The notes beneath the pieces are model-generated. The model ran no database searches and had not been told where the DNA came from. It saw nothing but the letters and a program-made list of their open reading frames with translations. Positions 1 to 43,378 of a DNA stretch of 43,378 bases are shown piece after piece (positions within the stretch are counted from its first letter, which is position 1; each line of letters starts with the position of its first letter). The DNA is from Verrucomicrobiales bacterium (GTDB lineage Bacteria; Verrucomicrobiota; Verrucomicrobiia; Verrucomicrobiales; DEV007). The DNA is taken from assembly GCA_029233965.1 (NCBI GenBank), contig JARGOP010000040.1, positions 1 through 43,378 on the forward strand, read 5' to 3'. Both the position numbers and the translations under genes were made by a program.

Positions 1-2
1 CC

Positions 3-938
3 ATCACCGTGCCCATCGGCGGCTCGGCGAAAGCTCCGCTCGATGGCAAGATTGTCATCAACGATGAAGCCCCCTCCCGCTTCGAAGTCTTCACCGAGTT
101 CGATTTCGGCTTCTACGATCAGGATGACCTTTCCACCGTCGCCCGCGGCTTCGACTCTGACACCTTCGGCAGCACCCTCGGCGCCGAGTATCGCATCTCG
201 GATAATCTCCATGCCGGGGTCGCCCTCACTCACCAGACCAGCGATGCCGACATTACGGGCGGTCTCGGTTCCAGCGATCTCGAAGGCCAGATCTTCAGCA
301 CCTACTTCACCACCTTCCGCGGTGACTCCTTCGTCGATTTTCTCTACAGCTACGGCGACTTCGAAAACGAAGTCACCCGCAACACTCTCCTCGGCAGCTT
401 CGCCCGCGGCGACACCGAAAGTGACAGTCACAACCTCTCGCTGAACGGCGGAACCCTGCTCCACCGCACCGAGAGCTTCAGCTTCGGTCCGACCGCGGGC
501 TTCGACTACGCCACCGGCACGATCGATGGCGATACCGAAACCGGAGGTGGCGCAGCCAACCTCGTCGTTCCGGATCACGACTTCGAATCGGCTGTGACTC
601 GTCTCGGCGCCGGCGCGAATTTCTACTACGACACCAAAGCTGGGAACGTCACCTCCCAGCTCCGTGCCGCCTGGGCTCACGAGTTTTCGCCGGAGAACGG
701 CGTCGTCACCGCCGCGCAGCAGACGAGCCCCTTTGCGCTCAACGGTACGCCGACCGGTGGTTTCACGGCAAGTCAGAATCGGGGCCGGGTCGGCACCGAC
801 TGGCTTGAAATTGGCGCTACGACCCGCATCGAATTCGATGATTCCCCCCTCCACCTCGAACTGGGTTATCAGGGAATGATCGGACGGGACCGGGCGGTGG
901 GACACTTCGGCAGCGTCCGCCTCGGCTACGATTGGTGA
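3..938 (+). CDS. Autotransporter-type outer-membrane beta-barrel protein, C-terminal part (5' end outside window)
   Basis: The frame is open from the left edge, so this is the C-terminal ~311 residues of a longer protein. The GTG at position 9 is unlikely to be the true start. The sequence is a series of short amphipathic strands with alternating aromatic and polar residues, and it ends in GYDW, an aromatic C-terminal residue typical of outer-membrane barrels recognised by BAM. The phrase 'STLGAEYRISDNLHAGVAL' resembles the start of autotransporter barrel domains, which usually span about 280 residues, so most of what is visible is the barrel. The passenger or repeat region would lie upstream of the window. 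The gene converges with a minus-strand methyltransferase gene about 120 bases away. The barrel class is well supported; what it presents at the surface cannot be seen. Confidence 0.75.
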   Translation: MTVPIGGSAKAPLDGKIVINDEAPSRFEVFTEFDFGFYDQDDLSTVARGFDSDTFGSTLGAEYRISDNLHAGVALTHQTSDADITGGLGSSDLEGQIFSTYFTTFRGDSFVDFLYSYGDFENEVTRNTLLGSFARGDTESDSHNLSLNGGTLLHRTESFSFGPTAGFDYATGTIDGDTETGGGAANLVVPDHDFESAVTRLGAGANFYYDTKAGNVTSQLRAAWAHEFSPENGVVTAAQQTSPFALNGTPTGGFTASQNRGRVGTDWLEIGATTRIEFDDSPLHLELGYQGMIGRDRAVGHFGSVRLGYDW

Positions 939-1058
939 AATCCGGGTGACTGCGCGCGGCTCGCTTGCAGAGGTTACGCTCATCCCACCACGTAGCGGAA
1001 CGATCGTTGCTTCGCTCCTCCTCCCCTTCGGACCTGCAGGGTTTCGCAGCCGCGAAAA
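939..1058. other. Short convergent intergenic stretch with a small hairpin
   Basis: This gap lies between two converging genes. It contains a 6-bp inverted repeat (TTTCGC at 1042-1047, GCGAAA at 1052-1057, 4-base loop) just after the minus-strand stop. No T-run follows on either strand, so a Rho-independent terminator is not well supported. I see no other feature here. Confidence 0.3.
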
Positions 1059-2048
1059 TCAGGCACCCTGGATCGCCTTCACGACCTCATCCTGTCCAAT
1101 GAGATGATCAAGGATCGCGCGTGGCTCTCCGATCCTTTTGCTGACGCTCAACTCCCGCGAACGCTCGACGAGACGACGGGGCACCTTCGTGTAATTGTCG
1201 AGACGCTTCCAGTAAACGGCCGTGGCCGCTTCGAGGGCTGCGCGTGACTCCTCGCAATGTCCCACCAGCGACGGCACCTCAACTTCGCCCTCGACCTTTT
1301 CGAAGACACCGAAGAGATTTCCGGGCAGCACATCGAGCTTCACTTTTTTGAGCCCTGCCTTTGCCGCGACCGCTTCAAGAGTCAGGGCATCGAAACCAAA
1401 GAGATGGCCGTCGTGCCATTTGTGATCAAAGTGCATTCCGCCGAAAAGGATATCGGGAACTTCGATCCAGAAACGCCCGCCGACTTTGAGGTACCCCGCC
1501 ATCGCCCGAATGTCGACGACCGGATCGGCAAGGTGCTCCAGCACTTGAAACAGGGTCACGAGATCGAAAGAGCCTTTCTCCAGTTCAGCGTCCTGATACA
1601 TGCCGAGGAACACATCAACGTCGTAGGAGTCCTTCGCAAAATTCCCGTAGTTGCTCGGCTCAACGCCGCGCGACTCGCATCCAATCTGTGAGAGTAGATA
1701 GACCCATTCTCCCCCGCCGGCTCCGATGTCGAGGGTGCGCATGCCGGGCCTGATTGCCGCAGCACCGCCACCGTGTTTCAAGCGATGGAGAGCGACACCG
1801 CCGGCCCGATAGATATGCTTCAGCTTCGGCTGGATGACACTCTTGTATTCCGACCGGTAGTCCTCTTTGTAGTACTTGGCGAGATCCTCGACCGGCAGCG
1901 GGTCGACAAAAATCAGGCCGCTCTCGCGGGAGCGGACATTGCGAAGCGCATGACCTTCTCTCGCCTTGGTCGCGACGACTTCACAGTCATGCGATCCGGT
2001 GATCGGACAGGGGCGCTCGGATTGGACAAGTTCAAGATCGGAAGCCAT
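1059..2048 (-). CDS. Class I SAM-dependent methyltransferase
   Basis: A 329-residue Rossmann-fold methyltransferase. Motif I is seen as LDIGAGGGE at residues 106-114, the post-I acidic position as GVEPS near 128-132, and motif IV/post-II as FDLVTLFQVLEHL near 161-173. The N-terminus has a CPITG...C element resembling the small metal-knuckle modules that precede many methyltransferases acting on sugars, lipids or small metabolites. The substrate cannot be told. I chose ATG at 2048; a GTG at 2072 would add eight residues (LFLAPFP) that look like read-through of upstream sequence. Neither start has a clear Shine-Dalgarno. It lies 55 bases downstream of the NagA-like gene on the same strand and may be the last gene of that run. 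Confidence 0.8.
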   Translation of the reverse strand: MASDLELVQSERPCPITGSHDCEVVATKAREGHALRNVRSRESGLIFVDPLPVEDLAKYYKEDYRSEYKSVIQPKLKHIYRAGGVALHRLKHGGGAAAIRPGMRTLDIGAGGGEWVYLLSQIGCESRGVEPSNYGNFAKDSYDVDVFLGMYQDAELEKGSFDLVTLFQVLEHLADPVVDIRAMAGYLKVGGRFWIEVPDILFGGMHFDHKWHDGHLFGFDALTLEAVAAKAGLKKVKLDVLPGNLFGVFEKVEGEVEVPSLVGHCEESRAALEAATAVYWKRLDNYTKVPRRLVERSRELSVSKRIGEPRAILDHLIGQDEVVKAIQGA

Positions 2049-2103
2049 AGGAAACGGGGCAAGAAATAGCACAAATCCAACAGATCGCGAGCATCCTTCA
2101 GCG

Positions 2104-3012
2104 CTAAATTCCGAGGGCTCTGCGTGGATTCACCGAAAAGACTTGTCGAACCTGTTCGTTCGAGAATCCCAGCTCCCGCTCCAGATTCGCCGCGACCTGA
2201 AAGCCACGGACCGTCGAGCCGGCCAGATTGGGTGATCCGGGTCGTCTCGCCACCCCGGCTTCATCAATAATTACCGGCGCCCCGGAAAGCTCATAGGTCC
2301 CCGCGCCAAGACCCGCCGCCATGATTGCGTCGGTCGTGACGATGGCGCGATCGAGACCGATGAGGTCAAAGAAGTTTTTCAGCACAAACCAGGGGACATG
2401 GGCCCCGTCCGGGATGAAACATAGCCAGAGCTGATCGGAGAGCGAAAGCGCCCGCTGGATGAAATTGTCGTGTCTTGGCAGATCGACCGGGCAGCCGTTT
2501 CCCAAATGGGTCACCATCGAAAGGCCGGCGTCGATACTCCGTTTCAGTGTTTCCAGATCCGGATTGCAATGACCGGCGGAAACCGTGATCCCCATCGCGC
2601 TGAGAAAAGCAGTCGTCGCCGCGTTTTCGTCGCATTCCGGGGCCAGCGTCATGAGCTTGATATGCCCCTGCCCCGCTTCGACGAGCCGCCGCGCATCTTC
2701 GACTGTGGCCGGAACGACCGCCCCGGCCGGATGCGCTCCAAAATACCCCTCGAAGGGGCTGATGAACGGCCCTTCGACATGAAAGCCGGCAATCATCCCC
2801 GCCAGCAATGGATCCTCCTCCCGGAAACGCACGAAGCGCTTCAATTTTGCTTCGAGGGCCGGAACCGTGTCCGTGATCATCGTCGCGAGAAATTGATCAA
2901 TCCCATCCGCCTTCAACGCCTCGCAGGCCTTTCGACAATCCTCCAGGGTCAAATTCGAGGAGCAGAAGTCGACCCCTGCATACCCGTTTACCTGTAAATC
3001 AAAATACGCCAT
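2104..3012 (-). CDS. nagA: Compact N-acetylglucosamine-6-phosphate deacetylase-like amidohydrolase
   Basis: A 302-residue TIM-barrel amidohydrolase of the NagA family, which deacetylates GlcNAc-6-phosphate in amino-sugar and cell-wall recycling. Visible family residues are Glu80 (HVEGPF), His148 (SAGHCNPD), His169 (THLGNG), His205 (PDGAHV) and the catalytic Asp228 (VTTDAI). The protein starts directly at the first barrel strand (FDLQVNGYAGVDF) and stops soon after VNPRRALGI. It therefore lacks the ~50 N-terminal and ~35 C-terminal residues that form the small beta-sandwich domain of E. coli NagA (about 380 residues). Start: ATG at 3012 with an AAGGA Shine-Dalgarno (plus strand 3022-3026) nine bases upstream, inside the end of the helicase gene; 13 bases separate the two genes. 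Activity on GlcNAc-6-P is likely but not proven. Confidence 0.8.
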   Translation of the reverse strand: MAYFDLQVNGYAGVDFCSSNLTLEDCRKACEALKADGIDQFLATMITDTVPALEAKLKRFVRFREEDPLLAGMIAGFHVEGPFISPFEGYFGAHPAGAVVPATVEDARRLVEAGQGHIKLMTLAPECDENAATTAFLSAMGITVSAGHCNPDLETLKRSIDAGLSMVTHLGNGCPVDLPRHDNFIQRALSLSDQLWLCFIPDGAHVPWFVLKNFFDLIGLDRAIVTTDAIMAAGLGAGTYELSGAPVIIDEAGVARRPGSPNLAGSTVRGFQVAANLERELGFSNEQVRQVFSVNPRRALGI

Positions 3013-3021
3013 TTCGTTCCG

Positions 3022-3026
3022 TCCTT
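3022..3026 (-). promoter_or_regulatory. Shine-Dalgarno of the NagA-like gene
   Basis: AAGGA on the minus strand, nine bases before the ATG at 3012. It supports that start over the more upstream in-frame start at 3063, which would lie inside the helicase gene. It overlaps the end of the helicase gene, suggesting translation of the two genes is linked. Confidence 0.6.
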
Positions 3027-5011
3027 CACTCTGCCACGACCACGGGTGCTTCGGGAAGCGCATTCAGAAAAGCTTTTCCATATCGCTTGCTGAGGACACG
3101 ATTGTCAAGCAGAACGACCAGACCTTCATCTTCCCCGCTCCGGATGAGACGGCCGACACCCTGGCGCAATTTCAGAATCGCCTCCGGGACGCTGTATTCC
3201 ATGAACGAGTTCCCGCCACCTTCCTCGATCTTTTCGAGTCGTGCCTGCGTCAGCGGATGATCCGGCACTGCGAACGGGAGGCGCGTGATGATGACATTGG
3301 TCAGCGCCTCGCCCGGCACGTCGACCCCCGTCCAGAAACTGTCGGTTCCGAAGAGCACGCTCGTCGTGTCTTTCTTAAACTGCTCAATCAACTGACCTCG
3401 CGACTTCCCGCGGCCCTGCACAAGCAGCTCAAGATTCTCGTCTTCGAAGAAATCCTGCATCGCCTCTGAGACCCGCTTCAAGAGCGAATAACTCGTGAAG
3501 AGAACAAAGGCACTCCCCTTCGACAGTTTCACGAAATGGCGAATCCACTTGATGAGTGCCGCCTCATAGCCGGATTCGTTCGGCTGCGGCATCTCCTTGA
3601 CGAGGTGAATCGTCATCTGCTCCTCATAGTGGAATGGACTTCCGATCTGGATCGCCTCGACCTCCTCCGCACCGACGCGCTGTCGGAAATAGTTCAGGTC
3701 ACGGTCTCCGATTCCCAAGGTCGCGCTCGTGAAAACGCAGGGGCGGTTCCGTTCGAAGAAGACTGGACGCAGCAGCTCCGCGACATCGACGGGAGCGGCG
3801 TTGAGACTGATCGAATCGCGCTCTCCTTTCTCCACCCAATAGACGAGCCCCTCCTCGCTCTGATCGAGAAAGGTCGCGAGCGCGGCCCGGCAGTCTGCGA
3901 GGCGACGCGCGAGTTCGGTGAGTTCGCTCTTCATTGAATCCTCCGCCAAATCAGCAACGGTCCGGGCCCGGCGCCCCACTTCGATCAGTCCGGCGCCGAG
4001 GGTGTCCTCGACGAACTCAGGATCGCGAATCCGGAACTCCCGACCGTATTCGCCCCACTTACAGGTCTCCTCGATCTCCGTAAAAAAGTCGTCAATGTCA
4101 TCGAGCAGCTTCATCGTTGAACGTCGCCCCTGACTGTCACCGGCGACGGCAAAGAGACCCTTCTTATTCTTCGGATTGAAGAGCCGGTGGAGATCGAACT
4201 TCATCCCGATCTGAGTCAGGTTGATTCCGAGCTGCCTCGCGGCGACCTGCTCCAGGGTGTGCGCCTCGTCGAAAATCAGGAAGTCGCCGGCGAAGAGAAA
4301 CCCCTCGCCCGATTCCGTGAATTCCGCCTGACTGTTGAGGAGGGTGAAGAACAAGGTATGATTCACGACGAGCACATCCGCTTCCGCGACCTGCTTCTTC
4401 ACCTCCTGGTAAAAGCATTTCCCGCTCGACCCGCAGCGACGCGGTGTGCAGACATGGGACTCGCTGCAGACCTGCGACCAGACTCTCCCTGACGGAGCAA
4501 AATCGAGATCACTGAGGGTGCCGTCTTTCGTTTTTTCGGCCCATTCCCAGATAGCCTTGAGTTCTTCCAGCTCTGAGGAGGTGAACATTTCCCCACCTCC
4601 CGACATCGCGATCTGAAGCCGGTTCGGACAAAGGTAGTTGCGCCGCCCCTTCAAGAGCATCGCTTTGAAGGGCTCATTCATCACCGACTGAAGCAGCGGG
4701 ATATCCTTATCGATAAGCTGCTCCTGCAAATTAATCGTGTGCGTCGAGATGATCGCCTTGCGCCTTTCATCGATTGCCTTCCTTACTGCGGGAGCGAGAT
4801 ACGCGAGCGATTTCCCCACCCCGGTTCCCGCCTCGACCACAAGCGGTCGTTCCTCTTCCAGGGCCCGCGCGACGGCAACCGCCATCTGCTGCTGCTGGGG
4901 ACGAAACTCGAAATCCTTGAGCTTCGACAAAGCACCACTCGACCCGAAAAACTCAGCAGTCGTGCGGGAAAGCGTCTCAGCGGAATGGCCAAACTCGGAA
5001 ATCGAAATCAC
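3026..5011 (-). CDS. DinG/XPD-like superfamily 2 ATP-dependent DNA helicase with Fe-S cluster
   Basis: A 661-residue helicase. Walker A is EAGTGVGKS at residues 60-68 and motif II is DEAH at 248-251. Four cysteines spaced like the DinG/XPD iron-sulfur cluster sit at 128 (YLCPNR), 188, 193 and 199. Motif V/VI region near the C-terminus reads GVGRLIR. This family unwinds DNA 5'-3', including R-loops and other structures, in repair and replication. I chose GTG at 5011 (MISISEF..., with GGATGG upstream), because homologues as I recall them start at this point; a TTG at 5032 would add seven residues. It lies about 50 bases below a transglutaminase gene and directly above the NagA-like gene on the same strand. 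There is no obvious functional link to either neighbour. Confidence 0.88.
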   Translation of the reverse strand: MISISEFGHSAETLSRTTAEFFGSSGALSKLKDFEFRPQQQQMAVAVARALEEERPLVVEAGTGVGKSLAYLAPAVRKAIDERRKAIISTHTINLQEQLIDKDIPLLQSVMNEPFKAMLLKGRRNYLCPNRLQIAMSGGGEMFTSSELEELKAIWEWAEKTKDGTLSDLDFAPSGRVWSQVCSESHVCTPRRCGSSGKCFYQEVKKQVAEADVLVVNHTLFFTLLNSQAEFTESGEGFLFAGDFLIFDEAHTLEQVAARQLGINLTQIGMKFDLHRLFNPKNKKGLFAVAGDSQGRRSTMKLLDDIDDFFTEIEETCKWGEYGREFRIRDPEFVEDTLGAGLIEVGRRARTVADLAEDSMKSELTELARRLADCRAALATFLDQSEEGLVYWVEKGERDSISLNAAPVDVAELLRPVFFERNRPCVFTSATLGIGDRDLNYFRQRVGAEEVEAIQIGSPFHYEEQMTIHLVKEMPQPNESGYEAALIKWIRHFVKLSKGSAFVLFTSYSLLKRVSEAMQDFFEDENLELLVQGRGKSRGQLIEQFKKDTTSVLFGTDSFWTGVDVPGEALTNVIITRLPFAVPDHPLTQARLEKIEEGGGNSFMEYSVPEAILKLRQGVGRLIRSGEDEGLVVLLDNRVLSKRYGKAFLNALPEAPVVVAE

Positions 5012-5065
5012 AGTCGTTAGCCATCCGATCAAACCCTGTCAGGTGCAAGATCAAACAGGGTGAAA

Positions 5066-5950
5066 TCAGAACCTTTCCACGTCCACTTCGACGGTGAGGA
5101 CCTGCCCTCCGCTGCCGACGAAGAGGCCTTTGAGAGGCTGGACGTCAAAGTAGTCACGACCGTGCGCTATCTTGATATGCTGGTGGGAGGGAATCCGATT
5201 GTTGGTCGGATCAAAGGCAAGCCAACCCGTTTTCCGGGAATAAGCTTCGATCCATGCATGAGTCGCATCCGCCCCCTGGAGCTTCTCCTGACCGGGGGGC
5301 GGGAGCGTCTCGAGGTAACCGCTGACATACCGCGCCGGGATTCCAACGCGTCGAAGCGCCGCAATCATGACATGGGCAAAATCCTGACACACTCCCTTTT
5401 TCAGCTTCATCAACTCCACCAGAGGCGTCGTCGTGTCAGTCGCGCCCGGGACGTAGGCAAATTCTTCGTAGACCCGGGTCATCAACTCCGAGACCAATGT
5501 CATGCTGTCCTTCCCCGGGGAAAGCGATGGCTTGAGAAACTCATCGATCCCGTCCACGAAAGGGCAGGTGCGCGTCGGGAGAAGGAAGTTGGCGAAGTAG
5601 ACTCCGGCCTCGTCGTGATCGCCGGGGCGAAGCTTTTGTTTCTTATCATCCCAGGCCTCCTCACTGAGAGGCAACACGGGGTCACCCACCTGCTTTTCCA
5701 CGGTGAGAGTGGAAAGCACTTCGAGACGGTCATGGGATCCCTGAATCTCAAAATATAGAGTCCCGTTGTGCCAATAGTCCTGACGATCCACGCGAAAAAA
5801 CGGTGTCGGCGTGACGTCGACCCGGTGGGAAAGAACATTCTGACGGTCATCCTCCCGCGGGCTGAGATGGGCAATACTGTGGCAGATATCGATCCGGCCT
5901 CCGTATTGATAAGTCGTGAGGTGACGCACACGATAGCGATACTCTTTCAT
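5066..5950 (-). CDS. Transglutaminase-like protein (N-terminal beta domain plus transglutaminase core)
   Basis: A 294-residue cytoplasmic protein with no signal peptide. Residues ~3-90 form the N-terminal domain common to bacterial transglutaminase-like proteins (YRVRHLTTYQYGG), and residues ~155-265 the core. The papain-like triad is complete: Cys188 (KGVCQDFAH), His231 (THAWIEAY) and Asp247 (AFDPTNN). Proteins of this kind (COG1305) recur beside circularly permuted ATP-grasp and alpha-E proteins, where they are predicted to cleave or transfer amide-linked peptides. The ATG overlaps the stop of the upstream ATP-grasp/alpha-E fusion by four bases (ATGA), so the two are likely co-translated. 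It is the last gene of the five-gene cluster. The reaction is unknown. Confidence 0.88.
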   Translation of the reverse strand: MKEYRYRVRHLTTYQYGGRIDICHSIAHLSPREDDRQNVLSHRVDVTPTPFFRVDRQDYWHNGTLYFEIQGSHDRLEVLSTLTVEKQVGDPVLPLSEEAWDDKKQKLRPGDHDEAGVYFANFLLPTRTCPFVDGIDEFLKPSLSPGKDSMTLVSELMTRVYEEFAYVPGATDTTTPLVELMKLKKGVCQDFAHVMIAALRRVGIPARYVSGYLETLPPPGQEKLQGADATHAWIEAYSRKTGWLAFDPTNNRIPSHQHIKIAHGRDYFDVQPLKGLFVGSGGQVLTVEVDVERF

Positions 5951-8454
5951 CGACTCTTCGCGTGGTTAAAATAGGTCACCGTCAGGTAGTCGGAGAGTTC
6001 GATCAGCGTGTCATTCAACTCGGTGAGGAGTTGCTGCACCTCTTCCTGCTTGAACAGTCCGGCCTCGACTTCAGCTATAAACGGCCCCACGAAACTCTCG
6101 AGCCGGGCACTCATCGGTTTCAAAAACTCCAGAGGATGCTCCTGTTGTGACGCGTTGGGAAGCTTGCTTCCAATATCGAGCAGTCGATCCAGCAAATGAT
6201 GCAGGGACCTCGGGTAATCAGGCTCACCGAGGAGGAGCAGCATCGTCATCGGCGTATTGGGCGTTTTGTGGAAGCGGCGCTGATAGGTTCTGACACTGTC
6301 AAGGATGTAGAGAATGGACTCGTTCAGAAGGGAGCTCATGTCACCTTCAGCCCCGGATTTCAAGAGAAACGAGAGCAGTCCGCTGATCAGAGTTCCGCGC
6401 TCAATCCTCCGGCCGATGTCGAGCAGCGCCCAGCCTTCATCCCGGGTCATGCTGTCAAGATTCAACCCGAGGAAGGCCGAGAGATTCAGTTGAAGCCCGT
6501 CCAGTTCGGCCCCGAACTCAAAATGAGATTCTGACCCTTTCGTCATTTTGCCCCACGATTCGTAGCAGGTCTCAATTGCCATGATGCTGGCCGGTGACCA
6601 CGACTCCCGCGTGACTTGAGCAGCGTGATGAAACCGCTGGAGATTATAAGGAATGCCCACGGTGCAGAGCGGATCGTGGAGGAGATCCCCAAGCGGGTCG
6701 CCCTGCGCTGCTTTCGGAGTGAATTCAAAGACATCATAGAGCGCCCGCATCAGAAGATCCTCATGCTGCTGCTCAAACGCCTCATCATGGGAAAATCCGC
6801 GAGTGCGACCATCGATGATTCTCGAGGCAAACTTTGCGACAAACTGTGCGCGTTCCGCGTAGCGACCGGTCCAGTAAAGATTTTCCCCGGTCCGGCTTGG
6901 CACAATGTAAGGGGCTGCCGGCAGCGAGGTATCGACCACCGTCGCAATACTGAAAGGCTCGGGAGTTTCGGAAGAACAAATCCAGACATCTTTGGAATCG
7001 CCTTCTTCGCGGGTTGAGACGACAACACCATCCGCCGTACTCACCCTCCCCAGTCCTCCCGGCATCACGCTCGGACCATGATCGCTGTCGAAGTAGGAGA
7101 ACATCCGGAGGACTGCTCCGCGGGGAACCAGTGATTCCCCCCGCGAAGTCGGAATCGTGGAAATCTGAATCTCCTCCTGACCGATATAGCCCGAAGGATT
7201 CGCGAGAATCGTCGCTTTCAAATCTTCGAGTTGCTCCGCAGAAAGGCGGCGCCCGTACAGGGTGCTGAACTCCGAATGAGCCCCTACCGATTTGATGACC
7301 ATCGAAGGGAGGTTCGCAAGGACATGAGACAGGGCAGTTGGACTGCCACACCACCAACTTGCAACGGGCGGAATCTTCAGTTCTTCGCCGAGAAGCTCGC
7401 GACACAGTTTAGGCAGAAAGGGATAAAAGCCCGGCGATTGAAGAACCTCACTGCCGGGATGACTGGCGAGGGTGACTCCACCAATGCGCATGACTTCAAA
7501 GAGGCCCGCAACCCCGGGGCGCCCCCGGACATCTCTTTCGAGGGAGTCGATCTCTCCACCCGGCATCGTCTTCCAAATCACATCAACCGGAATCAGTCGA
7601 CTCAGTGCTTTGATCCAAACCCTCCCCTTCCTGACCGTGAGATCCGCTGGATGCACACGGAGGATGCCGCAGTAGTTGGCCAGGAAACTGATCTCAGAGT
7701 CTTCGTCCTCCTCGGAGGAATCAACGATTACCACAAGTGGATTGTCCCCTCCCGATTGAGCCCGGCGGCTCAAATAACTGAACCAGTCAGTGAAAAACTG
7801 CCCGACGCGCCGCACGCCGCAACGGCGAAAGAGCCGCGGGAGGACTTTATTCACAACGGTTCTGTTTTCCAGGGCGAGACCGAGACCAAAGGGATGATCA
7901 AATCGATCATTGACGATGAAGGGTTGTCCGCTCGCGTCGCGCGCGACATCAAAGGCGGAAATGCCAAGACCAACCACGGATTCACCCGGAGTGAGGTCAT
8001 GCAGAGGCCGGATAAAACCGGGATGTCCGAGAAGAATTTCGGCAGGAATCAGCTTCTCCCGCAGCATTCGCTGTTCACCGTAGGCATCCCTGAGAATCAT
8101 CTCATAGAGACGGGTTCGCTGAGAAATCCCGTCTTCGAGCGGCTCCCAGTTTTTCGGGGAATACAGCCAGGGTATCGGATCCAGAGTCCAGCCCTCCGCC
8201 GAATCCGATTCCTCAAGGCTGGCCGGTCGATAGGCCAGACCCCGCTCCCGTGAGATCCGGGTCGCCACATTCCGCCAGTCCATGAGCACTCCGCTGCCAT
8301 GACGACCGACCGACTCAAAGAGCGGCTGCCACTCCGACGCAATGCTGCCGTCAGCCGTGACAGACTCATCCCGCCGTCCCTCCAGAGGGGTATAACCGAG
8401 TGATTCCATCAATTGCTGTTGGTCCTGAAGAGTCCCGATCGGGGCAGCGCACAT
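5947..8454 (-). CDS. Fusion of circularly permuted ATP-grasp (type 2) and alpha-E domain
   Basis: An 835-residue protein. Residues ~40-500 match the COG2308-type circularly permuted ATP-grasp fold (PWLYSP, RPLHDLTP, WWCGSP, NLPSMVIKS, VMPGGLGRVS). Residues ~516-835 match the all-helical alpha-E domain (DUF403), starting at ENLYWTGRYAERA. Such proteins are predicted amidoligases. This ATP-grasp half looks eroded: where the sister protein in this cluster has RRIDDDFLDP, this one has KTMPGGEID (295-303), and the PSG before ALENR is PFG here. The substrate-binding helices and alpha-E part look normal. It may be a structural or regulatory partner rather than a ligase, but that is inference. It sits nine bases after the DUF2126 gene and overlaps the next gene by four bases. 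Confidence 0.87.
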   Translation of the reverse strand: MCAAPIGTLQDQQQLMESLGYTPLEGRRDESVTADGSIASEWQPLFESVGRHGSGVLMDWRNVATRISRERGLAYRPASLEESDSAEGWTLDPIPWLYSPKNWEPLEDGISQRTRLYEMILRDAYGEQRMLREKLIPAEILLGHPGFIRPLHDLTPGESVVGLGISAFDVARDASGQPFIVNDRFDHPFGLGLALENRTVVNKVLPRLFRRCGVRRVGQFFTDWFSYLSRRAQSGGDNPLVVIVDSSEEDEDSEISFLANYCGILRVHPADLTVRKGRVWIKALSRLIPVDVIWKTMPGGEIDSLERDVRGRPGVAGLFEVMRIGGVTLASHPGSEVLQSPGFYPFLPKLCRELLGEELKIPPVASWWCGSPTALSHVLANLPSMVIKSVGAHSEFSTLYGRRLSAEQLEDLKATILANPSGYIGQEEIQISTIPTSRGESLVPRGAVLRMFSYFDSDHGPSVMPGGLGRVSTADGVVVSTREEGDSKDVWICSSETPEPFSIATVVDTSLPAAPYIVPSRTGENLYWTGRYAERAQFVAKFASRIIDGRTRGFSHDEAFEQQHEDLLMRALYDVFEFTPKAAQGDPLGDLLHDPLCTVGIPYNLQRFHHAAQVTRESWSPASIMAIETCYESWGKMTKGSESHFEFGAELDGLQLNLSAFLGLNLDSMTRDEGWALLDIGRRIERGTLISGLLSFLLKSGAEGDMSSLLNESILYILDSVRTYQRRFHKTPNTPMTMLLLLGEPDYPRSLHHLLDRLLDIGSKLPNASQQEHPLEFLKPMSARLESFVGPFIAEVEAGLFKQEEVQQLLTELNDTLIELSDYLTVTYFNHAKSR

Positions 8455-8463
8455 GCTGCGAAC

Positions 8464-11400
8464 TTACTTGAAATCAGTCACTTGGAAACTGGAAGCTGTC
8501 CTTAAATCGAGCGTATGCGGAAACTCGCGACTTTCGTACTCCGGCGGGATCATTTCCACGACCTCACCTCCCTCGCGCTCGATGAATCGACCGGCGAGCG
8601 GCCCCTCCACGGCAGTGGCTTCAATCACCCCCGGGGTGTGTCCATCGTGCCAGAACCGGGCAAGTCTCCGGGCCTCGGCCTCGCGGGCGTTGACCGGGAA
8701 GGTTTCATAGCTTCGTCCGCCGGGATGCCCGACATGATACACACAGCCGCCCAGGGACTTGCGGTTCCGCGTGTCGATGATATCGATCACCAGCGTCGAT
8801 TGCGCACTGATCGAAGGATGCATCGATGAGGGTGGATTCCAGGCTTTGAAACGGATGCCGCCAATCCATTCCTCCCTCACGGCGCCAAGGTGAAGCGGAA
8901 CACGACGCCCGTTGCAGGTCACGATGTGCCGCCCTTCGACGAGACCCTTCACTTTGACCTGGAGCCGTTCCACCGACGAGTCGACAAATCGGGACGTCCC
9001 CGAAGCGGTCGATTCCTCACCGAGAACATGCCAGGGCTCAAGGGCGCTTCGGATCTCCATTTCAAATCCCTGACGTCTCACGAGTCCGAAACAGGGAAAG
9101 CGAAATTCCACAAACGGTTCAAGCCAGCCGCTGGAAAAAGGAATCCCGCAATCGGCAAGATCTTCACAGACATCTCGGAGATCATTTTTTACATAGTGCG
9201 GAAGTAAAAACCGATCATGAAGCATTGTGCCCCAGCGAATCAACTTATGACGATAAGGACGTTCCCAGAATCTGGCGATGAGCGCACGTACCAGAAGGCT
9301 CTGCACGAGTGCCATCTGGCGGTGAGGCGGCATTTCAAAGCCACGCAACTCCAGGAGGCCGAGTTGTCCGGTGCTGGAATCCGGAGAGAACAGCTTGTCG
9401 ATACAGATTTCAGCGCGGTGTGTATTGCCCGTCAGGTCGGTGAGAAGATTCCTCAGCGTGCGATCCACGAGGTAAGGTTCCGCAACACCGCGGTGCAATG
9501 TCTCCAGCGCGATATCAAGTTCAAAGAGCCGGTCATCCCGCCCCTCGTCAACGCGCGGTGCCTGACTCGTCGGGCCGATGAAGAGGCCGGAGAAAAGATA
9601 GGAAAGACCGGGATGGTGCTGCCAGAAGGCGATCAGGCTCGCCAGAACATCGGGACGTCTCAGGAAAGGGCTCTCCGCCGGGGTGCTCGCACCGATGACG
9701 ACGTGATTTCCCCCACCCGTTCCGGTGTGACGACCATCGAGCATGAATTTCTCCGCCCCGAGGCGGGACTGCCGGGCCGCTTCGTAGAGTCGCCCTGTGT
9801 TCGAGACGAGTTCCTCCCACGAGGAGGCCGGTTGAATGTTCACCTCGATCACTCCGGGATCCGGGGTGACCTTGAGATTCCGGACCCTCGGGTCCCGCGG
9901 TGGCTCGTAGCCTTCGATGACAACGGAAACATTGATCCGCTCTGCTGCCAACTCGACCGCGGCAAGCAGCTCAAGATACTCCTCCAATCGCGAAACGGGA
10001 GGCAGGAAGACATGCAACCGGCCCTCGCGGCACTCGGCTGTCAAAGCCGTGCGCGGGATCCATTCATCGTGGCATTCCGCAAGATCCCCGAAATAAGACG
10101 CGAGAGGATTCGGATCGAGCGCCTCCCAGTCCGTGTCCATCGGAGAACGCTCCTTGATCACATCATCAGCAGTCGCTTCACGAATCGAATCCAGGGGAAG
10201 TCGAAATCCCATCGCCGAAGCCCCGGGAATCAAAAACAAGGTCCCGCGTTTCAATTTCCACTCCGCAGCGACCCAGCGATTTGCGGTCTTGCTCACAAAA
10301 ATCGGCAGGACGTAGCCGGTCGGAACTTCTAGCCCCCGTTTCTCGAGTTGCGCGAGAGTCTTTCGCTCCAGCGAAGCGGTTTCTTCATTGAATTCTTCAG
10401 GTTCCTCATGGACCGGAAGTGCCGCCAGTTTCCACCGGTAATACTCCACGTCCTCGCAGGCGGGAATGACGCAGTCATCCGCAATGCGCAACACGGAGGC
10501 AATCTCTTTCATGAGCCTGCCGCTGTCTTCCTGGGTAAATCCGCCCGGCTTGGCGGGATCTGCCTGAGTCGATGAAGAACGCCACATCGGGTACCCGTCG
10601 TTCCGCCAGAAAATGCCGTAGGCCCAGCGGGGAACCGGCTCTCCCGGATACCATTTGCCCTCACCAAACCAGATCAGCCCCCCCGGAGCGAACTCTTCGC
10701 GCAGCCGATGGGTCAGATCGATTGCGCGTTCGCGCTTCGCGGGGCTGTCTGCCGCGGTGTTCCACTCCCCGCCTTCCATGTCGTCGATGGAGACAAAGGT
10801 TGGCTCGCCCCCCATCGTGAGACGGACGTCGCCCCGCTTAAGCTTCGTATCGACAAGGTGACCCAGGGCATCGATCGCCTCCCACTCCGTCTCGGTGTAC
10901 GGCTTCGTCACTCGCGGATCTTCATGCACCCTGGTTACAATGTTGTCGAATCCAAACTCGGTTTCACAGGGTTCCACACTTCCCACTACCGGAGCCGCGC
11001 TCGAAGGCTCCGGGGTGCAGGCAAGTGGAATGTGTCCTTCACCAGCCATCAGCCCCGAAGTGGGATCCATCCCCACCCATCCCGCACCGGGCAGATACAC
11101 CTCAGTCCAGGCGTGCAGGTCGGTGAAATCCTGAGTGGGGCCACTCGGACCGTCGAGGGACTCTTCATCGGCATGAAGCTGAACGAGGTAACCGGAAACG
11201 AAGCGCGAAGCGATGCCCAGTTTCCGGAAGACCTGACAGAGCAGAAAAGCAGAGTCACGGCATGAACCCGACTTCAGGCTGAGCGTCTCGCCGCAGTGTT
11301 GCACCCCTGCTTCCAAACGAACCCGGTAATCAACGATCTGCTCAATCCGCTGATTGACCTTGATCAGAAAATCAATCGTCCGCATTGAATCGAGACCCCG

Positions 11401-11820
11401 GAATTCCTCGATCAGTTCGTAAAGCAGCGGGTCATGATCCGTCTCGATGAGATAGGGAGCCAGCTCAACCTTGAGACCATCCGGGTACCCTGACGTGTCA
11501 CGGTAGCGGAAGGGAAAATTCTCCGCCTGCTCTTCGAGAAAGAAATCAAACGGGTTGATCGAAGTCATGTCGGCGACGAGGTCGACGATGAATTCCAGTT
11601 TCTTTGTTTTCTCCGGAAACACCAGTCTCCCGAGATAGTTCCCGAACGGGTCCTGCTGCCAGTTGATGAAGTGCTCTTCGGGCTGGATCCGGAGGGAGTA
11701 GGAAAGAATCGGAGTTCGGCAGTGAGGCGCGGGCTTTAACCGCACAACGTGCGGATGAACCGTAATCTCCCGGTCGAAGGTGTAACTCGTGCGGTGATAA
11801 AGAGCGACGTGAATCGACAT
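8464..11820 (-). CDS. Large transglutaminase-DUF2126 fusion protein
   Basis: An 1118-residue protein. Residues 1-265 are an N-terminal beta domain and a transglutaminase core with a full triad: Cys187 (SGSCRDSAF), His236 (LHAWTEVY) and Asp252 (GMDPTSG). The remaining ~800 residues match DUF2126 (COG4196), recognisable from KRGDVRLTMGGEPTFVSID, a histidine/glycine-rich HTGTGGGNHVVIG stretch and a long C-terminal half. DUF2126 has no established activity; Iyer and Aravind linked it by gene neighbourhood to ATP-grasp/alpha-E peptide systems. The TGGGNH motif resembles glutamine-synthetase-like or ATP-grasp ligase loops, so DUF2126 may itself be a ligase domain. No signal peptide. The gene lies 17 bases after the alpha-E gene and nine bases before the fusion gene. 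Confidence 0.88.
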   Translation of the reverse strand: MSIHVALYHRTSYTFDREITVHPHVVRLKPAPHCRTPILSYSLRIQPEEHFINWQQDPFGNYLGRLVFPEKTKKLEFIVDLVADMTSINPFDFFLEEQAENFPFRYRDTSGYPDGLKVELAPYLIETDHDPLLYELIEEFRGLDSMRTIDFLIKVNQRIEQIVDYRVRLEAGVQHCGETLSLKSGSCRDSAFLLCQVFRKLGIASRFVSGYLVQLHADEESLDGPSGPTQDFTDLHAWTEVYLPGAGWVGMDPTSGLMAGEGHIPLACTPEPSSAAPVVGSVEPCETEFGFDNIVTRVHEDPRVTKPYTETEWEAIDALGHLVDTKLKRGDVRLTMGGEPTFVSIDDMEGGEWNTAADSPAKRERAIDLTHRLREEFAPGGLIWFGEGKWYPGEPVPRWAYGIFWRNDGYPMWRSSSTQADPAKPGGFTQEDSGRLMKEIASVLRIADDCVIPACEDVEYYRWKLAALPVHEEPEEFNEETASLERKTLAQLEKRGLEVPTGYVLPIFVSKTANRWVAAEWKLKRGTLFLIPGASAMGFRLPLDSIREATADDVIKERSPMDTDWEALDPNPLASYFGDLAECHDEWIPRTALTAECREGRLHVFLPPVSRLEEYLELLAAVELAAERINVSVVIEGYEPPRDPRVRNLKVTPDPGVIEVNIQPASSWEELVSNTGRLYEAARQSRLGAEKFMLDGRHTGTGGGNHVVIGASTPAESPFLRRPDVLASLIAFWQHHPGLSYLFSGLFIGPTSQAPRVDEGRDDRLFELDIALETLHRGVAEPYLVDRTLRNLLTDLTGNTHRAEICIDKLFSPDSSTGQLGLLELRGFEMPPHRQMALVQSLLVRALIARFWERPYRHKLIRWGTMLHDRFLLPHYVKNDLRDVCEDLADCGIPFSSGWLEPFVEFRFPCFGLVRRQGFEMEIRSALEPWHVLGEESTASGTSRFVDSSVERLQVKVKGLVEGRHIVTCNGRRVPLHLGAVREEWIGGIRFKAWNPPSSMHPSISAQSTLVIDIIDTRNRKSLGGCVYHVGHPGGRSYETFPVNAREAEARRLARFWHDGHTPGVIEATAVEGPLAGRFIEREGGEVVEMIPPEYESREFPHTLDLRTASSFQVTDFK

Positions 11821-11837
11821 GTAGGAAATTTGGAAAA

Positions 11838-12833
11838 CTATTGCTGCTGCTGTTCTTCGATCTGTTGTTGCTGCTGCGCACGCATGCGGCTCGTGACGTA
11901 GGCCTCAGCACTTGTTGGCGGAGCCTCTTTCCGGAGCAGGAAGTAGCGTTGTGCAATCTCCCAGCCCATCTCGTTCAAGTCGAACTGAATCGAATCGACA
12001 TAATCATGCAGTCCCATCTTCCCGATATCTTCGACCCCGGAAAAATTGAGCCTCGCGAGTAACGCCCCGGTGCTTCTCTCAGCTTCATTTGAGTAGTCAC
12101 CGGCTTTGGTCCCGGAAACTTGATGAAGAAGCTCATCGATCTTCTGGACGCAATACCGAACCGACCTCGGAAACGTTGCGGAAAACAGAAGAAGCGCCGA
12201 CGCGTTGGCAGCATCCACTTCCCCGCCATAACGATGGCGATGTTCGGCGGTGGCACTGCAGGCGCGGAGAATGGTATTCCAGGCGGACGAGACCTCCTGA
12301 TCCGGAAGAAAATGGGGCAGATCAACAATCCGACTCGTCTTGTCGGCACGCTCCAGGTAGCCGCCGAGCTGTACGAAGGCAAGAACGTCGGTTCTCGGCA
12401 GCGAGGACCATTCGATTCCCCGAAAGAGAAGTGCCGAGCGGGTCGTCATCTCGCAGATTTTTTCGTGACGATCACGGTCATTCACATTTATCTGCTTGAG
12501 ATCGAGCCAGAGCGAATTCACTTCGATCCACATTTCCTCCGAGATTTGATCTCTCACCGCCCGGGCATTTTCCCGCGCCTGAAAAACGCAATTTACGATA
12601 CTGTCAGGATTTTCTTCGGAGCTCACCATGTAGGTGACAACATCCTCTTTGGATTCCTCATCTCCCATTGAGGTGACCTCAAGGAGCGGGTGCCACTCGT
12701 GACCTGTTCCAGAAAGCGACGAAGTCGCATCCAGCAGTTCGTTCTGGTGAGCTGTGACAAGACGCGACAGATTATCCGCCCGCTCAATGTAACGGCTCAT
12801 CCAGAAAAGGTTTTCAGCAACGCGTGAAAGCAT
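11838..12833 (-). CDS. Stand-alone alpha-E (DUF403) protein
   Basis: A 331-residue helical protein that starts MLSRVAENLFWMSRYIERADN, the hallmark of the alpha-E family (COG2307). The family is named for a conserved glutamate and is nearly always encoded next to or fused to a circularly permuted ATP-grasp. It is thought to help the ligase bind or release substrate, but its chemistry is not known. The tail is glutamine-rich (poly-Q from CAG/CAA codons near 11841-11880) and is probably disordered. It lies 18 bases downstream of the ATP-grasp gene and 17 bases upstream of the DUF2126 gene, with which it must be co-transcribed. It forms the split counterpart of the fused ATP-grasp/alpha-E gene two places downstream. 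Confidence 0.88.
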   Translation of the reverse strand: MLSRVAENLFWMSRYIERADNLSRLVTAHQNELLDATSSLSGTGHEWHPLLEVTSMGDEESKEDVVTYMVSSEENPDSIVNCVFQARENARAVRDQISEEMWIEVNSLWLDLKQINVNDRDRHEKICEMTTRSALLFRGIEWSSLPRTDVLAFVQLGGYLERADKTSRIVDLPHFLPDQEVSSAWNTILRACSATAEHRHRYGGEVDAANASALLLFSATFPRSVRYCVQKIDELLHQVSGTKAGDYSNEAERSTGALLARLNFSGVEDIGKMGLHDYVDSIQFDLNEMGWEIAQRYFLLRKEAPPTSAEAYVTSRMRAQQQQQIEEQQQQ

Positions 12834-12851
12834 ATCAGTTTACTCAGAAAT

Positions 12852-14306
12852 TTATTCAGCGTCCCGCAACACCCAGGTGTCCTTACTTCCCCCGCCTTGC
12901 GACGAATTGACCACCAGCGAGCCCTTGCGCAGCGCGACACGCGTTAAGCCTCCTGGAACAACCACGGTCTCTTTCCCGGTGAGAATAAAAGGTCTCAAGT
13001 CAATGTGCCGACCTTCAAGAGAGTTGTCGCAAAAGGTTGGATGCCTCGATAATGAAATCACCGGCTGGGCGATGTAGCCGCGCGGGTTCGCTTTTACCCG
13101 CGTTCGAAAATCCTCACACTCTTCCTTCGTTGATGCCGGACCAATGAGCATTCCGTAGCCACCTGCTTCATCGACCGCCTTGATCACGAGATTCTCCACG
13201 TTCTCGAGGATGTATTTCAGATCGTCTTCCTTGCTGCCGAGGAAGGTCTCGATATTCGGAAGAATCGCTTCCTCCCCGAGGTAAAATTGAATCATGTCAG
13301 GGACAAAAGCGTACGTTGCCTTGTCGTCCGCCACTCCGGTTCCGATCGCATTGACGAGACTGACATTCCCGGCGCGATAGGCTTTCATAAGATTCGGCAC
13401 TCCGAGCGTCGAGTCCGGTCGGAAGAAATTCGGATCAAGAAAATCGTCGTCGATGCGCCGGTAGATGACGTCCACCTGCACCAGCCCCTGAGTCGTGTGC
13501 ATGTAGACCCGCTCATTCTCGACCGCGAGGTCGCGGCCCTCAACGATTTCGATGCCCATTTGCTGGGCGAGAAAGGTGTGCTCGAAATACGCGCTGTTGT
13601 ACTGGCCGGGCGTTAAGAGCACGCAAATGGGATCGTCCTGTTGCCGCGGAGAAACGGTCTTCAGCATTTTCAGAAGCTCGCGGGGATATTGCGCCACACG
13701 TTCCACATTCAACTGGCGATAAAGATCGGGATACGTCCGCTTCATCGCGATCCTGTTCTCCAGCATGTAGGACACACCGGAAGGACAACGGCCGTTGTCT
13801 TCCAATACGCAGTAACGTCCGTCCCCATCCCGGATCAGATCGGATCCGCAGATATGAATGAAGGTATCGTAGGGCAACTTCAGCCCGGAAAACTCAGCGC
13901 GATAATGCTTGGAAGTTTTCACGAGATATTCCGGAACGATGCCTTCTTTGATAATCCGGCGCTCCGAATAGATGTCCGCGAGGAACATGTTCAAGGCCTT
14001 GATGCGCTGCCTGAGACCGGCGTCAATCGTGGCCCACTCATCTGCGGGAATGATTCGCGGAAATGGATCAAACGGAAAAATCCGCTCGGTTCCCTGTCCG
14101 TCGGAGTAGACCGTGAAGGTAACTCCCTGCTTCAGGAAAGCCCGCTCAAGAGAGCGGAGGCTGGCCTGCATTCGTTCGGGAGTCATGCCCTCGAAAAAGG
14201 CAGCTGTCTCAGCGTAGGACGCTCTGCAGGTGTTACTTTCGCGATCGAAAGCCTCATCAAAGAAGGCTTCTGTTTCGTAATTCTCAAAAAGGGGTTTCAC
14301 TAACAT
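12852..14306 (-). CDS. Circularly permuted type 2 ATP-grasp protein (predicted amidoligase)
   Basis: A 484-residue protein of the COG2308 family, predicted to form amide bonds between a peptide or protein and amino acids using ATP. Family motifs are intact: CPSGVSYMLENR (~174-185), VIYRRIDDDFLDP (~280-292), VNAIGTGVADDKA (~318-330), LVIKAVDEAGGYGM (~373-386) and VVPGGLTRVA near the C-terminus. I chose ATG at 14306 (MLVKPLFENYETEAFFDEAFD), because homologues begin near there and it leaves 28 bases to the upstream alcohol dehydrogenase stop. An upstream in-frame start at 14375 would overlap that gene. It is the first gene of the five-gene cluster; the short gap suggests that the cluster may be read through from the dehydrogenase operon. 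Confidence 0.88.
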   Translation of the reverse strand: MLVKPLFENYETEAFFDEAFDRESNTCRASYAETAAFFEGMTPERMQASLRSLERAFLKQGVTFTVYSDGQGTERIFPFDPFPRIIPADEWATIDAGLRQRIKALNMFLADIYSERRIIKEGIVPEYLVKTSKHYRAEFSGLKLPYDTFIHICGSDLIRDGDGRYCVLEDNGRCPSGVSYMLENRIAMKRTYPDLYRQLNVERVAQYPRELLKMLKTVSPRQQDDPICVLLTPGQYNSAYFEHTFLAQQMGIEIVEGRDLAVENERVYMHTTQGLVQVDVIYRRIDDDFLDPNFFRPDSTLGVPNLMKAYRAGNVSLVNAIGTGVADDKATYAFVPDMIQFYLGEEAILPNIETFLGSKEDDLKYILENVENLVIKAVDEAGGYGMLIGPASTKEECEDFRTRVKANPRGYIAQPVISLSRHPTFCDNSLEGRHIDLRPFILTGKETVVVPGGLTRVALRKGSLVVNSSQGGGSKDTWVLRDAE

Positions 14307-14334
14307 CCAGAGCGTAGCAACATCAATGCCAAAC

Positions 14335-15507
14335 CTAGAGTGCACCCTCGTAGACCGTAAGCAAGGAAGAAGCATCGACCGCCACCGGATTAAACTGGGC
14401 AGTCCACTGATTCAAGGCTTCCCCGGCCAGTTGCGGAAGCGCACCGGCGTTGACCCCAAGCGCTGACAGGGACTTATCCATCCTTGCCACACGCAAGTGT
14501 TCGTTGATGCGTTCGATAAGATCTCCCGAAAACAACGAGCGATAAACCTCCGCCACCTTTTCATCCCGGCGGTTAAATCGGATAACATGAGGAAGCATCG
14601 TGCCGACCGCCTGACCGTGCACAATGCCATATTTTGCCGTGAGAGGGTTTGCACAGGAGTGAACAATCCCGAGCATTGAGTTCTCGATCGCAGTTCCGGC
14701 AAAGGCGGCACCCAGTTGCATGCGGGCGCGTGCTCCGATGTTGTCCGGTTCCTCCATCACGATGTGAAATGCCGAGTCAAGAAGCTGCCAACCGGCTCTC
14801 GAATAGGCAAACGAGACTTCGTCCGCTTTTTTGCAGACAGCGGTTTCCAGAGCATGGGCCATCGCATCGATTCCGGTGTGAGCCGTCACCGCACCCGGCA
14901 TCGTCAGCGTAAGCTCGGGGTCAAGAATCGAAACGCGAGCTGCTGCCTTCGTGTCGCCACAGGCCATTTTCGCGTGGGTCTCTGCATCCGCAATCAGGGC
15001 GAAACTCTGGCATTCACTCCCCGTTCCCGAAGTCGTGGGAACTGCAATCATCGGGAGCATCGGCTTCGTGGCTTTATTGACGCCCCAGTAATCCTTCATC
15101 TCGCCCCCGTTAGTGAGAATAAAATTGGCACCCTTGGCGGTGTCCATACTCGAACCACCGCCAAGGCCGACAATCAAATCGACATCGCCCTCCGCCGCCG
15201 CCGCGACACAGCGTGCCACATCAGTCGTCGTCGGGTTCTCGCGAACTTGATCAAAAATCACCACGGTCATGCCGCAGCCTCGCAGCGATGCCGAGGCACG
15301 GTCGACCGCCGAAGTCTTCGCGATGCCCGGGTCTGTCACAATGAGGACACGACGGACGTCGAGTGCCGCCGCCTCAACCCCGATTGTCGAAAGCTTCCCG
15401 GGACCAAAGACAACCTTCCCGCCGGGAATGTCCTCGAAATTCCGAACGCGCTCCGGAATATCCAAGCCGGCGCAGAGCGCCTCGATCGAGAGCGGGTCGG
15501 TTGACAT
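14335..15507 (-). CDS. Iron-dependent (group III) alcohol dehydrogenase
   Basis: A 390-residue member of the iron-containing alcohol dehydrogenase family. The dinucleotide loop is GGGSSMDTAK near 116-125. The metal ligands expected for the family are present: Asp214 and His218 (GIDAMAHALE), His283 (IVHSCANPL) and His297 (IVHGQAVG). It should interconvert an alcohol and an aldehyde or ketone with NAD(P)H. The ALDH gene ends 18 bases upstream, and the ligase-like gene lies 18 bases beyond that, so the three are very likely one operon handling a shared carbon chain. The substrate is unknown. Confidence 0.9.
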   Translation of the reverse strand: MSTDPLSIEALCAGLDIPERVRNFEDIPGGKVVFGPGKLSTIGVEAAALDVRRVLIVTDPGIAKTSAVDRASASLRGCGMTVVIFDQVRENPTTTDVARCVAAAAEGDVDLIVGLGGGSSMDTAKGANFILTNGGEMKDYWGVNKATKPMLPMIAVPTTSGTGSECQSFALIADAETHAKMACGDTKAAARVSILDPELTLTMPGAVTAHTGIDAMAHALETAVCKKADEVSFAYSRAGWQLLDSAFHIVMEEPDNIGARARMQLGAAFAGTAIENSMLGIVHSCANPLTAKYGIVHGQAVGTMLPHVIRFNRRDEKVAEVYRSLFSGDLIERINEHLRVARMDKSLSALGVNAGALPQLAGEALNQWTAQFNPVAVDASSLLTVYEGAL

Positions 15508-15525
15508 CGGGGATACCGTGACCGA

Positions 15526-16968
15526 TCACGCGGTCTCTGCAAACGCGAAGGAACGGCGCGTATACAGGAACTCAAAGAGGTTGCCTTCATGGGGCTGGTT
15601 CCAGCTGATCCGGTTCGTGGGCACATTGCCGACGTTGAGGCGCTCGATGTGCGGACAATCAAAAAGTTGGTTGATCCACTCGATGTCTTTCGTCACCGCA
15701 GTGAGGACGAGAGAATAGCCGACCTTGTCGAGCACCTCCGCCTGAGGGCATTCGACGACACTCGCGAAAGGAAAGAGGAACTCCCGAAGCGCGAGTTCCT
15801 CGTCGAAGGAGTCGACGCGAATGATTGTCGGCTGAAGGTAGTTCATGCCGTCGCGAGTCTGAAACCGGTCACCCTCTCGATACTGAGCGGTGACATCACG
15901 GGCACCTTTGGACTCGAGTCCCTGCTCGACGGCTTCATTGATCCACTCCGCAAATTTCGGATTCGCAAAACCGGAGAGCTTCGCGTCAGGGTCATCCTGC
16001 GCGAGCGGCTTGATCTCAGCGAGGCGTTTTGAAATCGCCTCTGCAATCTCGTCACCGTATTTCGGAACGACGATCGTCGAGGTGCAGATACAGCTGCGAC
16101 CGGAGTTCGCGGAAACGGACTCGACCATCGAATCAACATACTGCTCCCAGTTCTCAATTTCGTCCTCACCGATCACAAATTTCGAGTATCCCGTCCCGTG
16201 TACTTCGACACGCGGATCATGCTCGTGCTGCTTCACGGTAGAGTCGTCGCCAAATAGCATGACCCGGCCGGCACGTCGAATGATCGCCCCGGACCCATCA
16301 TGCTGCGTCGGATAAAGACTGAACGCCTCGGGAGGACAACCTGCCTTGATGAACGCCTGAATGATACGCCACGGAGTCCACGGCTCTTCGCGGCCCGGCT
16401 TCAGAAGCACCGGAACCTTCATCGCAATCGCCGGGATCCAGAGCGCGTTCACTGCCGGAGAGTTACTCGGAAGAATCACCGCAAGTTCTGTCGTCGTCGG
16501 GGAAAAACTCACCGGTGCCCCGCCCTGCTCGCCGTAACCTTTGTCGAGAACTGCCCAGTCGAGACCGCGGGTGAGCCCCTGAAAGATGTCGTCAATTTGA
16601 CCAAAGATCCCGCCGAGGCGCGTCATATTCATGCGGATCAAGGCATGAGGAAGACCACTCGTGGAAGCGAGGGAGAGCACGTAGTCCTCGGGAGACTGAA
16701 GCGCGCCCGTGGTTCCAATCGGAAGGTCGGCTTCGAGGAAATACTCGCCTGCTTTTTTCGTGATCGCGACTAACTCTTCGCAGCTGAACTTCTTCAGGGC
16801 CTCGCGAGCGGAACCCATTTTGTGCATGTCGTATTTGATCATGTCCGCACAGGCGAAACTGATCTCAGCGGCGGCTTCGTCGGTGCCGAGCTTCGGGACA
16901 GTCTGAACGTCGAGGCTCTGGTAGACTTTCCCCTGTCGGAGAACGGGAATATGGTGGGGTGCTGTCAT
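15526..16968 (-). CDS. Aldehyde dehydrogenase superfamily protein
   Basis: A 480-residue ALDH-fold protein. The catalytic cysteine is Cys293 in SANSGRSCIC. The nucleotide-binding side shows VILPSNSPAVNALW (~164-177) and KPGREEPWTP (~190-199). The usual ELGGK motif with the general-base glutamate is not seen; the matching stretch reads EVHGTGYSKFVI. That is closer to acylating dehydrogenases and LuxC-type reductases, which pass an acyl group through the cysteine, than to hydrolytic ALDHs. With the ligase-like gene upstream and the alcohol dehydrogenase downstream, it may reduce an activated acyl group to an aldehyde, or work in reverse. The acyl reductase reading is inference. Confidence 0.82.
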   Translation of the reverse strand: MTAPHHIPVLRQGKVYQSLDVQTVPKLGTDEAAAEISFACADMIKYDMHKMGSAREALKKFSCEELVAITKKAGEYFLEADLPIGTTGALQSPEDYVLSLASTSGLPHALIRMNMTRLGGIFGQIDDIFQGLTRGLDWAVLDKGYGEQGGAPVSFSPTTTELAVILPSNSPAVNALWIPAIAMKVPVLLKPGREEPWTPWRIIQAFIKAGCPPEAFSLYPTQHDGSGAIIRRAGRVMLFGDDSTVKQHEHDPRVEVHGTGYSKFVIGEDEIENWEQYVDSMVESVSANSGRSCICTSTIVVPKYGDEIAEAISKRLAEIKPLAQDDPDAKLSGFANPKFAEWINEAVEQGLESKGARDVTAQYREGDRFQTRDGMNYLQPTIIRVDSFDEELALREFLFPFASVVECPQAEVLDKVGYSLVLTAVTKDIEWINQLFDCPHIERLNVGNVPTNRISWNQPHEGNLFEFLYTRRSFAFAETA

Positions 16969-16986
16969 AACACTGAGGGGTTACGC

Positions 16987-18051
16987 TTAATACACGCCTT
17001 CGATCACTGTCTTTGTCAGGGCGCCGAAAGGACGAACGTCACCGACTCCGTCCCACGCATACCTGGCATGAGGCTTCCGGCGAATCGCCTCATCACGCTC
17101 AAGGAAACGCGGCATAAAGAATTCGTGCGTCAGCGTCGTCAACTCGACGCGGCCGTACTCGCCGTAGTCCTTCGTGATCTCGGTTTTTTCGGGATCGACG
17201 ATCCGGAGAATCGCGCGGGGCTGCGGCGCATAATAGGTCACGCTGTAGTTGTTTTCCGGGAGTTCCTCGGGAATCGAAACCGCCAGTCCCATCAGAGTGT
17301 TGCCGTAGGTCGGCACGAAGAGCGCCTTATTTTCGAGAACCTCTTCCTGGAGAAATCGGACATACTCGGGAGTCATCGAGGTGCCGCCACAAAAGCAGCC
17401 TTTGATGCCGTGATCGGCAATCGAGATGCGCTCACCGATCGACGCGAGAAGCTTCGGTGTCGTGAAGATACAGGAAATATCGCGGTGCTTGATGATTTCG
17501 ACCGCCTGAGCCATGACGTGCGCCTGATAGCGCTCCACCTGGTCGAGTTCCTTGCGCCCGATGAGGCGCTTCACCCAGCGGGGGTCGAGGTCGACGTGGT
17601 AGCAGCTACCGCCCCGATGATTCGCGAGGTGCTCGACGGCGAGGCGGAGACGACGCGGGCCGGTCGGTCCCACCATGATCCAGTTGCCTCCTTTAGGAAA
17701 ATACTCATCACTAAGCTGATCGGAGAACTGCTCGTAGTCGTGCTTGTAGTCATCCCAGCCAACCCGCTGTTTGGGAAGACCGGTCGTGCCACCGGTTTCG
17801 AAGATGTTGAAGGGACGGCCTTTGTAGGCATTCGGAACAAAACGCTCGTTCTTTTCATCGCGTAGCCACTCATCCTGGAAATGAGGGAATTTCACAATGT
17901 CGTCAGAGCACTTCACTTCTTCGCGGGGGTCCCATCCGGCTTCTTTCATCCAGTCGAGCCAGAAAGGGGTTCCGGTTTCTTCTGAAAAGTGCCACGCCAT
18001 CATTTCGCGGACACGGTCGTCGAGTTGGGATTTAGCTTCGTCAGCGGTCAT
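16987..18051 (-). CDS. Short ANL-superfamily (PaaK/LuxE-like) adenylating enzyme without a C-terminal subdomain
   Basis: A 354-residue protein with the ANL-family phosphate-binding loop TGGTTGLPK at 86-94 and a late GDVRPF element, which recalls the hinge GD..R of adenylate-forming enzymes. It ends about 20 residues after that hinge, so the small C-terminal subdomain with the catalytic lysine is missing, unlike phenylacetate-CoA ligase (about 430 residues). Size and shape are nearer to LuxE acyl-protein synthetase, but the C-terminal acyl-accepting cysteine of LuxE is not seen. It may make an acyl-adenylate that is used by the ALDH encoded 18 bases downstream. Start ATG at 18051, with no Shine-Dalgarno. 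The substrate is unknown. Confidence 0.72.
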   Translation of the reverse strand: MTADEAKSQLDDRVREMMAWHFSEETGTPFWLDWMKEAGWDPREEVKCSDDIVKFPHFQDEWLRDEKNERFVPNAYKGRPFNIFETGGTTGLPKQRVGWDDYKHDYEQFSDQLSDEYFPKGGNWIMVGPTGPRRLRLAVEHLANHRGGSCYHVDLDPRWVKRLIGRKELDQVERYQAHVMAQAVEIIKHRDISCIFTTPKLLASIGERISIADHGIKGCFCGGTSMTPEYVRFLQEEVLENKALFVPTYGNTLMGLAVSIPEELPENNYSVTYYAPQPRAILRIVDPEKTEITKDYGEYGRVELTTLTHEFFMPRFLERDEAIRRKPHARYAWDGVGDVRPFGALTKTVIEGVY

Positions 18052-18056
18052 GTATT

Positions 18057-18092
18057 GAGAAGTTGAGTAGAAAAAAGATGAGAGAAGTTGAG
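18057..18092. repeat. 11-bp direct repeat in the symporter-ligase gap
   Basis: GAGAAGTTGAG occurs at 18057-18067 and again at 18082-18092, a 25-base period, in the 52-base gap before the ligase-like gene. A 5-bp hairpin (GAGAA 18090-18094, TTCTC 18101-18105) overlaps the symporter stop. It could be a paired regulator site or chance in a purine-rich stretch. Confidence 0.3.
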
Positions 18093-18103
18093 AATGAATT
18101 TTC

Positions 18104-19723
18104 TCAGGGGAAAAACTTACGAATGGTTTCGTCAGACGGTTTCTTCGTGAAAAGAGAAACCACGATCAGGGAAACAGCCCCGACCACGAAACAGATCGCA
18201 ACAGGCATTACGCCCGCGACGGTGTATTCGTGACCACCTGACTTCAGGAAGAAATAAAGCCAGCTCACGGCAACAGCGAGAACGCAGGCATAGGCACCCG
18301 CTTTTGTCGCGCCTTTCCAATAGAGCGCCCCGATCACGAGCGAAGTCAGAGCGGAGAATCCGGAAAAGCTCCAGATCGCGAGGTCAAAAACGTTCTGCTG
18401 TTTTTCCAGGTAAAGCGAAAGCCCGTAGGTGAGGAGGACAACCGCGACCACGAAACCACGGGCTATGAGGACGATCTGCTTATCGGTGAAGCGGTCCCTG
18501 CCGACTTTGTGTAGCACCACATCGTTCGTGAAGATCGTGCCAAGGCAGAGGAACTGGGAATCCAGCGATGACATGATCGCCGCAAGAATACCGGCCGTGA
18601 CCAATCCAACAATGATCGGATTCTCCACGAGAAAGCGCAGTGTCAGGCTCAGAACAGCACCGACACTTGAGTCGGGCAGACCTTTCATGATTCCGACCGC
18701 CGCCGCAGGCCATGCCTCGCTTGGTGTCGCATTGAAGACCCCGGTCGCCCAGAGACCGATGAGAACACAGGGCACCCAGACGATCGCAATACAGATGGGG
18801 TGGGCAATCACGGTGAGCTTGAATGACTTCGCACTCTTCGCCGTGAGCCAGTGCTGGAAAAGGTGCGGGAACATGCCCACCGAAAGCGGGATGAACATGT
18901 AGGTGAAAAAGGTAATATAGGGAAAGCCCACCTCCCGAATCGAGGTGCCTGCTTGGCCCACGATTTCGAGTTCACTCGGCGTTCGGACGAGATGCTGCGG
19001 GTTCGCCTGGGCAATCGCGGCACCAAGTCCGCCGAGCTTGTCAGAGAGCAGATAGAAAGCGAGAACGCCCATGGCCATGAAGACGAGCGTTTGAAACGTA
19101 TTCGCCCATGCCGCCGCGCGTGAGCCACCCGCAAAGATGTATGTGAGAACCACTCCGCAAATCACGATGCCAATGATCCAGGACGGAATCGATCCATCGG
19201 TTGCCGCAAAAAGCTCCGGATACATCCCTTTCGAAAGCGGCCCGATAACCCGGTAGGAACCAATCACACCGATCAGGAGATAGGGAATGACTAGCAAAAC
19301 CAGAATTGGAAAAAGGAGATAGCCGAGCCCGTTCGATTCAAACCGTCCCCGGAAGAACTGAATCTGGGTGACATACCCTTCCCGCTTCGCAATCGCCCAG
19401 ACGCGAATCCCGATGAGAAAGAAACAGGCGGCGTGGACCAGACCCGAGGACGAGGCCATGAGACCGTATGTTCCGACCCCCTGCTGGAAAGCTTTGCCCG
19501 TCGACCCGACCAACGCGAAGGCCGTCATTGTGGTCCCGAAAACCGACATCAGGAGCATGAAGGGTCCGATCGAGTGACTGGCAACGAAGTAATCCTTGGA
19601 AGTTCCGCGGAAGAGCCGACCACTGAAGAGCGCCAGCGCGAGCAAAAGCCCGAGGTAAATCGCCAGAACAAGAAGCGGCTTGGTGGACACCTCTGCCGGT
19701 GCCTGAGCGAGTAGTAGATTCAT
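18104..19723 (-). CDS. Sodium:solute symporter (SSF family)
   Basis: A 539-residue polytopic membrane protein with about 13 hydrophobic segments. It has the SSF layout: a first helix near residue 15, GTSKDYFVASHSIGP before helix 2, FGTTMTAFALVGSTGKAF in the substrate/sodium region, and SLDSQFLCLGTIFTND near the late cytoplasmic loop. SSF carriers bring in sugars, organic acids, amino acids or pantothenate with sodium. I chose ATG at 19723 (MNLLLAQAPAEV); an upstream in-frame start would add 18 poorly matching residues. A DUF3311-like small protein, a frequent partner, is encoded about 120 bases upstream. The three-gene dehydrogenase operon follows downstream, so the imported solute may be its substrate. 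Confidence 0.88.
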   Translation of the reverse strand: MNLLLAQAPAEVSTKPLLVLAIYLGLLLALALFSGRLFRGTSKDYFVASHSIGPFMLLMSVFGTTMTAFALVGSTGKAFQQGVGTYGLMASSSGLVHAACFFLIGIRVWAIAKREGYVTQIQFFRGRFESNGLGYLLFPILVLLVIPYLLIGVIGSYRVIGPLSKGMYPELFAATDGSIPSWIIGIVICGVVLTYIFAGGSRAAAWANTFQTLVFMAMGVLAFYLLSDKLGGLGAAIAQANPQHLVRTPSELEIVGQAGTSIREVGFPYITFFTYMFIPLSVGMFPHLFQHWLTAKSAKSFKLTVIAHPICIAIVWVPCVLIGLWATGVFNATPSEAWPAAAVGIMKGLPDSSVGAVLSLTLRFLVENPIIVGLVTAGILAAIMSSLDSQFLCLGTIFTNDVVLHKVGRDRFTDKQIVLIARGFVVAVVLLTYGLSLYLEKQQNVFDLAIWSFSGFSALTSLVIGALYWKGATKAGAYACVLAVAVSWLYFFLKSGGHEYTVAGVMPVAICFVVGAVSLIVVSLFTKKPSDETIRKFFP

Positions 19724-19751
19724 GAAACCTGAAATAAAAAGAGCTGGACCG

Positions 19752-19818
19752 TCCGTTAGACGGAGTTCATTCGGCAATCAAACAGGGGTAAGTCCCGGAC
19801 ATGCCCCTGATGAACGGA
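19752..19818 (-). promoter_or_regulatory. Possible structured leader upstream of the symporter gene
   Basis: In the 121-base gap before the symporter start several pairings can be drawn by eye: TCCGT/ACGGA (19752-19756 with 19760-19764), or instead TCCGTT/AACGGA (19752-19757 with 19813-19818), GTTCAT/ATGAAC (19765-19770 with 19810-19815) and CAGGGG/CCCCTG (19783-19788 with 19804-19809). Some exclude each other, as in attenuators. No known riboswitch motif is recognised, and chance pairing is possible. Confidence 0.25.
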
Positions 19819-19844
19819 GCCGCGAAAGTCACCCTGCGAGCTGA

Positions 19845-20072
19845 TCAATCGGAGTCAGGTATTTCGTCCGCCCATGCCTCAAGATTCGCGGGCCAGGCAA
19901 ACTTGATCACCAGTGCCCAGAACGTCGCGGCGACGAGCGAATAGGCCGCGTGATAGGCAAGGCCGACAGGCATGAACCCGAAAACAAGATTCGAGTTCGC
20001 CCAGTTCCAGCAGTCCTGGTGCAGGACCGCCAGAATCACGAACAACGCGATGATGATGGTGGATCTTTTCAT
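19845..20072 (-). CDS. Small two-helix membrane protein, DUF3311-like
   Basis: A 75-residue protein with an N-terminal hydrophobic segment (residues ~4-17), the motif HQDCWNWANSNLVFGFMPVGL, and a second hydrophobic segment (~40-62). Short proteins of this shape, with the W...G..PVGL..H pattern, belong to the DUF3311 group and are usually encoded beside SSF symporters, as here. They are thought to be accessory subunits, but no molecular role is known. ATG at 20072, 21 bases after the first PQQ-like gene. Confidence 0.7.
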   Translation of the reverse strand: MKRSTIIIALFVILAVLHQDCWNWANSNLVFGFMPVGLAYHAAYSLVAATFWALVIKFAWPANLEAWADEIPDSD

Positions 20073-20093
20073 GAATGAAGCGGCCCGAAAAAA

Positions 20094-21716
20094 TCAGGGT
20101 TTCACCTGCGCGACTGCTACGGACTCACCACCCATTTCGTAAGCGTAAAGGTGAGTCTGAGTCATGACGTAGAGGGTTCCGTTTGCCACGATAGGCGTCG
20201 CGTAGATAGGAGCAGGATACCCGACGATGTTGAGCTCCTCATACTCTTTACCGGCCTTGAGAATAACAAGCTCACCGTCTTCGTTTCCAAGAAGGACCTT
20301 GCCGTCCACGACAAGAGTCGATCCCCAGATGTGGGAAAGCGTATCGTGCTCCCAGTATTTCTCACCGGTCTCGGCATCAAGGCAGAAAAGGCGACCTGAG
20401 TAGTCCGCAATGTAGACAAATCCATCAACGACAGAAGGCGTCGAGATCGTACGCCCGATCTCTTTGAACTGCCAAACTATCGCGTCCTCGCCGGTTCCTT
20501 TCGACGGGTCGATACAGGTCACCGCACCGACACCTTCGCCATGCTCGGGATCCTGCCCGATCGCAGCGTAGACCTTACCTTCGTAAATCACCGGAGAGGA
20601 AATGATCTCGGACGGACCGGGGTAGGTCGCATACTTGATCGGTTCACCCGCTTCGTCGAATCGATACTCCTGCGGGCAGCAATCAACTGCCCAGAGTTCT
20701 TTGAAAAGATTAAAGGTTTCGTCACCGTCCTGCTCTTCATCGAACTCAGCAGCGTGAAAGCCGTAGGTGAATCCATCACCGGCACCGAAGACCACCGTGG
20801 GATTACCGGCGAGGTCATTGCTGAAAGCAGGCGACGACCAGTTACAGTGCTTGATGCGCTCGCTGATGCCGCTTGCTTCCTCAGCGACCAGTTCACCGGT
20901 CTCTTTGTCGAGGGCGATGAGGCTGGGACTGTACGGGGCGGGAATATTGATGTGAGACCAGTCCACCCCGTTCGAAGTGCTCGCGAAAACGTATTTATCG
21001 GAAATGACCACCGAACTGGAGGTGATGTTGTGCGGGAAAACACCGAGTTCACTTCGCATGTCATATCCCCAGACAATGTCCGCACTCTTGTCAGAAAGCT
21101 CTGCAGGCTCAACCTCATTCAGCTTCTCGAGGCCACCGTTCTTATACTTGGCCTCATCCTGGAATGGACCGTCATTGCCATCACTCATGCCGTAGACATC
21201 GAGGCAGATCACCTCACCACGGTTCGTGATAATGTAGCCATACTTACCGTCGACGACGAAGGAGGAACAAACGCCGAGGAACTCCCAGTCGGAGACCTTG
21301 CCCGCGTCAAGCTTGGGAATGGAGAATTGCCAAAGCAACTCACCGGTCTTTTCGTCAAAACACATCACGATGCCCTTGTCGCCGGTGATCCAGTCGAGGC
21401 GGGGTTTCTCGTTGTTCGTCCCGATGTAAACCCGACCGTCTTTCACGGTCGCGGTTCCGTAGGCCTGAGACCCCATTTCGGCAACCCACTTGAGATGCTT
21501 GGCGCCCTCGGTTTTGCCTTCGTCGTTGAACTCACCGGAAGTGAAGTCAATCGGAAGCCCCTTCGCTGGAGACATCATGTTATTGCTGCCGTCGCGGCCC
21601 CACTGTGGCCATTCGCCACCGCCGGGGGCGGATTCTTCGGCGTGAGTCATTGGCAGGCCAATGAGCAATGCTGCGCTCAAGAACGCGAGCCTGATCGTTT
21701 GAAGCATGATTTTCAT
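20094..21716 (-). CDS. Secreted PQQ-like beta-propeller protein with vicinal cysteines
   Basis: A 540-residue protein with a Sec signal peptide (cleavage likely after THA, residue ~26). It contains repeated propeller blades with the pattern 'DG.VYIG...G...C.D..TGE..W', at least six times. Such proteins fold like PQQ dehydrogenases or BamB but need not bind PQQ; I see no convincing PQQ or calcium ligand set. Cys346-Cys347 (AVDCCPQEY) are adjacent, as in the vicinal disulfide of PQQ alcohol dehydrogenases, though the position differs from those enzymes. It follows the larger propeller gene by 57 bases and precedes the DUF3311 gene. A role in periplasmic binding or oxidation of the symporter's solute is only a guess. 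Confidence 0.8.
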   Translation of the reverse strand: MKIMLQTIRLAFLSAALLIGLPMTHAEESAPGGGEWPQWGRDGSNNMMSPAKGLPIDFTSGEFNDEGKTEGAKHLKWVAEMGSQAYGTATVKDGRVYIGTNNEKPRLDWITGDKGIVMCFDEKTGELLWQFSIPKLDAGKVSDWEFLGVCSSFVVDGKYGYIITNRGEVICLDVYGMSDGNDGPFQDEAKYKNGGLEKLNEVEPAELSDKSADIVWGYDMRSELGVFPHNITSSSVVISDKYVFASTSNGVDWSHINIPAPYSPSLIALDKETGELVAEEASGISERIKHCNWSSPAFSNDLAGNPTVVFGAGDGFTYGFHAAEFDEEQDGDETFNLFKELWAVDCCPQEYRFDEAGEPIKYATYPGPSEIISSPVIYEGKVYAAIGQDPEHGEGVGAVTCIDPSKGTGEDAIVWQFKEIGRTISTPSVVDGFVYIADYSGRLFCLDAETGEKYWEHDTLSHIWGSTLVVDGKVLLGNEDGELVILKAGKEYEELNIVGYPAPIYATPIVANGTLYVMTQTHLYAYEMGGESVAVAQVKP

Positions 21717-21773
21717 GTATTCTGTTAGTTGGAGGTCGATTTGGTTATAAATGAGTTGGCCGCTGGTCCTTCT

Positions 21774-24074
21774 TCAGTCGTTCGAAAAGACACTGATGTT
21801 GTCAATGAATACGGTCTTCTGACTCTGGGGAGCAAACCCGAAGATGCCGGGAGCCCCCTCCTTGTGAGCACTCTTGTGCTCGACTTCGATGGTCCACGCC
21901 TCAGGCTCGGGATCGCCTTTCACCCAGGCTTTACCCCGGATCGTCCCGGTGCCGTCTTCGGCAATGTCAACGCGGGTCTTGAGAGTATACCATTTGTTCG
22001 CCGAGATCGGGAAAGGAACGGATTCCTTGACCCGCTCATGGTTCGAGCTGACTTCGAGAATATTGGCATTACCGACCAGAGAAATGATATAGCGCTGGTT
22101 GATCAAGCCGACGACCGACTTGATGCGGCGGCTTCCGTCTGTCATGACATCAGCCTGCACCGTGTAGTTCGACAGGTTGGGCTCGCCGATGAAGGAGAGC
22201 GAACGCTGGAAAAGAACGCGGTCCAGCGTTTTCGAAAGCACCTTGTTCCCATCCTTCTCGATCACCTCCCACTTGAGGCGGGCACCGATCCAGGGAAGCG
22301 GCGGAAAGTCGAACTCACGACCGGCGACAGATCCCATCGGCTTCACGCCGAGCGTGTAGTTCTCTTCGAAGTCCTCGGCGTAGGGCAGATTTGAAATGAC
22401 ACGTCCCCGCAGGATTCCGCTGAGGTCACCGGAAGTCGCTTTCCAGGCGCCGGCTGAAAGCGCGGCATCGTCTGCCGCGCTGATGGTGTTGCCTTCAAAA
22501 GAAGCATCCATTTCCGCTTTCACCTTGGCGGTGGGGGGAATGAACGTGGCCCAATCAGCACTGTCGATCGTTCCCACGTGATTGCCATTGACGTCGAGAG
22601 TCCGCAGTTTAACCGTCATCGACTCGCCGGAGCGAAGAAGGACGTCACTTGGAACAGGGAGGATCTTCGCTGCTTCCCCGGCTTCCGGCATCACCGTTTC
22701 GGGGGCTGCTGTATATTCGATGCCGTTGTTTCCGATCTCAAAGGCGTACAGCTTTTCCGTCGTGTGCACGTAAACGCGACCATTACAGATTGAAGCGGAA
22801 CCGATGCCATTGCCTTCCAGCTCGATCTTATTCTCGATCACCGGCTTGTCGCCCGTGATGTTGATGACGTAGAAATCGCCGGGGAAAGTCGGAATAAAAA
22901 GACGCCCGTCAGCATAGGCCGGTGACGCGTGCAGCTGAGAGTTGGCGAGCTTCTCCTCCCAGAGGATCTTGCCGGTATCGGCATCAACACAGAAGAGGGA
23001 TCCCGTTTTGACCATCTGGTAGATCCTGCCCTCGTGGAGAAGCGGAGAGCTCGTGAACATCTCCAGCGTCGTGCGCCACATTTCGTGATCCTGACTGATG
23101 CGGGGAGCCCCGCCCTGCTCAGGATCGACCTCCCCCCCGGTGTTATCGAGGTCCTCAGGAATAGAGAGGCGCACCATGCGACCCATCTCAGTTGTATCGA
23201 GATTCTCCTTGCCGTGAATGGCGATAATCGTGTTGTCGTGGAGCACGACCGAACTGTTAATTCCGCCCTTGGAAAGCTGGAAGCGGTAGAGCGCGGTTCC
23301 ATCCATGACGTTGACGCAGACAATGTTTCCACATCCGGTCGAAGCAAAGAAAACGCGTTTGCCGTCGCGAGTGTCGAGATAAGGAGTCGACATCGAAGTG
23401 TCTTTCAAATAAGGAGGACCAACGCCGGGAGTCGATGACCAGAGGAGTTCTCCCGTCTTCTTGTCGAATCCGAAAAAGCGGTCACGGGCGGGACCGTCAG
23501 CGCCCCAGTAACTCGTGACTCCCCGAATGATACAGACATCACCATCAATGACAGGTGCACCGGCGCGTCCATTCGGGAAAGTGAGACGACCGAAACGCTC
23601 CATCATCGAAACCTGCCAGACCTGGTCACCGTCTTTCGTGTAGCATGTCACGAGACCGTAGGTGGTCGCGACGATTACATTCTCTGTCTCAGGATCGATG
23701 GCAACCGCACCGATCGAGTAGCGATTGTAAATCGTGTCGGAAAGGAAGTCGTGCGTGGCGCGCTCCCAGATGATTTCACCCGTCTTTTCATCGCGCGCCT
23801 GAACCACCTCTTCGAGATCCGGTCCGGTTCCACGGTAGCCCCACGAATAGAGACGCCCCTTGAAAATTACCGGAGTGCCCTGCCCGGCAATATCGTCGGT
23901 CCAAACCGGCGTCTCGTTGAATTTGAAGTCTTTGTATGTCTCAAGGCTCTCTCCGGTTTGAAGCGGACCACGCCATGAAAGCCAGTTCCCCTGGTGGATA
24001 TCAGCTCCCTCGGAAAGGGCGGAAGCTCCGGCAGCGACGATCGCGATAAGTAAAACGCGTTTCAATGGATTCAT
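21774..24074 (-). CDS. Secreted PQQ-like beta-propeller protein with C-terminal concanavalin-like domain
   Basis: A 766-residue protein with a signal peptide (LLIAIVAAGASALSEGA). Residues ~25-460 form a PQQ-like propeller (KTGEIIWERATHDF, VTCYTKDGDQVWQ, DADTGKILWEEKL). Residues ~465-560 look like an Ig-like or linker region (LRSGESMTVKLRTLDVNGN). Residues ~565-766 resemble a LamG/DUF1080-type jelly roll (YAEDFEENY..., NYTVQADVMTDG, NKWYTLKTRVDI, VFIDNISV). This combination is common in secreted proteins of Planctomycetes and Verrucomicrobia and suggests glycan or small-molecule binding; no enzyme active site is seen. It is the first gene of the long minus-strand run, just downstream of an AT-rich region. 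Confidence 0.82.
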   Translation of the reverse strand: MNPLKRVLLIAIVAAGASALSEGADIHQGNWLSWRGPLQTGESLETYKDFKFNETPVWTDDIAGQGTPVIFKGRLYSWGYRGTGPDLEEVVQARDEKTGEIIWERATHDFLSDTIYNRYSIGAVAIDPETENVIVATTYGLVTCYTKDGDQVWQVSMMERFGRLTFPNGRAGAPVIDGDVCIIRGVTSYWGADGPARDRFFGFDKKTGELLWSSTPGVGPPYLKDTSMSTPYLDTRDGKRVFFASTGCGNIVCVNVMDGTALYRFQLSKGGINSSVVLHDNTIIAIHGKENLDTTEMGRMVRLSIPEDLDNTGGEVDPEQGGAPRISQDHEMWRTTLEMFTSSPLLHEGRIYQMVKTGSLFCVDADTGKILWEEKLANSQLHASPAYADGRLFIPTFPGDFYVINITGDKPVIENKIELEGNGIGSASICNGRVYVHTTEKLYAFEIGNNGIEYTAAPETVMPEAGEAAKILPVPSDVLLRSGESMTVKLRTLDVNGNHVGTIDSADWATFIPPTAKVKAEMDASFEGNTISAADDAALSAGAWKATSGDLSGILRGRVISNLPYAEDFEENYTLGVKPMGSVAGREFDFPPLPWIGARLKWEVIEKDGNKVLSKTLDRVLFQRSLSFIGEPNLSNYTVQADVMTDGSRRIKSVVGLINQRYIISLVGNANILEVSSNHERVKESVPFPISANKWYTLKTRVDIAEDGTGTIRGKAWVKGDPEPEAWTIEVEHKSAHKEGAPGIFGFAPQSQKTVFIDNISVFSND

Positions 24075-24142
24075 AAGAGATCAGTCCAGAATTATTCTGA
24101 GAGTGCCCAACGTTAGAAGGATCAAAATTAAGTCGCAATGCG

Positions 24143-24172
24143 ATTTTAGGTCGAATTCGCGTAAATTAGCAA
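24143..24172 (-). promoter_or_regulatory. Candidate sigma-70 promoter for the propeller/symporter run
   Basis: On the minus strand, TTGCTA (plus 24167-24172) and TAAAAT (plus 24143-24148) are separated by 18 bases, 4/6 and 5/6 matches to the -35 and -10 consensus. Transcription would start near 24136, about 60 bases before the propeller ATG. It was found by eye; AT-rich DNA gives such matches by chance. Confidence 0.35.
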
Positions 24173-24210
24173 AACTAATCTTAAATCGAATCATCTCCGC
24201 TGTTCCTCCG

Positions 24211-24246
24211 GAAACGAGTGCTTTTCAGGAATAATTGATTCGTTTC
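24211..24246. promoter_or_regulatory. 7-bp inverted repeat, possible operator
   Basis: GAAACGA at 24211-24217 and TCGTTTC at 24240-24246 are perfect inverted repeats with 22 bases between them, in the divergent promoter region. The spacing (29 bases start to start) would place half-sites on nearly the same helix face. No regulator gene with a recognisable DNA-binding domain is adjacent apart from the sigma factor. Confidence 0.25.
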
Positions 24247-24381
24247 ACTAATACGCCTCCGAAGCAATGCCTCCTCACCGGGCATTCAATCGACCCGCAG
24301 GGTTGAACGTGAGCGAAAACTCCGCCGTGCCCGATCTTTTTTCTCAACCCGGTTGTCACAAAAATAAAGTCAGTCGTCAAC

Positions 24382-24387
24382 AGGAGG
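24382..24387 (+). promoter_or_regulatory. Strong Shine-Dalgarno of the sigma factor gene
   Basis: AGGAGG followed by six bases and ATG at 24394. It is the strongest ribosome-binding site seen in the window, where most genes have none, and it fixes the start. Confidence 0.7.
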
Positions 24388-24393
24388 AGAAGG

Positions 24394-24972
24394 ATGCAGA
24401 TTGTCACTATCAGCGCCACACCGGACAACCTCGGGCTTGACCCCCGCAGCGACAGAGACTTCACCGAATTGGTGGAGCGGCATCACCGCGAGCTGTTGGT
24501 CTACGCCCGCGCCCTCACCCGGGACTCTGCCACCGCCAGAGATATCGTGCAGGAGGCCTTCATTGTTGCCTATGACAAGGTCAACACCTTTGATGTCACC
24601 CGTGACTTTGCAACCTGGATGAGAGGGATCGTCCGGAACAAGTGGCGGGAGTGGCTCCGCAAGAACAAGCGCTATGCCCTGACTGATACCGAAATTGCTC
24701 AGATTGATGCTGATGTGGCCGCGTGGCAGTCCGGGAAGGCTGAGGACGAAAGCGATCTCTTTGAGGCGCTGCGCGATTGCCTCAACCGTCTGCCTGAGAA
24801 TCTCTCCGAAGCCATCACAGCCTGTTACTTCGAAGGTCGCACCGGCGACGAAGCGGCTGACCACCTCGGGATTGCTCCCGCTGCCGTTCGCAAAAGACTT
24901 CAGCGCGCCCGGGTTCTCCTTAAAGAATGCCTCGATCGCAAAATCAACCTTTCCCCTTCCGGACCATCATGA
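24394..24972 (+). CDS. ECF sigma factor, Rhodopirellula/Verrucomicrobium type
   Basis: A 192-residue ECF sigma factor. Region 2 spans about residues 30-90 (LLVYARALTRDSATARDIVQEAFIVAY, then TWMRGIVRNKWREWLRK), and region 4 about 125-185, with helix-turn-helix text DEAADHLGIAPAAVRKRLQRAR. The wording fits the family known as 'sigma-70 factor, Rhodopirellula/Verrucomicrobium family'. Such factors direct RNA polymerase to envelope or metabolism genes and are held by a membrane-bound partner. The stop overlaps the next gene's ATG (ATGA at 24969-24972), so its downstream partner is probably its regulator. Confidence 0.92.
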   Translation: MQIVTISATPDNLGLDPRSDRDFTELVERHHRELLVYARALTRDSATARDIVQEAFIVAYDKVNTFDVTRDFATWMRGIVRNKWREWLRKNKRYALTDTEIAQIDADVAAWQSGKAEDESDLFEALRDCLNRLPENLSEAITACYFEGRTGDEAADHLGIAPAAVRKRLQRARVLLKECLDRKINLSPSGPS

Positions 24973-25859
24973 AAGACCAACCACCTTTCCCTTTCGAGGA
25001 CCCTTCTCAGGAGCGGTTCATTGACGCGGCCATCCGCGAACATGTCCGCATCGGAGCCGCTGGCGGAGACTCCGATCTTGTCCGCTCCATTCTCCTGGAA
25101 ACGGTGGAGCGCCAACGACCTGCCGCCCTTCCGGCGCCCGCGAAAACAGACGACCGCAGACTCTGGATCGCAGGAGTCGCCTCCGCCGCAGCGATTCTCG
25201 CGGCCCTCGCCACGCTTCTCGCCGTGCTTCCTTTTCGTTCCTCCCCGCGGGACATCGACGAAATCCGTTTTATCGTTCAATACGGACCGTCTCTGGAATC
25301 CCCCCCTTCTCCTGTGTTTTCAGCTCCTCCGCAGCAGCGGGAACCGGTTCCCTTCTCCGGTTCGATTGACATCGATATTGCTCACCAGCCGGTCGAGACA
25401 ACGATTCTCGAAGTAAACGAACCGAAACCTCTCGACCTTGCCTTCGCCCCGTCATTTTCCGAAGTGCCCAGGCCGGGATTCCGGGAGGATCGGCTTCAAA
25501 TCGTTGCCGATGAAACATCCGATTACGATGGTCGCCGCGTCTACGAAGGAAATGTGGTCGTCCAGCATGAGAATTTTCGACTCACTTCCGAGCGCGTCGA
25601 ACTGATCGGGCATGATAAAGGAGAGTCGCCCGGCGCGGTCCGGCTCACCTCATGGAACGCTCTCCTCGAACAGTCATCACCGGGCAGAACAGCTCTTGCG
25701 GAACAACTTGATTACGAGCCATCGACAAACCGTTTTTCACTTCTCGGAGTCGCTTTCCTCAACTCTCCTGAAGGCCAGCTGTCGGACTTTGCCCCGCAAG
25801 ACCGGGTCTACCTGATCGGTGATACCTTCATCGTGCAGAAAGAAGCGCAACCACGATAA
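24969..25859 (+). CDS. Single-pass membrane protein with LptA/OstA-like outer domain, putative anti-sigma factor
   Basis: A 296-residue protein. Residues 1-65 are cytoplasmic and helical (FIDAAIREHVRIGAAGGDSDLV). A single membrane helix spans 66-89. A proline-rich linker follows, and residues ~174-291 have the pattern of an LptA/OstA beta-jellyroll: YDGRRVYEGNVVVQHENFRLTS, later ALAEQLDYEPSTNRFSLLG. LptA-like domains bind lipopolysaccharide-type lipids. The topology and the 4-base overlap with the sigma gene fit a membrane anti-sigma factor, though no known anti-sigma motif such as a zinc HxxxCxxC is present. FecR-like domains are the usual outer part in this setting. The domain call rests on pattern reading and needs a profile search. 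Confidence 0.62.
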   Translation: MKDQPPFPFEDPSQERFIDAAIREHVRIGAAGGDSDLVRSILLETVERQRPAALPAPAKTDDRRLWIAGVASAAAILAALATLLAVLPFRSSPRDIDEIRFIVQYGPSLESPPSPVFSAPPQQREPVPFSGSIDIDIAHQPVETTILEVNEPKPLDLAFAPSFSEVPRPGFREDRLQIVADETSDYDGRRVYEGNVVVQHENFRLTSERVELIGHDKGESPGAVRLTSWNALLEQSSPGRTALAEQLDYEPSTNRFSLLGVAFLNSPEGQLSDFAPQDRVYLIGDTFIVQKEAQPR

Positions 25860-25895
25860 AATACGCAAAGCGGGAGGGGTAAAGTGATTTAGAGA

Positions 25896-26000
25896 ATGAC
25901 AAACGCTGCGACCTCTCTAGAATATGAACAGGTCCTCAACCAACTGGCCGCCCTGATTAGGATTCCGCACAAGAATCCCTCCTTAGTCTCCCCTCCTTAG
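25896..26000 (+). CDS. Possible 34-residue peptide gene before the terminator
   Basis: An ATG frame of 34 codons (MTNAATSLEYEQVLNQLAA...) ends at TAG 25998-26000, seven bases before a strong terminator hairpin. The first two-thirds reads like an amphipathic helix. A GGGAGGGG lies about 16 bases upstream, rather far for a Shine-Dalgarno. The last third is encoded by the tandem repeat. Coding status is unproven; it may simply be the sigma operon's trailer. Confidence 0.25.
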   Translation: MTNAATSLEYEQVLNQLAALIRIPHKNPSLVSPP

Positions 26001-26004
26001 TCTC
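25977..26004 (+). repeat. Perfect 14-bp tandem duplication
   Basis: CCCTCCTTAGTCTC occurs twice in a row at 25977-25990 and 25991-26004, immediately before the terminator hairpin. It looks like a replication slippage duplication; two units only, so not a CRISPR. Confidence 0.85.
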
Positions 26005-26006
26005 TT

Positions 26007-26040
26007 AAGACCGGCCTCAAAAAGGCCGGTCTTTGTGTTT
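26007..26040 (+). terminator. Rho-independent terminator after the sigma operon
   Basis: AAGACCGGCCT (26007-26017), a 5-base CAAAA loop and AGGCCGGTCTT (26023-26033) form a perfect 11-bp stem, followed by TTGTGTTT-like T-rich sequence. It ends the sigma factor/LptA-domain transcript and insulates the DUF423 gene that follows. Confidence 0.75.
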
Positions 26041-26068
26041 CCTGTGTTGCTTAACCTCTCAGCCCGCC

Positions 26069-26425
26069 ATGAATCGATCCGCCCGTATCAGGCTCGCCGC
26101 TTCCATTATTTTCCTGGGCATTGCCCTGGGAGCGTTCGGCGCTCACGGGCTTGCGGATCGACTTGAAGAGACCGGCCGACTGGCCAACTGGGAAACCGCG
26201 ACGCTCTATCATTTGCTTCACGGTCTCGCCATGTTCGTGATCGCCAGGCTCGGTAAACCGATCGGATTTTACTGGTTTCTCGCCGGCATCCTTCTTTTCT
26301 CGGGTAGTCTCTACGCACTGGCCCTCACCGATATCACAAAGCTGGGCGCGATCACTCCGCTTGGTGGAGTTTCCTTTCTGATCGGCTGGGCACGCTGGAT
26401 TTTTGCGGAGCAACCAGCCTCATGA
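26069..26425 (+). CDS. DUF423 family small membrane protein
   Basis: A 118-residue protein with four hydrophobic segments. The family text is clear: LGIALGAFGAHGLADRL near the N-terminus, YHLLHGLAMFV in the middle, and a FLIGWARW end (DUF423/YwdK-like). Its function is unknown. ATG at 26069 is preferred over an earlier in-frame start at 26033, which lies inside the terminator. Its stop overlaps the next gene's ATG by four bases. Confidence 0.85.
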   Translation: MNRSARIRLAASIIFLGIALGAFGAHGLADRLEETGRLANWETATLYHLLHGLAMFVIARLGKPIGFYWFLAGILLFSGSLYALALTDITKLGAITPLGGVSFLIGWARWIFAEQPAS

Positions 26426-26802
26426 TTCAGAAGTTCTATCGCTACGAAGAAGCAGCTCTCTTCGTGGAGGAAAAACTGGCCGGGGGCTACCATGCCTACA
26501 TCATGAACGAGGCGGTTGGATTCCTCTGGGGTCCCCGCACCGTTGGAGGCTTTCGAGTTTTCGTCTCCGACGAGCCGATTCCCGAAGGATCAGAAATCCC
26601 GGAACCGGACGATCTCGATGACCCGCTCTCGAAGCTCATCCGGACGGTTGTCCTCTCCTTCGTCGCGATCGGAGCGCTCGCAGGAGTGTTTCTCATTCTC
26701 GTGGCTCTTCCCACCGTTCTCACCCTTCTCGCGACACTGGGCGCGGTCATTCTCGGCGGCTACTTCATTTTCAACCGTGACACGAGGCGCCCCCCTCTCT
26801 AA
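26422..26802 (+). CDS. Small membrane protein of unknown function
   Basis: A 126-residue protein. Residues 1-70 are soluble and resemble a compact alpha/beta fold with a stretch YHAYIMNEAVGFLWGP; residues ~72-115 hold two hydrophobic helices, followed by a basic tail (NRDTRRPPL). I do not recognise the family. The ATGA overlap with the DUF423 gene implies co-translation. A soluble segment in front of a paired membrane anchor suggests a cytoplasmic domain tethered to the membrane. Confidence 0.65.
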   Translation: MIQKFYRYEEAALFVEEKLAGGYHAYIMNEAVGFLWGPRTVGGFRVFVSDEPIPEGSEIPEPDDLDDPLSKLIRTVVLSFVAIGALAGVFLILVALPTVLTLLATLGAVILGGYFIFNRDTRRPPL

Positions 26803-26820
26803 CCTTCTGGCCTTACCGAT

Positions 26821-27573
26821 ATGAAAACAGCCCCCTTCGCGTTCCTTCTCCTCGTCTTCACCGTCTTCGCTCAAGCGGACGAAAGACTCACCTGCTATGA
26901 GCTTCGCACCTACCACGCCAACGAAGGCAAACTTGAAGCTCTACACGCCCGTTTCCGTGACCACACCATGGGTCTTTTCGAGAAACACGGGATGACCAAT
27001 TTGATCTACTGGACTCCGGTGGAAAACGAAAAAAATCTTCTTATTTACCTTCTGGGATACCCTGACAAAGAGGCACGCGATGCTTCCTGGAAAGCCTTCC
27101 GGGATGATGCCGACTGGCAGGCCGCCTATGAAGCCTCCACCACCGATGGAAAGCTCGTTGCCAGGGTCGACAGCCTCTTCCTCGAACTCACCGATTACTC
27201 CCCCGTTTCCGTTTTCCCCGAAACAGAAACCGCACCGCTCTACGAAATGCGTCAATACACCACGAACGAGGACAAGCTCGATGACCTCGACGCCCGCTTT
27301 CGTGACCACACCATCGGCCTCTTCACGAAGCACGGAGTCACCAACCTACCCTATTTTCATCTCGCCGAAGGTCAGGAAGCCGCCGGGAATACGCTCCTCT
27401 ATTTCATCTCCGCACCTTCCGGGGACGCCCGCGATGCGTCGTTCAAAGCCTTCAGTGAAGACCCCGCCTGGCAGGCCGCTCGTGATGCTTCAGAGAAGGA
27501 CGGGAAATTGCTGATCAAAAAAGGCGTCCAGTCGACCTTTCTGAAGACCACGGATTATTCCCCGGTGAAGTAG
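26821..27573 (+). CDS. Secreted protein with two tandem NIPSNAP domains
   Basis: A 250-residue protein with a signal peptide (cleaved near AQA, residue ~18). Two NIPSNAP repeats follow, at ~24-120 and ~135-245. They share YELR/YEMR starts, ARFRDHT, GLF.KHG and the ending TDYSPV. NIPSNAP domains are dimeric ferredoxin-like folds; in PVC bacteria secreted versions are common but have no known reaction. The two copies are very close, indicating a recent internal duplication; they could fold as one pseudo-dimer. It sits 18 bases after the small membrane protein gene. Confidence 0.85.
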   Translation: MKTAPFAFLLLVFTVFAQADERLTCYELRTYHANEGKLEALHARFRDHTMGLFEKHGMTNLIYWTPVENEKNLLIYLLGYPDKEARDASWKAFRDDADWQAAYEASTTDGKLVARVDSLFLELTDYSPVSVFPETETAPLYEMRQYTTNEDKLDDLDARFRDHTIGLFTKHGVTNLPYFHLAEGQEAAGNTLLYFISAPSGDARDASFKAFSEDPAWQAARDASEKDGKLLIKKGVQSTFLKTTDYSPVK

Positions 27574-27629
27574 CCCCGGATCGCCACTTTTCGTGAACCG
27601 GTTTGCGGCGAACCTTTCTATCCACAAAA

Positions 27630-27657
27630 AAGCCGCCCTGCTCTCACAGGACGGCTT
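27630..27657 (-). terminator. Rho-independent terminator for the minus-strand cytochrome gene
   Basis: On the minus strand AAGCCGTCCTG, a 6-base loop and CAGGGCGGCTT pair over 11 positions with one mismatch, then TTTTTTGTGG. It sits about 30 bases after the cytochrome stop. On the plus strand no T-run follows, so it does not serve the NIPSNAP gene. Confidence 0.7.
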
Positions 27658-27688
27658 CCAGGAAAGTTATTCAGAGACGGGAGTCGGT

Positions 27689-28177
27689 TTACTCGAATGT
27701 CTCGACAGTGCCGGGCTCTTTCTCTTTGCCGTCCCAATCAAGACCTTCCTGAGGTGCAGGATCTTCAGTCCAGTCGCCGAACTCAGCACCCTGCTCGATC
27801 CACTTGGCAAAAAGCTCTTTCTCGGCATCGGTCCACTGCGGCGATTTTCCTTCCGGCGGGAAGTGATACTCGTCATCAATCGGAAGCAGCGTCACTTCGA
27901 GCATGCGGCTCTCATCCGGCTTGCCGGGAACGAGGACGAGCTCACCATCTTCGTCCTCCGCCGTGAGAATACCCTCCTTCGTCGCGAAGACGATATCAGC
28001 TTTCGGCTTCCGGGTGCGTCCGCGCTCATCCTCGTAGGCAGGTGCATGGCACTTCACGCAGCCCGACTTTACGAAGGGATAGATCTGAGTGGCAAAATCG
28101 ATTTTCTCTTCGGCCTGCAGGCTAGCTGCCGGCACGCCGAGACCGAGGAGTGTGAGAATGAGGATATTCTTTCGCAT
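27689..28177 (-). CDS. Secreted single-heme c-type cytochrome domain protein (planctomycete type)
   Basis: A 162-residue protein with a signal peptide (MRKNILILTLLGLG...LQA). One heme site, CVKCH, lies in the phrase IYPFVKSGCVKCHAP, and the later text KPDESRMLEVTLLPIDDEYHFPPEG and WIEQGAEFG is typical of the planctomycete cytochrome C domain, where a methionine or histidine completes the heme. In these phyla the domain is often fused to DUF1553/DUF1549; here it stands alone. ATG at 28177 is chosen because it starts a normal signal peptide; the frame opens 16 codons further up. It is divergent from the metalloprotease gene with about 50 bases between. Confidence 0.82.
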   Translation of the reverse strand: MRKNILILTLLGLGVPAASLQAEEKIDFATQIYPFVKSGCVKCHAPAYEDERGRTRKPKADIVFATKEGILTAEDEDGELVLVPGKPDESRMLEVTLLPIDDEYHFPPEGKSPQWTDAEKELFAKWIEQGAEFGDWTEDPAPQEGLDWDGKEKEPGTVETFE

Positions 28178-28228
28178 AATAGAGGTGTGTTTTTTTACAA
28201 ACGCTTCAGAATATAGGACGATCACGAT

Positions 28229-30838
28229 ATGAGTTCAATGCACAAATCCTCCCTTTTCATGGACCCGGCAGTCCTGACCCGACTGTTTCTTTTCGTTGTT
28301 GGTCTTTTCCTTTGTGTTCCTGTCATGGCCGAAGAGAAGGAATCAGACGAAAAGGAGGAGAAAGACAAAAAAGAAGAGGTCACGGTCGAAAAACTTCTCG
28401 AAAAATGCGATACCCTCGACGGACTCTTTCCGGTGCACCAGAATCGCGAGAACGGGAAAATCTATCTCGAAGTCGCTCTCGATCAGATTTCCGACGACGA
28501 GACGATTCGTGAATACATCCACTTCAGCCACACCCTCGATGGCGTGACCGACCTTGGGTTCTTCCGCGGCCAGTTCAGCGATGCCCGCGTCTTCAAGATC
28601 AGAAGGCACTTTGAAAAGATCGAATTCGTCGCCCGCAACACCTCCTTCTATTTTAATCCTGACAGTGCATTAAAACGTGCCGCAGAGGCAAACATCTCGG
28701 AAGCCATTCTCGCGAGCCAGAAAATTGAAGCCGAAGACAATGAGAAAGGGATGCTCCTCATTGAAGCCGACGCTATTTTTCTGAAAGAGTTCTTCCGTCA
28801 GCTGAAATCAGGGAAGTCGAAGGACGACAAAGCGGACACTTTCAAACTGGGAGATCTTTCAAAGGACCGAACCCGTTTTCTGGAGTCAAAGAGCTTCCCC
28901 GACAACACGCTTTTCCGCGTGCAGTACGTCTTCGAGAACCTTCATCCATCAGAGTATGGCGATGAGGACGTAACCGACTCGCGATTCGTCACGATCAAGG
29001 TGCAGCACACGCTGATGGAGATGCCGGAGAACGGTTACGAGCCCCGCTTCGACGACGCGCGAGTCGGCTATTTCACGACACAAGTGACTGACCTGACCTC
29101 GAAGTCGAGCGCTCCCTACCGGGATTTCATCCATCGCTGGCACTTGAAGAAGCAGAATCCGGAAGCCGCAACCTCAGATCCGGTTGAGCCGATCACCTGG
29201 TGGATCGAGAACACGACTCCCGTCGAGATCCGTGACACGATCCGCGACGCGGTCCTCGGGTGGAATGCTGCGTTTGAATCGGCCGGCATCACCAACGCGA
29301 TCGAAGTCAAAATCCAGCCGGACGACGCGGAGTGGGACTCCGATGACATCCGCTATCACGTCCTCCGCTGGACATCCTCGCCGGATCCTCCTTTCGGTGG
29401 CTACGGCCCCAGCTTCGTGAACCCGCGGACCGGACAGATCCTCGGTGCCGACATCATGCTCGAGTATGTCTATCTCACCAACCGGATCCGGCTTCAGGAG
29501 ATTGTGAAACTGGGAGGAAGTGAGCGCTCCGCATCCCTACCCCCGGGACCTCAACGGGGCCATCAATGCGCCCATGGGGCCTGCCTTCACACGAGCCGCA
29601 TTGCCGGGACCGCGATTCTGCGAGCCCAGGCAGCCCGGTTCGGAAACGGGCCGCTCGATGAAGAGGAACTCATCCGCCAGGGACTGACAGAGCTGATCCT
29701 GCATGAGGTCGGGCACACCATCGGGCTGAATCACAACTTCAGGGCGAGCCATCTCTACAATCGAAAACAGGCTCATGATACGGAACTCACTTCGCAAACC
29801 GGGGTTTGTGCTTCGGTGATGGACTACGCTTCCGTTAATCTTGCGCTGAACCCTGAAGAGCAGGGCCACTACTTTTCCATCGTTCCCGGTCCCTACGATC
29901 ATTGGGCCATTCGCGCCGGCTACGGTCCTGAAGATGAGCTTGTTTCAGTGCTTTCAGAATCAACCCGACCCGAACACGCCTTCGCCAACGACGCCGACGA
30001 CATGCGGAAAACCGGTCGCGGAATTGATCCGCGGGCAATGATCAACGATCTCACGAACGAGCCCGTCGAGAACGCAGTCGATCGAATGACGCTCGTGAAG
30101 CAGACCTTCCCGAAGCTCGAAGCACAATTCCCGGTCGACGGCGAGAGCTACCACGAACTCCGCACTGCTTTTGCCACGCTCATGCGGGAGTATGAGCGTT
30201 CCGCGATCACCATTTCAAGGTTCATCGGAGGCGTGGAAATCGACAGGGCTTTGCACGGGCAGGATGGTGCCTCCCCCGAACCTTTGACCCCGGTTTCAAA
30301 AGACGAACAGCAAAACGCGCTCACCGCCCTGGGAATCCATGTTTTCGGCCCGGGGGCGATCCGCTTTCCCGACGGGTTGATCGCAAAGCTCCAGCTGCAA
30401 AGGCGCGGCTTCGACTTCTTCGATCTCGACCAGAACGAAGATCCGAAGATTCACGACAGCATCCTCGGCATGCAGAAAGACGTGCTCGATCAAATTCTTC
30501 ACCCCCACACCCTTGAGAGGATCATTGACTCCGAACTCTATGGTAATACCTACGATCTCGGGGCCTTCATGAGCGAACTCGACAACCTTGTCATGGAAGG
30601 CGATGCCGACGGGAAACCGGATACCTTTCGGGAGGCACTCCAACTTGAGTATATCGATCGCCTCATCCGTATGAGCGGGCTCGAAGGGGATTCAAAGCAC
30701 CCACCGGCAGCCCGCAGCGAGGCGGTTCGACTCCTCACGATGCGTTCGGTCTCGCTGGAGGCTGGACAATATGAGGGGCTCCCCCGCCACCAGATTTTTC
30801 TCACCCGTAGGATCGCCAACGCCCTCGCCCAAAAATGA
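28229..30838 (+). CDS. Secreted zinc-dependent metalloprotease of the DUF5117/DUF4953 type
   Basis: An 869-residue protein. A signal peptide ends near VMAEE (~35) and is followed by a very acidic/basic stretch (EKESDEKEEKDKKEE). Residues ~45-310 correspond to the N-terminal DUF5117/DUF5118-like part and ~310-869 to a metzincin-like peptidase. The zinc motif is His492-Glu493-xx-His496-xx-Gly499-xx-His502, and SVMDYASVN downstream is a good Met-turn. Target proteins are unknown. The stretch around residues 430-450 (SERSASLPPGPQ) is low in similarity to what I recall of the family, but the frame continues and no frameshift is needed. Its stop overlaps the esterase ATG (ATGA). Confidence 0.85.
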   Translation: MSSMHKSSLFMDPAVLTRLFLFVVGLFLCVPVMAEEKESDEKEEKDKKEEVTVEKLLEKCDTLDGLFPVHQNRENGKIYLEVALDQISDDETIREYIHFSHTLDGVTDLGFFRGQFSDARVFKIRRHFEKIEFVARNTSFYFNPDSALKRAAEANISEAILASQKIEAEDNEKGMLLIEADAIFLKEFFRQLKSGKSKDDKADTFKLGDLSKDRTRFLESKSFPDNTLFRVQYVFENLHPSEYGDEDVTDSRFVTIKVQHTLMEMPENGYEPRFDDARVGYFTTQVTDLTSKSSAPYRDFIHRWHLKKQNPEAATSDPVEPITWWIENTTPVEIRDTIRDAVLGWNAAFESAGITNAIEVKIQPDDAEWDSDDIRYHVLRWTSSPDPPFGGYGPSFVNPRTGQILGADIMLEYVYLTNRIRLQEIVKLGGSERSASLPPGPQRGHQCAHGACLHTSRIAGTAILRAQAARFGNGPLDEEELIRQGLTELILHEVGHTIGLNHNFRASHLYNRKQAHDTELTSQTGVCASVMDYASVNLALNPEEQGHYFSIVPGPYDHWAIRAGYGPEDELVSVLSESTRPEHAFANDADDMRKTGRGIDPRAMINDLTNEPVENAVDRMTLVKQTFPKLEAQFPVDGESYHELRTAFATLMREYERSAITISRFIGGVEIDRALHGQDGASPEPLTPVSKDEQQNALTALGIHVFGPGAIRFPDGLIAKLQLQRRGFDFFDLDQNEDPKIHDSILGMQKDVLDQILHPHTLERIIDSELYGNTYDLGAFMSELDNLVMEGDADGKPDTFREALQLEYIDRLIRMSGLEGDSKHPPAARSEAVRLLTMRSVSLEAGQYEGLPRHQIFLTRRIANALAQK

Positions 30839-31878
30839 AGACATCTCTATTCGTCCTTGCTCTCAGCACCTCGCTCGCCTTCGCCGTTTCACCGGAGCGT
30901 CTCGCGACATTTCTGGATCGCTATCCCGAAGCGGATACCGATCAGAACGGCACCCTGACTGAAGCAGAAGCCCTTGCCTTCCGTGAATCGATGCAAAACC
31001 GCTCGGGCGATGACCGGAAAGGAAGACAACGGGAACGGATCGCTCCGACTCATACCGACGTTGCCTACGGCGAGCACGAACGGCAACGCTTCGATGTCTG
31101 GGTTCCCGAAAGGAACGACGATCCTCGAAAGTTCCCCGTCCTGATCTATTTCCACGGCGGGGGATTCGTCGCAGGCGACAAATCACAGTTCGATCCGACC
31201 ACCTACCTTGCGGCCGGGATCGCCTGTGCCAGTGTGAACTATCGTTTCGTCGATGGCGAGAACACGATCAGTCCGATTCCCTTTGAAGACAGCATGAGGG
31301 CCGTCCAGACGATCCGGCATCGGGCACTCGAGTGGGGACTGGATCCCGGAAGAATCGCGCTCTCAGGCGGGTCGGCAGGTGCCGTCATCACGCTGTGGCT
31401 GGGCTATCACGATGATCTCGCCGAGCCCGGGGCGGAGGATCCCATCCGCAGAGAATCGACGAGGGTCAATTGCCTCATTCCCATCAACGGCCCCACCAAT
31501 CTCATGCCGGACTGGATCGTCAAGAATATCGGAGGCAGCAAAGAGGTCCACGGCAGCTTTCCGAAACTGTTCGGAGAACCGGTCACGCACCCTCCCGGGA
31601 ACTCTCTGAAAGCGAAAGTCATGGCAATTTCACCCTGGGAATTTGTCAGTGCGGACGACCCTCCCACCTACCTCGTCTACACAGGTCCGTTGGACGACAC
31701 CCCTCTTCCCGAAACCGCGACTTCGGGCAAAGTGATTCACCACCCGGCCTTTGGCGAGGCGCTGAAGGAAAAACTCGACGCGGTCGGAGTCGCGAATGAC
31801 TTTCGCCACGGCTTTGATCCCAGGGGAACCCCGAACCTCGCCGAGTATCTCATGACACAATTCGGGATGATGGAATAA
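30835..31878 (+). CDS. Secreted alpha/beta-hydrolase (esterase, HSL-like) with EF-hand calcium loop
   Basis: A 347-residue protein with a signal peptide (cut near AFA, ~17). Directly after it is a canonical EF-hand loop: Asp34, Asp36, Asn38, Thr40 and Glu45 in DTDQNGTLTEAE. The hydrolase part shows the oxyanion HGGG (FHGGGFVAG) and the nucleophile GGSAG. This is the BD-FAE/HSL type of alpha/beta-hydrolase, acting on carboxylic esters such as acetylated or feruloylated glycans. Co-translated with the metalloprotease through a 4-base overlap, so the two likely act in the same extracytoplasmic process. Ends seven bases from a converging cytochrome gene. Confidence 0.83.
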   Translation: MKTSLFVLALSTSLAFAVSPERLATFLDRYPEADTDQNGTLTEAEALAFRESMQNRSGDDRKGRQRERIAPTHTDVAYGEHERQRFDVWVPERNDDPRKFPVLIYFHGGGFVAGDKSQFDPTTYLAAGIACASVNYRFVDGENTISPIPFEDSMRAVQTIRHRALEWGLDPGRIALSGGSAGAVITLWLGYHDDLAEPGAEDPIRRESTRVNCLIPINGPTNLMPDWIVKNIGGSKEVHGSFPKLFGEPVTHPPGNSLKAKVMAISPWEFVSADDPPTYLVYTGPLDDTPLPETATSGKVIHHPAFGEALKEKLDAVGVANDFRHGFDPRGTPNLAEYLMTQFGMME

Positions 31879-31885
31879 GGAGGGA

Positions 31886-32644
31886 TCAACGATCACGCGC
31901 CGGTCGGGGATCATCCCCATGCGCCAGCGCTCCGATGTAATCGACGAGAAGATCGATTTCCTCGTCACTGAGTCCTGAGGTCACGTTGACCATCTTGTTG
32001 CCATACGCATCCGTCTCGGCGGCCCCCCGTTTCCCCTCGTGGAAGTTCTCGAGTTGCCTGCGAATGTAGCTGCGATTCAGGGAAATCAACTGAGCACTCT
32101 TAAAGACCACCTCTCCTTTTCCGTTGTAGCGATGACACTCCATGCACTCATTCGCGAAGAGGTAGCGACCTTTTTCGATCTCAGCGTCTTCCCCGGGGTG
32201 TTCAGTCAGGATGATCGGGAGCTTTGATACCGTTTCAGCGGCCTCCTTGATTTGCTCTTCTGTCAAGGTCAGGGCAATCGCGCGCATTTGCCGACCCGGT
32301 GCGTCATCATGATGGGCACCCCGCTCCCCTTCCCGGAACTTTCGAAACTGCTCCTCAATATACCAGGCGGGCAATCCTGCAATCGACGGGCTTTTGACTT
32401 CCTCATTTCCCTCGCCCTTCGGTCCGTGACAGGCCGCACAGACCTGAGCATAGGCTCCCTCCGAAGAAATTCCTGCCCCGGCGATATCCGGCTCCGCTGC
32501 GAAAACGGGAGCCTCTTCCCAAAGCGATTCGACGTCGACTTCGGAGGTTTCCTGAGCGGTCTCCTCTGAACAGGAAGTCAGGGCTCCGGCAAAAACGGAA
32601 AGAGCAACACAGGCAAACGCCCTCAACCACTCATGGCACCGCAC
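31886..32644 (-). CDS. Diheme c-type cytochrome lipoprotein (cytochrome c4-like)
   Basis: A 252-residue protein. I chose GTG at 32644, giving a 25-residue lipoprotein signal (MRCHEWLRAF...LTSC); it overlaps the upstream DUF4340 gene by 14 bases. Heme sites are CAACH (69-73) and CMECH (167-171), each followed by a c-type cytochrome fold; paired methionines follow (QMRAIALTL, KMVNVTSGL), as in cytochromes c4. The order resembles c4/c553 duplications. It should carry electrons in the periplasm, anchored to a membrane. Its place at the end of the Gld-type transporter operon is odd and may be an accident of gene order. Confidence 0.83.
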   Translation of the reverse strand: MRCHEWLRAFACVALSVFAGALTSCSEETAQETSEVDVESLWEEAPVFAAEPDIAGAGISSEGAYAQVCAACHGPKGEGNEEVKSPSIAGLPAWYIEEQFRKFREGERGAHHDDAPGRQMRAIALTLTEEQIKEAAETVSKLPIILTEHPGEDAEIEKGRYLFANECMECHRYNGKGEVVFKSAQLISLNRSYIRRQLENFHEGKRGAAETDAYGNKMVNVTSGLSDEEIDLLVDYIGALAHGDDPRPARDR

Positions 32645-34547
32645 GCGGATCCGTAACCGGTCTGATAAAATCCCGGTAGGTTTCATGATCGATATAAAAG
32701 ACATCCCGGGCGTTGTCGGCGCCCTGAGTATTCTCAATAATCCCGAAATAAACATTCCTCGCCGAGGGGGCAAAGTGGAGCTTCCTTGTGACTTCATGCG
32801 GATCACCAGTAGCCGGATCGAGTTCATTGGTCACAATTTCAAAACTCACATTTGGCGTCTGCAGCGCCTCGTAGGCACTCCCCAGTGAGAGGAACCAGCC
32901 GCTTGCGGTTAACGAACCGAGCCTGTTCCGAAGCAGCGCCGCCGCAGCCTTGTCAAGATTAGCGGTCACATCAACTCCACTCCGCAACGCTTTCCAGTCA
33001 TCGCGACGGTAGTCATAAATCAACTTCAGCCTTTCCTTTCCCGGCTGCTCGCGAGTGATCGATTTGAGGTGAAACTGATTAAAGGTCAGGACACTCAGAG
33101 AGCGCCACTTGATAGGGTGAGTCGGAATGAGCCCCGCAAAAGTCGGATCCAGTTCGTAGACATAGGGTTCCCCCTTAAAGTTCGCAAAAAGCCGGTTCTC
33201 TTCCCCCTCTTTCCAGCCCAGTTGCAAAATCCTCGGCACTTCCTGAACCTGTCCCGGGTTCCCGGCTTCATCGGGGGCGCCCGGAAACTGAAGGTCGAAT
33301 CGAATTGCCTGAGCCGGAGGCATCAGGCCAAACTCGCCCAATTCCTCAGGATCATCGGAGGCGAAATCAAGGATCGCCGCTTCGTTCACTCCGTTGACCA
33401 GATCTCCCACCTGCCCAAGATTCGCCGGGAGGAATTTATCATTCACCATGACATCCCACGACATGCGGTCGTCTGAAGTCTGTGACTTGAGAAACACCCT
33501 CGGATCAATCCGGCTTTCTATGGTAATGGACTTAAGGTAGGACATCGGAATCCGGGCAAGAGTCCGGTCACGCAAATCGTTCGCCTTTTTCGGCAACTGT
33601 CCGAGGATTCCGCTGCTGAAACGATACACGCCGGGCCGGTCGGACATTCTCGCCTCGACGACCGCGGGTGCTCCTTCCACCGGCGGTGCTTCCACCTCTT
33701 TCAGATAAATCGTCAGCGGCTCTTCGATTCCATACACCCGCACTTGCAAAACCGCGGCGTTGTCCGGAAGAGGATTCGGAATCGGCTCGTCCGGCTTTGC
33801 CTGGGTCACGACCTCTTCGATGGCGAGCCCCGCGAGCTCCGTGAGCAATTCATCCAGTTTCTCGCGATCCGCCCAGGCTTGAAGCGGCTCGGCAATAGCC
33901 CACTCCTGCTGCGGAGGGGTGATGCGTCGCTGCAGAACCACTTCGCCAGTCGAACGCCCGATCCCCAGCTGCACGATCGCCTCGACCGGAGCGCTGAGAA
34001 TCCGGCGGTCACGCATTGTCTTCAGGGGCTGCTCAAGCCAACCTCTCGGACCTCCATCAACCACCTTTACACCGTCAGAACCTTCAACCGTCGCATAGAA
34101 AGAACCCTCGCGCGGGGCACTCTCTCCCAGGGTAATCGTTTCATCAAGCACTTCCCCGTCTTCCGTTTTTCCGCCTAACGAAACACGAATCGCTTTATCG
34201 CCCTTCAAGCCGAGCTGCACCGGATTGAGCCCTTCTTCACCCCGATCAATCCGGTCCACGATGGAGAGGTAATTCAGCTCATCAAGCAGGGCCGCGATGG
34301 CGCGGGCGTCGACGCGATCCATTTCCGGCTCTTTGAAAAACCAGAGTCCGTTCATCTCCTCAATCACCGTTTTCGCAGTAGCTTTCTCAATGACAATTCG
34401 CTTCACTGACTCAGGAGCAAAGCGCACCAGAACATTTGCGCTGGAGGCTGCGCTTCGACCGGTCGTCGACTTCCGGTCCAGCGACGCGGTTACGATCGCC
34501 AGAATGATGGCTACGACTCCGAGCGCTAATGTCGTTTTGACTCTCAT
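32631..34547 (-). CDS. DUF4340 membrane-anchored protein of a Gld-type ABC transporter
   Basis: A 638-residue protein with one N-terminal membrane helix (TTLALGVVAIILAIVTASL) and a long outer part containing repeated beta-rich DUF4340 units (for example LVRFAPESVKRIVIEKATAKTVIEEMNGLWFFKEP). DUF4340 proteins are normally encoded directly after GldG-like proteins, as here (13 bases after it). Their role in the transporter is unknown; a periplasmic scaffold is often assumed. ATG at 34547. Confidence 0.83.
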   Translation of the reverse strand: MRVKTTLALGVVAIILAIVTASLDRKSTTGRSAASSANVLVRFAPESVKRIVIEKATAKTVIEEMNGLWFFKEPEMDRVDARAIAALLDELNYLSIVDRIDRGEEGLNPVQLGLKGDKAIRVSLGGKTEDGEVLDETITLGESAPREGSFYATVEGSDGVKVVDGGPRGWLEQPLKTMRDRRILSAPVEAIVQLGIGRSTGEVVLQRRITPPQQEWAIAEPLQAWADREKLDELLTELAGLAIEEVVTQAKPDEPIPNPLPDNAAVLQVRVYGIEEPLTIYLKEVEAPPVEGAPAVVEARMSDRPGVYRFSSGILGQLPKKANDLRDRTLARIPMSYLKSITIESRIDPRVFLKSQTSDDRMSWDVMVNDKFLPANLGQVGDLVNGVNEAAILDFASDDPEELGEFGLMPPAQAIRFDLQFPGAPDEAGNPGQVQEVPRILQLGWKEGEENRLFANFKGEPYVYELDPTFAGLIPTHPIKWRSLSVLTFNQFHLKSITREQPGKERLKLIYDYRRDDWKALRSGVDVTANLDKAAAALLRNRLGSLTASGWFLSLGSAYEALQTPNVSFEIVTNELDPATGDPHEVTRKLHFAPSARNVYFGIIENTQGADNARDVFYIDHETYRDFIRPVTDPRAVP

Positions 34548-34560
34548 TGTTATCTCTTTG

Positions 34561-36084
34561 TCAGGCTCTGCGTTTCAGCCATACCAGGCCTCCGACGATT
34601 AGAGCCATCCCCGGCATCAGAAAGATAGTCAGTGATTGCAGCAATCCAAAATCCGCCGGTGAAATATTCAAGGTGAATGCAGTCGGACGACGGGGCGAAA
34701 TCCCCATGAGCGACTCGCGATTCATGACCCAGTTTAAAGAGGCCATCGTAAAATCCGCCGCGACTTTCGAGGTATTTCCGTCCGGTGAAATGAGATTGGG
34801 ATTTCCCACGACGACGAGCCGGGAGCTTCCTTCCGACAAATCGGGATCACCCGGCATTCCTTTTTCCACGGATGCCGCCGTGAAGACAAGATTGGGTGAT
34901 CCGTTGTCGAGATCCGGATTGAACGAGATGTCTTCAGCCTGAAACTCGGTCTCTCCCCAGAAGCCCTCCCCGGCGACCATCAGGGGTCGCGGGCGAATGT
35001 TTTCCGAAAGAAGCAGGTCATCCTCGAACAAGACGTTTAGCGACTGAGTCCGTCCAAGCAGGCGCGCCGACAAAGCCGGTAAATCCCGGGTCGGTCCCCC
35101 GCCCGGCATGAGTGCGACCGGAACATCCGAAATCCGCCTCGGCGCCAACCCGGCCAGGCTGATGACACTGAGAACGCGGTCCCGGTTCGGAGCGACGCCG
35201 TGTTCTCTCAACAACTCATCGAAATTGGGCGTCTCCGCTCCGGGATCGAGAAAGATGACGAGGCCACCTCTTCCTGCATCCCAGTAATTCCGCACCATCT
35301 CAGCTTCGCGAGCTGACAGATCCGTGGTGTTACCGGGGAAAAAGAGAGCATCGGCATCCTCCGGAATTTCCTGCCTACCTTCGAGGACAAGGCTCTCAAG
35401 TCGAGCGTTCTGAGCGTTGGCGAGAGGCTGGATCTGTTGCGCGATCGGGACCAGTTCGTCGGCACGTCTTCCGCCCGTGACGAGATACACTTTTCTCTGC
35501 TGTTGCTCGGTCACTTCGAGGAGCGCCGAGGTCAATACTTCCTCCCCTTTGAATTCGATGACCCTTCCGGAATTGGAATCCCTTGTCACGAGTTCCTCTG
35601 CGGCGATCACTTTTACTCGACCGGTTTCACCGAGAATCACGATCTGGTCCCCCCCGAAGCGGAGCTGATACTGATCCTTCAACTCTGCGAGACGGGAGCG
35701 GCTTCGACTGAGGTCGAGATACTCGGAAACGACGGCATCGCCTCCGACGCGATCATACTCGGAGAGAAGTCCCTTCACTTCGGGATAAAGGTCGGAGGTT
35801 CCGAGGAAAGCCATCACAATCCGGACCTCGCCACCCAGCGACTTCAGATAGCTCGCAGATGTCTCTGACAAAGTGAAGCGCCGATTCTGGGTGAGATCCC
35901 AGGTCGTATGTCGGCGGCAACTCAGATTATTAACCTGAAAGAAGATGATCGTAACGATGATCAACTGCACCGCGACAAGGCCGGCAGTCCGGAAGCGCTC
36001 CATCTTCCTAGCATGGACACGAAGCCGCGACTCCCCGCCGGCGGAGGGAGCTTTCTTCTCAGGTTCCTGTTTTTCTTCTGCCAT
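34561..36084 (-). CDS. gldG: GldG-like ABC transporter auxiliary protein
   Basis: A 507-residue protein. A charged N-terminus precedes a membrane helix (~33-52), then the family signature WDLTQNRRFTLSETSASYLKSL, a large outer domain with GldG-like text (RGGLVIFLDPGAETPNF), and a C-terminal membrane helix (~480-502). It belongs to the family of GldG from gliding Bacteroidota, which occurs in many non-gliding bacteria. With the ATPase and permease it forms an ABC transporter of unknown substrate. It starts nine bases after the permease stop. Confidence 0.85.
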   Translation of the reverse strand: MAEEKQEPEKKAPSAGGESRLRVHARKMERFRTAGLVAVQLIIVTIIFFQVNNLSCRRHTTWDLTQNRRFTLSETSASYLKSLGGEVRIVMAFLGTSDLYPEVKGLLSEYDRVGGDAVVSEYLDLSRSRSRLAELKDQYQLRFGGDQIVILGETGRVKVIAAEELVTRDSNSGRVIEFKGEEVLTSALLEVTEQQQRKVYLVTGGRRADELVPIAQQIQPLANAQNARLESLVLEGRQEIPEDADALFFPGNTTDLSAREAEMVRNYWDAGRGGLVIFLDPGAETPNFDELLREHGVAPNRDRVLSVISLAGLAPRRISDVPVALMPGGGPTRDLPALSARLLGRTQSLNVLFEDDLLLSENIRPRPLMVAGEGFWGETEFQAEDISFNPDLDNGSPNLVFTAASVEKGMPGDPDLSEGSSRLVVVGNPNLISPDGNTSKVAADFTMASLNWVMNRESLMGISPRRPTAFTLNISPADFGLLQSLTIFLMPGMALIVGGLVWLKRRA

Positions 36085-36093
36085 GGTTTCAGA

Positions 36094-36849
36094 TCAGGTC
36101 CGCCACTTGCGGGATTCGAGGACATGATGCGTGATCGTCAGGAGCACTGCAGCAAAACTGATGTAATAAACAATCGGGCGGCTGTCGATGAGCCCCTCGG
36201 TCAATGAGTGCATGTGCTCAATTGTCGAAAAGTAGCTCAGTCCCTCACCCCAGGTCGAACCCGAGACGAGTCCGAAACGCTCCATGAATCCAAGGAAATA
36301 ATGGAGCATCACAAATACGAAGGTGAGCATCGCGGCGATGAGTTGGTTCGCGGTGAGTGCCGAGGCCAATGTCCCGATCGCGACATGAAAGATGCCGACG
36401 AGAAGCAATCCCAGTGCCGTGCCCCAGAGCGCACCCGCTTGAAAGGCGGCCTGCTCGCCCGTGATCCACTGGAAGAGAGGGAAGAAGAAGAAGAGCGGCA
36501 TGACGATCACGAGATATACCACGACGGTGGCGAAATATTTCGCGAGGATCACCTCCGCGGTCCTCACCGGCGCAGTGAGCAATCCTTCGATCGTGCCCAT
36601 TTTCCGCTCCTCAGCGAAGAGCCTCATCGTGATCAGCGGGAAGAGAATGAAGAAGCCCATCCAGAACCAGCCGGAATCGAAGAGGTTGTAGACAAGACTT
36701 CGCGAGCTGACCCGGAGACGCATCGCATTGATCATTCCCGCGAAGAGCCAACCATTCAGGAAGGTGAAAAGAGCCATCACGATCCAGGCAAGCGGCGAAA
36801 GAAAAAAGGATCGCAGCTCTTTGGTAAACAGGATGAAAAATGCTCGCAT
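36094..36849 (-). CDS. ABC-2 type permease, GldF-like
   Basis: A 251-residue integral membrane protein with six hydrophobic segments. The text TKELRSFFLSPLAWIVMALF at the N-terminus and EERKMGTIEGLLTAPVRTAEVILAKYFA in the loop before helix 3 are typical of ABC-2 permeases of the GldF/NosY kind. ATG at 36849 is chosen, since the seven residues before it are unlikely. It is followed at nine bases by the GldG-like gene; the ATPase gene ends 142 bases upstream. Confidence 0.85.
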   Translation of the reverse strand: MRAFFILFTKELRSFFLSPLAWIVMALFTFLNGWLFAGMINAMRLRVSSRSLVYNLFDSGWFWMGFFILFPLITMRLFAEERKMGTIEGLLTAPVRTAEVILAKYFATVVVYLVIVMPLFFFFPLFQWITGEQAAFQAGALWGTALGLLLVGIFHVAIGTLASALTANQLIAAMLTFVFVMLHYFLGFMERFGLVSGSTWGEGLSYFSTIEHMHSLTEGLIDSRPIVYYISFAAVLLTITHHVLESRKWRT

Positions 36850-36991
36850 AAACAGAAACCTGAAAATCAAACAGGGTTAGGTGGAAGACTGAAGAGGGTT
36901 AGGCATTGCCGGGGAATAGTGGGCCTGCCTGCGCCCGATGTCCTCCGCCAGGGCGGACAAGAGTGGACACCCTCCTTGAGCTGATCCAGAA
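36850..36991. other. Gap between the ATPase and permease genes
   Basis: A 142-base gap in an otherwise tight operon. It contains a GC-rich inverted repeat (TCCGCC 36944-36949, GGCGGA 36952-36957) with a very short loop. No ORF of note. It might attenuate transcription between the two genes. Confidence 0.3.
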
Positions 36992-37957
36992 TCACGCATC
37001 GGCCTCCTCCTTAATTTTCGCCCCGGAAGGGCGCTGCACAATGTCGACAAACGCGTCCTCAAGAGAGGCGGCCCGGCTCGCGAGTTCCCGGATTTTCCAG
37101 CCGGCCTCTGTGACCAGCCCGAAAATGTCTTCGCGGGCGTCAATGTTCGGGTCTGTGTGAATGGAAAGCGTGACCCAGCGGTTTCCGGTTTCCGTCTTCT
37201 TCACCGATTTCACTCCCTCAAGTTTGCCGATTTTCTCCGCGGCCTTGTCCCCGTCGCCCTGCATTTCCAGCATAATCTCCCCGGGACGGCGCAGGCGGCG
37301 GATCAGGTTTTGCGGCGTGTCACAGGCCCGGATCCTGCCCTGATCAATAATCACGACCCGTCCGCAGGTCATCTCCACTTCGGAAAGAATATGAGTGGAA
37401 ATCAGAATCGTGTGCCGTTCCCCGAGACGCTTGATGAGTTCCCGCGATTGCCGAATCTGATTCGGATCCAGCCCGTTGGTCGGCTCGTCGAGAATGAGGA
37501 GGTCCGGCTTGTTCACGAGCGCATCAGCGAGCCCGACCCGTTGCTTGTATCCTTTGGAAAGGGTCGCGATAATCTTGTGATCGACCTCGGAAAGGCTGCA
37601 GATGTCCATCGCCTCATTAACAGCCCGGAGAGAGTCCCGATAGCGAAGGCCTTTGATGCGCCCCCGGAACTGAAGATACTCTTTAACCCGCATGTCAGGA
37701 TAGAGCGGCACGTTCTCGGGCATGTACCCGACATGCTGCCGCACCTTGATCGAATCCTCGTAGATGTCGTAGCCGGCGACGGAAGCAGTCCCTTCCGAAG
37801 CCGACAGAAAGCAGGTCAAAATGCGGAGGGTAGTACTCTTCCCGGCCCCGTTCGGTCCCAGAAACCCGACAATCTCCCCCTTCTCGACATCGAATGAGAT
37901 CGAATCGACAGCCGTTCGTCCGGCATAGCGCTTGGTGAGGTGATTGACTTGGATCAT
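36992..37957 (-). CDS. ABC transporter ATP-binding protein, Gld-type (GldA-like)
   Basis: A 321-residue ATPase with complete motifs: Walker A GPNGAGKS (~34-41), signature LSKGYKQR (~135-142), Walker B LLILDEPTNGLD and a long C-terminal extension (MLEMQGDGDKAAEKIGKLEGVKS) typical of exporter-type ABC-2 ATPases of the CcmA/GldA kind. It powers the permease, GldG and DUF4340 products encoded downstream. ATG at 37957 (MIQVNHLTKRYAG) is chosen; the frame extends 18 codons upstream with no family similarity. Confidence 0.9.
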   Translation of the reverse strand: MIQVNHLTKRYAGRTAVDSISFDVEKGEIVGFLGPNGAGKSTTLRILTCFLSASEGTASVAGYDIYEDSIKVRQHVGYMPENVPLYPDMRVKEYLQFRGRIKGLRYRDSLRAVNEAMDICSLSEVDHKIIATLSKGYKQRVGLADALVNKPDLLILDEPTNGLDPNQIRQSRELIKRLGERHTILISTHILSEVEMTCGRVVIIDQGRIRACDTPQNLIRRLRRPGEIMLEMQGDGDKAAEKIGKLEGVKSVKKTETGNRWVTLSIHTDPNIDAREDIFGLVTEAGWKIRELASRAASLEDAFVDIVQRPSGAKIKEEADA

Positions 37958-38070
37958 GAACGGAAGTGTCCCGACCGGTAGGGGGAGTTCAATGCTTACA
38001 TGGAATGGCAAAAAGATTCAACCATCCAAATCACTTTGCGCACCCGCCGGTTTGCCGGAACGGAGACAAA

Positions 38071-39252
38071 TCAATCGAGATGAGCAATCTCCAGCTGAGG
38101 GCGCCGCCGCTGCGCTTCAGGATCGATCCGATGCACCCAGATGCTCTGGACCAGTCCCATGAGGAACAGGAGGACAACGATGAACGTTCCGCCGTAGCTG
38201 ATGAAGGGCAGCGGAATCCCGGTAATCGGCATGATCAAAAGATTCATCCCGACATTTTGATAAATATGGGCAAAAAGCAGCCCCACCACTCCGACCACCA
38301 ACAGTCGCCCGAGCATATCCCGACTGTAAAACGCGACATAGATACACTGAAGCAGCAAGAGCGTGAAGCCTCCAAGCATGAGAAGGGCTCCACGAAATCC
38401 CCACTCCTCCGCGAGAACCGGAAAGATAAAGTCGTTGATCGCCGTGTCAGGGGAAATGAATCCCTTGTTATTCACCGTTTCCGGATTCTTGAACCCCTTT
38501 CCGCTCCAGCCTCCACTGCCGATCGCGAGCAGGTTGTTGTAGGCACTGTAGGCATCCGCTAGAATATTGACCTTTTTGCCCTGGAGCATTTCGATCTGGG
38601 TCGTGATCCGCTTTTTCTGGTAATCCTTGAGTCCGAAGAAAAAGGCAAAGGGCAGAAACATTGTCACCGTGAGAATAATGACGATCATGAAACGGAACGG
38701 GATATTCCCGATCAACACCATCGCGCCGAAGACCGGCACCCAGACAATCGCGGATCCGAAGTCTCCCTGAAGAAGAACGAATGCGAAAGGGATCAAAGCG
38801 ACAATTCCCGACACGGAGAGCCGAATGAACGGATTCCGGAGAATCGGATGCCAGCGGTGAAGAGTGCAGAGAACCACTGCTAAGAGGATCAACCCTGCCG
38901 CGATCGCAAGCTGCGAGGACTGAATCAGGACGGGACCGACACTGAGCCAGGCCCGTGTTCCGTTGATCTCGACGCCGAAAAAGGTGGTAAAAATAAGAAG
39001 CCCCACCGCGACGAGATACACCGGCAGCCCGAGGAATTTCGTCCATTTGTAATCCATGAGGCTCGTCGCAGTGAACACCATCAAACCGATCAGAATCCAG
39101 TAGACCTGGTCCTTCCACTTTGTGGCGAGTTCGGCCTCTTCACGCATCCAGCAGGCGCTGTAGATCGCAAAAACTCCGAAAATGAGCAGGGCGATCATAT
39201 TGGCGATGAGAAGCCAATTCATGCCGAGAAATTTTCTGAAAAGAGGAGTCAT
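38071..39252 (-). CDS. rodA: RodA, peptidoglycan glycosyltransferase for cell elongation (SEDS family)
   Basis: A 393-residue polytopic protein with about ten membrane helices. Family text is clear: NGTRAWLSVGPVLIQSSQLA, LLQGDFGSAIVWVPVF, FIFPVLAEEWGFRGAL and MPITGIPLPFISYGGT near the C-terminus. SEDS proteins polymerise lipid II together with a class B penicillin-binding protein. It is preceded by a degenerate ABC ATPase gene with only three bases between stop and start. No mreBCD or pbp2 lies in the window. Confidence 0.92.
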   Translation of the reverse strand: MTPLFRKFLGMNWLLIANMIALLIFGVFAIYSACWMREEAELATKWKDQVYWILIGLMVFTATSLMDYKWTKFLGLPVYLVAVGLLIFTTFFGVEINGTRAWLSVGPVLIQSSQLAIAAGLILLAVVLCTLHRWHPILRNPFIRLSVSGIVALIPFAFVLLQGDFGSAIVWVPVFGAMVLIGNIPFRFMIVIILTVTMFLPFAFFFGLKDYQKKRITTQIEMLQGKKVNILADAYSAYNNLLAIGSGGWSGKGFKNPETVNNKGFISPDTAINDFIFPVLAEEWGFRGALLMLGGFTLLLLQCIYVAFYSRDMLGRLLVVGVVGLLFAHIYQNVGMNLLIMPITGIPLPFISYGGTFIVVLLFLMGLVQSIWVHRIDPEAQRRRPQLEIAHLD

Positions 39253-39255
39253 GGA

Positions 39256-40038
39256 TCAGAGGCAGCAACTTACGAGTCGCCTGGTATAGTCGTGTTCAGG
39301 CCGATTGACGACGGAGTCGGCGGGGCCGATCTCCAGCAATCGTCCCCGATGCAACACACCGATATCATCGCCCAATTGATGAGCAACTGCAAGATCGTCT
39401 GTGGCCACCAGGAGGGTCAGCCCCCTCTCCTCGCGGACATGACGAATGAGATTGAGCAGTTCCGCCTCCTGCACCGCATCCAGTCCGTGCGTCACGCCGT
39501 CGCAGATCAAGAGATCCGGCCCGACCAGTAGAGCCCTCGCCATCGCCGCCTGCTGGCGCTCAACCGCATCGAGTTCTGCCGGATAGAGAGGACGGATCAC
39601 CTCGGGAAGCCCGCAGAGCACCATGACCGCTTCGGTCCGCCGGTGCCACTCCTCGCGGGATTCCTTTGGAAACCAGAGCCGCAGCACTTCGAGAAACATC
39701 TGGTCAATCGTCATCTCCGGACTGAGCTGTCCGGCACGATCTGAAAACACGGCCTGCATCTGCCGTCTCAACTTTCGAAAATGACGATCTCCCAGCGCCG
39801 TCGTGTCGACTCGGGCAAAAGTGATTCTGCCCGAGGCGACTTCTTTCAATTTTAGCACCGCCATGACGATGGCCCGCTTTCCACTGTTCTCCTCGCCGAC
39901 AAGACTCAAGCTCTTTCCTTTCTCAATCTGAAACGAAATGTCCTCGACGAGCATCTTCTCCGAGATGTCGTAGCGGAACCAGTGCCGTCGCCGGCGCTGT
40001 TGGAGAAGAGTCAGGTTTTCGACCTCGAGAAAAGCCAT
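39256..40038 (-). CDS. Degenerate ABC ATPase (OppF/DppF-like pseudo-ATPase) coupled to rodA
   Basis: A 260-residue protein with the whole length and order of an oligopeptide-type ABC ATPase, but all four catalytic elements are altered. Walker A is GEENSGKRA (48-56) with Arg after the lysine instead of Ser/Thr; the signature is LDAVE (156-160) instead of LSGGQ; Walker B is LLICDGVTHGLD (176-187), with glycine in place of the catalytic glutamate; the switch histidine is replaced (VATDDLAV rather than ISHDLAV). The Q-loop VFSD remains. The frame is clean with no stops, so it is conserved as a protein. It likely binds partners or nucleotide without hydrolysis. No transmembrane partner gene is nearby apart from rodA. 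Confidence 0.82.
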   Translation of the reverse strand: MAFLEVENLTLLQQRRRRHWFRYDISEKMLVEDISFQIEKGKSLSLVGEENSGKRAIVMAVLKLKEVASGRITFARVDTTALGDRHFRKLRRQMQAVFSDRAGQLSPEMTIDQMFLEVLRLWFPKESREEWHRRTEAVMVLCGLPEVIRPLYPAELDAVERQQAAMARALLVGPDLLICDGVTHGLDAVQEAELLNLIRHVREERGLTLLVATDDLAVAHQLGDDIGVLHRGRLLEIGPADSVVNRPEHDYTRRLVSCCL

Positions 40039-40150
40039 TCAGCGTTATCCTAACGGGATCCAGCCTCCGGAGCAATCGCGATCCTGCCCGAAATACCCAG
40101 CGGATTTACTTGCCAACTCGATTCGTCGCAGGAACGTTTACACCCTGACC

Positions 40151-40624
40151 ATGAGTGCCCCCCGTCTCACTGTTTTGCTCCTCCTCGCCTTGGCGGCTTT
40201 CTCCGCCGGCTGCGCAACAAAGTCGGGAGCAGAGAAACGCATTGAGAAGAATCCGCAGCTTTACGGCAAACTCAGCGACCGGGACCGGGAACTGGTCCGG
40301 AACGGAGAGGTGAAAGAGGGCATGTCGCAGGAGGCTGTCTTTCTGGCCTGGGGTCGTCCCGACCGTGTCATGAGCGGCGGTCGAGACGGGAAATCGAGCG
40401 AAAAATGGGCCTACTTCGACAGTCAGCCCGTCAGCAATTTTTCCGTCGGAATCGGAGCCGGGGCGATCCACCCGTTCTACACGAATTTCGGGGTCCACCC
40501 CGCATTCGGCTACAGCTACGGCCCGGGATGGGGCTACGGAACGGATATCGATTTCGTCTCGCATATCAGCAGGCAGGTGGAATTCACGAACGGCAAAGTC
40601 ACCGCGTGGGAGCGCACCCGATAA
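40151..40624 (+). CDS. Small lipoprotein, BamE/SmpA-like
   Basis: A 157-residue protein with a lipoprotein signal (LLLALAAFSAGC; lipid-modified cysteine at residue 21). The middle part (VRNGEVKEGMSQEAVFLAWGRPDRV...KWAYF...VEFTNGKVTAWER) has the pattern of the BamE/SmpA/OmlA fold seen in many envelope lipoproteins. Between them lies a glycine/tyrosine-rich insert (GYSYGPGWGYGTD). Function unknown. It is divergent from the pseudo-ABC gene. Confidence 0.72.
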   Translation: MSAPRLTVLLLLALAAFSAGCATKSGAEKRIEKNPQLYGKLSDRDRELVRNGEVKEGMSQEAVFLAWGRPDRVMSGGRDGKSSEKWAYFDSQPVSNFSVGIGAGAIHPFYTNFGVHPAFGYSYGPGWGYGTDIDFVSHISRQVEFTNGKVTAWERTR

Positions 40625-40721
40625 TCCGTAAGGCACGATGTTTTCGCTCATGCCCAAATCTACTTTCGTGACAAACACTCCCTGCAGCGGTAAGCGAACA
40701 GCCGCCATAATGAACTGACTC

Positions 40722-41726
40722 ATGGAAGACCGCTTTGGACATCGCATCAGTTACCTGCGCGTCTCCGTGACGGACCGCTGCAACGAGCGGTGCCAGTATT
40801 GCATGCCTCAGGAGGAACAGGAATGGCTCTCCCGTGACGATGTCCTCAGCTACGAGGAAATGCTGCGCGTCATTCGCGTCGGAGCCGGGATGGGGATTTC
40901 GAAAGTCCGCGTCACCGGAGGCGAACCCCTCACCCGCCGGAACGTCCTTTGGTTCTTCGATGAACTGAACAAAGTCGAAGGCATCAAGGACATCGGGATT
41001 TCAACGAACGGGACCCTCCTCGGCAAGCGAACCCATGAAGGGATCACGACGGCACAGGCATTGAAGAACGCCGGGGTTCGGACCGTGAACGTCTCCCTCG
41101 ACACCCTCGATCCCAAAGAGTATGCCGAAACAACAGGACGCGATCTCTTTCACGAAGCGGTCGCGGGCATCGATGCGGCGCGCGGGGCCGGGTTTGAGAA
41201 AATCAAAATCAATTCGGTTCTCATGCGTCATCGCAATGAGCACGAACTCTGGGACCTGATCGAGTTTGCGCGCGATCGGGATCTATTGCTCCGCTTTATC
41301 GAACTCATGCCGGTGAGCACGACTCAGGTGCTCACCGAGGAAAACTTTCTACCTTCCGGCGAAGCCAAAAAGCTCATCGAGTTCCGCCTCGGCAAACTGA
41401 AGCCACGTCCTGACATTCGCACAAACGGACCCGCGACCTACTACGAAGTCCCGGAAACCGGCCAGATCATCGGGTTCATCGGCGCAATGACCAACCTGCA
41501 TTTCTGTGAGACCTGCAACAAGCTTCGCCTCACCTGCGAAGGAAAACTCCGCCCCTGCCTCGGGAGCCATCTCGAGTTCGACATGCGGGAAATTCTCCGG
41601 AACCCGGACATGACCGATGCCGATGTCGCCACTTTCTTCAAGCACGTCGTTGATCGCAAACCCGAGATGCACGAGTTCCGCGACAACTACCGGCCGGGGC
41701 GGAAGATGATCGCGATAGGAGGGTGA
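40722..41726 (+). CDS. moaA: GTP 3',8-cyclase MoaA (molybdenum cofactor biosynthesis)
   Basis: A 334-residue radical SAM enzyme that turns GTP into 3',8-cyclo-GTP, the first step of molybdopterin synthesis. The N-terminal [4Fe-4S] motif is CNERCQYC (Cys20, 24, 27); the C-terminal cluster is Cys262, Cys265 and Cys279 (CxxCx13C), as in all MoaA. The protein ends in the conserved Gly-Gly. moaC, the next enzyme, lies about 1.1 kb downstream, with a minus-strand gene between. I see no molybdenum-cofactor riboswitch in the 97-base leader. Confidence 0.95.
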   Translation: MEDRFGHRISYLRVSVTDRCNERCQYCMPQEEQEWLSRDDVLSYEEMLRVIRVGAGMGISKVRVTGGEPLTRRNVLWFFDELNKVEGIKDIGISTNGTLLGKRTHEGITTAQALKNAGVRTVNVSLDTLDPKEYAETTGRDLFHEAVAGIDAARGAGFEKIKINSVLMRHRNEHELWDLIEFARDRDLLLRFIELMPVSTTQVLTEENFLPSGEAKKLIEFRLGKLKPRPDIRTNGPATYYEVPETGQIIGFIGAMTNLHFCETCNKLRLTCEGKLRPCLGSHLEFDMREILRNPDMTDADVATFFKHVVDRKPEMHEFRDNYRPGRKMIAIGG

Positions 41727-41745
41727 CGCGCCGACGTTGCGAACG

Positions 41746-41764
41746 TTGAACGCTCGACGTTCAA
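41746..41764. repeat. Intergenic palindrome (TTGAACG/CGTTCAA)
   Basis: TTGAACG (41746-41752) and CGTTCAA (41758-41764) around a 5-base loop, 20 bases after the moaA stop. Together with the next hairpin it makes the moaA/PmoA gap look like a repeat element rather than unique sequence. No T-run, so not a standard terminator. Confidence 0.5.
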
Positions 41765-41847
41765 ATGGCGCGAGGCCCGGGAAATGGAGGGAGACCTCCG
41801 TGTCGTCCGTGATCCGCCGGGCTTGTTGCTTCGGCCCGGTCCTTTGC

Positions 41848-41867
41848 GGACAGGGTGGAACCTGTCC
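41848..41867. repeat. Intergenic palindrome (GGACAGG/CCTGTCC)
   Basis: GGACAGG (41848-41854), loop GTGGAA, CCTGTCC (41861-41867), in the same gap. The text GGACAGGGTGGAACCTGTCC looks like a dispersed palindromic element; I believe similar stretches occur in other Verrucomicrobiota intergenic regions, but I cannot check. Confidence 0.5.
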
Positions 41868-41892
41868 CTCCAACGCACTCCAACGCAACGCT

Positions 41893-42816
41893 TCACTTTT
41901 TGAACTTTGGGATGAGAGCAATGGTTTCAGGTTCCTCTCCGTCAAAGACAACGTAGCGAAATTTCGAACGATATGCTTCGCCGGGCTGGATCGTGAATGG
42001 TTCTTCCACCATCGGACTGAAGACAAAATAGGGCTTTGAGGGGTGCAGCCGCACCCACTGTGGATAGCGAAAGTTGGCAGGATCCTGAATCGCGAGGACG
42101 CCGCAGGGCGCTCCATCGATAAGGCCGGACATTTTTACCCATTGGGGCCGGGTATGATTGCCCTCGATGCGACCATGCCCTTCGTTGGTTTGCATGAGAG
42201 CGTCCTCTTCGCCCATCCACTCGCGGCTGCCGCGGATCGCCATGCCGCCGTAGTGATACTTCTCAATCGTGAGGGGACTATCGCCGATCAGTTTTTGAGT
42301 CGAGGTCACGCCGATAGTGTAGGAGTTCGGGCCCTCGCTCACGGTCACTTCCCAGGTTTCACTGAGCACCGGTTTCGCACCCTCAGGAGCTTTAAGATCC
42401 TCCCATCTTTGTTTCACGATAAAACCGGCGCGGTTCTCCTCCTCAATCAGCTCGACTGTCTCTTCGAAGTGAATCTTGCCGGCCTCTTTTTTCTCGTTCC
42501 AGAACTCGGGTGCGCGTCCTTCGTAGCTCGTCTTCGTCCACGCAAAAAAGAGACCGTGCTGGTGCGGATGATCGGGGGCGTAGTCATCGGTGACCTGCTT
42601 GCCCGCCGGCGTGTAGATAGGATGAATATAGCCGCTGCGGGTGTAGACCGGATCATTGTCCGCCGCGTCTGCAGTTGGAGCCTTGTTGTAAACGAGTACG
42701 GTCGCGTCCCCGTTCAGGATCGTGATCGTTGCGTCCGTTTCTGTCACGCTCAGCGGACCGGCCTGAGCAAAAGACAGAAGTGAAAAACAAATGAAAAGGA
42801 AGAACGTTCGCTTCAT
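41893..42816 (-). CDS. Secreted DUF6807 (PmoA family) protein
   Basis: A 307-residue protein with a signal peptide (cleaved after AQA, ~19). The family text [39 protein letters not shown] is very characteristic of DUF6807, annotated as 'PmoA family' although it is not a methane monooxygenase. The fold is a galactose-mutarotase-like beta-sandwich with a histidine cluster; its role is thought to be in carbohydrate processing, unproven. It lies head-to-head with moaC and tail-to-tail with moaA. Confidence 0.88.
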
Positions 42817-42866
42817 CCCATCAGAATAGCTTTTTACATTTCACTTTCCCACCTTTTACTTTCCGA

Positions 42867-43328
42867 ATGTCCGACTCCCCTTCCCTCACCCATCTTCGCG
42901 AAGACGGCAGCGCTGCCATGGTCGATGTCTCGGAGAAACCGGTCGTCCGCCGGGAAGCGGTCGCGGCCGGATTCATTGAACTCCAGGCCGACACCGTCGC
43001 TGCGATCAGTGAAGGTCAGATGCCAAAGGGAGACGTCCTTGCGGTTGCACGGATCGCCGGCATTCAGGCCGCGAAGAAAACCGCGGACCTGATCCCGCTC
43101 TGCCACCAACTCCCTCTCACCAGGGTGGCGGTGGATTTTGAAATCGAAGCGACCGGTATTCGCATTTCAGCCACGGTTCGAACCGATGCCAGGACAGGGG
43201 TGGAAATGGAAGCCCTCACTGCCGTTTCCGTCGCCGCGCTGACGATCTACGACATGTGCAAAGCAATCGACAAGACGATGGTCATTCGCGAAGTGACCCT
43301 CGTCGAGAAAACGAAAGCGGCACCCTAG
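42867..43328 (+). CDS. moaC: Cyclic pyranopterin monophosphate synthase MoaC
   Basis: A 153-residue protein that converts 3',8-cyclo-GTP to cyclic pyranopterin monophosphate. Family motifs: [16 protein letters not shown] near the N-terminus, [16 protein letters not shown] in the middle, [23 protein letters not shown] near the C-terminus. Length is normal (E. coli about 160). It starts 50 bases from the divergent PmoA-like gene; only 50 bases of the window follow, with no gene visible in them. Confidence 0.95.
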
Positions 43329-43378
43329 TAGATGTCCCCATTTAAAGCGAAGGGTAAAGTGACCGGAGTTTGATTCTC

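Follow-up and report, generated by a model that had tools for sequence, protein, structure and literature searches.

The rodA-linked gene and its product

The window, by which is meant the whole stretch of 43,378 nucleotides analysed, carried on its minus strand an ABC-type gene directly upstream of rodA. Its relevant features were:

38071 to 39252, minus strand: rodA, SEDS elongation glycosyltransferase, directly downstream (Pfam, NCBIfam)
39256 to 40038, minus strand: predicted pseudo-ATPase, probably OppF-derived, 260 aa, a single ABC nucleotide-binding domain (ORF and translation, Pfam, NCBIfam, AlphaFold2, fold matches)
39397 to 39399, minus strand: switch His replaced by Asp214, in ATDDLAVA (genus comparison)
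39478 to 39480, minus strand: D-loop Asp187, kept (genus comparison)
39496 to 39513, minus strand: Walker B LLICDG, residues 176-181, Asp kept and catalytic Glu lost (Gly) (genus comparison)
39559 to 39573, minus strand: signature position, LDAVE instead of FSGGQ, residues 156-160 (genus comparison)
39754 to 39756, minus strand: Q-loop Gln95, kept (genus comparison)
39871 to 39897, minus strand: degenerate Walker A GEENSGKRA, residues 48-56, Ser/Thr replaced by Arg (translation, genus comparison)

The frame ran from 40038 to 39256 with an ATG start and 260 codons (translation), and when its 780 nt were shuffled by mononucleotide, only 3 of 20,000 versions remained open. The first-pass annotation had described an intact frame, giving no strand, and an ABC-type pseudo-ATPase with GKR, LDAVE, DG and a lost switch His; the translation agreed with both descriptions. 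The product contained an ABC nucleotide-binding domain (Pfam ABC_tran, PF00005, 51.6 bits; cut-off 25). Its best NCBIfam relatives were OppF (154.1 bits) and YejF (153.1 bits), with both scores far under the equivalog cut-offs (540 and 834, respectively), and the oligo_HPY C-terminal region, the tail of OppF subunits, was partial (Pfam, 16.2 bits; cut-off 27.1). Of the full OppF/DppF layout proposed earlier, the ABC domain nearest to OppF was borne out and the completeness, given the partial oligo_HPY region, was not. Among the features of a catalytic ABC ATPase, the window protein had the Q-loop Gln and the D-loop Asp, and lacked the Walker A pattern GxxGxGK[ST], LSGGQ, the Walker B Glu and the switch His. 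To judge from the missing residues, it would be without ATPase activity.

An AlphaFold2 model of the window protein, built with 38 relatives, had a mean pLDDT of 93.7 and a pTM of 0.90. The top Foldseek row was E. coli OppF (8z21_D; TM 0.93 by query), to which VIA-align aligned 260 residues of the model at 1.9 A (Z 32.4). Z ranged from 28 to 34 across the 50 ABC domains listed by VIA-align, and MetN and PhnK scored as high as OppF, so that the fold by itself cannot pick the family.

Among known systems, the OppF/DppF importers (E. coli OppBCDF, 8z21; M. tuberculosis OppABCD, 8j5s) were alike in fold and evolutionary group, and sequences of the OppF/DppF type led the sequence-match list. The window protein differed from them in lacking the Walker A Ser/Thr, signature, Walker B Glu and switch His and in an oligo_HPY score under the cut-off, and its gene sits before rodA, outside any opp operon. 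FtsE, the ABC domain of FtsEX linked to cell-wall growth, is an active ATPase and pairs with FtsX. The loose parallel with FtsE drawn in the first-pass annotation did not hold, the nearest ancestry being OppF: the FtsE model TIGR02673 scored 91.1 bits (cut-off 264.85), against 154.1 bits for OppF, and the FtsE fold match was weaker (Z 28.3 vs. 32.4). An FtsE-like protein was ruled out on these scores. The pseudo-ATPase gene had no ftsX neighbour, the genes adjoining it being rodA, which codes for a SEDS enzyme, and a 157-aa ORF. PhnK and PhnL of C-P lyase (7z15 to 7z19) are, by their entry titles, ABC domains on a non-transporter complex (7z19_I, Z 32.4); PhnK structures contain, again by their titles, ATP, AMPPNP or ADP and Pi, so that PhnK binds nucleotide, and the complex is a different one. 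Heterodimeric ABC exporters (TAP, TM287/288) are described in passages of a review (PMC7756269) as typically having a degenerate site with a changed signature and Walker B Glu, which is argued there to have stayed under evolutionary pressure. As far as those passages go, one composite site is canonical within the exporter, whereas the window protein is a stand-alone domain that has lost all four catalytic elements. There was also no transporter gene beside the degenerate copies, save an ABC-2 cluster after rodA found in the window's genus only.

The downstream gene was identified as rodA by Pfam FTSW_RODA_SPOVE (200 bits), and TIGR02210 was its best NCBIfam model (259.9 bits, under its cut-off of 336.7). 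In the window, 3 nt separated the pseudo-ATPase stop from the rodA ATG on the same strand, as annotated earlier. The spacing itself was not conserved, with gaps of -1 to 29 nt across the genus and of -1 to 291 nt in other genera. Translational coupling of the gene with rodA is possible.

In the window's genus, rodA was followed by an ABC-2 type ATPase, a permease and a GldG-like protein (34561-38011 in the window, minus strand). The ABC-2 ATPase was found at 18 of 21 genus loci, some of the others ending at a contig edge, and at L024 the cluster was followed by a DUF4340 protein. The cluster was absent in other genera bearing the degenerate gene. On the other side of the pseudo-ATPase gene, the divergent ORF of 157 aa (40151-40624 in the window, plus strand) was without a Pfam match and lipoprotein-like by eye. 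Similar-sized genes (cluster c10) occupied its place in six genus loci, the likeness being one of size and place.

Degenerate copies in the genus and the family

Codes beginning with f and g denote family and genus groups, G genomes and L loci. Adjacency was scored from tblastn, as greedy gene calls carry wrong frames in GC-rich loci. The 33 genomes of the window's genus, its own included, contained 21 full-length copies and one fragment at a contig edge (G009), and all 22 copies immediately preceded rodA in the same orientation. The 11 genomes without a copy comprised six without rodA, three with a partial rodA and two with a full rodA. In G002, G003, G011, G018, G021 and G023, there was no rodA match beyond an FtsW-like one, four of these genomes being 52-75% complete. 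The partial rodA was an internal remnant (last 98 residues) in G014 and lay at contig edges in G016 and G019. A full rodA and mreB were present in G024 and G029, but no match to the gene was found within the 12 kb read around rodA. Within the genus, the gene was never seen without rodA, and rodA did occur without the gene. For adjacent genes, being lost along with rodA is close to automatic, and a single event may account for it (G014). No clear MreB turned up in G011, G014 and G021, which, being also without the pseudo-ATPase gene and a full rodA, appear to have lost the rod system in a sub-lineage.

A family profile search of 74 genomes (E 1e-55) gave 35 matches, of which 22 were in the genus, 12 in g100, g101, g103, g108 and g111, and one, in G033, was canonical. 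All 12 matches in the five other genera were degenerate and directly upstream of rodA. Reading rodA loci added a degenerate copy beside rodA in G217 (g106), found only via its rodA, and a canonical linked copy in G216. The degenerate copies thus totalled 34 at full length (window included) plus the contig-edge fragment, in seven genera of one family, and all 35 were found directly upstream of rodA. In G033, rodA lay on another contig, and none occurred in the roughly 5 kb flanking the canonical copy on each side. In this genome (80% complete), rodA was split over two frames (L063, 4537-5708) and no clear MreB was found. At 16 of 22 further rodA loci of the family, the 1.5 kb upstream held no such gene, and four more were incomplete upstream; rodA without such a gene in front occurred in at least one genome in each of six genera of the family. 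From these 16 loci, and from G024 and G029, the gene is not a general need of RodA.

Motifs were counted in 21 genus members, 26 canonical relatives (25 rodA-linked copies plus G033) and 13 intermediates. All scored motifs were intact in 26/26 canonical relatives. In the genus, the Walker A Ser/Thr was lost in 21/21 members, and the Walker A Lys was lost in 10/21 and kept in 11/21. The signature Ser was lost in 20/21, with Asp in its place in 20/21. The Walker B Glu was lost in 20/21, and the Walker B Asp, kept in the window, was kept in only 3/21 (lost in 18/21). The switch position was Asp in 21/21 genus members vs. His in 26/26 canonical relatives. The Q-loop Gln was present in 21/21 genus members, 26/26 canonical relatives and 10/13 intermediates, and the D-loop Asp in 21/21 genus members and 13/13 intermediates. 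Across the 34 full-length degenerate copies, SGGQ was intact in none, and no copy was intact at all motifs. Glu was still at the Walker B position in three (L032, L210 and L217), the switch His was retained in seven, and the Walker A Lys plus Ser/Thr in four. Losses differed by genus: Walker A was kept in g111, with the signature, Glu (replaced by Asp) and His lost, and His was kept in g100 and g108, with the Walker A Ser/Thr gone. The single g101 copy had the TDDLAVA replacement in common with the window's genus.

Nineteen positions were fixed differently between genus and canonical copies, seven of them in residues 151-172, the best conserved among the stretches compared in the genus. The genus copies are re-specialised, in that the replacement residues are themselves conserved. 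The Walker A Lys and the Walker B Asp vary freely, and ATP use would therefore hardly be the conserved function. The first-pass annotation had taken the gene to be conserved-looking and tied to rodA, and the relatives confirmed it on both points. A decaying pseudogene of one strain only, named there as a refuting outcome, was ruled out by the spread of the 34 full-length copies over seven genera.

In a tree of 51 rows, for which 9/21 genus rows and 9/13 intermediates were used, the 18 degenerate rows formed one clade (support 98/99), from which the loss most likely began once. The clade branched beside canonical copies of another family (96/83). Catalytic loss in the rodA-linked copy thus most likely had a single origin and was stepwise. 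In an earlier tree without intermediates, the genus copies were on a long branch outside. AU tests of their placement, run after leaving out three long genus rows and five other rows, did not separate the possible homes (canonical rodA-linked copies p = 0.449, transporter OppF p = 0.064, other OppF type p = 0.115). It was the addition of the intermediates that gave the genus copies a supported placement.

Selection was gauged from dN/dS by simple Nei-Gojobori counts, whose values are rough, with many pairs near saturation. For the window and its closest relative (L020), dN/dS was 0.027 (rodA 0.021), and for L035 and L036 it was 0.129 (rodA 0.116). The genus median was 0.21 (rodA 0.08) over 117 of 210 pairs, the other 93 being dropped because dS was infinite or at least 3 in either gene. 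In the other genera, the nine closest pairs had dN/dS of 0.11 to 0.34, and pN was below pS in 78/78 pairs. There were 34 invariant columns across the 21 genus proteins. The gene is thus held under purifying selection, and its dN/dS does not fit a free-running pseudogene. It diverged faster than rodA (median pN 0.31 vs. 0.13; 210 pairs), which relaxed constraint would also give. In a mirror-tree comparison of only eight genomes, the correlation of the gene with rodA (r = 0.925) was not discriminated from that with the neighbouring permease (r = 0.926).

Canonical relatives and probable descent from OppF

A search for RodA in 141 genomes of the class (E 1e-60) gave 27 rodA loci, 19 of which were immediately preceded by an ATPase gene in the same orientation (18 canonical copies and the window) and eight of which were not. 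Measured against the G040 copy, the ATPase of the 14 linked loci from outside the order shared 59-65% identity, and RodA only 34-41%. Between the window's genus and the window the order was reversed, with 41-92% identity for the ATPase and 69-96% for RodA. In the 9-14 kb read around the 14 copies outside the order, there was no match to OppA, B or C. Two side observations came from these searches. In L065 and L066 (family f6), rodA was flanked by thiG and by a radical SAM/BATS gene that is probably thiH, this order being annotated in L065 only, with genes of the same clusters there in L066. In genus g4 of family f2 (G042, G148), MreB was present and no RodA was found at E 1e-60.

Seven relatives lay directly after oppD (families f12, f13, f25 and f39), with oppC visible before oppD in five; the oppD-linked stretches read reach only about 1.5 kb. 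These seven were 57-67% identical to the canonical copy L120 and had intact motifs. In the tree they fell among the rodA-linked copies, in a 27-row group with weak support (89/48) and with the joining group not starred. An oppABCD set without oppF was found in G142, G166 and G170, and oppBCD without oppF in G119; G108 had one complete opp locus and one without oppF. The G166 contig stops about 0.6 kb past oppD, and no other OppF-like gene was found in that genome at 1e-55. Both OppF-like genes and OppB were looked for in 13 genomes: the five without an OppF-like match (1e-55), which come from two families, were also without OppB, and the other eight had both.

Common ancestry with OppF is well supported by these sequence comparisons. 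Given the oppD-linked relatives and the oppABCD sets without oppF, the canonical rodA-linked gene is most likely an OppF that left its operon, and the ancestor of the degenerate copies most likely an OppF relocated next to rodA. Canonical copies also occur away from rodA (G033, G086, G119, opp operons). Counting against this OppF account are the complete oppABCDF alongside a canonical rodA-linked copy in G152 and the presence of both OppF types with an intact linked copy in G216.

In the window's genome, OppABC were on one contig and an OppD/OppF pair on another, and there was a second peptide system; the pseudo-ATPase gene was not in an opp locus. In that second system (L081, G000:C17), OppD-like and OppF-like domains lay in very long open frames and are perhaps fused. 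The other OppF type, defined by at least 60% identity to the one in the window's genome, was present in 15 of the 17 degenerate-copy genomes tested vs. 6 of 22 with a canonical copy, the genomes being related and the counts not independent. It was not found in G213 and G224, which have a degenerate copy and likewise count against the OppF account, and it also occurred in many genomes without any rodA-linked copy. These counts fit an importer role taken over by the other OppF, and fall short of proof.

A possible binding module at the rodA locus

ABC domains dock on a membrane partner through their Q-loop/helical face and contact a second ABC domain through the signature/D-loop/H-loop face. With the hydrolytic centre gone, the Q-loop Gln and the D-loop Asp kept, and the signature and H-loop remodelled and conserved, a non-catalytic binding module is the most likely kind of protein. 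No neighbour other than rodA is shared by all seven genera, which makes RodA, or a protein associated with it, the first candidate as partner. The reading tentatively favoured here, to which we give a little less than even credence, is that of an OppF-derived, ATP-independent, non-catalytic binding module of the RodA locus kept under purifying selection.

The steps would be as follows. In much of the class, the OppF of an oligopeptide importer would have taken up a position immediately before rodA, away from oppABCD. Genomes of the window's family usually have another OppF lineage too, which probably supplies the importer. The copy beside rodA would have lost its signature and, in nearly all copies, the catalytic Glu, from a single origin, with the Walker A Ser/Thr, the Walker B Asp and the switch His lost in steps. 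What remained would be a folded, ATP-independent domain under purifying selection. Its Q-loop/helical face, used by OppF on the permease, may dock on RodA, or on a protein associated with it, as membrane partner, and the remodelled signature/H-loop face may bind the protein itself or another one.

A role with RodA is a best guess from gene order and conservation, and the partner (RodA or an associate) and an effect on elongation are guesses from gene order. The fuller account, in which an OppF was placed before rodA and then became, in one family, a specialised pseudo-enzyme that works without ATP, attaches to RodA or its complex and sets the activity of elongation, is possible, if less likely than not. 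No elongasome regulator of this kind is known to us from model bacteria. In PMC, searched by title and abstract start and with subscription journals mostly outside, there was no paper on an OppF-like gene beside rodA or on such a pseudo-ATPase.

The protein might instead still belong to Opp, as an inactive subunit that, by docking on OppBC or pairing with OppD, serves as a dominant-negative decoy and tunes or lowers the uptake of peptides (murein peptide). The ancestry from OppF would suit a decoy, as would the OppABC and separate OppD/OppF pair retained in the window's genome and the Q-loop Gln and D-loop Asp kept in every genus member. However, a heterodimer with a partner that lacks the signature, Walker A, Walker B Glu and His would have neither of its composite ATP sites in working order, whereas in exporters with a degenerate site the other site stays canonical, according to the same review passages (PMC7756269). 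The adjacency of all 35 degenerate copies to rodA, which canonical copies do not always share, also argues against a decoy, which we regard as unlikely. A further account is that the gene is kept in cis, its frame or end driving rodA translation or carrying rodA signals, with the protein mattering little. Such an account is quite improbable with dN/dS well below 1 and invariant columns across the genus proteins, with gaps to rodA of up to 291 nt in other genera, and with lineages that have rodA and no such gene before it, even if the short gaps in the genus and the fast divergence of the gene would fit. A consensus promoter scan gave two sites, both inside rodA (1.2 expected), and was uninformative for the cis account.

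Slow decay of an OppF made redundant by another OppF, and still awaiting loss, would be in line with the other OppF type in most of the degenerate genomes tested, with the stepwise loss of motifs, and with the absence of the gene before rodA in two members of the window's genus and in one genome or more from each of six genera of the family. The frames, however, are open in all 34 full-length copies, the residues that took the place of the motifs are conserved across the genus, and the gene is under purifying selection, so that slow decay is likewise a poor prospect. A heterodimer with the ABC-2 ATPase downstream of rodA was also considered, and was weakened by finding no close match beside rodA at the 13 degenerate loci elsewhere (L210-L222), where one 31% match lay about 2 kb past rodA in L210 and L212, L218 and L222 were short stretches.

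The ATP-independent binding module remains the reading preferred here, and the new type of regulator suggested in the first-pass annotation is no more than a possibility. A stand-alone ABC domain without catalytic motifs and under selection would be a clear natural pseudo-ATPase, with living intermediates of motif loss. An oppF-like gene often placed before rodA across the class raises the question of whether the uptake of peptides, perhaps murein peptides, and the elongation of the wall are coordinated.
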